A stretch of 64,000 nt of DNA from Gemmobacter fulvus. Lineage in GTDB: Bacteria > Pseudomonadota > Alphaproteobacteria > Rhodobacterales > Rhodobacteraceae. A program made the position numbers and the translations under genes. The stretch spans positions 186,001 to 250,000 of the forward strand of contig NZ_CP076361.1 of the NCBI RefSeq assembly GCF_018798885.1. The letters run 5' to 3'. Shown here one piece after another: positions 1 through 64,000 of this stretch. Numbering within the stretch: the stretch's first letter is position 1; the number at the start of each line of letters is the position of its first letter. The notes below the pieces were generated by a model. It saw nothing but the letters and a program-made list of their open reading frames with translations. It was not told the origin of the DNA and did not search any database.

Positions 1-888
1 CTGTTCATCAATGATGTCGATGTGACCAGCGGCGAAAAGCCCCCCATGCAATGCACGGTGCAGATCGCGCCGATGGCCGATGATCCGCATGTGCTGATGC
101 TGCTGATCAGCCCGCGCGAAATCGCGGATCGGCTGGGCCGGGCGGGGGCGGCGAAAACGGCGGCAAAATCGGCCATCGGCATGGCCGAGATGCTGGCGCA
201 TGAGATCAAGAACCCGCTGGCGGGCATTTCCGGCGCGGCGCAGCTGTTGTCGATGGGGCTGGGCCCCGAGGACCGCGAGTTGACCGAGCTGATTGTCGAG
301 GAAACCCGGCGCATCGTGAAGCTGCTGGAGCAGGTCGAACAATTCGGCAATCTGCGCCCGCCGGACCGTCGCGCGGTGAATATCCATGACGCGCTTGACC
401 GGGCGCGCAAATCGGCACTGGTCGGTTTTGCCGCGCGCATGAAGATCATCGAGGAATATGATCCCTCGTTGCCGCCGACCTATGCCGACCCCGATCAGCT
501 GATGCAGGTGTTCCTGAACCTGATCAAGAACGCGGCCGAGGCGGCGGGCGGCGAGGGCGGCACCATCCGCCTGCGCACCCGCTATGACCTGTCGCTGCGG
601 CTGCGCCGCAAGGACGGGCCGGGCAAGGCGCTGCCCTTGCAGGTGGAGATCATCGACAACGGTCCCGGCCTGCCGCCCGGCATCGCGGGCGAAATCTTCG
701 AGCCCTTCGTTTCGGGCAAGGAAAACGGCACGGGGCTGGGCCTCGCGCTGGTAAGCAAGATCATCACGGAACATGACGGATGGATTGCGGTGGATTCGGT
801 TCCGGGTCGCACCGTGTTCCGGGTGTCGTTGTCGGTGGCCCCACGTGAGCCGACGGCACGGGAAATGCACAAGAAGGATGCAGGCTGA
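1..888 (+). CDS. ntrB: Nitrogen regulation sensor histidine kinase NtrB (5' end outside window)
   Basis: This is the C-terminal part of NtrB (GlnL), the soluble kinase that phosphorylates NtrC when nitrogen is short and is switched by PII proteins. The frame is open from base 1, so the start codon and most of the PAS domain lie to the left. The H-box reads [20 protein letters not shown] with the phospho-accepting His. The ATPase N-box follows ([12 protein letters not shown]), then the G1 box DNGPGLPPG and the G2 box [12 protein letters not shown]. The TGA stop shares its last A with the ATG of ntrC, so the two are translationally coupled. The ntrB-ntrC-ntrY-ntrX order is standard in Rhodobacter. 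Identity is very likely. Confidence 0.95.
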
Positions 889-2252
889 TGGATGGCACGG
901 TTCTGGTAGCCGATGATGACCGCACGATCCGCACGGTGCTGACACAGGCGCTGACACGGGCGGGATGCAAGGTTCACGCAACCTCGTCGCTGGTGACGCT
1001 GATGCGCTGGGTCGAAGAGGGCAAGGGCGATCTGGTGATTTCGGATGTGATCATGCCCGATGGTAACGGGCTTGAGGCTTTGCCCAAGATCTCCAACATG
1101 CGGCCCGGCCTGCCGGTGATCGTGATTTCGGCGCAGAACACCATCATGACCGCCATTCAGGCCGCCGAGGCCGAGGCGTTCGACTATCTGCCGAAACCCT
1201 TCGATCTGCCCGATCTGATGAAACGCTCAGCCCGCGCGCTGGACATGAAGCGCCGCGCGCCGAAAGTGGCGGCCACCCCGCGCGAGGCGGGCGACGATCT
1301 GCCGCTGGTGGGGCGCACCCCGGCGATGCAGGCGCTGTACCGGCTGGTGGCGCGGGTGATGAACACCGATCTCGCGGTGCTGATCACCGGCGAGTCGGGC
1401 ACCGGAAAATCGCTGATTGCCCGTGCGATCCATGACTTTTCAGACCGGCGCACCATGCCCTTCGTGGTGGCACAGGCGGCGGATCTGCAAGGGATGGACG
1501 GGCCTTCGGCGCTGCTGGCCAAGGCGCGGGGCGGGTCTTTGGTGTTTGATGAAGTGGCTGATCTGGATGACGAGGCGCAGGCCCGCATCGTGCGTATGCT
1601 GGATATGCTGGGCGACAATGCGCCGCGCATCATGGCCACCAGCCAGAGCGATCTGGCGGCCCGGATGGAGGCGGGGGCTTTCCGGCAGGATCTGTTCTAC
1701 CGTCTGGGCGGCGTCACGCTGCATGTGCCCAGCCTGCGCGAGCGGGTGGATGACATTCCGCTGCTGGCCGAACACTTCCTTGCGCGCGGTGAACGCGATT
1801 TCGGCACGGTGCGCCGCCTGTCGCCCGATGCGCGCGAAATTCTGCGCGCCTATAGCTGGCCGGGCAATGTGCGGCAGCTGGAAAACACGCTCAAGCGCCT
1901 GATGGTCACCTCGTCCGAGCCGGATATCAGCCGCGCCGAGGTTGAGGCCGCCCTGGGCAGCCAGCCCTTGCCAGAGCCGATGAAGGGCGCGGGTGAGGGC
2001 GACAAGCTCTCGGCCTCGGTCGCACGGCATCTGAAGCGGTATTTCGATCTGCATGGCGGCCAATTGCCGCCGCCCGGCGTCTATACCCGCATCCTGCGCG
2101 AGGTGGAGGCACCGCTGATCGAAATCGCGCTGGATGCCACCGGCGGCAATCAGGCCAAATGTGCCGACCTGCTGGGCATCAACCGCAATACCTTGCGCAA
2201 GAAGATCACCGAGCTGGATATTCGCGTGACACGGCGGCGCAAGCTGATGTAA
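888..2252 (+). CDS. ntrC: Nitrogen response regulator NtrC, GAFTGA-less Rhodobacter type
   Basis: Response regulator of the NtrB/NtrC pair, 454 residues. The receiver domain spans about 1-120 with phospho-acceptor Asp53 ([11 protein letters not shown]). An AAA+ domain follows, with Walker A GESGTGKS at 168-175 and Walker [10 protein letters not shown] near 215-223. A Fis-type helix-turn-helix ([20 protein letters not shown]) closes the protein. Between [10 protein letters not shown] and ARGGSLVF only about a dozen residues remain, so the loop that carries GAFTGA in sigma54 activators is missing. In Rhodobacter capsulatus the equivalent NtrC is known to activate the housekeeping RNA polymerase; the same mode is inferred here. 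It starts on the A of the ntrB stop. Confidence 0.95.
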
Positions 2253-2306
2253 AACCGCAACATATAGCGTGTCTTGCGGGCCGAGCCCCGATTCACGCAA
2301 CAAGAT

Positions 2307-4628
2307 ATGGCTGCGGGGGCGGAATCGCCCTCATGTTTTGGGGGCTTTGGTATTTTGCGGGCTGTGGCACATAGCAACACCTGGGTTCTGCGGCTGACAC
2401 GGCTGCGGCGTCAGCGTCGGGTGCAGACCCTGCTGACGCTGAGCCTTGTCGTGCTGGGGCCGGTGCTGGTCGTCTCGACCCTGCTGGCGCTGGGGCCGCT
2501 GGATGGCGGGGCCGGATCGACGCTGCTGCGGATCATCCTTCTGATCGACTTTGTCTATGTCGCGCTGGTGGCCGCCCTTGTGCTGGCCCGCGTGGCACGC
2601 ATGGTGGCCGACCGGCGCAAGCAATCGGCTGGATCGCGGCTGCACATGCGGCTGACCGGGGTTTTTGCGTTGGTGGCGCTGACACCCACGGTGCTGGTGG
2701 CGGTTTTTGCGGTGCTGACGGTGAATATCGGCCTTGAGGGCTGGTTTTCAGACCGGGTGCAGCGCGTGGTCGGGGCCTCGCTGGCCGCTGCCGAGGCCTA
2801 TGAGGGCGAACACCGTGAAGATCTGACCGAAGACGCGCAGGCCTTCGCCGCCTTTCTGAATGTTGCCAAGAAATCGACCTTCTTTCTGGACGACACGCAA
2901 CTGCGCCCGCTGCTGACGCAGGCGCAGGAGCGGATCCAGCGCGGTCTGCGCGAGGCCTTTCTGATCGACGGCGGCGGCGAGTTGCGCACGCGCGGCGACA
3001 AATCCTATCTCTTCGATTTTGAAAAACCGACGCCGGAACAGATCGCGCAGGCGCAATCGGGCGAAACGGTGATCATTCAGGACTGGGCGAATAACGAGTT
3101 TCGCGCGCTGGTGCATCTTGAGGCCTATGCCGACCGCTATCTCTATGTCTCGCGCGCAGTGGACGGATCACTGCTCAGCCTGCTGGATGAAACCAAGGAA
3201 ACCGTGCGCCTTTATCAGCAGGTGGAAACGGCGCGCGGTCGGCTGCTGTTTGAATTCGGGCTGCTGTATCTGGGCTTTGCGCTGATCCTCATTCTGGCGG
3301 CGGTCTGGCTGGGCCTGTGGTTTGCGGAACGGCTGGCGCGCCCGGTCGGGCGGCTGGCCGGTGCGGCGCAGCGCGTCGGCGCGGGTGATATGGATGTGCA
3401 GGTGATCGAGGAAGAGGGCGATGACGAAATCGCCACGCTGGGCCGCGTGTTCAACCAGATGACCCGCCAGTTGAAGGGCCAGCGCGATGCGTTGATGGAG
3501 AACAACCGCCAGACCGAGCGGCGGCGGCGGCTGTTTGATTCCGTGCTGTCCTCGGTGACGGCCGGGGTGATCGGGCTGGATGCCGATGGCGATGTGGATT
3601 TCGTCAACCGTGCGGCAGAACGGCTGCTGGATTTCCACGAGGGCAAGGCGGATGTGGCGCTCGCCGTCGCTGTGCCGGAATTCGGGGCCCTGCTGGAACG
3701 GCTGCGCCAGGGCGGCGGCGGGGCGGTGCAAGAGGAAATCCGGCTGACACGTCAGGGCCGGATGGAAAGCCTGCTGGTGCGCATGTCGGTGCGGCGCAAC
3801 GACAGTGGGCGGCTGGAAGGTTATGTGGTGGCCTTTGACGATGTGACCGATCTGGTATCGGCGCAGCGTATGGCGGCCTGGGGCGATGTGGCCCGGCGCA
3901 TCGCGCATGAGATCAAGAACCCGCTGACCCCGATCCAGCTCTCTGCCGAGCGGATCAAACGCAAGTTCCGCAGCCAGGTGGCCGAACCCGCAGATCTGGA
4001 GCAGTATACTGACGTGATTGTGCGCCAGACCAATGACCTGCGCCGCATCGTCGACGAGTTTTCAAAATTCGCGCGGATGCCGGAACCGGATCGTCGTGAA
4101 ACCGATTTGACCAGACTGCTGCGCGATGCGGTGGTGTTGCAGGATGTGGGGCTTCCCGATGTGCGGCTTCAGGCCGATCTGCCGGATGCGCCCTTGCTGC
4201 TGGATCTGGATGCCACCATGATCGGACAGGCTTTGACCAATCTGATCAAGAATGCGGGTGAAGCGATTGAAGGTCTGATCGAAAAAGGGGCGCCGGCAGG
4301 GTTTCAGCCGGAAATCCGCGTGGCCTGCGTGGCCAGCGAGGCGGATGTGCTGATCACCATTGCCGACAATGGCGTGGGCCTGCCGCCCGACCGGGCGCGG
4401 CTGTTCGAGCCCTATGTCACCACCCGCGAAAAGGGCACCGGCCTTGGCCTGCCCATCGTGAAGAAGATCATCGAGGAACATGGCGGGTCGCTCATCCTGA
4501 CCGACGCGCCGATATTTGACGGCAATGCCCATGCGGGCGCGCTGGCGGAGATCCGTCTGCCACGGGCCCTGCGCCCGACCCGCACACGGGGCAAAGCATC
4601 GGCCATGGACGGCCAGGGGGACGCATGA
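2307..4628 (+). CDS. ntrY: Nitrogen/redox sensor histidine kinase NtrY
   Basis: Membrane histidine kinase, 773 residues from the ATG at 2307. An alternative GTG at 2364 lies closer to the first membrane segment, and neither start has a clear ribosome-binding site. N-terminal hydrophobic segments are followed by a periplasmic region of about 130 residues, another hydrophobic segment (LLYLGFALILILAAVWLGLWF), a HAMP domain (FAERLARPVGRLAGAAQRVG), a PAS-like region and the kinase core. The H-box reads [20 protein letters not shown], with ATPase motifs DNGVGLPPD and GTGLGLPIVKKI. Partner of NtrX; the stop overlaps the ntrX start by ATGA. In related bacteria NtrYX is tied to nitrogen, redox and envelope control. 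Confidence 0.92.
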   Translation: MAAGAESPSCFGGFGILRAVAHSNTWVLRLTRLRRQRRVQTLLTLSLVVLGPVLVVSTLLALGPLDGGAGSTLLRIILLIDFVYVALVAALVLARVARMVADRRKQSAGSRLHMRLTGVFALVALTPTVLVAVFAVLTVNIGLEGWFSDRVQRVVGASLAAAEAYEGEHREDLTEDAQAFAAFLNVAKKSTFFLDDTQLRPLLTQAQERIQRGLREAFLIDGGGELRTRGDKSYLFDFEKPTPEQIAQAQSGETVIIQDWANNEFRALVHLEAYADRYLYVSRAVDGSLLSLLDETKETVRLYQQVETARGRLLFEFGLLYLGFALILILAAVWLGLWFAERLARPVGRLAGAAQRVGAGDMDVQVIEEEGDDEIATLGRVFNQMTRQLKGQRDALMENNRQTERRRRLFDSVLSSVTAGVIGLDADGDVDFVNRAAERLLDFHEGKADVALAVAVPEFGALLERLRQGGGGAVQEEIRLTRQGRMESLLVRMSVRRNDSGRLEGYVVAFDDVTDLVSAQRMAAWGDVARRIAHEIKNPLTPIQLSAERIKRKFRSQVAEPADLEQYTDVIVRQTNDLRRIVDEFSKFARMPEPDRRETDLTRLLRDAVVLQDVGLPDVRLQADLPDAPLLLDLDATMIGQALTNLIKNAGEAIEGLIEKGAPAGFQPEIRVACVASEADVLITIADNGVGLPPDRARLFEPYVTTREKGTGLGLPIVKKIIEEHGGSLILTDAPIFDGNAHAGALAEIRLPRALRPTRTRGKASAMDGQGDA

Positions 4629-6043
4629 GCAATATTCTAATTGTGGACGACGAACGCGATATCCGGGAATTGATCGGGGATATTCTGCGCGACGAAGGGT
4701 TTCAGGTGCGGCTCGCCGCCAATGCGGATGAATGTATCGCCGCGATCAATGCCGAGGCCCCGGCGCTGATGATCCTCGACATCTGGCTGAAAGACAGCCG
4801 GATGGACGGGATCGACATTCTGAAAACCGTCAAACGCGACAACCCGGATGTGCCGGTGGTAATCATTTCCGGCCATGGCAATATCGAGATTGCGGTGGCC
4901 GCGATCAAACAGGGGGCCTATGACTTCATCGAGAAGCCCTTCAACATTGATCAGTTGATGGTCGTTGTCAGCCGCGCGATGGAAACCTCGCGGCTGCGGC
5001 GTGAAAACAGCGAATTGCGCCGCCGCGATGTGACTGCCTCGGAAATGCTGGGCAATTCACCCGCCTTCCGTGCCTTGAAGGCGCAGCTGGAAAAGGTGAC
5101 GAAATCCAATGGTCGCGTGATGCTGACCGGGCCTGCCGGATCGGGCAAGGAAATGGCAGCGCGTTTTATCCATACCAATTCCAACCGGGCCTCGGCACCG
5201 TTCATCTCGGTCTCGTCGGCGGCGATTGAACCCGAACGCATGGAAGAAGTGTTGTTCGGACGTGAAACGCCCGAGCGGGGCGTCGAGCCGGGTCTGCTGG
5301 AACAGGCGCATGGTGGTGTGGTCTATTTCGATGAAGTGGCCGATATGCCGCTGGGCACTCAGTCGAAGATCCTGCGGGTGCTGGTGGATCAGCAATTCAC
5401 CCGCGCAGGCGGGGCCGACAAGGTGCGCGTCGATCTGCGGGTGATCAGCTCGACCACCCGCGATCTGCGCCATGAAATCACCGCAGGCCGGTTTCGGCAG
5501 GAGCTGTATGACCGGCTGAACGTGGTGCCGATCGGCGTGCCGAGCCTTGAGGAACGCCGCGAAGACATCCCTGAACTGACGCGGCATTTCATTGATATGT
5601 TCCACCGCTCGCAAGGTCTGCCGCTGCGCAATCTGACGCCGGATGCCGAAGCGATGCTGCAAACGATGCAATGGCCGGGCAATGTGCGCCAGTTGCGCAA
5701 TGTGATCGAACGGGTGCTGATCCTGGGCGATGGCACCGGCCCGGTCGAGGCCAAAGAACTGCCGGGCCGCGAGACGCCGGGCAGCGACGAGGGCCGCATG
5801 GTGCTGGGTGGTGCCATGGCGACGCTGCCCCTGCGCGAGGCGCGCGAACTGTTCGAAAAGGAATACCTGCTGACGCAGATCAACCGCTTTGGCGGCAATA
5901 TCTCGCGCACCGCGAATTTCGTCGGCATGGAGCGCTCGGCCCTGCACCGCAAACTGAAATCGCTGGGGGTGGTGACCACCGCCAAATCTGGCGGCCGCAT
6001 GGCGCGGCTGGAGGATGATGAGGAGGAGGATGGCGACGAGTGA
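4625..6043 (+). CDS. ntrX: Response regulator NtrX, GAFTGA-less
   Basis: Response regulator of NtrY, 472 residues. The receiver domain has Asp52 in LMILDIWLKD. The AAA+ domain has Walker A GPAGSGKE at 169-176 and Walker B GGVVYFDEV. A C-terminal Fis-type helix-turn-helix (GGNISRTANFVGMERSALHRK) binds DNA, and the tail is acidic. As in the neighbouring NtrC, the sigma54-contact motif is gone: after LFG the sequence reads RETPERGVEPGLLEQAHGG where sigma54 activators have GAFTGA. The protein is therefore unlikely to work through RpoN; repression or activation of sigma70 promoters is the likely mode, by inference. Coupled to ntrY by a 4-base overlap. Confidence 0.94.
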   Translation: MSNILIVDDERDIRELIGDILRDEGFQVRLAANADECIAAINAEAPALMILDIWLKDSRMDGIDILKTVKRDNPDVPVVIISGHGNIEIAVAAIKQGAYDFIEKPFNIDQLMVVVSRAMETSRLRRENSELRRRDVTASEMLGNSPAFRALKAQLEKVTKSNGRVMLTGPAGSGKEMAARFIHTNSNRASAPFISVSSAAIEPERMEEVLFGRETPERGVEPGLLEQAHGGVVYFDEVADMPLGTQSKILRVLVDQQFTRAGGADKVRVDLRVISSTTRDLRHEITAGRFRQELYDRLNVVPIGVPSLEERREDIPELTRHFIDMFHRSQGLPLRNLTPDAEAMLQTMQWPGNVRQLRNVIERVLILGDGTGPVEAKELPGRETPGSDEGRMVLGGAMATLPLREARELFEKEYLLTQINRFGGNISRTANFVGMERSALHRKLKSLGVVTTAKSGGRMARLEDDEEEDGDE

Positions 6044-6114
6044 TCGGCGCATCCCCGGACAGGTGATGGCAGCCAAGCTGCGCGGTTCCGCAAGGTCGCC
6101 GCTCAGCTCGCGTG

Positions 6115-6143
6115 TTGACCCCATCCCCCACCCATGCCATGCC
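6115..6143 (+). promoter_or_regulatory. Weak candidate promoter for trkA-trkH
   Basis: TTGACC lies at 6115-6120 and CATGCC at 6138-6143, 17 bp apart, 28 bp before the trkA start. The -35 is good and the -10 poor. The 127-bp gap after ntrX has no clear terminator, so read-through from ntrX is also possible. Confidence 0.25.
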
Positions 6144-6170
6144 TGACCCGATCCAAACGAGGGCTTTCCC

Positions 6171-7547
6171 ATGAAGGTGATCATCTGTGGCGCAGGGCAG
6201 GTGGGTTGGCAGATCGCCCGCCACCTCTCGGGCGAACGCAATGACGTGACGGTGGTGGACAGCAACGCCGATCTGGTGCGCCGCGCCACCGAAACGCTGG
6301 ATGTGCAGGGCATCACCGGCTTTGCCAGCTATCCCGATGTGCTGGAGAAGGCCGGGGCACGCGATGCCGACATGATCATCGCCGCCACCTATTCCGACGA
6401 GGTGAACATGGTCACCTGTCAGGTGGCCCATTCCATATTCGGCGTGCCGCGCAAGATTGCGCGGCTGCGGGCTCAAAGTTATCTGGATGCGATCTATTCC
6501 GATCTCTACCGCCGCGACCATCTGCCGATTGATGTGGTGATCTCGCCCGAGCGCGAGGTGGCCGAGGCGGCGATGCAGCGGCTGGCGGCCCCCGCCACCT
6601 TTGATACCGAAAGCTTCTTTGGCGGCAAGGCGCAGCTTCTGGGCATCGCGCTGGATGCCGATTGCCCGGCGCTGAACACGCCCTTGCGCCAGTTGAACGA
6701 GCTGTTTTCCACCCTGCGCGCCATCGTGGTCGGCGTGCGCCGCAAGGGGCGGCTGTTCGCGCCCGAACCGGGGGATCAGCTGTTTGCCGAAGATCAGATC
6801 TATGTGCTGGCCCATATCGAGGATGTAAACCGCACGCTGGATATCTTTGGCAAAAGCACCAAGAAACAAGAGCGGGTGGTGATCATCGGTGGCGGCAATG
6901 TCGGTCTGGCCGTGGCCCGCGCGCTGGAGGCGCGGACCGACCGGATCCGCGCCAAGGTGATCGAAAAGAACCGCGCCCGCGCCGAATATGCCGCCGACAA
7001 CCTGCAACGCACCATCGTGCTGAACGGCGACGGCATGGATATCGACCTGCTGATGGAAGCGGCGATTGACCGGGCCGATGCGGTTCTGGCCGTCACCGAT
7101 GATGACAAGACCAATATGCTGGTGGCGGTGCGGGCCAAATCGGCGGGCTGTCCGATGGCCATCGCACTGGTCAACGACCCGACGCTGGTGCCGCTGATGG
7201 CCGAACTGGACATTGACGCCTATATCAACCCGCGCGCCACCACCGTCAGCTCGATCCTGCGCCACATCCGGCATGGCCGGGTGCGGGCGATCTATTCCAT
7301 CGGCGATGCCGAGGCCGAGGTGATCGAGGCGCAGGTTCTGGGCACCTCGCCGCTGGCGGGCCGCCTGATCCGGGATATCGAATTTCCCGAAGGCGTGCTG
7401 GTCGGCGCGGTGATGAAGGGCGACAAGGTGATGAAACCCACCGGCGATCTGCGCATCGACGAGGGCGATGCCATTGCCATGTTCGCCATGGCCAAGGACG
7501 TGCCGGAAGTGGAGCGGCTGCTGCAAGTCTCCATCGACTTTTTCTGA
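6171..7547 (+). CDS. trkA: Trk system potassium uptake protein TrkA
   Basis: Cytoplasmic NAD(H)-binding gating subunit of the Trk K+ uptake system, 458 residues, the usual length. It holds two tandem RCK modules, each with a dinucleotide-binding motif: VIICGAGQVGWQIA at the N-terminus and VVIIGGGNVGLAVA near residue 240. Each is followed by a TrkA-C type region (DQLFAEDQIYVLAH; EGDAIAMFAM). The gene follows ntrX after 127 bp and is followed 3 bp later by trkH, so the channel and its regulator are made together. The ntrYX-trkAH-hfq-hflX order is widespread in alphaproteobacteria. Confidence 0.95.
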   Translation: MKVIICGAGQVGWQIARHLSGERNDVTVVDSNADLVRRATETLDVQGITGFASYPDVLEKAGARDADMIIAATYSDEVNMVTCQVAHSIFGVPRKIARLRAQSYLDAIYSDLYRRDHLPIDVVISPEREVAEAAMQRLAAPATFDTESFFGGKAQLLGIALDADCPALNTPLRQLNELFSTLRAIVVGVRRKGRLFAPEPGDQLFAEDQIYVLAHIEDVNRTLDIFGKSTKKQERVVIIGGGNVGLAVARALEARTDRIRAKVIEKNRARAEYAADNLQRTIVLNGDGMDIDLLMEAAIDRADAVLAVTDDDKTNMLVAVRAKSAGCPMAIALVNDPTLVPLMAELDIDAYINPRATTVSSILRHIRHGRVRAIYSIGDAEAEVIEAQVLGTSPLAGRLIRDIEFPEGVLVGAVMKGDKVMKPTGDLRIDEGDAIAMFAMAKDVPEVERLLQVSIDFF

Positions 7548-7550
7548 GCC

Positions 7551-9068
7551 ATGATCCTGCGCCGCCTTCTTGATCTGCCGCTGATCGTCATCCTGATGGC
7601 GATTGCCTCGGTGTCCATGCTGGTGCCGAGCATGCACGCCTATGCGCTGCGCCAGCATGATGTCGGGCGGCCGTTCTTCTATTCGGCGCTGATCCTGCTG
7701 ATGTTCACCGGCATGATTGCGCTGGCCACCGCCAATGCCCGGCCGCGCGACCCACGGCGCAGCCATCTGAAGGCGCTGGTCGGGGCCTATCTGGTGTTGC
7801 CGCTGATGCTCGCCATCCCGTTTCACGAGGCGGTGCCGGATACCACCTTTGCGAACGCCTGGTTCGAGATGCTGTCGAGCTTCACCACCACCGGGGCGAC
7901 GCTGTATGACACGCCGGGCCGGTTGGCGCCCAGCCTGCATCTGTGGCGCTCGCTGGTGGGCTGGCTGGGCGGGTTTTATATCCTGCTGATGGGCGTGGCC
8001 GTGCTGATGCCGATGAATCTTGGCGGCATGGAGGTTCTGGGCGGGCGTATCGCAGGCGACGCAGGCGCGCCGCAGATCACCCGCATCGCCGATCCGTCCG
8101 AACGGGTGACGCGCTTTGCCATCCTGCTGTTTCCGGCCTATGCGGGCTTCACCCTGCTGCTGTGGATCGGGCTGGCGATGGCGGGAGAAAGCGGTTTTGT
8201 GGCGCTGTGCCTTGCCATGGCCACGCTGTCGACCAGTGGCATCACGCCGGATGCCGGATTGACCGCCGCGCAGGCCGGGGTGCCGGGCGAGATGCTGATT
8301 GCGCTGTTCCTGACGCTGGGCATCACCCGCCGCGCCTATCCGGGGGCGTTTTTTGCGGATCGTGGCCTGCCGCTTTATCGCGACCCCGAGGTGCGCATGG
8401 CGGCGGGGCTGGTGGCGGTGGTGACGGTCGTGCTGTTCCTGCGCCACTGGGTCGGGGCCATTGAAAACGCCGAAGGGCAGGATCTGCCTGCGTTTTTCCA
8501 CGTTCTGTGGGGCACTGCCTTCACCGCACTGTCCTTCCTGACCACCACCGGATTTGCTGCCGATCAATGGGCCTCGGCACGGATCTGGTCGGGGCTGGAG
8601 ACTCATGGCCTGATCCTGCTGGGGCTTGCGGTGATTGGCGGTGGCGTGGCCACGACGGCGGGCGGGGTCAAGCTGTTGCGCGTCTATGCGTTGTTCCGCC
8701 ATGGCCAGCGCGAGATGGAGCGGCTGATCCATCCCCATTCGGTCGGCGGGGCCGGGGCCTCGGCCCGGCGGCTGCGCGGCGAGGGCGCGCATGTCGCCTG
8801 GGTGTTCTTCATGCTGTTTGCGCTGTCGATCGCCGCCGTGGTGGCGGCGCTGACTTTGGTGGGCATCGGCTTTGATCCGGCGCTGATCCTTGCGATTGCC
8901 GCGCTGTCCAATACCGGGCCGCTGGCAGCGCTGGCGGGCGAGGTTCCCGTGCGCTTTGCCGAACTGGGCTTTGACGCCAAGGTGATTCTGGGCGTTGCCA
9001 TGGTTCTGGGCCGGATCGAGGCGCTGGCGGTTCTGGCGCTGCTGACGCCCGAGCAATGGCGGAAATGA
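7551..9068 (+). CDS. trkH: Trk system potassium uptake protein TrkH
   Basis: Membrane pore subunit of the Trk K+ transporter, 505 residues, many hydrophobic segments. The selectivity-filter regions are visible as repeated S/T-T-T-G motifs: SSFTTTGATLYD near residue 112, LSTSGITPD near 225 and LSFLTTTGFAAD near 325. A fourth pore-like motif is AALSNTGPLAAL near 450. The start is 3 bp after the trkA stop with no intervening promoter. TrkA is its partner at the inner membrane. Confidence 0.94.
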   Translation: MILRRLLDLPLIVILMAIASVSMLVPSMHAYALRQHDVGRPFFYSALILLMFTGMIALATANARPRDPRRSHLKALVGAYLVLPLMLAIPFHEAVPDTTFANAWFEMLSSFTTTGATLYDTPGRLAPSLHLWRSLVGWLGGFYILLMGVAVLMPMNLGGMEVLGGRIAGDAGAPQITRIADPSERVTRFAILLFPAYAGFTLLLWIGLAMAGESGFVALCLAMATLSTSGITPDAGLTAAQAGVPGEMLIALFLTLGITRRAYPGAFFADRGLPLYRDPEVRMAAGLVAVVTVVLFLRHWVGAIENAEGQDLPAFFHVLWGTAFTALSFLTTTGFAADQWASARIWSGLETHGLILLGLAVIGGGVATTAGGVKLLRVYALFRHGQREMERLIHPHSVGGAGASARRLRGEGAHVAWVFFMLFALSIAAVVAALTLVGIGFDPALILAIAALSNTGPLAALAGEVPVRFAELGFDAKVILGVAMVLGRIEALAVLALLTPEQWRK

Positions 9069-9078
9069 ATAGGCAATT

Positions 9079-9100
9079 GCCCGTATAACGGGCTGTTTTT
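9079..9100 (+). terminator. Intrinsic terminator after trkH
   Basis: GCCCGT at 9079-9084 pairs with ACGGGC at 9088-9093 over a 3-nt loop and is followed by TGTTTTT. It sits 10 bp after the trkH stop and would separate the trk genes from hfq. Confidence 0.5.
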
Positions 9101-9204
9101 GGGCTGGAATCTCCCTGCGAGGCCAGACATACTGATTCTGCTGCCAAACCAGAACGAGGACGGGTGGCGCATCAGGACCGCGCGATAAAAAAAGGCAAAA
9201 AAAA

Positions 9205-9438
9205 ATGGCTGCCGACAAACAGAATTTGCAGGACGCTTTTCTCAATCATGTGCGGAAGGCGAAAGTTCCGGTCACGATTTTTTTGATCAATGGGGTGAAG
9301 CTTCAGGGCGTCATCACCTGGTTTGACAATTTCTGCGTGCTTCTGCGCCGCGATGGGCAATCGCAACTCGTGTATAAACACGCGATTTCCACGATCATGC
9401 CGGGCGCACCGATCAACCTTTATGAAGGTGAAGACTGA
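9205..9438 (+). CDS. hfq: RNA chaperone Hfq
   Basis: Hexameric Sm-like chaperone that pairs small RNAs with mRNAs; 77 residues, normal for Rhodobacter. The Sm1 motif includes [20 protein letters not shown] and [15 protein letters not shown]; the Sm2 motif includes [12 protein letters not shown]. The protein ends in a short acidic tail (EGED) without the long C-terminal extension seen in enterobacteria. In Rhodobacter, Hfq was described as the nif regulator NrfA. The start codon is preceded by two A-runs split by GGC, an unusual leader. The hfq stop lies 39 bp before the assigned hflX start and may overlap an earlier one. Confidence 0.97.
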
Positions 9439-9479
9439 TTTCCGATCTTCCAGACGATGAGGACGAGTTCGACCCGCTG

Positions 9480-10778
9480 TTGCGAGACGGCAGCGGGATC
9501 GACGCCTATGAGACCGCCGCCCGCCCGACACGGGCCTGGGTGCTGCATCCGGATATCCGCGCCGACAAGGCCCGTCGGCTGCCCGAACACGGGCTGGCCG
9601 AAGCGGTGTCGCTGGCCGCAGCGCTGCCGGGGATGGAGGTTCTGGGGGCCGAGGTCGTGCGCCTGCCGCGCCTGCAACCGGGCATGTTGTTCGGATCGGG
9701 CAAGGTGGCCGAGCTGAAGGCGCGCTTTGCCGCCGAAGAGGTCGAACTGGTGCTGGTGGACGGCCCGGTCAGCCCGGTGCAGCAGCGCAATCTGGAAAAG
9801 GAATGGGGCGTCAAACTGCTCGACCGCACCGGCCTGATCCTTGAGATTTTTGCGGATCGCGCCCGCACCCGCGAGGGTGTGTTGCAGGTGGAGCTGGCGG
9901 CGCTGTCCTATCAGCGCACCCGGCTGGTCCGCGCCTGGACCCACCTTGAACGCCAGCGCGGTGGGTTTGGCTTTGTCGGAGGCCCCGGCGAGACGCAGAT
10001 CGAGGCCGACCGGCGCGCGATTGACGATCAGGTCATCCGCATCAAGCGCCAGCTCGACAAGGTGGTGCGCACCCGCGAGTTGCACCGCGCCGCGCGCCGC
10101 AAGGTGCCGTTCCCGATTGTGGCGCTGGTCGGCTATACCAACGCCGGCAAATCCACGCTGTTCAACCGCGCGACCGGGGCCGAGGTTCTGGCCAAGGACA
10201 TGCTGTTTGCCACGCTCGATCCCACGATGCGCGGCGTCACGCTGCCCTCGGGGCGCAAGGTGATCCTGTCGGATACGGTGGGCTTCATTTCGGATCTGCC
10301 GACGCAACTGGTTGCCGCCTTCCGCGCCACGCTGGAAGAGGTGCTGGAGGCAGATCTGATCCTGCATGTGCGCGACATCGCCCACCCGGAAAGCGCGGAA
10401 CAGGCGGCGGATGTCACCGATATTCTGGCCAGCCTCGGGGTAAAGGCCGCCACGCCGATGTTCGAGGTGTGGAACAAGCTTGATCTGGTCGATGCCACCA
10501 CCCATGACGGGCTGATCCGGCAGGCCGAGGCGCGCGAGCATGTCTTTGCCGTCTCTGCCCTGACCGGCGAGGGGCTGAACCGGCTGCTTGAGGCTGTCAG
10601 CACCGCCTTCGACGAAGAAAAGACCGACCTCACGCTCACCCTGCCGTTCTCCGAAGGCCGCAAACACGCCTGGCTGCACGCCGAGGGCGTGGTGCTGGCT
10701 GAACGGCAGCTTGATGAGGGCTGGCAGCTGGATCTGCGCTGGACGGCGCGGCAAGAGGCGTGCTGGCGCGGGCTGTAA
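9480..10778 (+). CDS. hflX: Ribosome-associated GTPase HflX
   Basis: GTP-binding protein that splits or rescues stalled 70S ribosomes; 432 residues from the TTG at 9480. Order: N-terminal HflX domain (RLPRLQPGMLFGSGKVAELK; DGPVSPVQQRNLEKEW), a glycine-rich linker (GFGFVGGPGETQIEADRRAI), then the G domain with G1 GYTNAGKSTLFN, G3 DTVGFISDLP and G4 NKLD. No ATG is available near the N-terminus. The frame is open back to 9432 and encodes an acidic stretch (DLPDDEDEFDPL), so a CTG or ATT start overlapping the hfq stop is possible. hfq-hflX adjacency is conserved across proteobacteria. Confidence 0.93.
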   Translation: MRDGSGIDAYETAARPTRAWVLHPDIRADKARRLPEHGLAEAVSLAAALPGMEVLGAEVVRLPRLQPGMLFGSGKVAELKARFAAEEVELVLVDGPVSPVQQRNLEKEWGVKLLDRTGLILEIFADRARTREGVLQVELAALSYQRTRLVRAWTHLERQRGGFGFVGGPGETQIEADRRAIDDQVIRIKRQLDKVVRTRELHRAARRKVPFPIVALVGYTNAGKSTLFNRATGAEVLAKDMLFATLDPTMRGVTLPSGRKVILSDTVGFISDLPTQLVAAFRATLEEVLEADLILHVRDIAHPESAEQAADVTDILASLGVKAATPMFEVWNKLDLVDATTHDGLIRQAEAREHVFAVSALTGEGLNRLLEAVSTAFDEEKTDLTLTLPFSEGRKHAWLHAEGVVLAERQLDEGWQLDLRWTARQEACWRGL

Positions 10779-10802
10779 GGGCCAATTAAGCGGGCGGGGC
10801 CG

Positions 10803-11290
10803 TCAGTAGTCCCGCCGCAGATAGATGCTGTCGCACCATTCGTCGCGCCACCGCATCGTGCGTTCCGCGCGCCCGGTTTCCACAAAGCCCAGCCGGGTCA
10901 GCAGCCGCAGCGAGGCGGTGTTGCGCGGATCCACCTCGGCGATCAGATGGGTCAGCTCGGGGCGGATGTGGTGCAGATGGGCGATGAGGGCCGTCATCGC
11001 CTCTTGCGCCAGACCCTGACCCCAGTGATCGGGATGCAGCAGATAGCCGATTTCCGGCAGACGCCAAGCCCCGGCCTTGCCGATCACCGCACCGTCCTTT
11101 TCAATCAGAAAATCAAGACTGTCCGGCCCGGGCTCCACCAGTTCACGCAGCCAGCGGCGGGTTTCCTCCAGCGTTTCATGTTCGGGGCGTGACCAGTAGC
11201 GCATCACCACGGGTTGGAAAACAGCCGGTGAGTGGCATCAAGATCGTCCCATGTCGCGCGGCGCAGGGTCAGGCGGGCGGTCCGGATCAT
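10803..11290 (-). pseudogene. GNAT N-acetyltransferase (RimJ/RimL type) split by a one-base frameshift
   Basis: Downstream of 11210 (reading leftwards) the minus strand encodes 135 residues of a GNAT enzyme, with the acetyl-CoA region HPDHWGQGLAQEAM and the C-terminal RLGFVETGR motif. The missing N-terminus is present just upstream in another frame: from the ATG at 11290 it reads MIRTARLTLRRATWDDLDAT and then RLFSNP, and hits a TGA at 11206-11204. Joining the frames needs one extra base at the CCC run at 11213-11211, giving SNPVVMRYW, a normal family sequence. The ATG at 11290 overlaps the stop of the penicillin acylase gene as ATGA, so it is the native start. A real mutation or a homopolymer sequencing error would look the same. 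Confidence 0.8.
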
Positions 11291-13755
11291 GGCTGCCCCG
11301 CCGGGGTCAGCACCATGTCGCCCACCGCCGCCGCCCGCGCCAGTTCGGGATCCAGCGACATCGGGATATATTCGCCACGCCGCCAGCGTTCGCCCAGATT
11401 GTCATAATGACGGCTGAGCGGATGGCCTGACTGGCCAGTGGAGATGATGAACACCGAACTGTCGGGATCGGCAAAATCATAGACGCCGCGATACCCCGCG
11501 CCATGCACGTTCAGGAACGGATCGGGCGCACTGCCCTTGGTGCGGCCCCTCATCAGCGTATTGTCCCCGCCCGAGGTGCTTTGGCGGATGTTCACGAAAT
11601 AGCGCAGCACCGGCACATCGCCCAGAACCGGGTGATCCTGCGCCGCCTGATGCACATCACCCCAACGCCAGCTTTCGACATTCGGCCCATAGGTTTCCGA
11701 CAGGCCCAGCAGCGCGTCATCCAGCGCGATGCGGGCCAGATCGGCACAGCTTTCCACCACCGCCGACTGGATCACATCGCACCAGACCGCCGCGCCGTCG
11801 ATATTGCGATAGACGCGTTCCATGAAGATCGGCTCCACATGGGTGAATTCATCCGCCATCGGCCCGATCTCGTCGCGGATCAGCCGGTCCTGCAAGGCGC
11901 GGACCCAGGCCATGTAGATCAGCGGCTCTGGCAGATGTTCGTTCATCTCGCCATTCCATTTCGCCATGATCTCCAGCGCGCGCTGGCGCAGGCGTTCGGG
12001 CGTGCCATCCGGGGCCGCCTCGCCGGTGAACCACAGATCCGCCCCGATCAGCGGCAACAACGACCGCGCGGTGAAGCTGACGGTATCCAGCTGCGCTTCG
12101 ATGAAGCTTTCGCGGGTATGCACCTCGCGGGTTTTCATCAGGGTCAGCCAGCGCTGGATGCGCTGCGTATCGCCCCAGTCAAAGCTGACATGGGCCGGGA
12201 AGGCGGCATCGACGATCTTGTTGTTGGTATTGCCCAGGATCCCGCTGGTCGGGTTGGTGAAGCGCGGGTTCTGCTCATAGGGAAAGATGCCTTTCCAGCG
12301 GTTTTCGGCCAGCCAGCCGGGGCTTGGCATCCGACCCTGACTCTGGTGGCGTGGATCGCGCTGCGGCATCGCCCCGATCATCTGCATCGCCACGCCATTG
12401 CGGTCGGCCAGCATCAGGTTCTGCGCCGGTGCCACAAACAGCCGCCCGGCCTCGATTGCCGCCTCGGTCGATTTCGCGGCCATCAGCCGCATCGCTGCGG
12501 TCATCGTCGTGTCCTGCCCGGTCAGCGCCGTCCAGCCGAGTGCTGTGACATGGCGGGCCGGGGTGATTGTTGCCAGATCATAATGCGAGCCGGGCAGTAC
12601 CGGGCCATTGTCGGTCCAGCGCAGGGTAATCGTTACCGGCTCGGCATCTTTCACCTGAATGATGGTGCGGCGCGTCTCGAAGCGTTTCCACCCATCGGGC
12701 GTGCGATATTCTTCGGCGTTTTCCGGGTTCACCTCTTCGATGAACAGATCCTGATCATCGAGATACGATGAGGTGAGGCCCCATCCCAGCGCTTCGGACC
12801 GGCCGATCAGCACGGAAGGGATGCCCGGAATGGTGGCCCCGATCACGCCGCCCGATTGCAGCTCCAGCCGGGCCAGATACCACAGCGTCGGCGCGGTGAA
12901 GCCCAGATGCGGGTCATTGGCCAGCAGAGATCCGCCCGCCGCCGAGCGGTTCGGGGCCGCAGCCCAGGAGTTTGATGCCCCCGCAAGGCCGCGGCGCGGG
13001 AAGGGCGACAGGCTGTCGTCGGCCATGCGGCGCGGCACCTGCGCCGGATAGGTGCCGGGCACGAGGCTGGCATAATCGGGCAGGGCGGCCACGGCGCTGC
13101 CGGGGTCATCGGGCAGGATGTCGCGCAGGCGGGCATCGGGCAGCAGCAGTGACACGCGGGCGCGCAGCACCTCATCCTCCAGATGCCCCGAGAGTTGCAG
13201 CGCCATCAGCTTGAGCAGGGCCAGACTGTCCGCCGGTTGCCAGGCGGCGATTTCATTGGAAAAGAAAAAGAACTCCGGCGCGCCCCGACCGCGCGCATTG
13301 ATATTCACCTCGGAGATCCAGGCATTGACGCCGCGCGCATAGGCCTCCAGCGCCGCCGTGGTCGGCGCGTCCTGCACCGCCACAGCCTCGCGGGCGTAGG
13401 TGTAAAGGTCATAGCGGCGCAGCAATTCGTCAATCTTGACGGTGCGGTTGCCAAAGACTTCGGACAGGCGGCCCTGCGCCGTGCGGCGCAGCATGGTCAT
13501 CTGCCACAGCCGATCCTGCGCATGGGCAAAGCCAAGCGCAAAGAACACATCTTCATCTGTCTTGCCAAAGATATGCGGCACATTGTCATTGTTGCGCACG
13601 ATTTCCACCGGGGCGGAAATGCCCGCCAGCGTGAAATCCTCGTTATAGTCGGGCAAGGACCGCGACAGGAAATAATAGCTGATCAGCACGGCCAGCAGGC
13701 TGAGAACCACCAAGCCGGTGAAAATGCGCAGCAGCCAGCGGAAGAGCGAAAGCAT
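11287..13755 (-). CDS. Penicillin acylase family protein (Ntn hydrolase)
   Basis: Self-processing amidohydrolase of the penicillin G acylase/acyl-homoserine-lactone acylase superfamily, 822 residues. The start ATG at 13755 opens directly into a membrane anchor or signal (MLSLFRWLLRIFTGLVVLSL). The alpha part has the typical PHIFGKTDEDVFFALGFAHA and QDRLWQM motifs. The autoprocessing site lies at about residue 240 (GLAGASNSWAAAP), where the Ser before N-S-W would become the N-terminal nucleophile of the beta chain. Substrate cannot be told from sequence; beta-lactams, acylated amino acids and AHLs are all used in the family. Its stop overlaps the start of the frameshifted acetyltransferase gene. 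Confidence 0.9.
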   Translation of the reverse strand: MLSLFRWLLRIFTGLVVLSLLAVLISYYFLSRSLPDYNEDFTLAGISAPVEIVRNNDNVPHIFGKTDEDVFFALGFAHAQDRLWQMTMLRRTAQGRLSEVFGNRTVKIDELLRRYDLYTYAREAVAVQDAPTTAALEAYARGVNAWISEVNINARGRGAPEFFFFSNEIAAWQPADSLALLKLMALQLSGHLEDEVLRARVSLLLPDARLRDILPDDPGSAVAALPDYASLVPGTYPAQVPRRMADDSLSPFPRRGLAGASNSWAAAPNRSAAGGSLLANDPHLGFTAPTLWYLARLELQSGGVIGATIPGIPSVLIGRSEALGWGLTSSYLDDQDLFIEEVNPENAEEYRTPDGWKRFETRRTIIQVKDAEPVTITLRWTDNGPVLPGSHYDLATITPARHVTALGWTALTGQDTTMTAAMRLMAAKSTEAAIEAGRLFVAPAQNLMLADRNGVAMQMIGAMPQRDPRHQSQGRMPSPGWLAENRWKGIFPYEQNPRFTNPTSGILGNTNNKIVDAAFPAHVSFDWGDTQRIQRWLTLMKTREVHTRESFIEAQLDTVSFTARSLLPLIGADLWFTGEAAPDGTPERLRQRALEIMAKWNGEMNEHLPEPLIYMAWVRALQDRLIRDEIGPMADEFTHVEPIFMERVYRNIDGAAVWCDVIQSAVVESCADLARIALDDALLGLSETYGPNVESWRWGDVHQAAQDHPVLGDVPVLRYFVNIRQSTSGGDNTLMRGRTKGSAPDPFLNVHGAGYRGVYDFADPDSSVFIISTGQSGHPLSRHYDNLGERWRRGEYIPMSLDPELARAAAVGDMVLTPAGQP

Positions 13756-13835
13756 GGGGGCCTGTCCTTGACCTTGTATCCGAGATGGGTTCCTAGTCGA
13801 TCCCGCGTCCGGGGGCAATTGCGAGGGAGTTCACC

Positions 13836-14711
13836 ATGGCGAATGTGGCGTTTCTTGGCTTGGGAGTGATGGGATACCCGATGGCGGGGCATCTGGTCGC
13901 CAAGGGGCATCAGGTGACCGTCTATAACCGCAGCGAATCCAAGGCGAAAGCCTGGGTGGCCGAACATGGTGGCGGCTGGGGGGCAACCCCGCGCGCGGCG
14001 GCGGAAGCGGCGGATTTCGTGATGGCCTGTGTCGGCAATGACGATGATCTGCGCAGCATCTGCCTTGGGCCGGACGGGGCCTTTGCGGGCATGAAACCGG
14101 GCGCTGTATTCGTGGATCACACCACCGTTTCGGCACAGGTCACGCGCGAGCTGGCTGCCGTGGCCGCAGATCAGGGCAAGGGCTTTGTCGATGCACCGGT
14201 GTCGGGCGGGCAGGCCGGTGCGGTGAATGGTGTGCTGTCGGTGATGTGCGGCGGGCCGGAGGCCGATTACGCCAGGGCCGAGCCGGTGATTGCCGCCTAT
14301 GCGCGGATCTGCCGCCGTCTGGGCGACAGCGGGGCCGGGCAGCTGGCCAAGATGATGAACCAGATCTGCATCGCCGGGCTGGTGCAGGGGCTGGCCGAGG
14401 CGCTGGCCTTTGGTCAGAAAGCCGGGCTTGACGGCGAGGCCGTGGTCGAGGTGATCAGTCAGGGGGCTGCCGGAAGCTGGCAGATGGCAAACCGCCACAA
14501 GACCATGCTGGCCGACAGCTTTGATTTCGGCTTTGCGGTTGATTGGATGCGCAAGGATCTGGGCATCTGCCTTGCCACCGCAGATGAGATCGGCGCAAGC
14601 CTGCCCATCACCGCGCTGATCGACCAGTTCTACAAGGATGTGCAGCTGATGGGCGGCGGGCGCAATGATACGTCCAGCTTGATCCGGCGTCTGTCGACCG
14701 GCCCTAAGTGA
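13836..14711 (+). CDS. NAD(P)-dependent beta-hydroxyacid dehydrogenase (3-hydroxyisobutyrate dehydrogenase family)
   Basis: Oxidoreductase of 291 residues, the family length. The N-terminal Rossmann motif is FLGLGVMGYPMAGHL, followed by VYNRS at the end of beta-2, where Asn-Arg favours NADP. The substrate-binding signature DAPVSGGQAGA lies near residue 125. The catalytic Lys is in AKMMNQICIAG near 172. Possible substrates include 3-hydroxyisobutyrate, tartronate semialdehyde and glyoxylate/succinic semialdehyde; the sequence does not decide. Good ribosome-binding site GAGGGAG. It is divergent from the penicillin acylase gene and converges on the SYLF lipoprotein gene. Confidence 0.88.
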   Translation: MANVAFLGLGVMGYPMAGHLVAKGHQVTVYNRSESKAKAWVAEHGGGWGATPRAAAEAADFVMACVGNDDDLRSICLGPDGAFAGMKPGAVFVDHTTVSAQVTRELAAVAADQGKGFVDAPVSGGQAGAVNGVLSVMCGGPEADYARAEPVIAAYARICRRLGDSGAGQLAKMMNQICIAGLVQGLAEALAFGQKAGLDGEAVVEVISQGAAGSWQMANRHKTMLADSFDFGFAVDWMRKDLGICLATADEIGASLPITALIDQFYKDVQLMGGGRNDTSSLIRRLSTGPK

Positions 14712-14717
14712 ACTACT

Positions 14718-14745
14718 GGGGGGGGCGTGGCCTGCCACGCTCCCC
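14718..14745. terminator. Hairpin between convergent genes
   Basis: A G-run followed by CGTGG (14726-14730) faces CCACG (14735-14739) and a matching C-run, over a CCTG loop. It lies between the converging stops at 14711 and 14753. There is no clear T-run, so termination is uncertain. Confidence 0.35.
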
Positions 14746-14752
14746 AACGCGA

Positions 14753-15316
14753 TTACGGAATGATACGGGTGTATTTGGTGCCCGACAACGTGGCCCCGGC
14801 GATCAGCCCCGATTGACCAAATACCAGCGCGATCACCGGCGAGATTTCGGTGGTGTCCTTGCCCAGCGAGGCGCCCTGTTCGGGCGTTGCATATTTCAGA
14901 TCCGCACCTGCGGCCCAGCCGGGCGAGCGGCGGAATTCGGTCAGCGCGTCCTGTGTCATGAAGAACAGCGCATGGGCATATTGCTGCGCGCCGATCTGAA
15001 AGCCGATGGTCGCCTTGGCGGCAGAGTAATAATCCACCGTCGCATCATTGATGCGCAGTGAGCCGCGACCAAAGGCCCCGCCGATGCCGAAACCGGCCTC
15101 TGTCACCAGCGGCATATACAGCACGCCATAGGCCTTGCCCGCGAGTTCGCGCGTGCCGGGATAGCGGTTGAACAGGTAGTTGCGGGTCTCGTCCACCCGC
15201 GCGTCAATCGTCGGCCCGCCATTGGTGCCGATGCCATTGCCACAGGCGGCCAGTGCAAACCCAGCCCCGCCCATCACGATCATGGACCGACGTGTCATTC
15301 TGGAATTGGAAAACAT
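14753..15316 (-). CDS. SYLF (Ysc84-like) lipid-binding lipoprotein
   Basis: Secreted or lipid-anchored protein of 187 residues. The N-terminus has an Arg-Arg pair and a lipobox-like end to the signal (GGAGFALAACGNG), so export followed by lipidation at Cys is likely. The mature part has the SYLF pattern: glycine-rich GVLYMPLVTEAGFGIGGAFG, then YYSAAKATIGFQIGAQ and FFMTQDALTEF. Eukaryotic SYLF proteins bind phosphoinositides and actin; bacterial members are envelope proteins of unknown role. GAGG 6 nt before the ATG at 15316 supports this start over the internal ATG at 15298. Confidence 0.85.
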   Translation of the reverse strand: MFSNSRMTRRSMIVMGGAGFALAACGNGIGTNGGPTIDARVDETRNYLFNRYPGTRELAGKAYGVLYMPLVTEAGFGIGGAFGRGSLRINDATVDYYSAAKATIGFQIGAQQYAHALFFMTQDALTEFRRSPGWAAGADLKYATPEQGASLGKDTTEISPVIALVFGQSGLIAGATLSGTKYTRIIP

Positions 15317-15443
15317 GCTCTGCCTCGCTACCTCGGGATTAGGGCTCTGCGGCCCCGTTTCCCAAGATATAGCGCATATTCAAGCGCATGTCACCGAAAC
15401 TTGCGATATTCGGCAACAAGCCGCCACCCCGTCGGCGCCCCGG

Positions 15444-16442
15444 TCAGCCGCGCAAAAGCCGGGCGGCCTCGGGGGCGAAATAGGTCAGGATGCCATCACA
15501 GCCCGCGCGTTTGAACGCCATCAGGCTTTCCATCATCGCCGCCTCGCCATTGATCCAGCCATGATCTGCCGCGCCCCGGATCATCGCATATTCGCCCGAC
15601 ACCTGATAGGCATAAGTCGGCACGCCGAAGGTGTCCTTCACCCGGCGGCAGATATCCAGATAGGGCATCCCCGGCTTGACCATCACCATATCCGCGCCCT
15701 CGCGCAGATCGCGTTCGATCAGGCGCAGCGCCTCGTCGCTGTTGGCAGGGTTCATCTGGTAGGTTTTTTTGTCGCCCTTCAGCGCACCGGTTGCCCCCAC
15801 CGCATCGCGGAACGGGCCATAGAAGGCCGAGGCATATTTGGCGGAATAGCTGAGGATCGTTATATCCTTGTGGCCCGCCGCCTCCAGCGCCCTGCGGATC
15901 GCGCCGACGCGGCCATCCATCATGTCGGAGGGGCCAAGGATGTCTGCGCCGCTTTCGGCCTGCGCCAGCGCCATCTTCACCAGCGCCTCGACCGTTTCGT
16001 CATTGAGGATCAGGCCATCGCGCACCAGCCCATCATGGCCATTGCTGTTGTAGGGGTCGAGCGCGATATCCGTCATCACCGCAATCTGCGGCACCGCCGC
16101 CTTGATGGCGCGGATGCAGCGATTGGTCAGGTTGTCGGGGTTCCATGCCTCTTCGCAGGCCTCGGTCTTGACCGAAGGGTCGGTATAGGGAAACAGGCAG
16201 ATCGCCGGGATACCCAGATCGGCCGCCTCGGCCGCCGCCTCCACCGCCAGATCCAGCGACAGGCGGAACACACCGGGCATCGAGGCGATCGGCTCGCGGA
16301 TCGCCGCGCCATCGCGGATGAAGATCGGCCAGATCAGATCATTGACCGACAGCACGTTTTCCTGGGTCAGACGGCGCAGCGCGTCGCTGCTGCGCGCACG
16401 GCGAAAGCGGGCGGCGGGGTAGGCGGCTTGGATCGGGCGCAT
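15444..16442 (-). CDS. hemB: Delta-aminolevulinic acid dehydratase (porphobilinogen synthase), Mg-type
   Basis: Condenses two 5-aminolevulinate molecules to porphobilinogen for heme, bacteriochlorophyll and cobalamin; 332 residues. The Schiff-base lysines lie in LSYSAKYASAFYGP and MVKPGMPYLD. At the metal site, where zinc enzymes have a Cys triad, it reads TDIALDPYNSNGHDGLV, so the active-site zinc is absent and the enzyme should be Mg/K-activated, as known for Rhodobacter and Bradyrhizobium. The upstream 174 bp are shared with the divergent membrane-protein gene at 16617. Confidence 0.96.
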   Translation of the reverse strand: MRPIQAAYPAARFRRARSSDALRRLTQENVLSVNDLIWPIFIRDGAAIREPIASMPGVFRLSLDLAVEAAAEAADLGIPAICLFPYTDPSVKTEACEEAWNPDNLTNRCIRAIKAAVPQIAVMTDIALDPYNSNGHDGLVRDGLILNDETVEALVKMALAQAESGADILGPSDMMDGRVGAIRRALEAAGHKDITILSYSAKYASAFYGPFRDAVGATGALKGDKKTYQMNPANSDEALRLIERDLREGADMVMVKPGMPYLDICRRVKDTFGVPTYAYQVSGEYAMIRGAADHGWINGEAAMMESLMAFKRAGCDGILTYFAPEAARLLRG

Positions 16443-16616
16443 CGGGTTTCCTCGGGAAAGGCGGTCTGGATCGGGCGGTCGAAAACTGGCACACCGGCAA
16501 CGCCGTGGCGGGCATTACACGTTTTTTTCTGCCTGCCATGGAAAAGCGCGCATCGCAAGGATAGGAATGCCACAGATTTGCTCGCCCCTGTGGCGATTGG
16601 CTGCCGGAGTTCGCGC

Positions 16617-17141
16617 GTGCAATGGTATGAAACCATCTTTGAACTGATCGACATGCGGTCGTTCTCCAATCTCTGGTTCTGGATCATTCTGGCCGTGCAA
16701 TGGTCGCTGACAAGCCATTGGGTGCTGGGCATCCCCTATGATCTGGTGCTGCGCGCCCGCCGCAAGGGCGGGCAGGCCAGCGCGGATCTTGAAGCGCTGG
16801 CGCGGGTGAATGTGAACCGGCTGCTGTATATCGCCCATGTGTCGGGGCTGTGGATCACCGGCTTTGCCGGCTTCATCTTGACGGCGCTGATCCTGCTGGG
16901 CTTTGTCTATGATCTGGAATTTGCGCAGGCGGTGTTCTGTCTGGTGTTTCCGATGCTGCTGGTCAGCCTGCTGTCGCTGCGCACGGCGCACCGGATTGCC
17001 GATGGCGCGCATCAGGGCGAGGCGCTGCACGGGCGGCTGCTGCGGCTGCGGCTGGCGACACAGGCCATCGGCATGACCTCGATCCTGTTCACCTCGCTCT
17101 GGGGCATGTGGCAGAACATGCAGTTGGGCGCGTTTGGCTGA
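16617..17141 (+). CDS. Conserved inner-membrane protein, 4 predicted TM segments
   Basis: Unrecognised membrane protein of 174 residues from a GTG start. GGAG at 16606-16609 lies 7 nt upstream of that GTG and decides the start over the internal ATG at 16653. Hydrophobic stretches appear near residues 18-38 (LWFWIILAVQWSLTSHWVLG), 68-95, 97-120 and 148-168. A conserved-looking cytoplasmic segment, RTAHRIADGAHQGEALHGRL, lies between the last two. No catalytic motif is seen and no function can be assigned. It lies between divergent hemB and mfd. Confidence 0.75.
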   Translation: MQWYETIFELIDMRSFSNLWFWIILAVQWSLTSHWVLGIPYDLVLRARRKGGQASADLEALARVNVNRLLYIAHVSGLWITGFAGFILTALILLGFVYDLEFAQAVFCLVFPMLLVSLLSLRTAHRIADGAHQGEALHGRLLRLRLATQAIGMTSILFTSLWGMWQNMQLGAFG

Positions 17142-17198
17142 ACGGATTTGCGGCGACGGGTGGCTTTACATCTGCGCGACAGGGGTTAAATCACCGCT

Positions 17199-20669
<3,471 letters not shown>

Positions 20670-20692
20670 CCGATTTTCCCGCGCAGAAATGA

Positions 20693-20720
20693 CCAAGGCC
20701 CGGCATCCGCCGGGCCTTGG
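20693..20720 (+). terminator. Strong hairpin after mfd
   Basis: CCAAGGCCCGGC (20693-20704) is perfectly complementary to GCCGGGCCTTGG (20709-20720) over an ATCC loop. The T-run is weak (TGTTTGT). It lies between the convergent mfd and RTX genes and may serve both. Confidence 0.65.
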
Positions 20721-20742
20721 TGTTTGTCGCGCTGTGGGTTGA

Positions 20743-22017
20743 TCAGAAGATCGAGATGTCGTTTTCCAGAGCGGCAAGTTTCATGTTGTTGATGATCAGC
20801 GTGTCGCCATCTTCAAACGTGAACAGCACATTGCGGCCGTTCTGGCTTGCGAATTCCAGGGCTTCTGCGGCGGTGGTGAAGCCCAGATCTTCGCTGAGCG
20901 ACAGGGTGTCGACATTGTCGCGGAAGTCCATAACGCGGTCGTCGCCGGTGCCGAGGTCCAGCACGAAAGTATCCGCGCCCGAGCCGCCGATCATCGTGTC
21001 ATTGCCTGCGCCGCCGAAGATCATGTCGGCGCCTTCGTTGCCGTTGATCCGGTCTGCGCCGGAGTTGCCCTCAAGCACATCTGCGCCGGTGCCGCCGGTG
21101 ATCACATCGTTGTCGTCGCCGCCGACGAGGCTGTCATTGCCGGCACCGCCCAGAATGGTGTCATCGCCCGCGCCGCCATCCACAAAGTCGATGCCTGCGC
21201 TGGCTTCAACGCGGTCATTGCCGTCGCCGCCAAACACGGTGTCATCGCCGAAACCGGCCAGGATCTTGTCGGAGTTGGCTTCGCCCAGCAGGCTGTCATT
21301 GCCGTTGCCGCCGACCAGCGTGTCCAGACCGTTGCCACCCGAGATGCTGTCGTTGCCGTTGTCGCCCTTGATGCTGTCATTGCCGCCGCCACCCGAGGCC
21401 ACGTCATTGCCCACGCCGAGGATGATCTTGTCGTTGCCCGCCATGCCCGTCACGACATCATTGCCCGCGCCGGTGTTGAGGGCAGTCGTGCTCCAGTCAT
21501 CATGCAGGGCGTTGCCGGTCACAACGTCATTTTCGGTCTTGCCGTCATAGGAATCGAGCATCTCGATCTTGAAGGTCGCGCCCGGACGCGGGCTTTCGCG
21601 CATGTCGGTCAGTGCCGAGCTGATGGTCACGCCGCTGAGGAACGAATTGTAAGCGGCGGCGCTGGCGAAGGTCGGCAGCGTGTCGCCGCCCAGCGCGAAG
21701 AAATGGCGCTGGTTGGAGGTCCCTGCATCCACTTGAAGCACCAGCGTGCGGTTGCCGTCGCCCCAAGTATAGACAGCGATGCTGGCATCATCTTCCAGAT
21801 CCAGACGGGTGCTGCCGATCGTGACGCTCAGCGGCGCGGTGCTGCCACGGGACAGCTGGATTTCGATCGGCGAGAATGCGCCCGACGCCGGGGTGGTCAG
21901 TGCGTATTTGAGCGCGTGGTTGCCGCTCACGACGTAATTGAGCGAGGTCGCGGCAACGCCCGTCGGGGTGCCGCTGGTCGTGGTCACGCTGAAGCCGGAA
22001 AGAGTGTAAGTGGTCAT
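20743..22017 (-). CDS. RTX calcium-binding exoprotein 1
   Basis: Secreted repeat protein of 424 residues without a Sec signal. The first 180 residues form an unrecognised domain rich in beta-type sequence. From about 183 to 350 runs a block of nonapeptide GGxGxDxxx repeats (GAGNDVVTGMAGND, GGNGLDTLVGGNGND, GGTGADVLEGNSGAD), which bind Ca2+ and form a parallel beta-roll. The end resembles the serralysin type I secretion region (VLDLGTGDDRVMDFRDNVD, then LENDISIF). Export by a TolC/HlyBD-type system is expected, but none is encoded here. A 14-bp sequence 126 bp upstream also occurs before RTX gene 2. Confidence 0.88.
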   Translation of the reverse strand: MTTYTLSGFSVTTTSGTPTGVAATSLNYVVSGNHALKYALTTPASGAFSPIEIQLSRGSTAPLSVTIGSTRLDLEDDASIAVYTWGDGNRTLVLQVDAGTSNQRHFFALGGDTLPTFASAAAYNSFLSGVTISSALTDMRESPRPGATFKIEMLDSYDGKTENDVVTGNALHDDWSTTALNTGAGNDVVTGMAGNDKIILGVGNDVASGGGGNDSIKGDNGNDSISGGNGLDTLVGGNGNDSLLGEANSDKILAGFGDDTVFGGDGNDRVEASAGIDFVDGGAGDDTILGGAGNDSLVGGDDNDVITGGTGADVLEGNSGADRINGNEGADMIFGGAGNDTMIGGSGADTFVLDLGTGDDRVMDFRDNVDTLSLSEDLGFTTAAEALEFASQNGRNVLFTFEDGDTLIINNMKLAALENDISIF

Positions 22018-22142
22018 GCCTTGTCCTCTGTGTGCAAAAAAGGTTGTGTCTGCCCCTGTGAGGCATTGGTTAATGTCGGACGCAGGCGAAATTGTGAAAT
22101 TTGCGTGTTCAGATCAGCATATATTGAGGGCGCACACGCAAA

Positions 22143-22156
22143 ACGCGAAGTTTCAA
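22143..22156. promoter_or_regulatory. 14-bp motif ACGCGAAGTTTCAA upstream of RTX gene 1
   Basis: The exact 14-mer also occurs at 47992-48005 in the reverse orientation, upstream of RTX gene 2. Here it lies 126 bp before the RTX1 start codon, just before the end of the MFS gene. A shared regulator site is inferred. Confidence 0.35.
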
Positions 22157-22158
22157 GG

Positions 22159-23355
22159 TCAGCGCCGGGGCAGGCTGCGCATCAGCAGCGTGCCCAGCAC
22201 GGTCAGGCCACAGATCCCGAAGGCCAGCGGCACCGGCGTGCCATCGAAGGCAAGGCCCAGCGGCACGGCAAGCGCCACCGCCAGAACCGTGGCAATCGCC
22301 CCGGTGACCGAGGCGGCCATACCCGCGATATGGCCCACCGGCTCCAACGCCAGCGCATTGAGATTGCCGAGCGTCAGCCCCGCCATCATGAACACGCTGA
22401 CCGTCCAGCCGATATAAAGCCCGAACTGCACCTCTGCGGGCAGATCGGCCCCCAGCATCAGCAGCGCAAAGCCAAGCGACAGCAGCGCCTGTGTGGTGAA
22501 GGTGACTGTCACCAGAAAGCGCATGCCCAGCCGCACCACCAATGCGGCATTGATCAGGCTGGCACTGCCCGCCAGCACCGCGATCAGCGCAAACCACAGC
22601 GGAAAGCTGTCGGCCCGGTTAAAGGTGACATCGAAAATCTGCTGGGTGGAGGACAGCGTGCCGAAGAGGCAGGCAAAGCCCAGCGTTTGCGCCGCAATCG
22701 CGGTTTTCACCACCCGATGCGACAGAACCTCGCGCAGCGCCTGCCACAGGCTCGACAGACGCAGCGAACGGCGGGCGGTGGGCAGCAAGGTCTCCGGCTG
22801 GCGCAGGCCCAGCCAGACCACCGACAGCGCCGAAAACACGATGAAGGCCAGAAAGATGCTGCGCCAGCCAAAGCCTGCAATGATGGCGCTGCCCGCAAGC
22901 GGGGCAACCGCCGGCACCAGCGTGAAGATCATCATGGCAAAGCTGACGACGCGGGCCATTTCGCGGCCCTTGTAGATGTCGCGCACCAGAGCCAGCGACA
23001 CCACGCGCGGCCCCGAGGCCCCAAGTCCCTGCACCACCCGCGCCAGCAGCAAGGTTTCCAGACTGGGGGCAACCGATGCCAGAAAGGCCGCCGCGCAATA
23101 GAGCACCGCGCCGCCCAGAATGATCGGCTTGCGCCCGAAACTGTCGGACAGCGGGCCTGCAAAAAACGTGCCGAGCCCCATGCCCAACACAAAACTGGTA
23201 ACGATCAGCTGCGATCTGTTCGGATCGAGCGGCGTCAGTTCGCGCGCGATCTCGGGCAGGGCGGGCAGCATCGCGTCAATGGAAAAGGCGATGGTGGCAA
23301 ACAGCATCGCGATCAGCGCGATGAATTCGGTCGTCGACAGGCGCTGCGGTTGCAT
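22159..23355 (-). CDS. Bcr/CflA-type multidrug efflux MFS transporter
   Basis: Inner-membrane proton-driven drug exporter, 398 residues with about 12 hydrophobic segments. Family motifs: the N-terminal MLPALPEIARELTP, where Bcr/CflA proteins have the D-x-Y/M-LPALP segment; motif A at GPLSDSFGRKPIILGG (loop 2-3); and the motif B/C-like ARVVQGLGASGPRVVSLALVRD. Bcr members export chloramphenicol, bicyclomycin or cysteine; the substrate here is unknown. The gene starts 3 bp after the end of the DsbA-like gene and forms the end of a three-gene minus-strand operon. Confidence 0.9.
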   Translation of the reverse strand: MQPQRLSTTEFIALIAMLFATIAFSIDAMLPALPEIARELTPLDPNRSQLIVTSFVLGMGLGTFFAGPLSDSFGRKPIILGGAVLYCAAAFLASVAPSLETLLLARVVQGLGASGPRVVSLALVRDIYKGREMARVVSFAMMIFTLVPAVAPLAGSAIIAGFGWRSIFLAFIVFSALSVVWLGLRQPETLLPTARRSLRLSSLWQALREVLSHRVVKTAIAAQTLGFACLFGTLSSTQQIFDVTFNRADSFPLWFALIAVLAGSASLINAALVVRLGMRFLVTVTFTTQALLSLGFALLMLGADLPAEVQFGLYIGWTVSVFMMAGLTLGNLNALALEPVGHIAGMAASVTGAIATVLAVALAVPLGLAFDGTPVPLAFGICGLTVLGTLLMRSLPRR

Positions 23356-23358
23356 GGA

Positions 23359-23988
23359 TCAGCCACGCGCCAGTTCTGCGATCACCTGCGCCCAGAGTTT
23401 CGGGGGCTGCGCCCCCGACAGCACATGCTGATCCGCGACAATGAAGGTCGGCACCGCCGTGATGCCCTTTTGCCGGGCATGGGTTTCGCGGGCGCGCACG
23501 GCATCCTTGTCTTCATCGGTGGCGAGCAGCCGCAGCGCCAGCGCCCGGTCCATGCCCGCCTCGGCCGCCAGATCGGCCAGTACCTCCTGCGCGCCGATAT
23601 CACGCCCCTCGCGCCAATAGGCACGGAACAGGGCCGAAACCATGGCGCTTTGCCGCCCCTCAAGCCCGGCCCAATGGATCATGCGATGTGCATCGAGCGT
23701 ATTCGGCACCTTGTGGATGGCGGCAAAGTTGAAGGTCACACCGGCCTCGCGCCCCAGTTCCTCCAGCCGCAGATGGGCCGCCACCGTGCGCTCCTGCGTG
23801 CCGAAGATGCGCAGCAGATAGCTTGCGCGATCCACGCCTTCGGCAGGCATCAACGGCGCAAGCTGGAACGGGTGCCATTCGATTGTGAACGGATGGTCGG
23901 GATGCGCCTCAAGCGCGCGGTCCAGATTGGCCTTGCCCAGATAACACCAGGGGCAGACGGGATCGGAAAAGATATCGAGCCGGATCAT
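23359..23988 (-). CDS. DsbA-family (FrnE-like) thiol oxidoreductase
   Basis: Cytoplasmic DsbA-fold protein of 209 residues, no signal peptide. The thioredoxin-type active site C-P-W-C lies at residues 12-15 (DPVCPWCYLGK) and the cis-Pro loop at GITAVPTFIVAD. This matches the FrnE/2-hydroxychromene-2-carboxylate isomerase-like branch rather than periplasmic DsbA. The start at 23988 is chosen because GGAG lies 6 nt upstream and the ATG overlaps the ligase stop as ATGA; a second ATG at 24000 is possible. Confidence 0.87.
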   Translation of the reverse strand: MIRLDIFSDPVCPWCYLGKANLDRALEAHPDHPFTIEWHPFQLAPLMPAEGVDRASYLLRIFGTQERTVAAHLRLEELGREAGVTFNFAAIHKVPNTLDAHRMIHWAGLEGRQSAMVSALFRAYWREGRDIGAQEVLADLAAEAGMDRALALRLLATDEDKDAVRARETHARQKGITAVPTFIVADQHVLSGAQPPKLWAQVIAELARG

Positions 23989-25502
23989 TCGGGTCTCCAT
24001 GCCGCAGCCAGGGCGCGGCGGTTCAGTTTGCCATTGGCATTGCGCGGCAGGGCCACGACATGCTGCCAGAGGCGCGGTTGTCGGTAGCGCGCCAGCCGCT
24101 CGGCCGCGAAGGCCGCGAGCGTCGCCGGATCAAGCGGTTGCGGGGCCACATAAAAGCAGGCGACGACCTTGCTGCCGGGTTTCACCTCGACCTCGGTCAC
24201 CGCGATGTCCTGCACGCCGGGCAGACCGGCCAGCGCCGCCTCCACCTCTTGCGGCGACACCCGGTAACCGCCGGGGTTCATCTGGTCATCGTCGCGGCCC
24301 AGATAGGTCAGCGCGCCATCCTTACGCATCACCGCCAGATCGCCGGTCAGAAACCAGTCGCCACGGAAGCGCGCCGCCGTTTCCACCGGATCCTGCACAT
24401 AGTGCAGCATCAGACCCGGATCATGGCGCGATACCGCCAGCATCCCGGCCTCGTCCCGGGGCACGGGCTGGCCGTCATTCCCCAGAATGGCAATGGCGCG
24501 GCCCGGCTGGGCATAACCCGCGCAGCCTTCGGGGGCGGGGCGGCCCGGTGCGCCAGAGATGAAGGTGGAACATTCCGACATGCCAAGCGCTTCGTGCAGA
24601 TCGGTGCCAGTCGCGGCGCGCCAGGCCTGGCGAAGGGCTGGGGGCAGGCTTTCTCCCGCGCTCAGGCCATGGCGCAGATGAGGCAGGGCAGGCAGCGGCG
24701 CGCGCAGCATCTGCCGGAACACGCCCGGCGCTGCGGCACAGATCGTGGCCTCATACTGCTGCAACAGCCGGGGCAGCTGGTCTGGCGTGACGCCTGCGCC
24801 GGGGATCAGTGCCGTCGCCCCCAACGTCCAGGGATCCATCAGCCCGGTGCCCAGCGTATAGGTCCAGTTGAAGGCCCCGGCGTGCAGCAGCCGGTCCTCT
24901 GGCCGCAATCCCTCCCAGCCCTGATGCATCATCCGCCGCGCCCAGATGGCGCGATGCGCATGGCATACCGCCTGAGGTCGGCCCGAACTGCCCGAGGTGA
25001 AGATCACATAGGCGGGGCGGTCTGGGTCACCCATCGCCCAGTCACAGGGGGCGAGGGCGGCCATGTCCGCCAGCGCTGCGGCGGCAAGCATCGGCACCCC
25101 CGGTGCCTCGGGCAGGGCCACATCGTCGCCCGCGATGATCAACTGCGGGTCAACCCGCGCCGACATGCCGGTGATCTCTGCCGTTGTCAGCTGTGACGAG
25201 GTGGGCACCGGCACCAGACCGGCGGCAATCGCCCCCAGAAAGGCCACCGGAAAATCCGGCGTATTGCCCAGCCGCAGCAGCACCCGGTCGCCGGGCACCA
25301 GCCCCAAGGCCAGCAAACCCCGGCCCGCACCGCGCACGGCGGCAATCAGACGTGCGTAGTTCCAGCTGTCACAGCCATCGGGCCGGACGATCTGCATCGC
25401 CTGCCGGTCGGGCCGGGTGGCCCCCTCTGCCAGCACATATTGCGCCAGATTGAACGGCGCGGGGCAGGGCACGGACACCCCTGGATCGGATACAGACAGC
25501 AT
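23985..25502 (-). CDS. AMP-forming acyl-CoA synthetase/ligase
   Basis: ANL-superfamily enzyme that activates a carboxylic acid as acyl-AMP and then acyl-CoA; 505 residues. Motifs in order: phosphate loop YVIFTSGSSGRPQAV (about 165-179, with Gln where Lys is usual), LHEALGMSECSTF, WFLTGDLAVM, hinge GRDDDQMNPGGYRVSPQEVE, and the catalytic Lys in RNANGKLNRR near the C-terminus. The layout resembles benzoate/short aromatic acid CoA ligases, but the substrate is unknown. First gene of a ligase-DsbA-MFS operon, divergent from an XRE-cupin regulator that may control it. Confidence 0.88.
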   Translation of the reverse strand: MLSVSDPGVSVPCPAPFNLAQYVLAEGATRPDRQAMQIVRPDGCDSWNYARLIAAVRGAGRGLLALGLVPGDRVLLRLGNTPDFPVAFLGAIAAGLVPVPTSSQLTTAEITGMSARVDPQLIIAGDDVALPEAPGVPMLAAAALADMAALAPCDWAMGDPDRPAYVIFTSGSSGRPQAVCHAHRAIWARRMMHQGWEGLRPEDRLLHAGAFNWTYTLGTGLMDPWTLGATALIPGAGVTPDQLPRLLQQYEATICAAAPGVFRQMLRAPLPALPHLRHGLSAGESLPPALRQAWRAATGTDLHEALGMSECSTFISGAPGRPAPEGCAGYAQPGRAIAILGNDGQPVPRDEAGMLAVSRHDPGLMLHYVQDPVETAARFRGDWFLTGDLAVMRKDGALTYLGRDDDQMNPGGYRVSPQEVEAALAGLPGVQDIAVTEVEVKPGSKVVACFYVAPQPLDPATLAAFAAERLARYRQPRLWQHVVALPRNANGKLNRRALAAAWRPE

Positions 25503-25531
25503 GTCATCTTGCTAGCCGCCCGAGGGAACCG

Positions 25532-25560
25532 TTGCAAGCCAGCGTGACCTGCCGTAATGC
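25532..25560 (+). promoter_or_regulatory. Promoter for the XRE-cupin gene (possibly leaderless transcript)
   Basis: TTGCAA at 25532-25537 and TAATGC at 25555-25560 are separated by 17 bp. The expected transcription start, 25567-25569, falls on the ATG at 25569, so the message would carry almost no leader. Confidence 0.45.
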
Positions 25561-25568
25561 ACAGCGCC

Positions 25569-26192
25569 ATGCGCAATATCGAACCGCCCTCGCTGATCCG
25601 TATTGCCCGCGAGTCGGGAACAGAGGCTTCGGTCGAGCCGCTGAACCTTGGCACGCGGGTGCGTGAGTTGCGAAAGGCCAAGGGCTGGACGCTGGAACAG
25701 GCGGCCTCCAAGGCCGGGCTGGCGCGCTCCACCCTGTCGAAAATCGAAAACGGCCAGATGTCGCCCACCTATGAGGCGCTGAAAAAGCTGGCCGAGGGGT
25801 TGGCGATTTCGGTGCCGCAACTGTTCACGCCGCCCTCCAAGGCGCAGGTGAACGGGCGGCTTGCCGTGACCAAATCGGGCGAGGGGCAGGATCACGCCAC
25901 CGCCACCTATGAACATGAACTGCTGGCCGGGCCGCTGCGGGCCAAGCAGATGCTGCCCTACCGCGCCACGATCCGCGCCCGCGACATTGCCGAATTCGGC
26001 GGCTGGGTGCGCCATGACGGCGAGGAATTCCTGTTCGTGCTGACCGGGGTGGTGCGGCTTTATACCGAATTCTATGAACCCGTGGATCTGCGCCGGGGCG
26101 ACAGCGCCTATTACGATGCCTCGATGGGGCATAATGTGATCAGCCTGTCCGAAGAGGATGCAACCCTGCTCTGGGTCACTTCACTGGTCTGA
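25569..26192 (+). CDS. XRE-family transcriptional regulator with C-terminal cupin sensor
   Basis: One-component regulator, 207 residues. The helix-turn-helix spans about residues 28-82 (RVRELRKAKGWTLEQAASKAG, then LARSTLSKIENGQMSPTYEAL). The cupin_2 domain spans about 125-205 (RHDGEEFLFVLTGVVRLYTE; GDSAYYDASMGHNVIS) and probably binds a small effector. Such proteins often control nearby amino-acid, polyamine or organic-acid genes. It is divergent from the acyl-CoA ligase operon across 66 bp. An ATG at 25557 sits inside the apparent -10 box, so 25569 is preferred. Confidence 0.88.
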   Translation: MRNIEPPSLIRIARESGTEASVEPLNLGTRVRELRKAKGWTLEQAASKAGLARSTLSKIENGQMSPTYEALKKLAEGLAISVPQLFTPPSKAQVNGRLAVTKSGEGQDHATATYEHELLAGPLRAKQMLPYRATIRARDIAEFGGWVRHDGEEFLFVLTGVVRLYTEFYEPVDLRRGDSAYYDASMGHNVISLSEEDATLLWVTSLV

Positions 26193-26226
26193 CGGCCCAG
26201 TGGCGTTGCGTCGCAGCTGCGCGTGA

Positions 26227-26255
26227 TTGTCGCAGCCCGCCGCGCGGCCTAGGCT
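26227..26255 (+). promoter_or_regulatory. Promoter for the phosphoesterase/kinase operon
   Basis: TTGTCG (26227-26232) and TAGGCT (26250-26255) are 17 bp apart; transcription would start near 26262, about 20 nt before the ATG at 26283. The -10 resembles TAGGTT before ppx. Confidence 0.45.
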
Positions 26256-26282
26256 GCGGACATGGCCGGGGAGGCATGAGCG

Positions 26283-27023
26283 ATGCGGATTGCGATTCTG
26301 ACGGACATCCATGCCAACCGCGAGGCCTTTGCCGCTGTTCTGGCCGATGTCGAAAACCGCAAGGTGGACCAGATCGTGCTGCTGGGTGATATCGTCGGCT
26401 ATGGCCCCGACCCGGAGTGGTGCTGTACCCGCGCCATTGCGCTGGTGCAGGCGGGCGCGCTGGCGGTGCAGGGCAATCACGATGCGGCGGTGCTGAAACC
26501 TGATACCGCCATGAACATCACCGCCCGCCGGGCGATGGATTGGACGCGGCCGCGCCTGTCACCAGAACAGGCCGGGTTTCTTGCCGGTCTGCCGCTTCGG
26601 CAGCGGCACGAGGATCTGCTGTTCGTTCATGCCAGCGCCCATGATCCGCAGGACTGGATCTATGTCAGCTCGGCCCAGCGGGCGATGCCGTCGTTCCGGG
26701 TCTGCCCCGAGCGGGTGATCTTCTGCGGCCATGTGCATGTGCCGGCGCTGATCAGCTGCGATATGGGCGGCGGCGTGCAGGCGCAGCGTTTTCCCTTTGC
26801 GATGCCGGTGCCGCTGATCCGGTCGCGGCGCTGGCTGGCGGTGGTGGGAGCGGTGGGCCAGCCACGCGACGGGCGGCCGCTGGCCGCCTATGCGCTGATG
26901 GACACCACCAGCAACGAGCTGACCTTCTTTCGCATCCCCTATGATACCGCCACCACCGTTGCAAAGCTGCGCGCCGAAGGCCTGCCCGAAAGCCTTGCCA
27001 TGCGTCTTCTGTCAGGAGCCTGA
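26283..27023 (+). CDS. Metallophosphoesterase (YfcE/YmdB-like calcineurin fold)
   Basis: Dinuclear-metal phosphoesterase, 246 residues. Metal ligands are visible as D8-x-H10 (ILTDIHANR), GDIVGYGPDP, GNHD (VQGNHDAAV), FVHASAH and GHVHVP. This is the Metallophos_2 branch, which includes phosphodiesterases and protein phosphatases; the substrate cannot be assigned. It lies 3 bp before a Ser/Thr kinase-Usp gene under one promoter, so it could be the phosphatase opposing that kinase. That role is inference from context only. Confidence 0.88.
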   Translation: MRIAILTDIHANREAFAAVLADVENRKVDQIVLLGDIVGYGPDPEWCCTRAIALVQAGALAVQGNHDAAVLKPDTAMNITARRAMDWTRPRLSPEQAGFLAGLPLRQRHEDLLFVHASAHDPQDWIYVSSAQRAMPSFRVCPERVIFCGHVHVPALISCDMGGGVQAQRFPFAMPVPLIRSRRWLAVVGAVGQPRDGRPLAAYALMDTTSNELTFFRIPYDTATTVAKLRAEGLPESLAMRLLSGA

Positions 27024-27026
27024 GCG

Positions 27027-28439
27027 ATGAAAACCCGCCCGCATCCGGGATTGGAGATCGACGGCTTCACCCTTGGTGAAAAGCTGCATGAAGGCGGCTT
27101 TGCCACCATCTGGGAGGTGACACACGCGCTTTATCGCACGCCGCTGGTGATGAAGGTGCCGAAGATCCTGGATGGCTATGACGGCCCGACCATCGTGGGT
27201 TTCGAGGTGGAGCAGATGATCCTGCCGCGGCTGGACGGAGCGCATGTGCCGCGGGTGTTCGGCGTCGGTGATTTTTCGGTGATGCCCTATATCGTCACCG
27301 AACGGATCCCCGGCGAGTCGATGCTGGCGCTGTTCAAGACCGCGCCGCGCCCGCTGTCCGAGGTGATCGAGGTGGCCGCGCGCATGGCAGCGGCGGTGCA
27401 TGACCTGCATCGCCAGCATGTGACCCATCTGGACCTGAAACCCGAAAATTTCCTGCAACGCCCCGGTGGCGAGATGGTTCTGGTGGATTACGGCCTGTCG
27501 CGCCACGATCATCTGCCCGATCTGCTGTCAGAAGAATTCACCATTCCGATGGGCACCTTTCCCTATATCGCGCCCGAACAATATCTGCGCTCGCGCAGCG
27601 ATCCGCGCAGCGACATCTTTGCGCTGGGGGCGATGATTTATGAACTGGCCACCGGACGGCTGCCCTTTGGCAAGCCGGAAAAGCTGTCGGGGGTGCGCAA
27701 GCGGCTGTGGCGCGATCCGGTGCCGCCTGCGGCGCTGGTGCCCGGCCTGCCGGACTGGTTGCAGGAAATCATCCTGCGCGCGCTAGAGGTCGATCCCGCC
27801 AGACGCTATCAGACCGCCGCACAGATCCTGTTCGATCTGACCCATCCGCAGCAGGTGCGGCTGACCGACCGCGCGCTGCGCCGCAAGGGCGATGGCTGGC
27901 GCGTGGTGCTGCGGCGCTGGTGGCAGATGCGCAAGCGACGCAGCTTTGCCGCGCCGGTGTCGGTGCAGGCGCAGATCAGCAAGGCGCCGATCCTGCTGGT
28001 GGCGGTCGATCTGTCGCCCGAGATGGAACGGCTGGCCGATCAGTTGCGCGATACGGTGCAGCGGATGCTGGTCACCGAACCCGACACACGGGTGGCCTGT
28101 GTCAATGTGATCAAGACCCATCGCATCGCCATCGACAGCGCGGTGGACGATCAGGGCAACAACCTGCATGTCGCGCGGTTGGTGGCGCTGCGCCACTGGG
28201 CCGAAGGCATTGAACTGGGCGAGGACCGGCTGACCTTTACCGTGCTGGAAAACACCGATCCGGCGGCTGCGATCATCGACTATGCCCGCCACAACCACGT
28301 TGACCACATCCTGACCGGCGCGCGTGGCCATTCAACGACCCGGCGCTATCTCGGGTCGGTGTCCAGTCAGGTTGTGGCGCAGTCGCATTGCAGCGTGACG
28401 GTGATCCGTCTGCGCGACAGGGGGGCGGCAGAGGGCTGA
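27027..28439 (+). CDS. Fusion of Hanks-type Ser/Thr protein kinase and universal stress protein
   Basis: Two-domain signalling protein, 470 residues, apparently cytosolic. Kinase domain about 13-275: glycine loop LHEGGFATIW, Lys43 in VMKV, alpha-C Glu60, catalytic HLDLKPEN (134-141, Asp136), DYG in place of DFG (154-156), APEQ (182-185) and DIFALGAMIYELATG. A basic linker (about 285-308) follows. The UspA domain at about 320-465 ends with the nucleotide-binding signature TGARGHSTTRRYLGSVSSQV. The combination suggests stress- or nucleotide-sensing coupled to protein phosphorylation. AGGAG sits 8 nt before the start. Targets are unknown. Confidence 0.92.
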   Translation: MKTRPHPGLEIDGFTLGEKLHEGGFATIWEVTHALYRTPLVMKVPKILDGYDGPTIVGFEVEQMILPRLDGAHVPRVFGVGDFSVMPYIVTERIPGESMLALFKTAPRPLSEVIEVAARMAAAVHDLHRQHVTHLDLKPENFLQRPGGEMVLVDYGLSRHDHLPDLLSEEFTIPMGTFPYIAPEQYLRSRSDPRSDIFALGAMIYELATGRLPFGKPEKLSGVRKRLWRDPVPPAALVPGLPDWLQEIILRALEVDPARRYQTAAQILFDLTHPQQVRLTDRALRRKGDGWRVVLRRWWQMRKRRSFAAPVSVQAQISKAPILLVAVDLSPEMERLADQLRDTVQRMLVTEPDTRVACVNVIKTHRIAIDSAVDDQGNNLHVARLVALRHWAEGIELGEDRLTFTVLENTDPAAAIIDYARHNHVDHILTGARGHSTTRRYLGSVSSQVVAQSHCSVTVIRLRDRGAAEG

Positions 28440-28445
28440 ACGGCG

Positions 28446-28568
28446 TCAGCCCAGCCAGCCTGCCACACGGTTCGCGCCGCCCGAAATATCACGCCCGACG
28501 CCATCCACGGTGGCGCAGCCTGCCAGCGCGGCCAGCGCTGCGATCAACAGCAGTTTCTTCAGGGTCAT
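28446..28568 (-). CDS. Small entericidin-like lipoprotein (40 aa)
   Basis: Short gene encoding MTLKKLLLIAALAALAGC followed by ATVDGVGRDISGGANRVAGW and LG. The signal ends in the lipobox LAGC, so Cys18 would be lipidated. The mature part matches the entericidin pattern (C-x-T-V-x-G-x-G-x-D-I), small lipoproteins linked to antidote/toxin pairs and stress in other bacteria. Only one such gene is visible, so a toxin/antidote pair is not supported. GAGG lies 9 nt before the ATG. It follows the peptide-binding protein gene and converges on the kinase gene. Confidence 0.8.
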   Translation of the reverse strand: MTLKKLLLIAALAALAGCATVDGVGRDISGGANRVAGWLG

Positions 28569-28625
28569 CGTCTTCTGCCTCAGTTTCTTGGTTCTTGTCG
28601 CAAGGCCGGGGTGCGCCCCGTGCCG

Positions 28626-30443
28626 TCAGTTTTTCACCCACCACACTTCGGGTTGAAAGCCGGGCCAGTCGCCATAGAGCGGCAAGCGGTCCGGATACTG
28701 GAACTCTTTACGATAGGCGAGCCGGGAAACCTTAGAATACCACAGCGGAATCACATATCTACCCGTGGTCAGCACAACGTCCAGCGCCTGTGTCGCCGCG
28801 GCATATTCGGCGGGATCCTCGGTGGTCAGGATCCGCGAGATCATCGCCTCGACTGCAGGCGAGGCAATGCCCGGCCAGTTGCGAGTGCCCGGTTCGGTCA
28901 CACCCCGCGCGCCCCAATACAGCACCTGTTCATTGCCGGGGCTGAGCGACAGCGAGCGGATGAAATGGGTCATGTCGAAGTTGTAGGCGTTGGTGCGTTC
29001 CTTGTATTGCGCATTGTCCACCGTGGTGATGCGCGCGGTGATGCCCAGCCGTTTCAACGCCTCGATATAGATCGTCGCGGCGGATATCATCTCGTCCTGG
29101 CCCTGTGTCAGCAGGATTTCAAAGGCGAAGGGCTGGCCCGCCGCGTTTTGCAGCCGGCCATCCTGCACCGTCCATCCAGCCTCGGCCAGAAGGCGGCTCG
29201 CGGTCCGGATGCCCGCGCGGTTGGCTTCGGAGCCGTTGGACACCGGCAGGCTGTAGCCCTCCAGCGCGCCGGGCAGCAGATCGGCGGCAAACGGCTCCAG
29301 CAGCGCCCGCACCCGGCCTGTGGGGGCCTGTCCGATCCCCATGCCCAGATCCGAGTTGGAGAAATACGAGGTGATGCGCGGCTGCACCCCGCCATTCAGC
29401 GTCTGGTTTACCAGTTCAAAATTGAAGGCATGGATCAGCGCCTCGCGCACGCGCCAGTCGGCAAACAGCGGCTTGCGGGTGTTGAAGGCAAAGCCCTCGA
29501 TACCCGAGGGGCGGCCATGCGGAATTTCGGCCTTGATCACCGCACCCGAGGCGACGGCGGGGAAGGTGAAATTGCTGATCCATTTCGCCGGATTGGTTTC
29601 CCGATAGCTGGAAATGCTGCCCGCCTTGAACGCCTCGAACAGCGAGGTGTCGGTGCCGAAATAGTCGATGCGGATTTCATCCAGATTGTGCTGGCCGCGA
29701 TAGAAGGGCAGATCCTTGCCCCACCAATCCGCCCGCTTGCGAAAGCTGATGAAGCGTCCCGGCTCGAACGCCGCCACCGCATAGGGGCCGGAGCCGATCG
29801 GTGCCTCCAGCGTCGAGGCCGTGAAATCGCGCCCCTGCCATTGCGCCTTTTTCAGGATCGGGCGCAGGCCAAGGATCAGCGGCAGTTCCCGGTCGGGGGT
29901 GTTGAAGGTAAAGCGAACGGCCTGCGGTCCGGTGATCTCGGCGCGGGCGATCTTGGTCCAGGCCCCGGCATAGCGCGGCTGGCCCTGGGTGCCCAAAGTC
30001 TCGAACGACCAGATCACATCTTCGGGAGTCACGGCAGACCCGTCCGAGAATCGGGCCTCCGGGCGCAGGGTATATTCGACATAGCTGCGCGCGGCATCGG
30101 TCTGGACCGATTCGGCCAGAAGCCCGTAAAGCGAGAAGGGCTCATCCAGACTGCGACCCAGCAAGGTCTCGACCGTGTAGGTCGTCACATGGATCGGCGC
30201 GTTGCCCTTGACGATGAAGGGGTTGAGGCTGTCAAAGCCGCCGCCTTCACCGAACACGATGCGCCCGCCCTTGGGGGCATCGGGGTTCGCATAGGGAAGC
30301 GACACAAAATCAGGTGGAAGGGCAGGTTTTCCATACATAGCTATGGCATGCGAGGGTGAGTCGCCAAGCGCGGGCCATGCCAGCAAAATCAGCCCCGCAC
30401 CCAGCCAGATCCGGCGCAATGCTGTGAAAAAGTCCTGTCTCAT
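28626..30443 (-). CDS. Extracellular peptide-binding protein of an ABC transporter (family 5, YejA-like)
   Basis: Periplasmic solute-binding protein, 605 residues. The signal peptide (FFTALRRIWLGAGLILLAWP, cleavage near ALG-DS) begins at the ATG at 30443. The SBP_bac_5 motifs are GFDSLNPFIVKGN, AESVQTDAARSYVEYTLRPE and FSDGSAVTPEDVIWSFETL. The pattern APKGGRIVFGEGGGFDSLNP is typical of YejA-type oligopeptide/microcin C binding proteins. No permease or ATPase gene is adjacent. Its promoter stands back to back with that of candidate sRNA A. Confidence 0.9.
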   Translation of the reverse strand: MRQDFFTALRRIWLGAGLILLAWPALGDSPSHAIAMYGKPALPPDFVSLPYANPDAPKGGRIVFGEGGGFDSLNPFIVKGNAPIHVTTYTVETLLGRSLDEPFSLYGLLAESVQTDAARSYVEYTLRPEARFSDGSAVTPEDVIWSFETLGTQGQPRYAGAWTKIARAEITGPQAVRFTFNTPDRELPLILGLRPILKKAQWQGRDFTASTLEAPIGSGPYAVAAFEPGRFISFRKRADWWGKDLPFYRGQHNLDEIRIDYFGTDTSLFEAFKAGSISSYRETNPAKWISNFTFPAVASGAVIKAEIPHGRPSGIEGFAFNTRKPLFADWRVREALIHAFNFELVNQTLNGGVQPRITSYFSNSDLGMGIGQAPTGRVRALLEPFAADLLPGALEGYSLPVSNGSEANRAGIRTASRLLAEAGWTVQDGRLQNAAGQPFAFEILLTQGQDEMISAATIYIEALKRLGITARITTVDNAQYKERTNAYNFDMTHFIRSLSLSPGNEQVLYWGARGVTEPGTRNWPGIASPAVEAMISRILTTEDPAEYAAATQALDVVLTTGRYVIPLWYSKVSRLAYRKEFQYPDRLPLYGDWPGFQPEVWWVKN

Positions 30444-30484
30444 CCGCGCAACAATCCCGTCATCGCCTGTTTTTCTTGGGCCGG

Positions 30485-30513
30485 ACACTACGGCGGCTTC
30501 TGAACCTTTTCAA
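30485..30513 (-). promoter_or_regulatory. Promoter of the peptide-binding protein gene
   Basis: On the minus strand TTGAAA (30513-30508) and TAGTGT (30490-30485) are 17 bp apart; transcription would start near 30478, about 35 nt before the ATG at 30443. Confidence 0.5.
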
Positions 30514-30522
30514 ACTTTTAAC

Positions 30523-30551
30523 TTGGCCAGCCGCCTTTGGAGGGGTATAAG
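30523..30551 (+). promoter_or_regulatory. Promoter of candidate sRNA A
   Basis: TTGGCC (30523-30528) and TATAAG (30546-30551) are separated by exactly 17 bp. The -35 box lies 9 bp from the -35 box of the divergent peptide-binding protein promoter. Confidence 0.55.
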
Positions 30552-30557
30552 GGTCTC

Positions 30558-30632
30558 ACTGCTCGATAGGTTTCTTGCCTGTATGAAACCTGCCTCAATA
30601 ACTTAACGCCGGCTTCGCGCCGGCGTTTTTTT
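30558..30632 (+). ncRNA. Candidate small RNA A (about 75 nt)
   Basis: Between the divergent peptide-binding protein and bdhA genes. The promoter at 30523-30551 would start RNA near 30558. A first stem-loop pairs AGGTTTC with GAAACCT over 10 nt. The RNA ends in an intrinsic terminator with an 8-bp stem (ACGCCGGC/GCCGGCGT) and seven T residues. The T-run exists only on the plus strand, and no plus-strand gene ends here, so the terminator belongs to this short transcript. A seven-codon ORF (MKPASIT) lies within it. The family is not recognised. The remaining 180 bp up to bdhA hold no gene. Confidence 0.55.
30606..30632 (+). terminator. Orphan intrinsic terminator (3' end of sRNA A)
   Basis: ACGCCGGC (30606-30613), loop TTCGC, GCCGGCGT (30619-30626), then a run of seven T. 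It has the full features of a Rho-independent terminator but follows no plus-strand gene. Confidence 0.85.
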
Positions 30633-30812
30633 CTTTTGGGCCAGCTGTGATCCGGCTGCAATCGACGATCCCGCCAGCCGCCGCCGATTGGCGAAAAGCC
30701 GCCCGCACCACTGCCGCCCGCGCTTTGCGCTGCGTTGCGGCAAGAGGGGGCTATCATCCTGCCGGGCAGCACCTATGTTGGGGCCACAAGTGTCAAAACG
30801 TGGAGTGAAGCG

Positions 30813-31586
30813 ATGATCCTCAAAGGTAAACGTGCCGTCATCACCGGGTCGAATTCCGGTATCGGCCTTGGCATTGCCGAAGAGCTGGCAAAGGCCGGGG
30901 CGGATGTGGTGATCAACAGCTTCACCGACCGCGACGAGGACCATGCGCTGGCGGCACGCCTCGCCGCCGACTATGGCGTGACCGTGCGTTATATCGCTGC
31001 CGACATGTCGAAGGGCGATGACTGCCGCGCGCTGATCGAAAAGGCCGGGGGCTGCGATATTCTGGTGAACAATGCCGGGATCCAGCATGTGGCCCCGGTG
31101 GATGAATTCCCGGTCGACAAGTGGAATGCGATCATCGCGATCAACCTCAATTCGGCCTTTCACACCACCGCCGTCGCCCTGCCGGGGATGCGGGCCAAGG
31201 GCTGGGGCCGGGTGGTCAATATCGCCTCGGCGCATGGCCTGACCGCCTCGCCGTTCAAATCCGCTTATATCGCCGCGAAACATGGCGTGGTCGGCCTGTC
31301 AAAAACCGTGGCGCTGGAAACGGCGGGGCAGGGTATCACCTGCAACGCGGTCTGCCCCGGGTATGTGCTGACCCCGCTGGTCGAAGCGCAGATCCCCGAT
31401 CAGATGAAGGTGCATAACATGGACCGCGAAACGGTGATCCGCGATGTGATGCTGCAACGCCAGCCGTCGCGGCAGTTTGCAACGGTGGAACAGATGGGCG
31501 GAACGGTGGTGTTCCTGTGCAGCCCGGCGGCAGATCAGATCACCGGCACCACCATATCCGTTGACGGGGGCTGGACCGCATTGTGA
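30813..31586 (+). CDS. bdhA: D-3-hydroxybutyrate dehydrogenase
   Basis: Short-chain dehydrogenase interconverting D-3-hydroxybutyrate and acetoacetate with NAD, in polyhydroxybutyrate and ketone-body turnover; 257 residues. Cofactor motif TGSNSGIGLGIAEEL, structural NNAG (VNNAGIQHVAPV), catalytic Ser/Tyr/Lys in NIASAHGLTASPFKSAYIAAK, and the C-terminal signature CPGYVLTPLVEAQI with ISVDGGWTAL. GGAG 7 nt upstream supports the ATG at 30813. The stop overlaps the patatin GTG start as GTGA. Confidence 0.92.
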   Translation: MILKGKRAVITGSNSGIGLGIAEELAKAGADVVINSFTDRDEDHALAARLAADYGVTVRYIAADMSKGDDCRALIEKAGGCDILVNNAGIQHVAPVDEFPVDKWNAIIAINLNSAFHTTAVALPGMRAKGWGRVVNIASAHGLTASPFKSAYIAAKHGVVGLSKTVALETAGQGITCNAVCPGYVLTPLVEAQIPDQMKVHNMDRETVIRDVMLQRQPSRQFATVEQMGGTVVFLCSPAADQITGTTISVDGGWTAL

Positions 31587-32617
31587 CAATCCGCCTGAAC
31601 CTCGCCCTGCAGGGGGGCGGCGCGCATGGCGCCTTTACTTGGGGGGTGCTGGACCGGCTGCTGCAAGAGCCTGACATCGAGATTGCCGGGATCACCGGCA
31701 CCTCGGCCGGGGCGCTGAATGCGGCGGCGCTGAAGATCGGCCTGCTGGAAGGCGGGGTGCAAGGCGCGCGCGACAGTCTGGACCGGCTGTGGGGCGATGT
31801 GGGCGAATTGGGTGATCTGCGGGTGACGCGCTGGATCAGCGCCACCTTCCCGCTGGCCACCGCGATGACCGAGGCGGTGGCGGCCAGTCTGCCGGTATCG
31901 CCTGCCGGGCTGGCCGCGCAGCTGTTCACGCCTTACGCATGGGGGCCGCTTTGGCAGAACCCGCTGCATGAGGTGGTGGCGCGGTTCGATTTCACCAAGC
32001 TCTGCGCGGGCGAGGGGCCGGATCTGTTCATTTCGGCCACCAATGTGCGGTCGGGCAAGATCCGCGTCTTTGCCGGGGCCGAAATCTCGCCTGCGGTGCT
32101 GCTGGCCTCGGCCTGCCTGCCCACGGTGTTTCAGGCGGTGGAGCTGCGCGACCCGGCCACCGGCCAGGATGAAGTGTTCTGGGATGGCGGCTTTACCGGC
32201 AATCCCGCGCTGTTCCCGCTTTATCAGCCGCATCTGCCCGATGACATCCTGATCATCTCGATCAACCCGCTGCGGCGCGAGGCGGTGCCGATAACGCCGG
32301 TTGAAATTCAGAACCGCATCAATGAAATCAGCTTCAACGCGGCGCTGCTGGGCGAATTGCGCGCGGTGAATTTCGTCAAGCGGCTGATTGCCGAAGGGCG
32401 GATGCCCCGAGGATCCATGAAGGATCTGAGCCTGCATCTGATCGCGGATGACAGCCTGATGAACGAATTGGGCGCGGGCAGCAAACTCAGCCCGTCACCA
32501 GCGCTGCTGACCCGCCTGAAATCCGCGGGGCAGGCGGCCTGCACCGCGTTTCTGGCCGAACACCGCGCCTGCCTTGGCCAGCGCAGTTCCGTCGATCTAC
32601 GCGGCCTCTTCGGTTAA
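31583..32617 (+). CDS. Patatin-like phospholipase/esterase
   Basis: Serine lipid acyl hydrolase with a Ser-Asp dyad, 344 residues. Oxyanion motif LQGGGAHGAFTWGVL, nucleophile elbow GTSAGALNAAAL, and the dyad Asp in FWDGGFTGNPAL. No signal peptide, so cytosolic or membrane-peripheral. Translation is coupled to bdhA, so a role in storage-polymer or membrane-lipid turnover is plausible; this is context inference. Its last 21 bp overlap the 3' end of the convergent DUF502 gene. Confidence 0.9.
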   Translation: MTIRLNLALQGGGAHGAFTWGVLDRLLQEPDIEIAGITGTSAGALNAAALKIGLLEGGVQGARDSLDRLWGDVGELGDLRVTRWISATFPLATAMTEAVAASLPVSPAGLAAQLFTPYAWGPLWQNPLHEVVARFDFTKLCAGEGPDLFISATNVRSGKIRVFAGAEISPAVLLASACLPTVFQAVELRDPATGQDEVFWDGGFTGNPALFPLYQPHLPDDILIISINPLRREAVPITPVEIQNRINEISFNAALLGELRAVNFVKRLIAEGRMPRGSMKDLSLHLIADDSLMNELGAGSKLSPSPALLTRLKSAGQAACTAFLAEHRACLGQRSSVDLRGLFG

Positions 32618-33304
32618 CAGCGCCCGCACATCTTTGTTGCCGGGCGACACCAGCCCGGCAGACACGATCAGCTTCACCGCGTCATCCGCCTTCATGTCGA
32701 GCAGGATCACATCTTCTTCGGGCACATAGAGCAGGATACCCGAGGTCAGCGGGGTCAGCGCCACAAACACCGCCAGCATCGGTTTGTCTGTGGGGAGTTT
32801 TGTGGCGATCTCGCCCTTGGCGGTGGTCGCAACAAAGCCGACGGCCCAGGAACCGGGGCGCGGAAATTCCACCAGACAGGTCTTGTCGAAGCTTTTTTCG
32901 GATTTGGCAAAGAAGGTTTCGGTGATCTGCTTGAACCCGCCATAGACCGAGCGCACCACCGGCATCCGGTCCACCAGCGCCTCGCCCTGCGCGATCAGCG
33001 ACCGCCCGATCAGCCCCTTGGCGATCCAGCCGATGGCGACGGTGAACACCAGAAACACGATGACACCGACACCCCGCACCGGAAAGGTGGCCTCCGGTCC
33101 AAGGTAATATTCCACCAGTTGTTCGGGGCGCCAGGACCATGGGATCAGCGGCAGGATCCAGCTGTCGATCCAGCCGACCACCGTATAGACCAGATAGATG
33201 GTCAGCCCGATCGGCAGCACCACCACCAATCCTGTCAGAAAACTGGCCCGCAATCCGGCAAACAGCCCGCGCTTGCGGGCGGGGTGGTGGTGTTGGTCTT
33301 CCAT
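32597..33304 (-). CDS. DUF502 family inner-membrane protein
   Basis: Membrane protein of 235 residues. The start at 33304 follows a strong AGGAGGG site. Two hydrophobic segments (FLTGLVVVLPIGLTIYLVYT and VIVFLVFTVAIGWIAKGLIG) precede a soluble C-terminal domain with DUF502 signatures: RMPVVRSVYGGFKQITETF, GFVATTAKGE and LTPLTSGILLYVPEEDVI. The function of the family is unknown. It overlaps the convergent patatin gene by 21 bp and lies upstream of no obvious partner. Confidence 0.88.
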   Translation of the reverse strand: MEDQHHHPARKRGLFAGLRASFLTGLVVVLPIGLTIYLVYTVVGWIDSWILPLIPWSWRPEQLVEYYLGPEATFPVRGVGVIVFLVFTVAIGWIAKGLIGRSLIAQGEALVDRMPVVRSVYGGFKQITETFFAKSEKSFDKTCLVEFPRPGSWAVGFVATTAKGEIATKLPTDKPMLAVFVALTPLTSGILLYVPEEDVILLDMKADDAVKLIVSAGLVSPGNKDVRALLTEEAA

Positions 33305-33389
33305 GAACCCTCCTGAGACGGGAGGAATGTAGGGGCACCGGGGCGCACCTACAATCTCCAAGGCGGCAAATTCGCCGTCTTTGGCGCGC

Positions 33390-34307
33390 TCAGCCGCGTT
33401 GAGCGGCGATTTCTATCGCAATTGCCGCGCCAAGACGCGCGTTGTTCAGCACCAGCGCGATATTCGCCTCCAGCGACCGGCCTGCGGTGCGTTCAAACAT
33501 GCGGTCCAGCAGGAAGGGTGTCACCTCCTTGGCGGCGATGGATTGTGCCGTGGCCTCGGCCAGTGCGGCCTCGATCACCGGGTTGATCTCTTCGCGGGCA
33601 ATCTCGGCCTCGGCGGGGATCGGGTTGGCGACCAGCTGCCCACCGGGCAGGCCCAGCGTGCCGCGCATCAGATGTGCTGCGGCAATCTGCGCGGCACTGT
33701 CCATGCGCAAGGGCGCCTTGATGCCGGACGAGCGCGACCAGAAGGCCGGAAACTCATCCTGCCCATAGGCGATGACCGGCACGCCCTGGGTTTCCAGCAC
33801 TTCCAGCGTCTTGGGAAGATCCAGAATGGCCTTGGCCCCCGCCGCCACCACCGTCACCGCCGAGGCAGCAAGCTCCGGCAGATCGGCGGAAATGTCGAAC
33901 GAGCTTTCTGCACCGCGATGCACACCGCCGATGCCTCCAGTGGCAAAGACATGGATGCCCGCCAGCGCGGCGCAGATCATCGTGGCGGCAACCGTGGTCG
34001 CCCCCATGTGCCCCATGGCCAGACAGGCTGCCAGATCGGCGCGGCTGAGCTTCATCACATGATCGGCCTTGCCCAGAGCGTCCAGTTCGGCATCGGTCAG
34101 CCCGATATGGATGCGCCCGCCCATCACGGCGATGGTGGCGGGCACCGCGCCATGGGCGCGCACCTCGGCCTCGACCGCGCGGGCCGCCTCGACATTCTGC
34201 GGGAAGGGCATCCCATGGGTGATGATGGTGGATTCCAGCGCGACGACGGGGCGACCCTCTTTCAGGGCGGCGGCCACTTCGGGCGTATAGGTCAACGGGG
34301 CAGTCAT
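33390..34307 (-). CDS. psuG: Pseudouridine-5'-phosphate glycosidase
   Basis: Cleaves the C-glycosidic bond of pseudouridine 5'-phosphate to uracil and ribose 5-phosphate; 305 residues. Family sequence throughout: VVALESTIITHGMPFPQN, GRIHIGLTDAELDALG, KLSRADLAACLAMG, GATTVAATMICAALAGIHVF and ATGGIGGVHRGAESSFDISAD. The start overlaps the psuK stop by 4 bases. With PsuK it forms the pseudouridine salvage pathway for RNA breakdown products. No nucleoside transporter is adjacent. Confidence 0.95.
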   Translation of the reverse strand: MTAPLTYTPEVAAALKEGRPVVALESTIITHGMPFPQNVEAARAVEAEVRAHGAVPATIAVMGGRIHIGLTDAELDALGKADHVMKLSRADLAACLAMGHMGATTVAATMICAALAGIHVFATGGIGGVHRGAESSFDISADLPELAASAVTVVAAGAKAILDLPKTLEVLETQGVPVIAYGQDEFPAFWSRSSGIKAPLRMDSAAQIAAAHLMRGTLGLPGGQLVANPIPAEAEIAREEINPVIEAALAEATAQSIAAKEVTPFLLDRMFERTAGRSLEANIALVLNNARLGAAIAIEIAAQRG

Positions 34308-35197
34308 GATCCGATTTCTCCTGAAACATAGGTGGCAGCCGCGCGCAGCGCCGAGGCCAGCGCCGGGGCCCGCGCCGCGCCGCGCCGTTCGGCAACGATA
34401 TGCGCGGCCATGAAAGTATCGCCCGCGCCAGTGATCCGGGTCACCAGAACCGGCAGCGGGCTGTCGCTGATCACACCGGCCCCGCGCGTGCCTTCGGCGC
34501 AGACAGCACCGCCATGGGTGACCAGAACCCGGTGCGCGCCGCGCGCCAGCAGGCCAGCGGCGGCCTCGGGGGCGCTGTGAAATTCGGTCGCGCAGAGGAT
34601 GCTGGCCTCTTCGAGGTTCACATAAAGCGTGGCACGCGGATGGGCCAGCAGCGGCGTCAGCCGCTCTGCCTTGCCGGGGCTGGCCGGGGCCACCCGCAGA
34701 TCGGCGGCGGCAAACAGCGGCGAGGCCGCAATCTGCGCCAGCAGGGCCTCGGTCAGATTGCCGTCCAGCGCGATCAACCCTGCCCAGGGGGCAGCAGCAC
34801 TGCCCAGCCGCGCATCGGCCAGCGGGCGCAGGATCTTGTCGCCCGAGGCTTCGAGGGAATGGGCATCGGCAATCGCGGCGATCAGGCCATTCGCGCCTTC
34901 AATCGCCATATAACGGTCGGTCGGCAGATCTTCGGACCGATAGATGTGATCGGTGATCATGCCCATGCGCGCGCAGGCGGCGACCAGCTCGTCACCCTCG
35001 GCATCGCGGCCCACGGTGGTCAGCAGACCCGGCACCAGCCCGAAGCGGCGCAGCGTCATTGCGATATTCATGGCAACCCCGCCCGGCAGGCGGGTAATGC
35101 GGCCCGGCACATCCGATCCCAGCCGCATCGCGGTGGGAGAGCGGCCGATGATGTCCCAAAGGACAGACCCGATGCAAAGGATGTCTGGCTGTGTCAT
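34304..35197 (-). CDS. psuK: PfkB-family pseudouridine kinase
   Basis: Sugar/nucleoside kinase of the ribokinase fold, 297 residues. The N-terminal PfkB pattern is [15 protein letters not shown] and [14 protein letters not shown]; the C-terminal signature [17 protein letters not shown] holds the catalytic Asp. Assignment as pseudouridine kinase rests on the 4-base coupling to psuG, which needs its product. It is the first gene of the pair and divergent from rpsB over 266 bp. Confidence 0.87.
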
Positions 35198-35318
35198 ACC
35201 CGTCTTGTCGCCCAGCCACGGGCGGCGTGCAAGGGCGGTCCGTGGCGCATGTCGGGAGCCGGACTACAGGTATTTTGGCAAAAGCCGGAGCTGGCGCGCC
35301 AAGTTTCGGCGGGCGGGG

Positions 35319-35347
35319 TTGCAATCCGGGCGGGCAGGGGCTATGGC
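35319..35347 (+). promoter_or_regulatory. Candidate rpsB-tsf promoter
   Basis: TTGCAA (35319-35324) and TATGGC (35342-35347) are 17 bp apart. Transcription would start near 35354, leaving a leader of about 110 nt before rpsB. Confidence 0.45.
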
Positions 35348-35404
35348 ACCGCCACTTCACAGGCGAGGCTTGGGCTTCATGGGGGAGACATCCTCATGAG
35401 TCCG

Positions 35405-35449
35405 CCGGTTGGGTGCAAACCCTCAAGGCTTCGCCGAGGCGCAAACCGG
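35405..35449 (+). promoter_or_regulatory. Folded leader element before rpsB
   Basis: CCGGTT (35405-35410) pairs with AACCGG (35444-35449). Inside lie a GGGT-GCAA-ACCC hairpin with a GNRA tetraloop and a second hairpin closed by CTC/GAG with an inner GGC-TTC-GCC. The three-way fold ends 3 nt before the AAGGA ribosome-binding site of rpsB, so it could sense free S2. This is a fold by eye, not an established family. Confidence 0.4.
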
Positions 35450-35463
35450 AAAAGGATATGGAC

Positions 35464-36222
35464 ATGGCGCTCCCCGAATTTTCGATGCGTCAGCTGCTGG
35501 AAGCTGGCGTTCACTACGGTCACCAGACCGCACGTTGGAACCCGAAGATGGGTGAATTCATCTACGGCGACCGCAACGGGATTCACATTCTCGACCTGAC
35601 GCAGACCGTTCCGATGCTGGATCAGGCGCTGAAAGTCGTGCGCGACACCGTCGCCAAGGGCGGTCGCATCCTGTTCGTCGGCACCAAGCGTCAGGCCCAG
35701 AAGCCGATCGCCGAGGCCGCAGAGCGTTGCGCGCAGTTCTACATGAACCACCGCTGGCTGGGCGGCACGCTCACCAACTGGAAAACCGTGTCGCAGTCGA
35801 TCAACCGTCTGAAGCAGATCGACGAGCTGATGGCGCATGGCGCCGAAGGCCTGACCAAGAAAGAACGCCTGAACATGGAGCGCGAGCAGTCCAAGCTGCA
35901 AGCCTCGCTGGGCGGCATCCGTGAAATGGGCGGCACGCCCGACCTGATCTTCATCATCGACGTTGGCAAGGAAGACCTCGCCATCCTCGAAGCACAGAAG
36001 CTCGGCATCCCGGTTGTGGCCGTGGTTGACACCAACTGCTCGCCCAAAGGCGTGGATTACATCATCCCCGGCAATGACGATGCAGCCCGTGCCATCGCGC
36101 TCTATTGCGACCTGATCGCCCGCGCAGCCCTTGACGGCATGTCGGCGCAGCTTGGCGCCGCCGGTGTCGACCTTGGCGCGCTGGACGTGGCCCCGGAAGA
36201 AGAAGCTGTCGCCGAAGCCTGA
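35464..36222 (+). CDS. rpsB: 30S ribosomal protein S2
   Basis: Small-subunit ribosomal protein, 252 residues. Clear family sequence: [38 protein letters not shown] and [20 protein letters not shown], with [20 protein letters not shown] near the C-terminus. AAGGA is spaced 7 nt from the ATG at 35464, which is preferred over the ATG at 35458. The acidic C-terminal tail is short. It is followed by tsf, as in nearly all bacteria. In Escherichia coli S2 represses its own operon through the leader; a folded leader element lies directly upstream here. Confidence 0.98.
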
Positions 36223-36243
36223 GGCTTTGTCGCATGACTGTTG

Positions 36244-36267
36244 CCCGGCGGGGTTAACTCTGCCGGG
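36244..36267 (+). promoter_or_regulatory. Intercistronic hairpin between rpsB and tsf
   Basis: CCCGGC (36244-36249) pairs with GCCGGG (36262-36267), followed by TTTCATCCGTTTT. It resembles a leaky attenuator that could set the S2:EF-Ts ratio; the T-run is interrupted. Confidence 0.4.
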
Positions 36268-36293
36268 TTTCATCCGTTTTCAGGAGATGTGAA

Positions 36294-37190
36294 ATGACAA
36301 TCACCGCCCAGATGGTGAAAGAACTGCGCGATTCGACCGGCGCAGGCATGATGGATGCCAAAAAAGCACTGACCGAAACCGCAGGCGACATGGAAGCCGC
36401 CGTGGATTGGCTGCGCACCAAGGGCCTTGCCAAAGCCGCCAAGAAAGCGGACCGCGTGGCCGCCGAAGGTCTGGTCGGCGTGGCCGTGTCCGGTGGCAAG
36501 GGCGTCGCTGTCGAAGTGAACTCGGAAACCGATTTCGTCGGCAAGAACGCAGACTTCCAGGCGCTGGTGTCGAACTTCACCAAAGCCGCCCTGAACGTGG
36601 CTGATGTCGACGCGCTGAAAGCGGCAGACCTGGGCGGCAAAACCGTCGAGGCCACGCTGACCGATGCCATCGCCATCATCGGCGAAAACATGACCCTGCG
36701 CCGGATGGCCGTGGTCGAAGGCGATTCGGTTGCTGCCTATGTCCACACCGCCGCGACCCCCGAAATGGGCCGCATCGGCGTGCTGGTGGCCGTGAAGGGC
36801 ACCGACAACGGCATTGCCAAGCAAATCGCCATGCACATCGCCGCAACCAACCCGCTGGCCCTTTCGGAAGCGGATCTGGATCAGACCGTGGTCGAGCGTG
36901 AGCTGGCCGTGCAGACCCAGAAGGCGCTGGAAGAAAATGCGACTTCGGCAAAACCGAAGCCGGAAGCCGTGATCCAGAACAACATCATCCCGGGCCGCAT
37001 GAAGCGTTTCTTCAGCGAAGTGACGCTGCTGAACCAGCAATTCGTGCTGAACCCCGATGTGACCGTGGGCCAGGCTGCCAAGGACGCGGGCGTCGAAGTT
37101 GTGGCCTTTGTGCGCATGGCTGTCGGCGAAGGCATCGAAAAAGAGAAAGAGGATTTCGCAGCAGAAGTGGCGAAAACCCTCAAAGGCTGA
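36294..37190 (+). CDS. tsf: Translation elongation factor Ts
   Basis: Nucleotide exchange factor for EF-Tu, 298 residues. The N-terminal UBA-like domain contains the signature [20 protein letters not shown] and [17 protein letters not shown]. The core motif [18 protein letters not shown] contacts EF-Tu, and the second core subdomain includes [13 protein letters not shown] near the C-terminus. AGGAG precedes the ATG at 36294. Co-transcribed with rpsB; the operon ends at a strong terminator at 37214. Confidence 0.98.
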
Positions 37191-37213
37191 TCCTGCCATT
37201 GGCCGGAGACCAG

Positions 37214-37239
37214 ACGGCGCCTTCGGGCGCCGTTTTTTT
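37214..37239 (+). terminator. Intrinsic terminator of rpsB-tsf
   Basis: ACGGCGCC, UUCG tetraloop, GGCGCCGT and a run of seven T, 24 bp after the tsf stop. Textbook Rho-independent terminator. Confidence 0.92.
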
Positions 37240-37270
37240 ATGGCCGGATTGCAAGGGTCGCCAAAAAAAG

Positions 37271-37304
37271 AAACGGTGCAGTCCCCAGGACTGCACCGTT
37301 TTTT
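37271..37304. terminator. Bidirectional intrinsic terminator
   Basis: AAACGGTGCAGTCC (37271-37284) and its perfect complement (37288-37301) flank a 3-nt loop. Six T follow on the plus strand and a CTTTTTTT tail follows on the minus strand. It backs up tsf termination and ends transcripts from the LuxR side. Confidence 0.85.
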
Positions 37305-37542
37305 CCCGCGCTCCTCATTGGGGATGAGGTCGGAGCGCAAAAAGGAAACCGGGCCAGAGGCGGTGACAATTACCGCATGACCAAGGTCGTCACCCGATCC
37401 GAAGACCGAGCGCCAGAGCAGGATCGGAATATACACCCTGTCTTGGCATGTCCCACACAGCCGAAGCCACCACTCTAGGACATGCCCTATGTGCCATAAG
37501 GATTGACGCTGCGTAAGTCCGGTATTCCTTACCCGCCGCCGT
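37305..37542. other. Gene-free stretch with a 9-bp inverted repeat
   Basis: This region between the bidirectional terminator and the LuxR stop holds no convincing gene on either strand. Two structures are visible: a hairpin of GCGCTCC (37308-37314) with GGAGCGC (37332-37338), and a perfect inverted repeat GGCATGTCC (37445-37453)/GGACATGCC (37478-37486) with a 24-bp spacer. A minus-strand frame starting at 37436 runs through the terminator and was not accepted. Confidence 0.4.
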
Positions 37543-38349
37543 TCAGTTGCTCAACGAGGGGACCGGATGGTCGGGGTTGGCAGGCAGATTGGCCTTCGGC
37601 AGCAGGAAAATCTGGTTCAGCAAGGTGCCTTTGGCCACCGCCTGTGCCGTGGTTTCCACATCCAGCGCGGCGCGGGCCAGACGCAGGTGTTTTTCGACCA
37701 TCGCCGGGGAAACCCCCATCAGCAAGGCGATGTCCTGCGTGGTCTTGCCATCCGCCACCCATTCCAGCGCCTCGCGCTGGCGGGCAGACAGCGGCCGCCG
37801 CCGCGTGGACAGCGGCAATTGGCAATTCTTGAGGTGCATCATATGCGCCACCGCCTCCAGCCCCGGCCCCTTGTCGCGCAAGATCGCATCCACCGCGTCA
37901 TGGTCCAGCCCCGGATCGGCGGCCAGACCCAGCGCGCCTTTCTGTCGCTGCGAGGCTTCGGGAAAGCTGATGGTGAGACCCGCGCGCAACCCGAGGCGGG
38001 CATTCTGCCGCACGGCCTCGGCCTCGCCCGGGCGCAGGGTGCCCGCCGCCATATGCTCTTCGACCCAGCGCCAGGTGCAGATACCTTCATTCTCGACCGC
38101 CCACCGATACAGCGGCGTGCGGGCATAAAAGCCGTCGCGAAAATAGAAATGGCTGTATTCCGGGCTGAACGAGGTCAGATACAGCGCGTCATCCGGGTTG
38201 CCGATCGACCCCGCATGGCGGAACCGGGTGAAGCCATAATTGGCCCGCGCAAAGCCGCAGTCGGCAAAATAGGAAACCGCCAGATCCCACACCTCTGACA
38301 CCGCAGTCGCAGCCGCAATCCGGTTCAGCAGAGGCAAAACAGTCATCAC
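37543..38349 (-). CDS. LuxR-family regulator with autoinducer-binding domain (solo)
   Basis: Quorum-sensing-type regulator, 268 residues. The N-terminal ligand domain aligns with TraR/LuxR, but two ligand contacts differ. At the Trp57 position it has Tyr (SPEYSHFYF), and at Asp70 it has Thr (YARTPLY); Tyr61, Pro71, Trp85 (CTWRW) and Gly113 (RAGLTISFP) are kept. The C-terminal helix-turn-helix is PLSARQREALEWVADGKTTQ and then DIALLMGVSPAMVEKHLRLA. No luxI synthase gene is nearby, so it is a solo that may sense a non-canonical or exogenous signal. Confidence 0.88.
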   Translation of the reverse strand: MMTVLPLLNRIAAATAVSEVWDLAVSYFADCGFARANYGFTRFRHAGSIGNPDDALYLTSFSPEYSHFYFRDGFYARTPLYRWAVENEGICTWRWVEEHMAAGTLRPGEAEAVRQNARLGLRAGLTISFPEASQRQKGALGLAADPGLDHDAVDAILRDKGPGLEAVAHMMHLKNCQLPLSTRRRPLSARQREALEWVADGKTTQDIALLMGVSPAMVEKHLRLARAALDVETTAQAVAKGTLLNQIFLLPKANLPANPDHPVPSLSN

Positions 38350-38484
38350 AATGATACGCTTTCAGTCCGAGGCGCGACGGGTGGTGACACCGCCGCGCAC
38401 AGGCTGGTTTCAGATCCGGCTTCTGTCATACTTGGCTTTGCCGCGACTTGTCGAGCGGATCAGCCAGATGTCAGGGCAGGGCGA

Positions 38485-39177
38485 TCAGCCCTGTGCGGCC
38501 TCGGCGGCGGCCCGGATGGCGCGGATATTGGCACCGTAAGGCGCCGGATTGGCCACCGAGCCCCCCTTGAACACCGCAGAGCCCGCCACCAGCACATCGG
38601 CGCCCGCAGCCGCGACCAGCGGGGCCGTCTCCACCGTCACACCGCCGTCAATCTCGATATGGATCGGACGATCCCCGATCATGGCCCGCAAGGCGCGCAT
38701 CTTGTCGACCTGCGACTGAATGAATTTCTGTCCGCCGAAGCCCGGGTTCACCGTCATCACGCAGACCAGATCCACCATGTCCAGCAGATGCGCCACCGCG
38801 TCGATCCCGGTTCCGGGGTTCAGCGCCAGACCGGCCTTTGCGCCCGTGGCGCGGATGGCTTGCAGCGTGCGATGGATATGCGGCCCGGCCTCCAGATGCG
38901 CGGTGATCACATCGGCACCGGAGGCCGCGAAGGCGTCGATATAGGAATCGACCGGCGCAATCATCAGATGCACGTCCATCACACCCTTGATGTGCTTGCG
39001 GATCGCCGCACAAGTGCTTGGCCCAAAAGTGATATTCGGCACGAAGTGCCCGTCCATCACATCCACATGCACCCAGTCGCAGCCCTGTGCCTCGATGGCC
39101 TCGCACTCGGCTCCGAAATTGGCGAAATCGGCAGAAAGGATCGACGGCGCGATCTTTATGGCGCGTGTGAAGGTCAT
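38485..39177 (-). CDS. rpe: Ribulose-phosphate 3-epimerase
   Basis: Interconverts ribulose 5-phosphate and xylulose 5-phosphate in the pentose phosphate and Calvin cycles; TIM barrel of 230 residues. Motifs: IAPSILSADFANFGAE, VHVDVMDGHFVPNITFGP with the metal His and catalytic Asp, MDVHLMIAPVDSYI, VNPGFGGQKFIQSQVDKM and IEIDGGVTVETAPLVAAAGA. GAGG 5 nt upstream supports the ATG at 39177. It stands alone, not in a Calvin-cycle operon. Confidence 0.95.
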   Translation of the reverse strand: MTFTRAIKIAPSILSADFANFGAECEAIEAQGCDWVHVDVMDGHFVPNITFGPSTCAAIRKHIKGVMDVHLMIAPVDSYIDAFAASGADVITAHLEAGPHIHRTLQAIRATGAKAGLALNPGTGIDAVAHLLDMVDLVCVMTVNPGFGGQKFIQSQVDKMRALRAMIGDRPIHIEIDGGVTVETAPLVAAAGADVLVAGSAVFKGGSVANPAPYGANIRAIRAAAEAAQG

Positions 39178-39297
39178 GCTTACCTCATGGGGCTTCAGGA
39201 TTGTGGCTCTTTGCCTGATCCATGGGGCAATACGCAAGAGCGGATCAGATAAACCGCCACGGAACGTATAAATATTACATAATCTTCATTATCGGAC

Positions 39298-40476
39298 TCA
39301 AGCAACCTGACCAGCCGCCCAGCCCGATGACCATGCCCATTGGAAATTGTAACCGCCCAGCCATCCGGTCACATCCACGACTTCTCCTACAAAAAACAAC
39401 CCCGGCACCGATTTGGCCTGAAGGCTGCGCGCATCCAGCGCGTCGGTGTCCACGCCCCCCAATGTCACCTCGGCGGTGCGATACCCTTCGCTGCCCACCG
39501 GCGTGATGGTGAAGCCGTGCAGCAGCGCCGCCAGCCGGTCGAGATTGGCGTTGGACTGATCGGCCAGATTGCCGCGAAGGCCCGAGACATCCTCCAGGTA
39601 GCGCGCCAGCTTCTCCGGCACCAAACGCGCCAATGCGGTGCGGATGGCGATGCGGCCTGCCTCTTGGCGCATCTGGCGCAAGGCCTGTGCCGCATCGGCA
39701 CCCCGCGCCAGATCCAGCCGCAGTGCATCACCCTCGCGCCAATAGGAACTGATCTGCAGGATGGCCGGACCGGACAGCCCGCGATGGGTGAACAGCAGCG
39801 CCTCGTCAAAGCCGGTCGCGCCACAACTGGCCCGCGCCGCAACCGAAGTGCCTGCAAGCTGGCGCAACGGCTCAAGCTCTTGTTCCGCCAGGGTCAGCGG
39901 CACCAGCGCCGGGCGCGTCTCCACCAGAGGCAGGCCAAAGCTTTCGGCGATACGATAGCCGTAACTTGTTGCGCCCATTTTCGGGATCGACTTGCCGCCG
40001 GTCGCCACCACCACGCTGGCCGCCCGCACCGGCCCGAGCGAGGTTTCCACCTGAAACCCTGCCGCCACCCGCGTCACCGCACCGAGGTCAGTCTCCAGCC
40101 ACAGCTGCCCGCCCGCCTTGCGCAGATCCTCCAGCAGCATCGCCACGATCTGTTTGGCCGAGCCATCGCAAAACAGCTGCCCCAGCGTCTTTTCATGCCA
40201 GCCGATGCCCGCCGCATCGACCCGCGCGATGAAATCCCATTGCGTATAGCGTTTGAGCGCCGACAGCGCGAAGCGCGGATTGCGCGACAGAAAGCTTTCG
40301 GCCCGGATCCCCAGATTGGTGAAATTGCAGCGCCCGCCGCCCGAGATGCGGATCTTCTCGCCCGCCGCCTTGGCGTGGTCGATCACCAGCACCCGCCGCC
40401 CGCGCCGCCCGGCCTCGATCGCTGCAAACAAACCTGCGGCGCCTGCGCCCAGAACGACTGTATCCACTTCTGTCAT
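39298..40476 (-). CDS. HI0933-family (YhiN/BaiN-like) flavoprotein oxidoreductase
   Basis: FAD-dependent two-dinucleotide-binding-domain protein, 392 residues. N-terminal FAD motif VVLGAGAAGLFAAIEAGRRG; family signature GEKIRISGGGRCNFTNLG; VVATGGKSIPKMGATSYGY; and C-terminal GEVVDVTGWLGGYNFQWAWS with SGWAAG. The role of the family is poorly known; BaiN in gut bacteria acts in bile-acid dehydroxylation, which is not implied here. Stands alone, upstream of tRNA-Gln on the other strand. Confidence 0.9.
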   Translation of the reverse strand: MTEVDTVVLGAGAAGLFAAIEAGRRGRRVLVIDHAKAAGEKIRISGGGRCNFTNLGIRAESFLSRNPRFALSALKRYTQWDFIARVDAAGIGWHEKTLGQLFCDGSAKQIVAMLLEDLRKAGGQLWLETDLGAVTRVAAGFQVETSLGPVRAASVVVATGGKSIPKMGATSYGYRIAESFGLPLVETRPALVPLTLAEQELEPLRQLAGTSVAARASCGATGFDEALLFTHRGLSGPAILQISSYWREGDALRLDLARGADAAQALRQMRQEAGRIAIRTALARLVPEKLARYLEDVSGLRGNLADQSNANLDRLAALLHGFTITPVGSEGYRTAEVTLGGVDTDALDARSLQAKSVPGLFFVGEVVDVTGWLGGYNFQWAWSSGWAAGQVA

Positions 40477-40537
40477 GGGGCGTTTCTAGACGGATCGCTG
40501 CGGCACGGCAACGGGCAGGATTTTCGCAAAAACGCTC

Positions 40538-40566
40538 TTGCAGCCTCCGTGCAGCTTGGCTAAACA
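40538..40566 (+). promoter_or_regulatory. Promoter of tRNA-Gln
   Basis: TTGCAG (40538-40543) and TAAACA (40561-40566) are 17 bp apart, and the predicted start near 40574 lies 5 nt before the mature tRNA end. Confidence 0.55.
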
Positions 40567-40578
40567 CCCGCTCACGGT

Positions 40579-40653
<75 letters not shown>

Positions 40654-40744
40654 AATCATCCTTCACATGACAGACAGAAACGCCTGCGATGCAGGTCAAA
40701 ATCTGCTGGTCCGGGGGCTTTGCGCCCCCGGTCGTTTGCTGGTG

Positions 40745-41863
40745 TCAGCGGCGCTGCGCCAGGGCGTCGGTCAGCAGGCCCAGAACCGCGTCGCCCGGCA
40801 CATCCTCGGCCACGAAGGCCTGCCCGATGCCACGGGCCAGGATGAAGCGCAGCTTGCCGTCGATCACCTTCTTGTCCTGCGCCATCAGCGCCAGCAAAGC
40901 CTCGGCTCCCGGCAGATCACCCGGAATATCGGCAATGTCGACCTTCATGCCCATGGCGCGCAGATGGGCGCGCACGCGGCTGGGGGCTTCCTGCGCACAA
41001 AGGCCAAGCCGCTGGCTCAGTTCGAACGCCAGCGCACAGCCGATGGCCACGCCTTCGCCATGCAGCAGCCGGTCGCCGTAACCTGTTGCCTTTTCCAGCG
41101 CATGACAGAAGGTATGGCCCAGATTCAGCAGCGCCCGGTCGCCTTCTTCGGTTTCGTCGCGCGCCACGATATCGGCCTTCATCTGCACCGAGCGCAGCAC
41201 GGCATGGTGCCGCCCTGCCCCATCGCCTGCGGCCATGGCCGGGCCATGCGTCTCCAGCCAGTCAAAGAAGGCCGCGTCGCCCAGCAGACCGTATTTCACC
41301 ACCTCGCCATAACCGGCCAGAAAATCGCGGGTCGGCAGGCTGTCCAGCACCGCAATATCGGCCAGAACCAGACTGGGCTGATGAAAGGCGCCAACGAGGT
41401 TCTTGCCCTGCGCGGTGTTGATGCCGGTCTTGCCGCCGACCGAGCTGTCGACCTGCGCCAGCAGCGTGGTCGGGATCTGCACGAAGCGCACGCCCCGGCG
41501 CAGCACGGCGCTGGCAAAGCCGACCAGATCGCCCACCACGCCACCGCCAAAGGCCACCACCACATCGCGGCGCTCGACCTTCTGCTCCAGCAGCCATTCC
41601 ACACAGCGGGCAAACTCCGGCCAGCCCTTGGTGCCTTCGCCCGGCGGCAAGGCCAGCGCGGTCATGCCGATGCCCTCGGCGGCCAGCGCCGCCTCAAGCG
41701 CTGCCAGATGATGCGCGGCCACGGTTTCATCCGTCACCACTGCCACGCGCTTGCGGCGCAGAAGCGGCGCGATTTCAGCCCCGGCCCGGCCCAGCAACCC
41801 GGCCCCGATGCGCACCTCGTAGGACCGCGCGCCCAGTGCGACCGGCACCACATCCATTCCCAT
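40745..41863 (-). CDS. aroB: 3-dehydroquinate synthase
   Basis: Second step of the shikimate pathway: DAHP to 3-dehydroquinate using NAD and a divalent metal; 372 residues. Motifs: NAD region FGGGVVGDLVGFASAVLRRG, IPTTLLAQVDSSVGGKTGIN and GEVVKYGLLGDAAFFDWLE, with metal-binding His in LNLGHTFCHALE and LLHGEGVAIGCALA. It follows aroK by 3 bp on the minus strand, so the two shikimate steps are co-expressed. Confidence 0.96.
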   Translation of the reverse strand: MGMDVVPVALGARSYEVRIGAGLLGRAGAEIAPLLRRKRVAVVTDETVAAHHLAALEAALAAEGIGMTALALPPGEGTKGWPEFARCVEWLLEQKVERRDVVVAFGGGVVGDLVGFASAVLRRGVRFVQIPTTLLAQVDSSVGGKTGINTAQGKNLVGAFHQPSLVLADIAVLDSLPTRDFLAGYGEVVKYGLLGDAAFFDWLETHGPAMAAGDGAGRHHAVLRSVQMKADIVARDETEEGDRALLNLGHTFCHALEKATGYGDRLLHGEGVAIGCALAFELSQRLGLCAQEAPSRVRAHLRAMGMKVDIADIPGDLPGAEALLALMAQDKKVIDGKLRFILARGIGQAFVAEDVPGDAVLGLLTDALAQRR

Positions 41864-41866
41864 GTC

Positions 41867-42409
41867 TCAGATCCTTTCCAGCACGTCGCCGCGCGTGCGC
41901 AGCGATTCGACGACGCGCAGCGCCATCTCCTCGATTGAAAGCTCCGGCGCCGCATCCACTGTCAGATCGGCCTTGGCATAGGCAGGCACCCGCGCCTCAT
42001 AAAGCCCGCGCAGCGTTTCGCGCGGGTTGGCGGTGCGCAGCAGGGGCCGCGTGGTCTTGTGCCGCACCCTTTGCCACAGCAGATCAAGATCGGCGCGCAG
42101 CCAGACCGAAACCCCCGCCTCGGCAATCACCTGACGGTTTGCCTCGGCCAGAAACGCCCCGCCGCCGGTGGACAGCACACAGGGCGATCCGCGCACCAGA
42201 CGGGCCAGAACCTCGCTTTCGCGGGCGCGAAAGAACGGCTCACCATCGCGTTCAAAGATTTCTGCAATGCTGCGTTGGGCCGCCTTCACGATTTCCTCGT
42301 CGGAATCGCAGAATGGCACCGACAGCACACGCGCCAGCGCCGTTCCAACCGCTGTCTTGCCCGCGCCCATCATCCCAACCAGCACGACCGTCTTTTTCAG
42401 CCGATCCAT
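41867..42409 (-). CDS. aroK: Shikimate kinase
   Basis: Phosphorylates shikimate at the 3-OH; 180 residues. P-loop GMMGAGKTAVG near residue 12; shikimate-binding Asp in CDSDEEIVK; adenylate-kinase-like lid with RPLLRTANPRETL; and GGGAFLAEANRQVI. The start is set at the ATG at 42409, in-frame after GGAG; an upstream ATG at 42436 would add nine residues with no better ribosome-binding site. The region between this gene and the divergent small membrane gene is 183 bp. Confidence 0.94.
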   Translation of the reverse strand: MDRLKKTVVLVGMMGAGKTAVGTALARVLSVPFCDSDEEIVKAAQRSIAEIFERDGEPFFRARESEVLARLVRGSPCVLSTGGGAFLAEANRQVIAEAGVSVWLRADLDLLWQRVRHKTTRPLLRTANPRETLRGLYEARVPAYAKADLTVDAAPELSIEEMALRVVESLRTRGDVLERI

Positions 42410-42592
42410 CGCTCCGCCCCATCCCCCGTATCGCATACACGGCGAAGCGGCGCCGGTCGCGTAAACTTTTGTCCCTGAATGGCGTGAACTCGGGCGAAAT
42501 GCCATATATAATCGACGCGAACCATCCGCAGCGGCTTGGCATTCGGGGCAGCACGCGGCAAGAAACGGGCAGAAGCAAAAGGACGCACGGCT

Positions 42593-42727
42593 ATGGGACG
42601 GATCATCAAACTTCTCCTCCTTCTGGGTGTTCTCGGGTTTGTGGGGCTGACGGGGTATGCCTATCTGGGCGATATGAGCCCGGTTCAGAAAGATGTGACG
42701 CAGCCGGTGACACTGGATGCGAACTGA
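42593..42727 (+). CDS. Small single-pass membrane protein (44 aa)
   Basis: Encodes one hydrophobic segment (IIKLLLLLGVLGFVGLTGYA) and a short polar tail (DMSPVQKDVTQPVTLDAN), probably facing the periplasm. It overlaps the next gene by 11 bp in another frame. A TATAAT sits at 42507-42512 but lacks a good -35 box. Function unknown. The tight overlap with a large exported protein gene and the position before xerD suggest a conserved little operon. Confidence 0.7.
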   Translation: MGRIIKLLLLLGVLGFVGLTGYAYLGDMSPVQKDVTQPVTLDAN

Positions 42728-44339
42728 CGCGCGGGGCCTGTCGGCGGTGCTGCTGCTGATCCTGCTTGCGCCGCAGCAGGTCTGGGCCGAAGGGCCGATG
42801 TCTGCAATTGACTGGCTGTCGCAATCGGTGACGACGCCTGCGGGCGCGCGTGTCTCCACGCCGCAACCGCCGGGCCATAGCGGCCGGCCCTTGCCCAGCT
42901 CGACACCGATGCCGCAGGCACGCGGCGACGAGCCCGCCGTGACCAAGGACGCCCGACCGACCGAGGTGATGACCTCGGTTCTGGGCGCGCCGTCGCCGGA
43001 TGGCGTGGGCTTGCTGGCCGCCGCCCGCACCGGATTGCCCCGCGCGCTATGGGGTCTGTCGCGCACCGAGGATATTGCGCGCAAGATCACGCAAGAGCGC
43101 ACGGATACCCTGCCCGCCCTTCAGGCGCTGCTGATCACGCTGCTTCTGGCCGAGGCGGATGCGCCGGTTGACAGTGGCGGGCGCGGCATCCTGCTGTTGG
43201 CGCGGATCGACAAACTGCTCGCGATGGGCGCGCTGGATCAGGCCGCAGCACTGGCCGAGCTGGCAGGCCCGGCCACGCCCGAATTGTTCCGCCGCCGGTT
43301 CGATATTGCGCTTCTGACCGGCAACGAAGATGCCGCCTGCGCCGAGATGCAATCCGCGCCGCATCTGGCCCCCACCCTGCCCGCGCGCATCTTCTGCCTT
43401 GCCCGCGCCGGTGACTGGTCTGCCGCCGCGCTGACACTGAACACCGCGCAGGCGCTGGGTCAGGTGAACCCGGCAGAGGATGTGCTGCTGTCGCGTTTCC
43501 TTGATGCGGAACTGGCCGATGGCGCAGACCCCTTGCCCGCGCCCGAAGTGCCGACGCCGCTGGTCTGGCGCATGTATGAGGCACTGGGAGAACCCTTGCC
43601 GACCCTTGGCCTGCCGCTGGCGTTTTCACACGCCGAACTGCGCCCGCAAGCCGGCTGGAAAGCCCAGATCGAGGCTGCGGAACGTCTGGCTCGGGTGGGC
43701 GCGATCACGCCCAACCTGCTGCTTGGCATCTATACCGCGCGCCAGCCTGCCGCCTCGGGCGGGGTATGGGATCGGGTCGATCTGTTCCAGACCTTCGACA
43801 ATGCGCTGGCCGAGGGCAATCCCGAGGCGCTGGCCAAGGCCCTGCCCGCCGTCTGGCGCGCCATGGTGGCGGCAGAGCTGGAGATCCCCTTTGCCGCACT
43901 TTATGCCGAACGGCTGATGAACAGCCCGTTGCCCGAGGCCGAAGCCACCGGCATCGCCTTCCGCATCGGTCTGCTGTCACCGCATTACGAACGCGCAGCA
44001 ATCAAGCGCAAGACCGCGCTGCCCGCGCCCGATGTGCAGGATGCGTTTCTGATCGGCCTTGCGCGCGGCGACATCACCGGCCTTGCCCCGCCCGACAGCA
44101 TGTCGCGCGCACTGGCCCCGGCCTTTCTGCGCCCGGCGATCACCGCCGAGGCGCAGACCCTGCTGGATGAAAAACGCATCGGCGAGGCGCTGCTGGCGGC
44201 GATTGATGGCGTTGGCCGGGGCGTGCAAGGCGATCCGCGCGGCGTGGCCGAGGGCCTGTCGCTGCTGCGCAAGCTGGGGCTGGAGGACGTGGCCCGGCGC
44301 ACCGCGCTGGAACTCTTGCTGCTGGAGCGGCGGGGCTGA
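42717..44339 (+). CDS. Exported protein of unknown function (540 aa)
   Basis: Signal peptide (GLSAVLLLILLAPQQVWAEG, cleavage near VWA-EG), a Pro/Ser-rich segment of about 60 residues, then an alpha-helical body rich in Ala and Leu that looks like degenerate helical hairpins (LLARIDKLLAMGALDQAAAL, then AELAGPATPELFRRRFDIA), similar to TPR/Sel1-type solenoids. No catalytic motif is visible. It begins inside the 44-residue membrane gene and ends 2 bp before xerD. A periplasmic scaffold role is only a guess from the repeat-like helices. Confidence 0.8.
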   Translation: MRTDARGLSAVLLLILLAPQQVWAEGPMSAIDWLSQSVTTPAGARVSTPQPPGHSGRPLPSSTPMPQARGDEPAVTKDARPTEVMTSVLGAPSPDGVGLLAAARTGLPRALWGLSRTEDIARKITQERTDTLPALQALLITLLLAEADAPVDSGGRGILLLARIDKLLAMGALDQAAALAELAGPATPELFRRRFDIALLTGNEDAACAEMQSAPHLAPTLPARIFCLARAGDWSAAALTLNTAQALGQVNPAEDVLLSRFLDAELADGADPLPAPEVPTPLVWRMYEALGEPLPTLGLPLAFSHAELRPQAGWKAQIEAAERLARVGAITPNLLLGIYTARQPAASGGVWDRVDLFQTFDNALAEGNPEALAKALPAVWRAMVAAELEIPFAALYAERLMNSPLPEAEATGIAFRIGLLSPHYERAAIKRKTALPAPDVQDAFLIGLARGDITGLAPPDSMSRALAPAFLRPAITAEAQTLLDEKRIGEALLAAIDGVGRGVQGDPRGVAEGLSLLRKLGLEDVARRTALELLLLERRG

Positions 44340-44341
44340 CC

Positions 44342-45289
44342 ATGGCCAACGCCCCGATGCAACGCTGGATCTCGGCCTTTCTCGATGCACAGGCCGCCGA
44401 GCGCGACGCGGCCCGCAACACCCGGCTTGCCTATGGGCGCGACCTGCTGGATTTCGCGGGCTGGCTGGCGCATCGCGGGCAGGATTTCGTCACCGCCGAT
44501 CAGGCGGCGGTGGAGAATTACCTGATCAGCTGCGATGCGCAGGGCCTGTCAAAAGCCACGCGGGCGCGGCGGCTGTCGGCGATCCGGCAACTCTACCGCT
44601 TTGCGCATGAGGAAGGTTGGCGCGCCGACAATCCGGCGCTGCGGCTGAAAGGCCCGGGGCAGGATCAGCGCCTGCCGCAGGTGCTGAGCCATGAGGAGGT
44701 GGACCGCCTGCTGGACGCCGCACGCGACAAGGGCCGCTCGATCGAGGATCAGATCCGCAACTGCGCCCTGCTGGAACTGCTTTATGCCACCGGGATGCGG
44801 GTGTCCGAACTGGTGGAACTGCCGGTGGCGGCGGTGCGGGGCGATCCGCGCATGATCCTGGTGCGTGGAAAGGGCGGCAAGGAACGCATGGTGCCGCTGT
44901 CGGCCCCGGCACGGGTGGCGGTGGCGGACTGGCTGACCCGCCGCGACCGTGCCGAAGAGCTGGACCGCAAGGCCGGGCGTCCCGCCTCGAAATACCTGTT
45001 TCCCAGCCGGGGGGTGGATGGCCATCTGACCCGCAACCATTTTTATGTGCTGATCAAACAGATTGCCGTGCTGGCCGGGGTCTCGCCCGCCAAGGTGACG
45101 CCGCATACGCTGCGTCATGCCTTTGCCACGCATCTTCTGGCTGGAGGCGCCGATCTGCGGGTGATCCAGACCCTGCTGGGCCATGCCGATCTGGCGACGA
45201 CCGAAATCTATACCCATGTGCTGGACGACCATCTGAAATCGCTGGTGCTTGAAAACCATCCGCTTGCGAAAAGGCCTGACCGCGAATGA
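44342..45289 (+). CDS. xerD: Tyrosine recombinase XerD
   Basis: Site-specific recombinase that resolves chromosome dimers at dif with XerC; 315 residues. N-terminal SAM-like DNA-binding domain (RNTRLAYGRDLLDFAGWL; RARRLSAIRQLYRFAHEEGW). Catalytic residues: Arg in LLYATGMRVSELVELP, Lys in RGKGGKERMVPL, HxxR in THTLRH-type PHTLRHAFATHLL, His in LLGHADLATTEIYTHV, and Tyr in the same block. The stop overlaps the next gene by ATGA. No integrase-type cargo or att sites were seen, so it is the housekeeping enzyme. Confidence 0.93.
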   Translation: MANAPMQRWISAFLDAQAAERDAARNTRLAYGRDLLDFAGWLAHRGQDFVTADQAAVENYLISCDAQGLSKATRARRLSAIRQLYRFAHEEGWRADNPALRLKGPGQDQRLPQVLSHEEVDRLLDAARDKGRSIEDQIRNCALLELLYATGMRVSELVELPVAAVRGDPRMILVRGKGGKERMVPLSAPARVAVADWLTRRDRAEELDRKAGRPASKYLFPSRGVDGHLTRNHFYVLIKQIAVLAGVSPAKVTPHTLRHAFATHLLAGGADLRVIQTLLGHADLATTEIYTHVLDDHLKSLVLENHPLAKRPDRE

Positions 45290-46611
45290 CCCCCGACCCG
45301 ATTACCGCAGCCCCCGCCCTGCTGGCCCCTGCCGATTGGCTCATCATCGGGATCATCCTGCTGCTGCTGGGCCTGTCGGCCTTTTTCTCCGGCTCGGAAA
45401 CCGCGCTGACCGCCGCCTCGCGTGGCAAGCTGAAGGCGCAGGCCGACAAGGGATCGAACGGTGCCCACGCCGCGATGCGGGTAACCGAGGACAGCGAGCG
45501 CATGATCGGCGCGCTGCTGCTGGGCAACAATATCGTCAATATCCTGTCGGCCTCGCTGGCAACGGCGCTGCTGACACGGCTGCTGGGCGACGGCGGCGTG
45601 GCGCTGGCGACCTTTGTGATGACGGCGCTGGTGCTGGTGTTTGGCGAGGTGCTGCCCAAGACGCTGGCCATCACCTATCCCGAACCCGTGGCCAGCCGCG
45701 TGGCCCCGGTGATCCGCGTGCTGATCGTGCTGTTTTCGCCCATCGTCTCGGTGGTGCGGCTGCTGGTGCGTGGCATCCTGCGGCTGTTCGGCCTGAAACC
45801 GGATGAAAGCGGGCGGATGCTGGCGATGCGCGAAGAAATCGTCGGGGCGATCTCGTTGGGGCACAGCGAAGGCGCGGTAGAAAAAGAGGACCGCGACCGC
45901 CTGCTGGGCGCGCTGCATCTGGGCGAACGCACGGTGGAAGAGGTGATGCGCCACCGCCGCCAGATCGAGATGGTGAATGCCGATTTGCCCTCGGATGTCA
46001 TTCTCTCGCAGGTTCTCGGCTCTCCGCACACCCGTCTACCGGTCTATCGGGGCGAGGCGGAAAACATCATCGGCGTGATCCATGCCAAAGACCTGCTGCG
46101 CGAGGTGGAGCGGGTGATGCGCGGGGCCGATGGTGCGCCCGGCACCATGGCCGATCTGGATGTGATGAAAGTGGCAATGAAGCCCTATTTCGTGCCGGAG
46201 ACGACCACGCTGGACGAACAGATGCGCGAATTCCTCAAACGTCGCACGCATTTCGCGCTGGTGGTCGATGAATATGGCTCGCTTCAGGGGCTGATCACGC
46301 TTGAGGACATCATCGAAGAAATCGTCGGCGACATCACTGATGAATTTGACGTGGTGCACAAGGAGGATGCGCTGAGCCGCGATGCCAATGGCGATTACAG
46401 CGTCGACGGGGCAATGACGATCCGCGACCTGAACCGCGCGATGGACTGGGGCCTGCCGGATGACGAGGCCAATACCATCGCGGGTCTGGTGATCCACGAG
46501 GCGCAGATGATCCCGAATGAAGGACAGGCCTTCAGCTTTCACGGCTTCCGGTTTGAAGTGGCTGCAAAACGTGAAAACCGCCTGACCAAGCTGAAGATCC
46601 GCCCGTTGTAA
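45286..46611 (+). CDS. CNNM/HlyC-CorC family transporter-associated protein
   Basis: 441 residues. The N-terminal DUF21 (CNNM) membrane domain has several hydrophobic segments and the motifs FFSGSETALTAASRGKLK and GNNIVNILSASLATALL. Two CBS domains follow (about 210-330; VYRGEAENIIGVIHAKDLL and FALVVDEYGSLQGLITLEDI). A C-terminal CorC_HlyC domain (about 350-435) completes it. Family members take part in Mg2+/Co2+ export; the name hemolysin is historical. Coupled to xerD by a 4-base overlap and almost abutting the convergent RTX gene. Confidence 0.92.
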   Translation: MTPDPITAAPALLAPADWLIIGIILLLLGLSAFFSGSETALTAASRGKLKAQADKGSNGAHAAMRVTEDSERMIGALLLGNNIVNILSASLATALLTRLLGDGGVALATFVMTALVLVFGEVLPKTLAITYPEPVASRVAPVIRVLIVLFSPIVSVVRLLVRGILRLFGLKPDESGRMLAMREEIVGAISLGHSEGAVEKEDRDRLLGALHLGERTVEEVMRHRRQIEMVNADLPSDVILSQVLGSPHTRLPVYRGEAENIIGVIHAKDLLREVERVMRGADGAPGTMADLDVMKVAMKPYFVPETTTLDEQMREFLKRRTHFALVVDEYGSLQGLITLEDIIEEIVGDITDEFDVVHKEDALSRDANGDYSVDGAMTIRDLNRAMDWGLPDDEANTIAGLVIHEAQMIPNEGQAFSFHGFRFEVAAKRENRLTKLKIRPL

Positions 46612-46614
46612 GGC

Positions 46615-47964
46615 TCAGAAGATCTCGATGGCGTCTGCAAGGCCGCCAAGCGATCTGACATCTTCCAGCAGCAGGATGCCGTCTTTGCCGAAATCGAATT
46701 CGACGCCCTGCTTTGTCACGCTGGCATAAGTATTGACCAATTGCCGTGCAGACATGCGCCCATCCCACAGCGCATCGTCAAAGCGCAGCGTGTCATTTTC
46801 CCGCAGGTTGAAATCGGTGATCGTGTCGCCGCCGAACCGCTGAGAGAACTCGAACCCATCCGCACCGGCCCCGCCGGTCAGCTTGTCATTCTGCCCGCCG
46901 CCGCGCAGCAGATCATTGCCCGTACCGCCGTCCAGCATGTCATTCAGGCCGTCACCGTCCAGAACATCATTGCCCGCGCCACCGAACAGCCGGTCGCCCC
47001 CGGCCCCGCCAGACAGTTTGTCATTGCCGCCTGCGCCATAGAGCAGGTCACGCCCCTCCATGCCGTCCAGCCGGTTGGTTGCGTTGTTTCCGGTCAGGCT
47101 GTTGTCGGCATCGCTGCCGGTCAGATTGATGCGCCCGATGCCCAAAGCCTCGGCATCCGCAATCCCGCTGACCAGCGTGACATCGCCCGACACCCGCAGC
47201 AGCGATCCGTTGATCACGTCGAGCTTCACATTGCCGTCGGCAAGGCTGGTCTGCACCCGCGCCATATTGCCTGACGGCCCGATATCCACTGTCACCGCGC
47301 GGCCAACCGCATGGGCCAGCGCATAGCCCCCGGCGGCTTCGGTGCGATCCGCAGCCCCGCCGACGATGCGCATCAGCAGGCCATCCTGCCCCTCGCCAAT
47401 CGAATAGAACCCGTCCTTGTTCTTGTCGGCATAGGCCACGCCGGTGACATAGGCGGTCGAGGCATGGCGTGCAAAGTTTTCGGTCAGGTAATCCCATTTG
47501 CTGTTGCCCAGCTGGGAAATGCCGATCTCGCGAAAGTCCATGCCGATCATGTTCGATCTGTGCGTAGCACTGGCAAACAGGCTGTCATGCAGCTTGTCCA
47601 TCAGCGCCTCACCCTTCAGGCCGCGCGAATATCCCGCCAGATTTTCGCCCTGGATCGAGCCGGAAAAGTTGAACTTGGCCATGGCCAGCCGGGCATCCAG
47701 ATCGGTGCCGTCTTTCCAGATATGGCTGAAGTAATCGGTCTTGCCGAGATATTCGGACTGGATCCGGGCCGAGCGGTTCAACACATCAACAACCGCCAGC
47801 GGATCCTTGGCCTCGGTGGTGATCCTGGGCCAGACCGTGCCGTTGGTGGCCTGCGGCAGGCCCTTGTTCAGCGCGATGCCCTGGCGTTCGGCCTCTTGCT
47901 GCGGGTCCAGGCGGGCGCGGTTGATCAGCTCCACCAGATACTGTTCAGATGCCATCAACGTCAT
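46615..47964 (-). CDS. CAP-domain RTX exoprotein 2
   Basis: Secreted protein of 449 residues without a Sec signal. The N-terminal CAP (SCP/PR1) domain at about 5-167 has IQGENLAGYSRG and ATHRSNMIGMDFREIGISQ. A canonical EF-hand-like loop DKNKDGFYSIGE lies at 180-191, in a beta-type linker. RTX repeats fill about 295-385 (GGAGGDRLFGGAGNDVLDGD), followed by the serralysin-type end FEFSQRFGGDTITDFNLREN and the tail LADAIEIF. The arrangement implies Ca2+-dependent folding outside the cell after type I secretion. The CAP function is unknown. A 14-bp motif before the gene is shared with RTX gene 1. Confidence 0.9.
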   Translation of the reverse strand: MTLMASEQYLVELINRARLDPQQEAERQGIALNKGLPQATNGTVWPRITTEAKDPLAVVDVLNRSARIQSEYLGKTDYFSHIWKDGTDLDARLAMAKFNFSGSIQGENLAGYSRGLKGEALMDKLHDSLFASATHRSNMIGMDFREIGISQLGNSKWDYLTENFARHASTAYVTGVAYADKNKDGFYSIGEGQDGLLMRIVGGAADRTEAAGGYALAHAVGRAVTVDIGPSGNMARVQTSLADGNVKLDVINGSLLRVSGDVTLVSGIADAEALGIGRINLTGSDADNSLTGNNATNRLDGMEGRDLLYGAGGNDKLSGGAGGDRLFGGAGNDVLDGDGLNDMLDGGTGNDLLRGGGQNDKLTGGAGADGFEFSQRFGGDTITDFNLRENDTLRFDDALWDGRMSARQLVNTYASVTKQGVEFDFGKDGILLLEDVRSLGGLADAIEIF

Positions 47965-47991
47965 ATCAGCCTGCCCTCGTGTCCGTCACAG

Positions 47992-48005
47992 TTGAAACTT
48001 CGCGT
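47992..48005. promoter_or_regulatory. 14-bp motif (TTGAAACTTCGCGT on plus) upstream of RTX gene 2
   Basis: Exact reverse-complement copy of the 14-mer at 22143-22156 upstream of RTX gene 1. Here it is 28 bp before the start codon, where a regulator could overlap the leader or promoter. Confidence 0.35.
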
Positions 48006-48110
48006 GACAATATGGTTTTCAGATGACCTGTCGATGGCCGTTCTGGGCCACTTCCGGCCAAACAGTGCCCAACGGCAGATCCTCGCCCACATCCTTTTCC
48101 CCCCGGCGTC

Positions 48111-49682
48111 TTACCGCTTGCGAAACAATGACCCCAGAACCCCGCGCACGATGGCCTGCCCGGATTTGGTGCCCAACTGGCGGGCAAAGCTCTTGGCAAA
48201 GGCCTCTGTCACGCTGTCCGACCGGCGCGGTGCGGATTTGGGCGGCGCGGCAGGTTTGGGCGCGCGCGACGCCCCGCCATCATAGCGTCGCCCCTTGTTG
48301 AACTCGCGCACCTCCTGCGGATCGAGCGACAGGCCGCCTTCGGGCTGTGCCGGGGCATTGGCTTCGCGCGCCGCCACCTCGGCCCGGGCGCGCAGTTTCT
48401 CAAACGCCGAATCGCGGTCGATCACCGCCTCATATTTGCCGTGCAGCGGCGAGGCGGCCAGAAGCTGCGCCCGCAGCGCCGGATCAATCGGGCCAAGCTG
48501 CGAGGCGGGCGGGCGGATCAGCGTGCGTTCCACCACCGAGGGGATGCCCTTGGCCTCCAGAAACGAGGTCACCGCCTCGCCGGTGCCGACATCGCGGATC
48601 GCATCCTCGGTGGCAAAGCGCGGATTGGGGCGATAGGTCTCGGCCGCCAACCGCAGGTCTTTCTGATCGCGCGCGGTAAAGGCACGCAGCGCGTGCTGCA
48701 CCCGGTTGCCCAGCTGGCCCAGAATATTCTCGGGCACATCCGCCGGATTCTGCGTGATGAAATAGACCCCGACGCCCTTGGAGCGGATCAGCCGCGCCAC
48801 CTGTTCCACCTTTTCCACCAATGCCTTGGGCGCATCGTTGAACAGAAGATGTGCCTCGTCGAAAAAGAACACCAGCTTTGGTTTGTCGGGGTCGCCCACC
48901 TCGGGCAGTTCCTCGAACAGTTCCGACAGCAGCCACAGCAGGAAGGTCGCATACAGCCGCGGGCTGTTCATCAGCTTGTCCGCCGCCAGCAGGTTCACAT
49001 GGCCCCGCCCCTGCGCATCGACCTGCATCAGATCCGCCAGCGCCAGCGCCGGTTCGCCAAACAATTGCGCGCCGCCCTGATTTTCCAGCACCAGCAAGCG
49101 CCGCTGGATCGCCCCGACCGAGGTCGTGGACACCAGACCATAGCGGGTCGAGATGGACTGCGCATTTTCTCCAATAAAGACCAGCATGGCTTGCAGATCT
49201 TTCAGATCGAGCAGCGGCAGGCCCTCTTCATCGGCCAGTCGGAAGGCCACGTTCAGCACACCCTCCTGCGGCTCTGTCAGCTCCAGCAGGCGCGACAGCA
49301 ACAGCGGCCCCATTTCCGAAATGGTGGCGCGGATCGGGTGGCCCTGTTCGCCATAAAGATCCCAATAGGTCACCGGACAGGCGGCATAGACCAGATCAAG
49401 CCCGATGGTGGCGGCGCGTTTGCTGAAGGCCTCGTGCAGCTTGTGATCCGCCGATCCGGCCACGCCCATGCCCGACAGATCGCCCTTCACATCCGACAGG
49501 AACACCGGCACGCCCGCCGCCGAAAACCCCTCGGCCAGCACTTGCAGCGTCACCGTCTTGCCGGTGCCGGTTGCCCCGGCAATCAGGCCATGGCGGTTGC
49601 CGTATTTGAGCAACAGCGTCTGCGGTGCCGCATAGGCCTCGCCGCCGCCACCCACGAAAATCCCCGCCTGATCACCGCTCAC
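48111..49682 (-). CDS. HerA-like/DUF853 (YjgR-type) ATPase
   Basis: P-loop ATPase of the HerA/FtsK superfamily, 523 residues. Walker A GATGTGKTVTLQVLAEGF near residue 36-53; Walker B KLVFFFDEAHLLFND near 275; arginine-finger region VYFITQNPADVPENILGQL; and C-terminal AFAKSFARQLGTKSGQAIVRG-like DUF853 region with Lys/Arg-rich end. No nuclease partner such as NurA is adjacent, which argues against a HerA-NurA repair pair. The function of YjgR proteins is unknown. Confidence 0.88.
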   Translation of the reverse strand: MSGDQAGIFVGGGGEAYAAPQTLLLKYGNRHGLIAGATGTGKTVTLQVLAEGFSAAGVPVFLSDVKGDLSGMGVAGSADHKLHEAFSKRAATIGLDLVYAACPVTYWDLYGEQGHPIRATISEMGPLLLSRLLELTEPQEGVLNVAFRLADEEGLPLLDLKDLQAMLVFIGENAQSISTRYGLVSTTSVGAIQRRLLVLENQGGAQLFGEPALALADLMQVDAQGRGHVNLLAADKLMNSPRLYATFLLWLLSELFEELPEVGDPDKPKLVFFFDEAHLLFNDAPKALVEKVEQVARLIRSKGVGVYFITQNPADVPENILGQLGNRVQHALRAFTARDQKDLRLAAETYRPNPRFATEDAIRDVGTGEAVTSFLEAKGIPSVVERTLIRPPASQLGPIDPALRAQLLAASPLHGKYEAVIDRDSAFEKLRARAEVAAREANAPAQPEGGLSLDPQEVREFNKGRRYDGGASRAPKPAAPPKSAPRRSDSVTEAFAKSFARQLGTKSGQAIVRGVLGSLFRKR

Positions 49683-49692
49683 ACCCTGCCCC

Positions 49693-49721
49693 TTCGCTGA
49701 CTCTGGTATCGAAAATACAAT
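49693..49721 (+). promoter_or_regulatory. Candidate promoter of sRNA B
   Basis: TTCGCT (49693-49698) and TACAAT (49716-49721) are 17 bp apart. The -10 is good and the -35 moderate. The start would fall near 49728. Confidence 0.4.
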
Positions 49722-49727
49722 CTTAAT

Positions 49728-49830
49728 CTCTTTGTGCCAGCCTTGAATACAGTCCCGGCGGCGCTGCGTGCCACAGGGGCTGTCTTCCTCCCTGTGGACT
49801 GGCCGCGCCGATAAAAGGCGCGGCCTTTTT
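49728..49830 (+). ncRNA. Candidate small RNA B with anti-SD loop (cuckoo/CcsR-like)
   Basis: About 103 nt between the divergent HerA-like and ialB genes. A perfect 8-bp stem CCACAGGG (49771-49778)/CCCTGTGG (49790-49797) carries an 11-nt loop; CTTCCTCCC runs from the loop into the stem (49784-49792). This differs by one base from CCUCCUCCC, the hallmark of cuckoo-family sRNAs such as Rhodobacter CcsR. Directly after comes an intrinsic terminator: GGCCGCGCC, 7-nt loop, GGCGCGGCC, T5. Stem-loop plus terminator is the CcsR layout. The 5' end is the least certain part. Confidence 0.55.
49801..49830 (+). terminator. Orphan intrinsic terminator (3' end of sRNA B)
   Basis: GGCCGCGCC (49801-49809), loop GATAAAA, GGCGCGGCC (49817-49825) and five T. 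The T-run is on the plus strand only, where no protein gene ends. Confidence 0.85.
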
Positions 49831-49867
49831 GCATGATTTATGGCAGCGCAAACATCTCAGATTTGTG

Positions 49868-49896
49868 TTGACCTGTCGCACGCCACGCCTTAGCGT
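49868..49896 (+). promoter_or_regulatory. Promoter of candidate sRNA C
   Basis: TTGACC (49868-49873) and TAGCGT (49891-49896) are 17 bp apart, with a near-consensus -35. It lies 38 bp after the terminator of sRNA B. Confidence 0.5.
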
Positions 49897-49902
49897 CAGG
49901 TC

Positions 49903-49970
49903 CAATGAAGTCGGCCAGTCCGACAGGGAGCAAATAAATAGGAAAAGGGCCGGATTTCCGGCCCTTTTTC
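49903..49970 (+). ncRNA. Candidate small RNA C (about 68 nt)
   Basis: Second short transcript in the same intergenic region. A small hairpin GTCGG-CCAGT-CCGAC (49911-49925) is followed by an A-rich single strand (GCAAATAAATAGG) and then an intrinsic terminator: AAAAGGGCCGGA pairs with TCCGGCCCTTTT, ending in a T-run. The A-rich linker would suit Hfq. A ten-codon ORF (MKSASPTGSK) starts at 49905, so a leader peptide is the alternative. The 147 bp from here to ialB hold no further feature except its ribosome-binding region. Confidence 0.45.
49943..49970 (+). terminator. Orphan intrinsic terminator (3' end of sRNA C)
   Basis: A 10-12 bp GC-rich stem (AAAAGGGCCGGA/TCCGGCCCTTTT) with a short TT-containing loop and a TTTTT-C-TTTT tail. 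The A-rich 5' side makes it partly bidirectional. Confidence 0.8.
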
Positions 49971-50117
49971 TTTTGGATCCGGCAGCGCAGACCCGGCTTT
50001 CGGCCCGCCGCAATGGGCAGCAAACCGCCAAGCCAGCCCGGCAGAACAGTTTTTTCACACTGACTCCGCCCTGTGCCCATGGTAAGGGGCGGCATCACCA
50101 TTTGAGGACTTATCGCA

Positions 50118-50792
50118 ATGGCAATGAATGACTTGACCAAGGCACTGGCGATCACGCTGACGCTCGGTCTGGGCAGCGCCGCCCTGGCGCAAGACACCAC
50201 CACCGAAGCCCCGGCGACCACGACCGAAGCCCCGGCGGCCCCGGCAACCGAAGCACCTGCAACCGAAGCACCGGCACCGGCCGCCGATGCGCCCGCCACC
50301 CCGGATGCCGCTGCAGCCCCGGCTGCTGATGGCGTCGGCTCGGTCTATGCCAAGGCCACCCATGGCGATTGGGAACAGCGCTGCGTCAAGGCCCCCGAAG
50401 GCACCACCGATCCCTGCCAGATCTATCAGCTGCTGAAAGACAGTGAGGGCAATGCCGTTGCCGAAATCGGTGTGTTCCCGCTGCCGGATGGCGAAAAGGC
50501 CCTGGCGGGCGGCACGATCAGCGCGCCGCTGGAAACCCTGCTGACCGAAAATCTGGTGATCCAGATCGACGGCGGCAAAGGCCGCGTCTACCCGTTCAGC
50601 TGGTGTGACCGCAGCGGCTGCGTGGCGCGTGTGGGCTTCACCAAGGAAGATCTGGCCGCGTTCAAGGGTGGCAACAAGGCCACGCTGACCATCGTGCCGG
50701 TGACAGCACCCGACCAGAAGGTCAATCTGGCGATCTCGCTCAAGGGCTTCACCGCCGGCTATGACGCGCTGGCGCAACCCGCCAAGCAATAA
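50118..50792 (+). CDS. Invasion-associated locus B (IalB) family periplasmic protein
   Basis: Exported protein of 224 residues. Signal peptide (LTKALAITLTLGLGSAALAQ), then a low-complexity linker of about 45 residues built from TEAPA-type repeats (50196-50333), then the IalB domain (HGDWEQRCVKAPEGTTDPCQ, GVFPLPDGEKALAGGTISA, FSWCDRSGCVARVGFT). Four cysteines (two pairs) could form disulfides. In Bartonella IalB supports red-cell invasion; in free-living alphaproteobacteria the family is common and of unknown role. It precedes a lipid A-type cassette on the other strand. Confidence 0.88.
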   Translation: MAMNDLTKALAITLTLGLGSAALAQDTTTEAPATTTEAPAAPATEAPATEAPAPAADAPATPDAAAAPAADGVGSVYAKATHGDWEQRCVKAPEGTTDPCQIYQLLKDSEGNAVAEIGVFPLPDGEKALAGGTISAPLETLLTENLVIQIDGGKGRVYPFSWCDRSGCVARVGFTKEDLAAFKGGNKATLTIVPVTAPDQKVNLAISLKGFTAGYDALAQPAKQ

Positions 50793-50849
50793 GCCAGTTC
50801 AGACCCAAAGATGGCGCCGCGTCCTGCAAGGGGCGCGGCGCTTGCCGTT

Positions 50850-52061
50850 TCAGGGGGCGCGGCGCAGGGCCAGCACCGCATTCATGCCGCCAAAGGCAAA
50901 GGCATTGGACAGCGCCACCTCCACCCGCGCCTGCCGGGCGACATTGGGCACCACATCCAGCGCACATTCGGGATCGGCCTCTTCATAACCGATGGTCGGC
51001 GCAATCACCCCGTCGCGCAGCGCCATGATACAGGCCAGCAGCTCCACCGCGCCGGTGCCGCCGATCAGATGGCCATGCATGGATTTGGTGGAAGAGATCA
51101 TCAGCCGGTCGGCGTGCTGGCCGAACACATCGGCCACGGCGGCACATTCGGTCTTGTCATTCGCCGTGGTGCCGGTGCCATGGGCGTTGATGTAACCGAC
51201 ATCCTCAGGTGCCAGACGCGCATCGCGCAAAGCCCCCGCAATCGCCCGCGCCGCCCCCTGTTTGGAGGGCATCACGATGTCGGAGGCGTCCGAGGTCATG
51301 GCAAAGCCCACCACCTCGGCCAGAATCACCGCGCCGCGCCGTTTGGCCTGTTCATATTCTTCGAACACGAACACCGCTGCCCCCTCGCCTTGCACCATGC
51401 CGTTGCGGTTCAGGCTGAAGGGTCGGCAGGCATCCTTCGACATGACGCGCAGCCCTTCCCAGGCCTTGATGCCGCCGAAACACAGCATGGATTCGGATCC
51501 GCCCGTCACCATGGTGCGGCACATGCCCGAACGGACCATGTGGAACGCCTGCCCCATCGCGTGATTGGAACTGGCGCAGGCGGTAGCCACGGTGAAGCTG
51601 GGGCCCTTGAGGTTGAATTCCATCGACAGATGCGAAGCGGCGGCATTGTTCATCAGCTTCGGCACGACAAAGGGATGAACGCGGTTCTTTCCCTCTTCAT
51701 AGACACTGCGGTAATTGTCGTCCCAGGTGTTCACCCCCCCCGCCGCCGTGCCCAGCACGACCCCGGTTTCATAACCCAGATGCCCGTCGAAATTCAGCCC
51801 CGATTGCGCAATCGCCTCCCGCGCGGCCAGAAGGGTGAACTGGGTGAATTTGTCATACAGAACAATTTGTTGCCGGTTGAAATGCGTCTCGGGATTCCAG
51901 TCATGCACCTGCCCTCCGATCTGGATCGACAGTCGGTCCTTGTCGCGGATCTCCAGATCGGTGATGCCGCAGCGCCCGTCCCGAAACGCGGCCAGCGTGC
52001 CCGTCACATCATGCGCCAGCGCGTTGATCGTGCCCGCGCCGGTAATCACCACCCGTTTCAT
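50850..52061 (-). CDS. Beta-ketoacyl-ACP synthase (FabF-like), dedicated copy
   Basis: Condensing enzyme, 403 residues. The Cys-His-His triad is complete: Cys162 in VATACASSNHA, His in INAHGTGTTANDKTE and His in STKSMHGHLIGGTGAVE, with C-terminal NAFAFGGMNAVL. Its start overlaps the ACP gene stop by 4 bases (ATGA), so it is built with that carrier protein. An LpxD gene heads the operon, which suggests a special acyl chain for lipid A. In rhizobia AcpXL with FabF-like partners makes very long-chain lipid A acyls; whether this cassette does the same is inference. Confidence 0.9.
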   Translation of the reverse strand: MKRVVITGAGTINALAHDVTGTLAAFRDGRCGITDLEIRDKDRLSIQIGGQVHDWNPETHFNRQQIVLYDKFTQFTLLAAREAIAQSGLNFDGHLGYETGVVLGTAAGGVNTWDDNYRSVYEEGKNRVHPFVVPKLMNNAAASHLSMEFNLKGPSFTVATACASSNHAMGQAFHMVRSGMCRTMVTGGSESMLCFGGIKAWEGLRVMSKDACRPFSLNRNGMVQGEGAAVFVFEEYEQAKRRGAVILAEVVGFAMTSDASDIVMPSKQGAARAIAGALRDARLAPEDVGYINAHGTGTTANDKTECAAVADVFGQHADRLMISSTKSMHGHLIGGTGAVELLACIMALRDGVIAPTIGYEEADPECALDVVPNVARQARVEVALSNAFAFGGMNAVLALRRAP

Positions 52062-52339
52062 GCGGCGCGCTGCGCCACGAGCCCTTCGACCGCCGCGATG
52101 ATCGCCGCGACCGAACTGATGTCAAACCCCGAACGGTCCGGCGCATTGGCGTTGAACGGCACCGAGATATCAAAGGCCTCTTCGATGGCGAAGATGCTTT
52201 CCACCAGACCGAGGCTGTCCAGCCCCAGATCCTCCAGCGAATCCTCCAGCCGGATGTCGGAAACATCCATCACCGCCTGTTCGGCAAGAATGGCAATGAC
52301 GCGATCCTTTACCGCGACGGCCTCTGTCATCTGTGTCAT
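52058..52339 (-). CDS. Acyl carrier protein (specialised, 93 aa)
   Basis: Small acidic carrier with the 4'-phosphopantetheine attachment Ser42 in EDLGLDSLGLVES, in place of the more usual D-S-L-D/T-x-V. AGGAGG with 5-nt spacing decides the ATG at 52339 over an upstream GTG. It is longer than housekeeping AcpP (about 78), with extra residues at the C-terminus (SVAAIIAAVEGLVAQRAA). Lies between lpxD and the KAS gene, and overlaps the latter by 4 bases. Confidence 0.9.
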   Translation of the reverse strand: MTQMTEAVAVKDRVIAILAEQAVMDVSDIRLEDSLEDLGLDSLGLVESIFAIEEAFDISVPFNANAPDRSGFDISSVAAIIAAVEGLVAQRAA

Positions 52340-52383
52340 GCGAACCTCCTGCACCCCTTTCGGGAAAGTGTTATGGCGTCATC

Positions 52384-53463
52384 TCACAGTTTTGAAACAA
52401 GTTTCTGAAGCTCTGCCACGGTCGCGGCAAGCCGCGGCAGACGGCGCAGGGCCTTGTTGATTTCCATCTGGGTTTCCATCTTGACCGCCGGATAACCCAG
52501 CAGAACCCGTCCCGCAGGCGCATTGCTGAGGATCTTGGTGCCACCGCCGGCAATCACGTCATCGCCCACAAAGATATTGTCACTGACCCCGACCTGCCCG
52601 GCCAGCACCACCCGATCCCCGATCTTGGTGGACCCCGCCACCCCGACCTGCCCGCACAGCAGGCAATCGCGACCCACCTGCACATTATGCCCCAGATGCA
52701 CGAGATTATCGAGTTTGGTTCCCGATCCGACCAGCGTGTCGCGGATGGTGCCACGATCCACACAGGCATTGGCGCCAATTTCCACATCATCGCCGATGGT
52801 CACGGCCCCGAGCGAATGGATCCGCGTCCAGCTTTGCTGCCGGATTTCCTCGCGATGTCCGAGGGTTGCGCGGATTTCTTCAACCCCGGACTGTTCGGGC
52901 GTCACGAAGGAGAATCCATCCGCCCCGATCACCGCGCCCGGCTGGCAGATGAAGCGATCACCAATGCTGACCCGCGCGCCGATCCTTGCGCCTTGCAGGA
53001 TCAGCGCATCCGCCCCGATGCGCGCGCCTTCGGCAATCGACACATGGCTGGCGATGCGGGCGCGCGGCCCGAGGATCACACCTGCGCCGATCACCACGAA
53101 GGGCGCAATCGCCGCGCCCTCACCGATCTGCGCCGTCGGATCCACCACCGCCATCGGATGCACGCCCGGCGCAATCTGCGGCCCGGCATCCAGAATCGCG
53201 GTCAGCCCGGCCATCGCCACGCGCGAGCGCGGCGCAAAAATCGCGGCCTCCAGCCCCAACGCCTGCCAATCAGCGCCTTGCCAGACCACCGCCGCCCGCG
53301 CCTTGCCCTGGCCGATGCCCCCCGCATATTTCGGGTCCATGGCAAGCGCCAGATCCTGCGGCCCTGCCACTTGCGGTTCTGCCGCGCCGGTCACGGTCAG
53401 ATCAAGGTTTCCGGCCGCCTGCGCGCCGAGCGCGGCGGCAATATCACGGATCATATGCGCCAT
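52384..53463 (-). CDS. lpxD: UDP-3-O-acylglucosamine N-acyltransferase LpxD (cassette copy)
   Basis: Adds the N-linked 3-hydroxyacyl chain in lipid A synthesis using acyl-ACP; 359 residues. The N-terminal uridine-binding domain is followed by a left-handed beta-helix of hexapeptide repeats (IGEGAAIAPFVVIGAGVILG). The catalytic His is in LDNLVHLGHNVQVGRDC, and the family signature is GADGFSFVTPE. It lies with an ACP and a KAS instead of the usual bamA-lpxD-fabZ-lpxA context, so a second housekeeping lpxD elsewhere is likely. Confidence 0.92.
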   Translation of the reverse strand: MAHMIRDIAAALGAQAAGNLDLTVTGAAEPQVAGPQDLALAMDPKYAGGIGQGKARAAVVWQGADWQALGLEAAIFAPRSRVAMAGLTAILDAGPQIAPGVHPMAVVDPTAQIGEGAAIAPFVVIGAGVILGPRARIASHVSIAEGARIGADALILQGARIGARVSIGDRFICQPGAVIGADGFSFVTPEQSGVEEIRATLGHREEIRQQSWTRIHSLGAVTIGDDVEIGANACVDRGTIRDTLVGSGTKLDNLVHLGHNVQVGRDCLLCGQVGVAGSTKIGDRVVLAGQVGVSDNIFVGDDVIAGGGTKILSNAPAGRVLLGYPAVKMETQMEINKALRRLPRLAATVAELQKLVSKL

Positions 53464-53504
53464 GGCACCCTCACTTACAGGGCGATTGCTGCCCTGTGAC
53501 TGAT

Positions 53505-55133
53505 TTAGCCCTGATGACCGCCCAGCACCACCCCGGCCTGCATCAGCGCGTCGAAGATCAGCCCGTCGCGGCCATAAACGTCGCGGCGGTAGTTCATCTT
53601 GCCCTTGGCCCCCGGGAAGGCGGTGAAATAGACGATATGCACCGGCACCGGCTGTTCCAGCCGCACCGCCGCCTCGGCCCCGCGATCCAGAACCTGATGG
53701 AAGGTCGCCTTCGGATCATCGCTTTGTCTGGCCAGCAGCGCATAGGCGAAATCGAAGGGCTGGCCCAGACGGATGCAGCCATGGCTGAAGGCGCGGATTT
53801 CCCGCTCGAACAGCGATTTTGACGGCGTGTCATGCAGATAGATATTATAGGGATTGGGGAACATGAACTTCACCAGACCCAGCGCATTGCCATCCGAGGG
53901 CGGCTGCCGCATCGCAAAAGGGAAGTTTGCCGCCGTGTATTTGCCGAAGTTGATCGCGCCGCGATCCACGACACGGCCCTTGCTGTCGACGATCTTCAGA
54001 TGCCCCGCCGCATTCGGGTTCTTTTTCAGCAGCGGCAGATATTCCTTGGTGGTGATCGACCGCGGCACCGACCACGACGGGTTGATGACCATGTAATCCA
54101 TCGTATCGGAAAACTCGGGCGTGCGTTGATCCAGCACGTCCTTGCCGATGACCGAGCGGGTGGCAAAGGTTTCCTTGCCATCATCCATGATGCGGGCGCT
54201 GAAGTCGGTGAGGTTCACCCAGATATGGCGGCGGCCCCGGTCGATATTGATCCAGCGCTCCCGCTCCATCGCCACGAGGATGGATTGCAGCCGCGCCTCG
54301 GGGCCAACATTGATCTGCGCCAGCGTGCTGTCATCCAGCACCCCGTCCGGTTCCAGCCCGTGATCGAGCTGGAATTGCTGCACGGCCTTTTCCATCGTGT
54401 CATCATAGCTGCGCGTGGCGCTGCGCCCCAGATAGCCCATGGCGACCAGACGGTCGCGCAAGGCCACGACGGCCTCGCCGCTGGCCCCGGGTTTCAGCGT
54501 CACCGCCGGCAAAGCTTCCCCCCAGCCGCCGCGCGCGATCTGCGCCTCGATCTGGATCTTGGCCTTCATCAGCTGAGCATAGGCGGGCGCCGTGGGCGCC
54601 AGCCCGGCCAGAAAGCCGGACAGATCCGCATCCGTCAGCATCGCCAGATTGGACTCAGGGCTGCGCACCGGAATCTCGCGCACGATGCCCGGATCCACCT
54701 TCTTGGGCACCAGCACGCCGGAGTTCAGATCCCGCGCATAATCGAGGAAGGCGCGCGTCATGCGCACCTCCAGCCGCCCCCGGTCGCCTTCGGTGCGGGC
54801 GGCGCGGAAAGCATCGGCCAGCGCCCCGGCATCATAGCGCTGCACCGGCAGGCCGTGATCGCCCGCACGGGTCAAGGCGGTCAGCAGCACATTGCGCCGC
54901 TCGGCATTGCCCGCGTCGGTCCAGACCGGGGCATAGTTGCGCGCCGCATAGAAGGCGGCGATGGCCTCATCGTCCGAGGCCGCAATCGCTACCGATTGGG
55001 TAAAGGGGCTGACCTGTGCCTGCACAGGTTGCGGAACCGTCATCGCCGCCGTGGCAAGCAGCATCGCCACAAGACCAGGACCAAACACGCGGGGCAGCAT
55101 CAGACGAAGTGGCGCAACAGCGGCAACGGGCAT
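53505..55133 (-). CDS. L,D-transpeptidase (YcbB/LdtD-like) with peptidoglycan-binding domain
   Basis: Periplasmic cross-linking enzyme making 3-3 peptidoglycan bonds or attaching proteins; 542 residues. A signal peptide (GLVAMLLATAAMTVPQPVQAQ) precedes a scaffold domain, a peptidoglycan-binding domain (about 220-280, GASGEAVVALRDRLVAMGYL), then the YkuD catalytic domain with HDTPSKSLFEREIRAFSHGC and IRLGQPF; the nucleophile is Cys453. The layout matches LdtD. Divergent from the DUF882 gene across 324 bp. Confidence 0.92.
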   Translation of the reverse strand: MPVAAVAPLRLMLPRVFGPGLVAMLLATAAMTVPQPVQAQVSPFTQSVAIAASDDEAIAAFYAARNYAPVWTDAGNAERRNVLLTALTRAGDHGLPVQRYDAGALADAFRAARTEGDRGRLEVRMTRAFLDYARDLNSGVLVPKKVDPGIVREIPVRSPESNLAMLTDADLSGFLAGLAPTAPAYAQLMKAKIQIEAQIARGGWGEALPAVTLKPGASGEAVVALRDRLVAMGYLGRSATRSYDDTMEKAVQQFQLDHGLEPDGVLDDSTLAQINVGPEARLQSILVAMERERWINIDRGRRHIWVNLTDFSARIMDDGKETFATRSVIGKDVLDQRTPEFSDTMDYMVINPSWSVPRSITTKEYLPLLKKNPNAAGHLKIVDSKGRVVDRGAINFGKYTAANFPFAMRQPPSDGNALGLVKFMFPNPYNIYLHDTPSKSLFEREIRAFSHGCIRLGQPFDFAYALLARQSDDPKATFHQVLDRGAEAAVRLEQPVPVHIVYFTAFPGAKGKMNYRRDVYGRDGLIFDALMQAGVVLGGHQG

Positions 55134-55457
55134 CGGAACCTCGGCTCAATGATATTTCCTCAAATTTCCGGGATTTCGGCGGGTGAGTCCATTCACAACC
55201 GCCTCAACCGCGGCAGAAATCGCACGGTGCAAGGGCTAAAACGTCGCATTTTGGCAACACGGCCAAGAATTGCCAAACGGTTCCTACCGTTTTGCGGCGT
55301 TCAGCAAATATTTGCCGATCGGCGTGATGCTGCGGGCCTGCGGCCAATCTTGGACTTCTGTTGCGATTCGACTTGTGCCATAAGAATGGGGCACTTGGGG
55401 AAAAGTGGCAGGAACCGCAGATCACATGCGGCAGAATACCGAAGGACAGGCTTACAC
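55134..55457. promoter_or_regulatory. Divergent control region with an 18-bp palindrome
   Basis: No gene is seen in this 324-bp gap between the L,D-transpeptidase (minus) and DUF882 (plus) genes. A perfect hairpin/palindrome lies at 55275-55292: AAACGGT-TCCT-ACCGTTT. It has no useful T-run and sits between divergent genes of related envelope function, so an operator is more likely than a terminator. No convincing -35/-10 pair was found. Confidence 0.35.
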
Positions 55458-56027
55458 ATGACCAATTCTGCGAAAACCGGGTTCACACGGCGTGGCCTCT
55501 TGGGTGTGTTCGCGGCTGCTGCCGTGGTGGCAGCACCGACCTATTCCAACGCGTTCGGCTTGCTGCGCGGCGCAGGCGACATCCGGCGCGTCCGGATGTA
55601 TTCGGGCCGCACCGGCGAAAGCATGGACACGATCTATTGGATCGAGGGCAAGTACATCAAGGAAGCCCTCAAGGAAATCAACCACTTCATGCGCGACTGG
55701 CGCACGGATGAAACCATCACCATGGATCCGCGCACGGTGGATATCATGGCGGCCTCGCATCGTCTGCTGGATGTGTCAGAGCCCTATATGCTGCTGTCTG
55801 GCTACCGCAGCGCCAGAACCAATGCGATGCTGCGCTCCAAATCCGGCGGCGTTGCCAAGCACTCGCTGCACATGGTCGGCCAGGCCAGCGACCTGCGGCT
55901 CAAATCCCGCTCGGTCAATCAGATGGCCCGCGCGGCAGAGGCCTGCGCTTCCGGCGGCGTTGGCCGTTACTCCGGGTCGAACTTCGTGCATATGGATTGC
56001 GGTCCGGTGCGGCACTGGGGCGGCTGA
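55458..56027 (+). CDS. DUF882 (YcbK-like) Tat-exported peptidase-fold protein
   Basis: Protein of 189 residues with a Tat-type signal (TGFTRRGLLGVFAAAAVVAA). The mature part is the DUF882/peptidase M15 fold: SGYRSARTNAMLRSKSGGVA, KHSLHMVGQASDLRL with the metal His and Asp, and FVHMDCGPVRHWGG with a further His. It is likely a Zn D-Ala-D-Ala-type or other murein peptidase. In Enterobacteria ycbK lies beside ycbB, the same pairing seen here in divergent form. Followed by a clear terminator. Confidence 0.9.
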   Translation: MTNSAKTGFTRRGLLGVFAAAAVVAAPTYSNAFGLLRGAGDIRRVRMYSGRTGESMDTIYWIEGKYIKEALKEINHFMRDWRTDETITMDPRTVDIMAASHRLLDVSEPYMLLSGYRSARTNAMLRSKSGGVAKHSLHMVGQASDLRLKSRSVNQMARAAEACASGGVGRYSGSNFVHMDCGPVRHWGG

Positions 56028-56057
56028 ACGCGCCACACCACCACTGACCGGAAAACA

Positions 56058-56080
56058 GGGCGCCCTTGGGCGCCCCTTTT
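56058..56080 (+). terminator. Terminator after the DUF882 gene
   Basis: GGGCGCC (56058-56064), loop CTTG, GGCGCCC (56069-56075), then CTTTT. It lies between the convergent DUF882 and rlmE genes. Confidence 0.75.
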
Positions 56081-56087
56081 CATGTCT

Positions 56088-56840
56088 TCATGCGTCGTGA
56101 TCCGGCTCCGCACCCTGATCGCCGTCGCGCAGCCCGCGAAAGCCCATCGCGACCACGAACTTTTCGGAACTGTCCGAGCGGCTTGCCCCCGGCTTTACAT
56201 TGGCCACCTTCTTGAAGTGTTTCTTCAGCAGGGTCTGCATGCCGATTTCGGCCCCGCCCGCCAGAACCTTGGCGACAAAGGTGCCATCCTCCTCCAGCAC
56301 GTCAAAGGCAAAGGCCAGCGCCGCCTCGACCAGCGCGATGATGCGCAGGTGGTCGGTGCCCTTGTGCCCCGAGGCCGCCGCCGCCATGTCGGACATGACC
56401 ACATCGGCCTTGCCGCCCAGCCAGCCCTTGACCAGGGCATCCGCCTCATCGGCCAGAAAATCGAGCTGATGGATCTGCGCGCCGGAAATCGGCTCCACCT
56501 CTTGCAGATCGACGCCCAGCACGGTGCCAATCGGCTTTTTCGGGTTCTGCCCCAGCGCGTTCACCCGCTCGACCGCCATCTGGCACCAGCCGCCCGGCGC
56601 ACAGCCAAGGTCAACCACACGCGCGCCCGGTTTCAGGAAGCCGTATTTGTCATCCAGCTCCGAGATCTTGTAGGCGGCGCGGCCCCGGTAGCCTTCCCGC
56701 TTGGCGCGCACCACATAAGGGTCGTTCAACTGGCGTTCGAGCCAGAGCGTCGAAGACAGTTTGCGCCCCTTGGCGGTTTTCACCCTGACGCGCAATTCGC
56801 GCTGGCCACGGCCGGAGGTGTTTTTGGGCGGTGTCGTCAT
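56088..56840 (-). CDS. rlmE: 23S rRNA (uridine-2'-O)-methyltransferase RlmE (FtsJ)
   Basis: Methylates U2552 of the 23S A-loop during late 50S assembly; 250 residues. SAM site [19 protein letters not shown]; catalytic Lys in [14 protein letters not shown]; Asp in [17 protein letters not shown]; second Lys in [13 protein letters not shown]; Glu in [12 protein letters not shown] basic N-terminal extension (about 35 residues: [19 protein letters not shown]) precedes the core. The start overlaps the ppx stop by 4 bases (ATGA). Confidence 0.95.
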
Positions 56841-57979
56841 GCGTATGGTCCATCTTCCAGAACGCCATCGGCGCTCATCTGTGCATAAAGCAGCCCTTCG
56901 CGCAGCCCCCGATCCGCAACCGACAGCTTGTCGGTGGGCCAGATGCGCATGAGCGCCTGTAAAATCGCCGCCCCGGACATGATCAGCGCATGACGGTCGC
57001 GCCCGATGCGCGGGTCGGTGCGCCGGCCTTCGGGGCCAAGCGAGAGATAATCGCGGATCACCGTATCAATCTGATCCGATGACATGCGCAGCCCGTCCAC
57101 CTTGGTCCGGTCATACCGGCGCAGGCCCAGAAAGCTGGCGGCAACCGTCGTCACCGTGCCAGAGGTGCCGATGATCTGAAAGCCCTCGCGCGGGTTGTCG
57201 GCATTATAGGGGCTGAAACTGGCGAGGTTCTCTTCGAAAAACCAGCTCATCAGCGCAAAGCGCGCAGCGTCATCCTCCACGTCGATGAACTGGTCCTTCA
57301 GGGTGGCCACACCTAGCGGCACCGAGATCCAGTCCACCACGCGCGCGGCGGGTTTGTCGTCCTTCGGGGCAAAGCCCGCGTGCAGCCGCATGATGGCGCG
57401 CGGGCGATCCTCGGGCGGCACGGCGGACAGATCAATCCAGACCAGTTCGGTCGAACCGCCGCCGATATCGACCACCAGCAATTGTTCGGTGCGGCGGCTG
57501 ACCAGTGGCGCGCAAGAGATCACGGCAAGGCGGGCTTCTTCCTCGGGGGCGATCACCTCCAGCGCCAGCCCGGTTTCGCGCCGCACCTGCCGGATGAAAT
57601 CGCGGGCATTGCGCGCCCGGCGGCAGGCCTCGGTCGCCACCAGCCGCATCCGCGTCACGCCATGTTTTTCGATCTTCTTGCCACAGATGCGCAGCGCCTG
57701 AACCGTGCGCCCCATCGAGGTGCGCGAAAGCCGACCCGAGGCTTCAAGCCCCACGCCCAACTGGACAGTTTTGGAAAAACTGTCGATGACCTGAAACTGA
57801 CTGCCCTTCGGTTGGGCAATCAGCATCCGGCAACTGTTTGTGCCCAGATCCAGCGCCGCATAAAGCTGCGGCCCCGGCTGGGCGTCACAAGGGGCCGACG
57901 GTTCGACCGCGCCCGCCAGTTTCCTGACGTCCGGCTGCGGGATCGCGTCCTCCCCTCGGGGACGCTCGGGCGTCATCAT
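56837..57979 (-). CDS. ppx: Exopolyphosphatase / pppGpp phosphohydrolase (Ppx/GppA)
   Basis: Hydrolyses polyphosphate ends or the pppGpp gamma phosphate; 380 residues. ASKHA-fold motifs: [16 protein letters not shown] near residue 41, [32 protein letters not shown] and [12 protein letters not shown]. It lacks the long C-terminal HD-like domain of E. coli Ppx (about 510 residues), as is usual in alphaproteobacteria. GGAGG precedes the ATG at 57979. It is translationally coupled to rlmE, as seen in Rhodobacterales. Confidence 0.92.
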
Positions 57980-58004
57980 ACGCCCTCCATATGTGGTTAT
58001 CCCC

Positions 58005-58033
58005 AACCTAGACCCGTTCCCCCCATGGCGCAA
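58005..58033 (-). promoter_or_regulatory. Promoter of ppx-rlmE
   Basis: On the minus strand TTGCGC (58033-58028) and TAGGTT (58010-58005) are 17 bp apart; transcription would start near 57998, about 20 nt before the ATG. Confidence 0.5.
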
Positions 58034-58254
58034 GCCCGATGCCGGGCCGTCCCGGCCCCCGGAGGGGCAGCCCGGTAGGAAATCCGCAGTGCAGGATGTA
58101 TGTTTTTGCGCGGGCCCCAGCCCGCGGACCAGAATCGCGGCAGAAACGGGGTGCAACAAACTTGTGTCGCTCTCTGGCTGCTGAATGTCGAAAACCGACA
58201 CCGCCGCGCGCAGGGCCACGCATAGAACGGATTCAAGAACGAGGAAGGAATCAC
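58034..58254 (+). promoter_or_regulatory. GC-rich structured leader before the one-carbon cluster
   Basis: Between divergent ppx and the scaffold-protein gene. Hairpins by eye: GCCGGG-CCGT-CCCGGC, CGCGGGC-CCCA-GCCCGCG (58109-58126), and TGTCG-AAAAC-CGACA (58186-58200). The regulated genes use methyl-THF and a corrinoid, so a metabolite-sensing leader is possible, but no cobalamin, SAM or SAH riboswitch core could be recognised. Confidence 0.3.
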
Positions 58255-58551
58255 ATGCCAGAGGTGACCATCGTCTATTGGCGCGACATCCCGGCCCAGG
58301 TCATTGTGGGCAAGGGGCGGCGCGGGGCGAAAGTGCAGCTGACCGAACGCTTTGAACAGGCGATTGACCGCTGCGCGATGAAGATCGGCGCGAAGGATGC
58401 CGATGCCTATCTGGCCGAATGGCGCAAGGCCCCGCCCTACGAGGTCGAGGGCGAGCAGGACGAGATTGCGAAATCCGTCGCGGCAGCGCTTGAAGCCGAA
58501 TACGACACTGCGCGCCTCAAGGCGCTGATTGATGCCGAGGGCCGGGCCTGA
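58255..58551 (+). CDS. Virulence-factor-family (PF13769-like) scaffold protein of the one-carbon cluster
   Basis: Small protein of 98 residues, no signal peptide: VTIVYWRDIPAQVIVGKGRR, then GAKVQLTERFEQAIDRCAMK and IGAKDADAYLAEWRK. Recognised as the family named for virulence only by annotation history; in Rhodobacterales it regularly sits before MTHFR and a methyl-THF methyltransferase. AAGGA precedes the ATG. Function not demonstrated; a partner or scaffold of the methyl-transfer enzymes is a guess from context. Confidence 0.75.
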   Translation: MPEVTIVYWRDIPAQVIVGKGRRGAKVQLTERFEQAIDRCAMKIGAKDADAYLAEWRKAPPYEVEGEQDEIAKSVAAALEAEYDTARLKALIDAEGRA

Positions 58552-58590
58552 GCGCCCTGCCCCCCAACGTCCCTTCATCAGGAGCCGCCC

Positions 58591-59508
58591 ATGGCGCTGT
58601 TCAACTTTCGCCGCGATAGCGCAGCCGCCACGCCGGATGCCGACACCGAAGCCTTCCTGAAAGGCTATTCCATCGAGGTGATGCCGCGCACCGCCGAAAA
58701 GGTCGAGGATTTCTGCGCCCTTCTGCCCAAGGGCACGCGCGTCTACATCGCCCATATCGAAGGCACCCCGATCGAAGACATGGTGGCGACGGCGCGGCGG
58801 CTGGCGGACGAAGGCTTTGTGGTTATGCCGCATTTTCCGGCGCGGATCATCCCCGACCGCGCGACGCTGGCCGACTGGCTGGCGCGTTACAAGGGCGAGG
58901 CCGGTGTGAAACAGGCGCTGCTGCTGGGCGGTGGCGTCAATACGCCAGCCGGCGAATTCGATGCCTCGATGCAGCTGATCGAAACCGGGCTGTTTGATGG
59001 GTTTGAACGGCTGCATGTCGCGGGCCACCCCGAAGGCAACAAGGATATCGACAAGGACGGCGGCGACCGCATCGTGATGCAGGCGCTGAAATGGAAACAG
59101 GCCTTTGCCGAACGCTCCGATGCGCAGATGGCCATTGCGACGCAGTTCTGCTTCGAGGCCGATCCGGTGATCGCCTGGGCCGACCGGCTGGCCGCCGAAG
59201 GCATCAAGCTGCCGATCCATATCGGGGTTGCGGGACCGGCCAAGCTGCAGACGCTGATCAAATTCGCCATTGCCTGCGGTGTAGGCCCCAGCTTGCGGGT
59301 GCTGCAAAAGCGCGCGATGGATGTGACCAAGCTGCTGATGCCCTATGAGCCGACCGAATTCGTGGCGGCACTGGCGGCGCACAAGGCCAAGCACCCGGAA
59401 TTCGGCATCGAATCCGTGCATTTCTTCCCGCTGGGCGGCATCAAGACCAATGCCACCTGGGCCACTGATCACGGCGGCGCCTCGGCCGTTCCCGCAAACC
59501 AGGCTTGA
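58591..59508 (+). CDS. Methylenetetrahydrofolate reductase (short MetF-like)
   Basis: TIM-barrel flavoprotein that reduces 5,10-methylene-THF to 5-methyl-THF; 305 residues. Motifs: YSIEVMPRTAEKVEDFCALL at the start, VYIAHIEGTPIEDMVATARR, MPHFPARIIPDRATLADWLA and LPIHIGVAGPAKLQTLIKFA. Not identical to classical MetF but clearly of that fold. Placed between the scaffold-like protein and the methyl-THF methyltransferase; spaced 39 bp and 10 bp from its neighbours, so one operon. Confidence 0.88.
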   Translation: MALFNFRRDSAAATPDADTEAFLKGYSIEVMPRTAEKVEDFCALLPKGTRVYIAHIEGTPIEDMVATARRLADEGFVVMPHFPARIIPDRATLADWLARYKGEAGVKQALLLGGGVNTPAGEFDASMQLIETGLFDGFERLHVAGHPEGNKDIDKDGGDRIVMQALKWKQAFAERSDAQMAIATQFCFEADPVIAWADRLAAEGIKLPIHIGVAGPAKLQTLIKFAIACGVGPSLRVLQKRAMDVTKLLMPYEPTEFVAALAAHKAKHPEFGIESVHFFPLGGIKTNATWATDHGGASAVPANQA

Positions 59509-59518
59509 AGGACCAGCC

Positions 59519-60499
59519 ATGACCCGGACCGTTATCGAATCCAAGACCAAGACCGTCATCATCGGGTTTGACGAACCCTTCTGCGTGATCGGGGAACGTA
59601 TCAACCCCACCGGGCGCAAGAAGCTTGCGGCAGAGCTGGAGGCCGGCAATTTCGACACCGTGATCAGGGACGCGCTGGAACAGGTGGCCTGTGGCGCGAC
59701 CGTGCTGGACGTGAACTCGGGTGCTGTCTTCACCAACAAGATGGCCGAAGATCCGCGTTATGCCGACAATAACTTTGTCGAGCCGCCGCTGATGAAGGCG
59801 CTGATCGAGATCATCCAGCAAACGGTCGACGTCCCGCTGTGTATCGACAGCTCGGTTCCTGGCGCACTGGAGGCCGGTCTGATGGCCTGCGAGGGCCGGC
59901 CGCTGCTGAACTCGGTGACGGGTGAGGAAGAGCGGCTGGAGCTGGTGCTGCCGCTGGTCAAGAAATACAATGTGCCGGTGGTGGCGATTTCCAACGACGA
60001 CACCGGCATTTCGCAAGACCCCGATGTGCGCTTTGCCGTGGCGAAAAAGATCGTGCAACGCGCCGCCGATTTCGGCATTCCGGCGCATGACATCGTGGTC
60101 GACCCGCTGGTGATGCCGGTGGGCGCGATGGGCACTGCCGGCCAGCAGGTGTTTGCACTGGTGCGTCGCCTGCGCGAAGAGCTGGGCGTGAACACCACCT
60201 GCGGTGCGTCGAACATCAGCTTTGGCCTGCCGCAGCGCCATGGCATCAACGCGGCCTTCCTGCCGATGGCGATTGGCGCGGGCATGACCTCGGCCATCAT
60301 GAACCCGGTCCGTCAGGTGGAGATGGAGGCGATCCGCGCCGCCAACTTCCTGATGAACCACGATCCGAATGGCGGTGAATGGATCCGCTTTGCCAAGGTG
60401 ATCGAAGCGGTCGAAGGCGGCATGAGCTTTGCCGATGCCTCTTCGGCGCAGACCTCGGCGGCATCGGGCCGTCGCGGCGGGCGGCGCTCGCGCGGCTGA
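59519..60499 (+). CDS. Methyltetrahydrofolate:corrinoid methyltransferase (pterin-binding domain)
   Basis: Transfers the methyl of 5-methyl-THF to a corrinoid protein; 326 residues. The pterin-binding fold has GFDEPFCVIGERINPTGRKK, LDVNSGAVFTNKMAEDPRYA, VPLCIDSSVPGALEAGL and CGASNISFGLPQRHGINAAF. The short tail is basic and Ser/Arg/Gly-rich. It corresponds to the methyl-THF module of MetH without the corrinoid or homocysteine domains; in Rhodobacterales B12-dependent methionine synthase is reported as split parts. No corrinoid protein is seen in the window. Confidence 0.88.
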   Translation: MTRTVIESKTKTVIIGFDEPFCVIGERINPTGRKKLAAELEAGNFDTVIRDALEQVACGATVLDVNSGAVFTNKMAEDPRYADNNFVEPPLMKALIEIIQQTVDVPLCIDSSVPGALEAGLMACEGRPLLNSVTGEEERLELVLPLVKKYNVPVVAISNDDTGISQDPDVRFAVAKKIVQRAADFGIPAHDIVVDPLVMPVGAMGTAGQQVFALVRRLREELGVNTTCGASNISFGLPQRHGINAAFLPMAIGAGMTSAIMNPVRQVEMEAIRAANFLMNHDPNGGEWIRFAKVIEAVEGGMSFADASSAQTSAASGRRGGRRSRG

Positions 60500-60529
60500 T
60501 CTCCGGCTTTAACCCCGGCACAGGCTGAC

Positions 60530-60559
60530 AAAAACACCCGCCAATCCGGCGGGTGTTTT
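60530..60559 (+). terminator. Intrinsic terminator of the one-carbon operon
   Basis: AACACCCGCC pairs with GGCGGGTGTT over AATCC, followed by TTTTCGTTT. It lies 30 bp after the methyltransferase stop. The next 130 bp before RTX gene 3 contain no other clear element. Confidence 0.8.
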
Positions 60560-60695
60560 CGTTTGCTTAACCTTTATTCGCCACAGTTCATCCCCAAGGG
60601 CACATTTTTGCCGCTTTGCTTGCGCAATGGGACCATAGGCCCCGCGCAAAAGGCGGGGGACGCGCCGCAGAGGAAGACGTGCCGATGGATGGACA

Positions 60696-63146
60696 ATGAG
60701 CAGCCTGAGCGAGATCAACGCCATTCATGTGCTCTGCTCTGCCGAAGAGGCCGCGGCGCGGGATCGCGCGGCGGGCACCTATGCTGCCAATATCGCCAGC
60801 GACAGCCGCTATTACATGTGGCAGGGCCAGCAGCAGATCCTGCCGCTGGGCATGGATGGCGAACCGGAGCTGTTTGCCGCAGGCCTGCGCGCCGCCCTGC
60901 CCGGTGTGAACACGCTGCGCCTGTCGTTCAATGCCTTTGCCTTTGATGACGCGGGCGGGCTGCATCCGCTCTATGAACGCTTTCTGGCCGCCGCTGCGTC
61001 GCAGGGTTTCAAGCTGATCTTCACCTATACCGATGGCGGGCAGCAGACGACCGGGGCCGATGGCAGCCTGACCACCGATCAGATTGGCGCGGCGCTGGAT
61101 GGCGCGGTGCAGGACCGCGCCGTCGACAGTTGGACCCGCCTGATGGACTGGATGGCCGATCATCCCGCCGTGGAATCCTCGGTCTGGGGCTATGAGCTGG
61201 CGAATGAGGCCGCCGCCTATGAACGGGCGGTGGTGCTGGCCCCGCGCGGCACCAAGGGTGCGGCCGAAGCCCGCTTTGTGGAGCTTTATGCCCGCCACAT
61301 GGCTGAACTGGCCGAGGTCGTGCAGACCCGGCAGGATGACGCCCGCATCCTTGTGGGCGGCTGGGCCTATTCGGCGCGTTTTGTCGATATGGCGGAAAAC
61401 ATGGTCGGAGCGCAGACCGCACTGGATTACCTGCGCGACCAGGTGGGGGCGGCGTTGGTCTGGGCGGCGCATCTTTATCCCGGCTGGCACAGCGGCACCG
61501 CGCAGGGGCCAGAGGCCATGATCGCGGCCTTTGAGGCGGTGTTCGCGCCTCTGGGCGAGGATGACATCCTGCTGACTGAAACCAGCCTCTCCGGCGCGCT
61601 GATCAATGATTTCAGCCTGCCGGACAGCATGACCACCCATCTGGCGCGCACGCAGGAGTGGTTTGCTGATCGCGGCATCGGCGTCACCTGGTTTTCCGGG
61701 GCCGAGGCCGGGGCCTCCAGCCTCGTATCGGTCGACAGCGATGGCAGCCTGCGTTACCTGCACCAGCACAGCCTTGCCTTCGCGCTCAATGCCTTCTCGC
61801 TGGACGATGCGCCTGCCGCCCATGCCGGGAATCAGGTGATCCATGCCAGCCTGCGCGCGGCCAAGCTGCGCAACGAGGCCTATGATGGCGGGCTGACGAT
61901 GGATCCCGTGCACAAGATCGGCACCGGCTTTGGCCATGGCGGCAATGACACGCTGTTCGGCGGCACAGCCGCCAACAATTTCCTTTACGGTGGTCAGGGG
62001 CACGACCGGGTGCAGGGCGCCGAGGCCGAGGATTTTCTGTTCGGCCAGATGGGCGATGACACACTGGCGGGGCTGGCGGGCAATGATCTGCTGTTTGGCG
62101 GCCGGGGCAACGACCTGCTGCGCGGTCAGGGCGGCAATGACACGCTGGAGGGCGGCGCAGGCGCGGACAGGTTCGATGCCAGCGCGGGCAATGACCTGAT
62201 CACCGATGCCGAAATGGCGGCGGGCGATCTGATCTTTCTGGGGCGCGGCTATACCGGCTGGGCCCAGATTGCCGCCCGGATCAGCCATCAGGCCATCAAC
62301 GGGCCGACGGTGAATGATGTGGTGATCCGCCACGCCGATGCCACGCAAACGGTTCTGCTCGACATGCGCGGCGCGCTGGGCGCGGCGGCATTCCTGTTTT
62401 CGGGCACCGCTGATCGGGTGGAGGGCACCACAAAGGCCGATCTGATTGCCGAAGGCTATCAGGATATGGATGGCAATGTGTTTTCTGCCCCGATCCGGCG
62501 GATCGCGGCGGGTCATGGCAATGACACGATCAATGGCAGCCTTGCCGCCGACTGGCTGGATGGCAATGCGGGCGATGATCTGCTGCAGGGCAGCAAGGGG
62601 GCCGATACCCTGTCTGGCGCGGTGGGGCGGGACAGCCTGTTTGGCGGCGACGGGCGCGATGTGGTCATGGGCGGCGGCGATGCCGACTTGCTGCATGGCG
62701 GCGCGGCGGATGATGTGATCGCCACGGGTCAGGGCAATGATCTGGCCTATGGCGGCGCCGGGGCCGACCGGATCCGCGGCGAGGCCGGGCAGGACACGCT
62801 GTATGGCGGCACGGGCTGGGATGTGATCCATACCGGGGCCGAGGCCAGCACGGTGTTCGGCGACGCCGGGCGCGACACCATCATGGCCGATATTGAACGG
62901 GCCGGGCACCGGCTGAGCGGCGGCAGCGGCGGCGACAGTTTCGTGTTCCATTCCGCCGATGCGACCGGGCGCAGCCAGTCGGTGATCACCGATTTCACCG
63001 CCGGGCAGGACCGCATCCTGTGGGGCAGCCGGGTGATTGATCTGGACCATCTGCCGAAAGGCATGGCGCTGCACGACAGCGCCGCTGGTCTGGTTCTGGA
63101 ATTCTCGCCCGGCAATTCGGTGCTGCTGGAGGGGTTTTTCCTCTGA
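60696..63146 (+). CDS. RTX exoprotein 3 with glycoside-hydrolase-like N-terminus
   Basis: Secreted protein of 816 residues without a Sec signal. Residues about 30-395 look like a clan-A (GH5-type) TIM barrel: acid/base Glu171 in WGYELANEAAAY, HLYPGW at 259-264 and nucleophile Glu295 in ILLTETSLSG. Two blocks of GGxGxDxxx repeats follow (about 408-510 and 605-745), e.g. GGRGNDLLRGQGGNDTLEGG. The end is serralysin-like (FVFHSADATG, VITDFTAGQDRILWG) with the tail VLLEGFFL. Likely an extracellular beta-glycanase exported by type I secretion; substrate unknown. Confidence 0.85.
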   Translation: MSSLSEINAIHVLCSAEEAAARDRAAGTYAANIASDSRYYMWQGQQQILPLGMDGEPELFAAGLRAALPGVNTLRLSFNAFAFDDAGGLHPLYERFLAAAASQGFKLIFTYTDGGQQTTGADGSLTTDQIGAALDGAVQDRAVDSWTRLMDWMADHPAVESSVWGYELANEAAAYERAVVLAPRGTKGAAEARFVELYARHMAELAEVVQTRQDDARILVGGWAYSARFVDMAENMVGAQTALDYLRDQVGAALVWAAHLYPGWHSGTAQGPEAMIAAFEAVFAPLGEDDILLTETSLSGALINDFSLPDSMTTHLARTQEWFADRGIGVTWFSGAEAGASSLVSVDSDGSLRYLHQHSLAFALNAFSLDDAPAAHAGNQVIHASLRAAKLRNEAYDGGLTMDPVHKIGTGFGHGGNDTLFGGTAANNFLYGGQGHDRVQGAEAEDFLFGQMGDDTLAGLAGNDLLFGGRGNDLLRGQGGNDTLEGGAGADRFDASAGNDLITDAEMAAGDLIFLGRGYTGWAQIAARISHQAINGPTVNDVVIRHADATQTVLLDMRGALGAAAFLFSGTADRVEGTTKADLIAEGYQDMDGNVFSAPIRRIAAGHGNDTINGSLAADWLDGNAGDDLLQGSKGADTLSGAVGRDSLFGGDGRDVVMGGGDADLLHGGAADDVIATGQGNDLAYGGAGADRIRGEAGQDTLYGGTGWDVIHTGAEASTVFGDAGRDTIMADIERAGHRLSGGSGGDSFVFHSADATGRSQSVITDFTAGQDRILWGSRVIDLDHLPKGMALHDSAAGLVLEFSPGNSVLLEGFFL

Positions 63147-63221
63147 ACCTTGCGCTGCATCATGGTGGCAGCGGCGGTGCGGTGGTGGGATCGGGCAAAG
63201 GCACATTCTGCAAGGATTCCC

Positions 63222-64000
63222 ATGGCCCCGCTTTCCGGCATCACCATCCTCGATCTGACACATGTTCTGGCGGGGCCGTTCTGCGCCACGATTCTGGCCG
63301 ATCTGGGCGCGCATGTGATCAAGGTCGAACGCCCCAGCACCGGCGATGACACCCGCGCCTTCCCCCCCTTCACGAACGGGGAAAGCGCCTATTTTGCGGC
63401 GCTGAATGCCGGAAAACGCTCCATCGCGCTGGATTTGAAGGCCGAGGCGGATCGCCAGATTTTCGAGGCGCTGCTGGCCCGCGCCGATGTGCTGCTGGAG
63501 AATTACCGCCCCGGCGTGATGGAGCGCCTGGGCTATGGCTGGCAGGATCTGCAAAGCCGCCTGCCCCGGCTGATCTACGGCGCGGTTTCGGGCTTTGGCC
63601 ATAGCGGACCAGAGGCCGGCAAACCCGCCTATGACATGGTGGTGCAGGCGCGCGGCGGTGTGATGAGCATCACCGGCGAGGAAGGCGGGCCGCCGGTGCG
63701 GGTCGGCGCCTCGCTGGGCGACATCGTGGCGGGCATGTATCTGGCGCAGGGGGTGCTGGCGGCGCTTTATGACCGCAGCCGCACCGGCCTTGGTGCCAAG
63801 ATCGACATCTCGATGCTGGATTGCCAGTTGGCCATTCAGGAACACAGCATTGCCATCACCACGGCCACCGGCATACCACCGGGCCGCACCGGCGCGCGCC
63901 ATCCTACCATCACGCCCTTTTCCACCTATCGCGCGGCGGACGGGTTCTTTGTGATCGCGGCGGGCAATGACGCGCTGTTTGCCCGGCTCTGTGCGGCGCT
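63222..64000 (+). CDS. CaiB/BaiF-family CoA transferase (3' end outside window)
   Basis: Class III CoA transferase, first 259 residues. N-terminal PLSGITILDLTHVLAGPFCA, nucleotide-fold AGKRSIALDLKAEADRQIF, LLENYRPGVMERLGYGW, catalytic Asp in KPAYDMVVQARGG, and GDIVAGMYLAQGVLAALYDR. It moves CoA between an acyl-CoA donor and a carboxylate; members include oxalate, carnitine and alpha-methylacyl enzymes. AAGGA 5 nt before the ATG. It runs past base 64000, so substrate and length cannot be judged. Confidence 0.9.
   Translation, partial: MAPLSGITILDLTHVLAGPFCATILADLGAHVIKVERPSTGDDTRAFPPFTNGESAYFAALNAGKRSIALDLKAEADRQIFEALLARADVLLENYRPGVMERLGYGWQDLQSRLPRLIYGAVSGFGHSGPEAGKPAYDMVVQARGGVMSITGEEGGPPVRVGASLGDIVAGMYLAQGVLAALYDRSRTGLGAKIDISMLDCQLAIQEHSIAITTATGIPPGRTGARHPTITPFSTYRAADGFFVIAAGNDALFARLCAA

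Follow-up and report, generated by a model that had tools for sequence, protein, structure and literature searches.

The window, by which we mean the whole stretch of 64,000 nt of Gemmobacter fulvus DNA that was analysed, shows the gene order ntrB-ntrC-ntrY-ntrX, followed by the potassium transport genes trkA and trkH. On the plus strand we identified the kinase part of ntrB (22..888), ntrC (888..2252), the ORF of the sensor kinase NtrY with its NtrY_N domain (2274..4628, in-frame starts at 2274, 2307, 2355 and 2364) and ntrX (4625..6043); the order from ntrB to trkA recurs in Rhodobacterales loci of sufficient length, e.g. L227-L231. According to the ORF, a domain search and the NCBIfam family NF051870 (NtrX), ntrX codes for a response regulator of 472 aa composed of a receiver (REC) domain, an AAA+ domain and a Fis-type helix-turn-helix (HTH). 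The match to NF051870 reaches 759 bits at a cut-off of 600 and places residues 1-449 on profile positions 1-452, and the protein is an ordinary alphaproteobacterial NtrX. Its receiver domain (residues 4-114, 4634..4966, plus strand) contains Asp52 and Lys104. The AAA+ domain carries, likewise on the plus strand, the Walker A motif GPAGSGKE (residues 169-176, 5129..5152), the Walker B pair Asp236-Glu237 within FDEVADM (5330..5335) and the arginines R291 and R297 (5495..5515), which we take to be the arginine-finger positions. Residue 197 (5213..5215, plus strand) is a Ser where most NtrX and the GAFTGA-bearing NtrC have an Asn, presumably the Asn of the 'glutamate switch'. The Fis-type HTH (HTH_8, residues 407-445, 5843..5959, plus strand) has the NtrX-type signature GMERSALHRK in its recognition helix.

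What this NtrX does not have is the GAFTGA loop, by which regulators of this type engage sigma54. Residues 210-231 (5252..5317, plus strand) read LFG-RETPERGVEPG-LLEQAHGG in translation and alignment, where sigma54 activators have LFG-HEKGAFTGA; at the corresponding loop position LFGHEKGAFTGA of the activators is replaced by LFGRETPERGVEPG in the window NtrX, and fewer residues separate LFG from Walker B than in NtrC with GAFTGA. A sequence-only reading of the window had already noted the absence of GAFTGA from NtrX, which was confirmed by translation and by alignment with GAFTGA-bearing NtrC; the region it gave (5258-5314) was the right one, but the 19 residues it quoted occupy nt 5261-5317 and had thus been placed one codon early. 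It was equally correct about the neighbouring paralogue NtrC, from which the loop is also deleted. Its statement that the ATPase motifs are kept holds for Walker A, Walker B, R291 and R297, with Ser197 in place of Asn as the exception; of the features of a sigma54-dependent enhancer-binding protein (bEBP), these are present and the GAFTGA loop is absent. With the loop lost and both the receiver and the HTH intact, the window NtrX has the build of the GAFTGA-less regulators that act at sigma70 promoters.

The same state was found throughout the class. The class search covered 289 genomes, one per species, and gave matches to the NtrX model in 253 of them at E<=1e-100, 200 of these being above the family cut-off. 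In the class sample, drawn from the best-scoring places listed, GAFTGA was present in 0 of 130 NtrX versus 70 of 76 NtrC in the fetched stretches; the six NtrC without the motif are those of L042 (Rhodobacterales), L046, L074, L100 and L121 and the unreadable ORF of L086, which was counted among the 76 and in the tree rows (L086_C, end branch 7.4) though it contains no readable NtrC. Extension of this sample by Rhodobacterales loci and 80 named loci, followed by de-duplication, yielded 251 distinct NtrX, of which 231 are from Alphaproteobacteria (129 + 3 + 19 + 80) and 20 from other classes; regrouped, the same 251 comprise 101 from Rhodobacterales (window included), 130 from other Alphaproteobacteria and 20 in the outgroup. 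The window's own copy and exact duplicates were left out of the counts. GAFTGA occurs in none of the 231 distinct alphaproteobacterial NtrX, a set that leans towards Rhodobacterales because the 80 named loci are the 80 nearest relatives, placed in this order by their record titles and by grouping with the rest in a single clade (SH-aLRT 99 with 35 representatives). To offset the bias for high-scoring sequences divergent NtrX were added, and in the sample widened in this way, which overlaps the 231, the motif was again absent (0 of 209 genomes). The reading at sequence level covered 209 of the 253 NtrX-matching genomes, with 44 left out, among them G226, which was removed because it has no ORF scoring higher as NtrX than as NtrC. 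The bias from sampling with the NtrX model is expected to be small, since the same model picked up GAFTGA-bearing NtrX-like proteins. From the absence of the motif in all 231 sequences and all 209 genomes we conclude that the loss of the loop in NtrX is class-wide and old; the missing GAFTGA is the usual state of NtrX in Alphaproteobacteria, as already published for relatives. The case that the sequence-only reading had named as its refutation, NtrX of the same order with GAFTGA, did not occur (0 of 101 Rhodobacterales NtrX), and an oddity of this strain was rejected on that count.

Of ten regions measured across the 231 sequences, the loop is the most variable by mean entropy (2.33 bits, compared with 1.23 for the whole AAA+ domain and 0.45 for the HTH, the lowest), and its length ranges from 9 to 20 residues in NtrX, versus 14 in 75 of 75 GAFTGA-bearing NtrC. 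Walker B Asp-Glu is found in 223 of 231 NtrX versus 100 of the 131 GAFTGA-less Rhodobacterales NtrC (changed in 31), and its retention in NtrX suggests a continuing need for nucleotide binding or turnover there. Position 197 is an Asn in 120 of the 130 other alphaproteobacterial NtrX and in 54 of the 101 from Rhodobacterales. The near-invariant ATPase residues of the first class sample are those of the best-scoring NtrX only, and the divergent ones revealed broken sets: in the widened sample, which is enriched for divergent NtrX, Walker A, Asp-Glu and both arginines are intact in 163 of 209 genomes and broken in 46, while the strict HTH signature is present in 192. Among the broken-set NtrX that were inspected, several of those missing the signature are near variants and one is cut short. 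The catalytic set of NtrX is usually kept and has been lost in a good number of lineages, whereas the DNA-binding helix stays. In NtrX of Octadecabacter and Pseudooctadecabacter (L290, L295, L305, L311) Walker B reads Asp-Gly for Asp-Glu.

These figures bear on the possibility that NtrX is still an active AAA+ machine, its ATP-driven assembly being reused to remodel a complex without sigma54 or to repress, the latter as the sequence-only reading had suggested. Such a role would agree with the ATPase set, Walker A with Asp-Glu and the two arginines, that most of the 231 NtrX have and that is also kept in 14 of 14 checked Rhodobacterales rows in which no rpoN was found. We nevertheless regard it as rather unlikely, in view of the Ser at position 197 of the window protein, of the broken sets beside a persisting HTH signature, and of Brucella NtrX, which is reported to bind ATP while showing neither ATPase activity nor phosphorylation-driven oligomers. 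Betaproteobacterial NtrX, which according to the available part of PMC13001219 lacks the whole AAA+ domain, speaks against an active machine as well.

Regarding the time of the loss, 20 out-of-class NtrX-like proteins were chosen from the listed matches, all of which lie outside the alphaproteobacterial NtrX clade in the tree; in the fetched DNA 18 of them have ntrY as a neighbour, with trkA adjacent too in 6 of the 18. Two have GAFTGA in the loop (L220, L222) and four GAFPGA (L203, L217-L219), the other 14 being more altered; the GAFTGA of L220 and L222 is either ancestral or regained from GAFPGA. In the tree, a quick, midpoint-rooted one in which 66 of 153 inner branches are open, NtrX forms one clade with the alphaproteobacterial NtrX as a nested clade inside (SH-aLRT 100 and 99). 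Taken together, the outgroup loops and the tree date the loss of the NtrX loop to the last common ancestor of the sampled Alphaproteobacteria or earlier. Among 136 distinct Rhodobacterales NtrC, a set that leaves out ORFs <330 aa and hence the AAA+-less NtrC of G401, 131 are without GAFTGA and five keep it, namely L195 (G425), L196 (G394), L308 (Pontibrevibacter nitratireducens), L314 (Neomegalonema) and L317 (Rubrimonas cliftonensis). The NtrX of these five genomes (L241, L240, L308, L314 and L317, respectively) are early-branching in Rhodobacterales, and the motif is absent from all of them. To judge from these sequences, the loop loss in NtrC is independent of that in NtrX and a later event inside Rhodobacterales.

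NtrX and sigma54 also differ in their distribution. An NtrX match above the family cut-off was obtained in 196 of 196 Rhodobacterales genomes and rpoN (PF04552, E<=1e-5) in 44; in the remaining 152 rpoN was not found at this threshold, a figure to be read with the reservation that drafts may miss genes, the sampled Rhodobacterales being listed as 99 to 100% complete in the rows shown. In the class as a whole rpoN was not found at E<=1e-10 in 43 of the 253 NtrX-matching genomes. Two of these 43, G122 and G135, have weak NtrX matches with E above 1e-120, yet in both the score as NtrX far exceeds that as NtrC, and the helix is of the NtrX type. NtrX is therefore kept where no sigma54 was found. 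The ATPase set of NtrX is intact in 138 of 166 genomes with rpoN versus 25 of 43 without (Fisher p 0.0009). The idea that rpoN loss drives ATPase decay in NtrX was nevertheless dropped: within bands of equal divergence the effect is gone (p 0.24, 0.76, 0.58 and 1), so that divergence explains the difference.

The window genome itself has one rpoN, located on contig C3 and adjoining another AAA+ regulator: on L354 (7267-10448, minus strand) it lies beside a 734-aa frame for an AAA+ regulator without GAFTGA. Seven NtrC-type AAA+ regulators were read in this genome (NtrC, NtrX and five on L354-L358), and GAFTGA was found only in that of L355, a GAF-domain protein, while L356 has GAFPGA and the other five have neither. 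A move away from sigma54, the phrase of the sequence-only reading, also fits the window genome at large. The L356 regulator (3966-5327, minus strand, C3 near 217,600) has the receiver-AAA+-HTH architecture, its GAFPGA being as in the four outgroup NtrX, and the L357 regulator (3408-4844, minus strand, C1 near 737,800) has the same architecture without GAFTGA and a Walker B segment changed to LEDIE. Loose matches to -24/-12 promoters number 43 in the window versus 42.77 expected, with none in 2200-2460, a count that concerns targets in the window only.

It had been proposed from the sequence that the ntr system made a lineage-wide move away from sigma54, which in its full form would mean that NtrC and NtrX lost the loop together because sigma54 was lost. 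Both regulators are indeed without the loop in the window, rpoN was not found in the majority of the Rhodobacterales genomes, and the RpoN matches with the first and second best scores in the order come from G394 and G425, early-branching genomes whose NtrC has GAFTGA. For NtrC in Rhodobacterales a shift away from sigma54 stands and is already published, as far as the available text of PMC10274813 goes. It does not extend to NtrX, whose loss is class-wide and separate: the motif is missing from every alphaproteobacterial NtrX sampled versus 70 of 76 class-sample NtrC that carry it, and early-branching Rhodobacterales NtrC with GAFTGA occur in genomes whose own NtrX is without. Simultaneous loss in the two regulators was rejected on the latter observation, and we consider one joint shift highly improbable. 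That NtrX is a decaying, functionless pseudo-regulator, as the drift of the loop and of the switch residue might suggest, has next to nothing to recommend it given the full-length open frame, the above-cut-off match in every Rhodobacterales genome, Asp52 and Lys104 identical in 231 of 231 NtrX, and an HTH that is the least variable of the ten regions measured.

In NtrC further stages of AAA+ decay were observed. The NtrC of L182-L189, L197 and L233 have Walker B changed to IENPAGF, IEDPAGF or LEDPAGW, their Walker A being mostly preserved (its Lys is Arg in L233), and this group is probably without ATP hydrolysis. In G401 (L238, 5089-5778, minus strand) NtrC is reduced to 230 aa with receiver and HTH only and no AAA+ domain; within this one frame the matches to residues 3-135 and 372-454 of the window NtrC lie side by side. 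A dihydrouridine synthase gene lies directly upstream of it, and ntrB was not found in the fetched L238 stretch. We give about even chances to the reading that the AAA+ domains of NtrX and NtrC were dismantled independently and in the same order after the contact with sigma54 was lost, beginning with the loop, continuing with the switch Asn and Walker B and ending with the whole domain, with the receiver and DNA-binding domains surviving. Snapshots of a path that betaproteobacterial NtrX has finished would then be seen in the window NtrX and, within Rhodobacterales, in NtrC that is intact, that has its loop deleted, that has lost Walker B or, in G401, that consists of REC and HTH alone. Such a stepwise loss in both regulators would amount to a natural deletion series for the role of an AAA+ domain once the target of the motor is gone.

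Between ntrC and ntrY, 4 nt 3' of the ntrC stop, lies the dyad GCAACA-N6-GTGTC (2257..2273, no strand assigned). The pattern GC[ACT]ACA-N2-8-GTG[GTA]C was found behind the ntrC stop in 102 of 155 Rhodobacterales stretches, in 100 of them at the same 4-nt distance from it; a few of the 155 (L200, L202) follow an NtrX ORF instead and were scored as misses. Shuffles gave 0.12 expected, and among other Alphaproteobacteria the pattern was seen in 3 of 104. The shuffle figure overstates the case, since the pattern came from the very loci in which it was counted and these are related in sequence, and the fixed place of the dyad amid variable surroundings is the stronger point. The commonest form has a 5-nt spacer (72 copies) and corresponds to GCA-N9-TG (GCC-N9-TG in 20 of the 72); it overlaps the published NtrX pattern GCAN9TGC given in the available part of PMC7240162, where NtrX of R. 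sphaeroides was also found by ChIP-seq upstream of ntrYX, the same place as the dyad. In the window copy the spacer is 6 nt long, which gives GCAN10TG, one base more than GCAN9TG. The published NtrX motifs as written are only weakly enriched behind ntrC, with GCAN9TGC in 11 of 134 stretches versus 5.1 in shuffles and CAAN2-5TTG in 17 of 134 versus 9.2. The dyad is more probably a DNA site than a terminator, since an RNA hairpin would be broken by the A that 52 of the 72 copies have at the third base; two terminator-like hairpins are located further downstream, at 2315-2345, and a consensus scan of 2150 to 2450 found no sigma70 promoter. The 6-nt spacer, the weak enrichment of the published motifs and the two hairpins count against an operator. 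We regard the dyad upstream of ntrY as a candidate operator, the putative binder being NtrX or NtrC. A narrower form of the dyad matches once more at window position 58153, with the probable start of a small ORF (MPEVTIVYW...) ~100 nt downstream; this form has 2 matches in the window versus 0.77 in simulations.

In our view NtrX is very probably a phosphorylation-gated DNA-binding regulator at non-sigma54 promoters, with the AAA+ domain as a nucleotide-binding scaffold, the loop having been lost at or before the base of the Alphaproteobacteria sampled and NtrC having lost its own loop independently and later. NtrY would, as expected from the family, phosphorylate NtrX at Asp52, upon which the Fis-type HTH would bind operators, perhaps including the conserved dyad upstream of ntrY. 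Bound NtrX could then activate or block transcription by RNA polymerase without sigma54, and whether activation or occlusion results would be set by the position of the site, as reported from S. meliloti and R. sphaeroides. The AAA+ domain, deprived of the loop that engages sigma54, may persist as a scaffold for nucleotide binding and packing. Counting against this overall reading are the ATPase residues retained by most NtrX, the rpoN of the window genome, the negative sigma70 scan of 2150 to 2450 and the weak enrichment of the published motifs behind ntrC. NtrX is described both as a repressor and as an activator in the available parts of PMC7240162 and PMC9223101, and in the latter NtrX of S. 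meliloti binds the promoters of ctrA, gcrA, dnaA and ftsZ1, with genes down where the site overlaps the start site. A Caulobacter study from 2025, in the portion available (PMC12421884), proposes that DNA-binding mutants of a GAFTGA-less NtrC promote sigma54-dependent transcription, and the missing motif therefore does not strictly rule out every link to sigma54.

Annotations continue to tie NtrX to sigma54, and NtrX of Paracoccus denitrificans, from the same order, is labelled sigma54-specific in the accessible text of PMC9409073 and sigma54-dependent in that of PMC5424462. We suggest that the sigma54 label on NtrX annotations should go, since GAFTGA occurs in none of the alphaproteobacterial NtrX sampled and NtrX is present in genomes in which rpoN was not found. 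The separate timing of the losses in NtrX and NtrC, a stepwise AAA+ erosion including a REC-HTH NtrC, and an order-wide conserved dyad between ntrC and ntrY were not met in general searches of open-access literature for NtrX and NtrC, which is no proof of absence.

Among the closest known systems are PDB entries 5m7n, 5m7o and 5m7p, which we take to be the structure of full-length NtrX from Brucella abortus (J Mol Biol 2017, 429:1192-1212). Entry 5m7n matches residues 2-449 of the window NtrX (phmmer 7.3e-154) and its loop LFGTEMDGGERKVG is likewise without GAFTGA, but the loop sequences differ and it has an Asn where the window NtrX has Ser197. The paper on Brucella NtrX reportedly notes the missing GAFTGA, and the protein is said to be a regulator at non-sigma54 promoters that uses its AAA+ domain as a nucleotide-binding scaffold. 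For Caulobacter NtrX the available text of PMC10274813 states both the absence of GAFTGA and sigma54-independent regulation; compared by this published description, it agrees with the window in the lost loop and in having ntrYX in the ntrBC locus. In the same text NtrC of Rhodobacter capsulatus and other Rhodobacterales acts with sigma70. This regulator is of the NtrC family, GAFTGA-less and from the same order as the window NtrX, and differs from it as a paralogue with a larger loop deletion and a separate, later loss. The betaproteobacterial NtrX / PlrR, finally, belongs to an NtrYX-type pair and is found beside trkA in Bordetella, but according to the part of PMC13001219 available it is without the AAA+ domain that the window NtrX has kept.

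Follow-up and report, generated by a model that had tools for sequence, protein, structure and literature searches.

A candidate sponge RNA beside a SorX/SorY-type anti-Shine-Dalgarno sRNA gene in the Rhodobacteraceae

The window analysed here is a stretch of 64,000 nucleotides from the Gemmobacter fulvus (Rhodobacteraceae) genome, G000, corresponding to positions 186001-250000 of its contig 1. The interval flagged by a first-pass annotation, 49693-49830, is intergenic and lies between a HerA-like gene on the minus strand and an IalB-like gene on the plus strand; it likely also takes in the promoter of the divergent herA gene. DNA comparison revealed a second, more conserved block beyond it, at 49866-49935, and the region can be read as two separate putative sRNA genes arranged head to tail, sRNA1 and sRNA2, with about 70 nt between the terminator of the first and the second. 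Comparison of relatives showed that the gene order herA - sRNA1 - sRNA2 - ialB is kept. The features of the locus are as follows.

48111-49682, minus strand: HerA_C/DUF853-like ATPase gene, divergent neighbour (Pfam HerA_C, 1.1e-218)
49713-49726, no strand assigned: ATACAATCTTAA element 5' of sRNA1, a candidate for a promoter or for the site of a regulator (ATACnnnnTTAA-type element that tracks sRNA1)
49745-49830, plus strand: sRNA1, predicted SorX/SorY-type anti-Shine-Dalgarno sRNA, start approximate (sub-threshold SorX match; same-place orthologs in about 45 genera)
49750-49782, plus strand: 5' hairpin of sRNA1, sequence-variable across species (MFE structure; fold stability of orthologs)
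49783-49800, plus strand: conserved linker of sRNA1 with the anti-Shine-Dalgarno core TCTTCCTCCCTGTGGACT (largely single-stranded in orthologs)
49788-49804, plus strand: stretch of sRNA1 complementary to sRNA2, CTCCCTGTGGACTGGCC (predicted duplex with 49913-49930)
49801-49830, plus strand: intrinsic terminator of sRNA1 (9 GC pairs at 49801-49825, then T5)
49868-49896, plus strand: sRNA2 promoter TTGACC-17-TAGCGT (conserved across loci)
49903-49972, plus strand: sRNA2, candidate sponge RNA, start approximate (covariance model R1; alignment)
49910-49924, plus strand: conserved hairpin of sRNA2, GTCGG-CCAGT-CCGAC (54-ortholog alignment)
49913-49930, plus strand: candidate sponge site of sRNA2, GGCCAGTCCGACAGGGAG (complementary to the SorX, SorY and sRNA1 cores)
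49943-49972, plus strand: intrinsic terminator of sRNA2, whose stem also reads on the minus strand (11-pair stem, T-rich tail)
50060-50088, plus strand: putative ialB promoter CTGACT-17-TAAGGG (similar CTGACA-17-TAAAGC spacing in relatives, by eye)
50118-50792, plus strand: IalB-family protein gene, downstream neighbour (Pfam IalB, 5.4e-37)

The flagged interval had been proposed to encode a trans-acting type of sRNA with an anti-Shine-Dalgarno element and a terminator of its own, and the conservation of both core and terminator in orthologs bears this out. The motif, the 9-mer CTTCCTCCC at 49784-49792 of the plus strand, and the 9-pair GC stem that follows it (49801-49825, running into TTTTT) were both confirmed. 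Taken alone the 9-mer is at chance level, with 0.40 occurrences expected and 33 of 100 shuffles containing it, and CCTCCTCCC with one mismatch occurs less often than expected (9 times against 19.8); chance as the whole explanation of the motif was nevertheless rejected, because the element is conserved across the Rhodobacteraceae. The fold of the flagged stretch is unusually stable when compared with shuffles (-44.9 kcal/mol, z -3.5). The MFE fold of sRNA1 pairs CAGUCCC...GGGGCUG (49750-49756 with 49776-49782), and the CTTCCTCCC motif falls for the most part in the linker between two hairpins. A perfect 8-bp hairpin had also been described, and CCACAGGG and CCCTGTGG are indeed able to form eight pairs, but it is missing from the predicted MFE fold. 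Display of the motif in the loop of this hairpin was not upheld, since the upstream ACAGGG that is needed occurs in only 1 of 47 orthologs, that of the window, and the motif is part of a linker.

Orthologs of sRNA1 were collected from HerA-anchored loci of named genera and their relatives, which yielded 47 with the core, 44 of them aligned. CCTCCCTG was invariant in 44/44 while the sequence of the 5' hairpin varied, the pattern of a kept motif and a changing stem by which the first-pass annotation had asked to be judged. The consensus core is UUCCUCCCUGU, with a mean unpaired probability of 0.70, and the 5' hairpin region gave z values below -1 against shuffles in 35/47 orthologs (mean z -1.84). 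Compensatory changes were seen at 7/9 terminator pairs among the 44. The conserved plan of the predicted RNA is one of a variable 5' hairpin, a mostly unpaired linker UUCCUCCCUGUCAGACUGGCC and a terminator with compensatory changes, and judged by this pattern sRNA1, which combines an anti-Shine-Dalgarno core with an intrinsic terminator, is a genuine sRNA gene, widespread in a large, aquatic bacterial family. The ATACnnnnTTAA-type element upstream was present at 41 of the 48 loci with sRNA1 and at 2 of the 15 without it (p 6e-7), a co-variation which suggests that sRNA1 is driven by its own, regulated promoter. sRNA1 has been lost at several close relatives (L002, L004, L007, L009 and L010). 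The ATACA and CCAG boxes at 49713-49740 of the window are retained even at loci without sRNA1 and may represent the minus-strand promoter of herA, and the TTAA between the two boxes tracks sRNA1.

When the flagged region was compared with Rfam its best match was SorX (RF02784), which aligned over its full length at 49752-49831 with 28.3 bits and an E value of 8.5e-5; the gathering score of 46.6 was not reached. That sRNA1 is the SorX ortholog was rejected, as the true SorX exists elsewhere in the same genome, where it scores 77.4 bits and follows an OmpR-type regulator gene; a SorY-like gene follows a LysR gene. The SorX locus (L148, G000:C1:1747058-1747242, minus strand) holds, after the OmpR-type response regulator gene, first SorX and then a weaker copy in tandem that shares its core. 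One further genome we take to be that of R. sphaeroides, on a 100% match to the reaction-centre H subunit. Its SorX and SorY matches lie at 2,598,225 and 1,632,636, in agreement with the published 5' ends at 2,598,224 and 1,632,642; the SorY match passes the Rfam cut-off. Both sRNA1 and sRNA2 are present in R. sphaeroides as well, between katE and an ialB-type gene, with the counterparts of sRNA2 and sRNA1 on the minus strand of chromosome 1 at about 1,426,533-1,426,599 and about 1,426,667-1,426,755, respectively. A HerA alignment search of this genome gave no match, and the sRNA pair adjoins katE there instead. With separate SorX and SorY-like genes in the same genome, sRNA1 is by its sequence features neither of these, and is a third sibling of the two.

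As defined here, the sibling group has a 5' hairpin, an unpaired CUCCCUGU-GAC-UGGCC core and a terminator, all of which were found in sRNA1. SorX has the same order of hairpin, linker and terminator, with the core CUCCCUGUUGGAC.UGGCC where sRNA1 has CUCCCUGUCAGACUGGCC, but it occupies the 3' end of an ompR-type regulator gene, and sRNA1 does not. SorY (RF02651) shares the core CCUCCCUGUUGGACUUGGGCC and the terminator and is likewise an orphan gene with its own promoter; however, sRNA1 scored only 17.1 bits against a cut-off of 111 and lacks the CTTGAA-CCTAAAT RpoH-like promoter that SorY has beside the LysR gene. The layout of sRNA1 also resembles that of alphaR8/MmgR/SisA-D (RF00519), in which a single-stranded 10-mer, UUUCCUCCCU, follows a weak hairpin and precedes a terminator (PMC12559287). 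In the window sRNA1 has CUUCCUCCCU, one base off UUUCCUCCCU, and the exact 10-mer occurs in at least 9 of 44 orthologs. In contrast to alphaR8, sRNA1 is not beside an N-formylglutamate amidohydrolase gene and scored 16.0 bits where the cut-off is 41, a cut-off that none of 15 sRNA1 ortholog loci reached. The features of the StsR, SorX and cuckoo families used for comparison were taken from later papers on these families. Two other elements were observed in the course of the searches. L201 (G000:C3:302957-303029, minus strand) has the core CCCTCCCTGTCTGCCTTGGCCCC and a terminator and is a possible fourth sibling. An sRNA-like element, CACTGCTCGATAGGTTTCTTGCCTGTATGAAACCTGCCTCAA...AACTTAACGCCGGCTTCGCGCCGGCGTTTTTTT, occurs at 30555-30635 of the window (plus strand) and is near-identical in R. 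sphaeroides at ~1,443,989-1,444,068 of chromosome 1 (minus strand); in each genome the sRNA pair is 17-19 kb away from the element, which has only sub-threshold Rfam matches.

The flagged element had been said to sit alone and without a DUF1127 gene, and although no DUF1127 neighbour was found, a second conserved sRNA gene directly follows it. The promoter of sRNA2 was found in the exact form GTTGAC-N18-TAGCGT at 41/63 loci and in a looser form at 56/63. Its hairpin is followed by AGGGAG, an A-rich linker and the terminator; CGG, GTCCG and GGGA are invariant in 54 aligned orthologs, and the U-A pair of the hairpin occurs also as C-G and U-G. No conserved start codon was seen by eye 3' of AGGGAG in the 54-ortholog alignment, which argues that this is not an obvious ribosome-binding site, and sRNA2 as a leader peptide was rejected because orthologs do not keep the ATG frame of 10 codons seen in the window. 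No Rfam family reached its cut-off in the sRNA2 region; a PrrB/RsmZ match over 49804-49972 (22.7 bits, cut-off 44) was treated as chance.

The covariance model R1 detected sRNA2 in 260/297 Rhodobacteraceae genomes, almost always as a single copy. Among 289 genomes from the whole class, clear matches came from the Rhodobacteraceae only, with two weak ones in addition (E 1.2e-4 and 5.4e-4). SorX-like RNAs were found in 278/297 Rhodobacteraceae genomes (E <= 1e-6), and 257 of these 278 have sRNA2 while 21 do not. A SorX-like RNA was absent from 19 genomes, 16 of which are also without sRNA2, the exceptions being G302, G350 and a weak match in G198. The co-occurrence gave a Fisher p of 9e-14 over the 297 genomes, in a test that ignores relatedness. 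sRNA2 is kept in species that have lost sRNA1, and this persistence fits a sponge, since SorX and SorY remain as clients.

The site GGCCAGUCCGACAGGGAG of sRNA2 is complementary to the core common to sRNA1, SorX and SorY, with predicted duplexes of about -31 to -40 kcal/mol. Those of the window genome were -34.8 (sRNA1), -35.4 (SorX), -31.4 (tandem SorX) and -33.8 kcal/mol (SorY) and those of R. sphaeroides -32.7 to -35.4 kcal/mol, whereas shuffled sites gave means of -12 to -15 kcal/mol (-12.4 for the sRNA1 duplex). These energies come with the caveat that the roughly 6.6 kcal/mol needed to open the sRNA2 hairpin are not subtracted. An identical 13-nt core complementary to sRNA2, CUCCCUGUUGGAC, was present in 28/30 SorX-type genes, and for 12/30 the predicted duplex reached -39 to -40 kcal/mol because their CUCCCUGUUGGACUGGCC needs no bulge. 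A degenerate pattern of the site has one exact match genome-wide, at the 49913-49930 locus. Strong complementarity to the seeds of several sibling sRNAs in one genome, the mark of a sponge of the CrfA kind, is thus what was found for sRNA2. Of the changed cells within the site 7 are non-pairing and 36 preserve the pairing, by A to G where the partner is U or by C to U where it is G. Immediately 3' of the hairpin 37 orthologs have A, 17 have G and none has a pyrimidine; this base lies outside the intramolecular stem, and the alternation of A and G is the expected outcome of pairing to an invariant U. Loop insertions in 8/54 orthologs, together with the 7 non-pairing cells, indicate that pairing is kept less than strictly in the GGCC half, and the orthologs offered no clear case of sRNA1 and sRNA2 changing in a compensatory way. 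Seven loci of Roseovarius/Sulfitobacter type (L067, L080, L084, L085, L091, L097 and L111) have one extra base in the hairpin loop of sRNA2, and this base would form a bulge where sRNA2 pairs with the GGCC half of the siblings.

A precedent is provided by CrfA of Caulobacter crescentus, which was reported in 2025 to sequester four alphaR8 siblings, SisA-D, via their single-stranded UUUCCUCCCU anti-Shine-Dalgarno core (PMC12559287). This precedent and the alphaR8-type layout of sRNA1 led to the proposal that sRNA2 is probably a shared sponge for sRNA1, SorX and SorY. sRNA1 would be transcribed as a trans-acting repressor of the SorX/SorY kind, built of a hairpin at the 5' end, the exposed linker CUUCCUCCCUGU...GACUGGCC and a terminator; the linker would pair with GGGAGG-type ribosome-binding sites, and it is there that sRNA1, SorX and SorY would repress their mRNA targets. 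sRNA2 would be transcribed from its own housekeeping-type promoter, end at its own terminator and offer its short hairpin and GACAGGGAG strand as a target mimic for the sibling core. Base-pairing over ~17-18 nt, probably on Hfq, would then sequester or destabilise the siblings, with control presumably running from sRNA2 to them, and sRNA2 would set the level that the siblings, induced by stress as the likely physiological trigger, must exceed before repressing mRNAs.

Mutual complementarity has no direction, and sRNA2 could instead be a regulator of mRNAs of its own, with sRNA1, SorX and SorY binding it to switch it off or to trigger its decay. There is precedent in R. sphaeroides for one sRNA acting on another, StsR-UpsM, with one of the two cleaved by RNase E (PMC8307010), and sRNA2 has a wider spread than sRNA1. 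This arrangement is nevertheless considered improbable, as invariance in sRNA2 falls on the stretch that is complementary to the siblings, little else being kept save promoter and terminator, and the anti-Shine-Dalgarno core in all three siblings points to mRNA targets of their own; potA is a published target of SorX. StsR-UpsM resembles the present pair in that one sRNA pairs with another, but StsR is RpoHI/HII-driven and 72 nt long and UpsM is a dcw leader (PMC8307010). Identity with StsR was rejected for the R. sphaeroides locus at 1,427 kb, since the positional RSs numbering would place StsR near 858 kb. A locus there (L175, G085:C4 ~858,070-858,145, plus strand) is, by position alone, the probable StsR; its ACTGTCCC is the complement of GGGACAGT in the mraZ leader of the window genome.

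Very unlikely, too, is a role for sRNA2 as the transcribed leader or the attenuator of ialB, in which sRNA1 would act in cis to control read-through. The conserved order herA - sRNA1 - sRNA2 - ialB would suit such a role, and UpsM is a published case of a leader-derived RNA (PMC5089854), but ialB apparently has its own CTGAC-17-TAAAG promoter 3' of the sRNA2 terminator (by eye) and many species keep sRNA2 and ialB without sRNA1. The first-pass proposal of a cuckoo/CcsR-family RNA showing CUUCCUCCC in a hairpin loop can be set aside as scarcely credible, for although sRNA1 shares an anti-Shine-Dalgarno element with cuckoo/CcsR and alphar14/NfeR1, combines it with a hairpin and a terminator and has a motif one base from CCUCCUCCC, the family carries CCUCCUCCC itself in unpaired parts of each hairpin and also has repeated units, with a DUF1127 host for CcsR (PMC10746234, PMC10253847), whereas sRNA1 has the conserved core UUCCUCCCUGU (CUUCCUCCC in the window), the proposed hairpin in a single ortholog, no repeated units and HerA-like and IalB-like neighbours, and is closest to SorX in Rfam.

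The sponge reading of sRNA2 invites comparison with CrfA, made here by features. Both are single sRNAs complementary to the anti-Shine-Dalgarno core of several siblings, with the pairing site in a G/A-rich stem-loop, but sRNA2 is ~70 nt long, has a TTGAC/TAGCGT promoter, adjoins one sibling and is all but confined to the Rhodobacteraceae. It seems somewhat likelier than the contrary that an undescribed sponge, linked to one of its clients, buffers the anti-Shine-Dalgarno stress sRNAs SorX, SorY and sRNA1 in most Rhodobacteraceae genera and, jointly with this, that sRNA2 is a second sponge against such siblings besides that of Caulobacter, possibly independently evolved. SorX and SorY have been studied as sRNAs of the oxidative-stress response in a model phototroph, and neither a common antagonist of the two nor a third sibling was found in Rfam or the searchable literature. 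sRNA2, which the first-pass annotation did not report, is the more consequential of the two neighbours. Both genes are present in R. sphaeroides, and the sponge idea is therefore testable there. If sRNA2 is a sponge for SorX and SorY, control of the stress response has a layer across the family that has gone unnoticed, the published effects of the two RNAs would need to be re-read, and the coupling of anti-Shine-Dalgarno sRNAs with a sponge would seem to be a solution that recurs in the Alphaproteobacteria.
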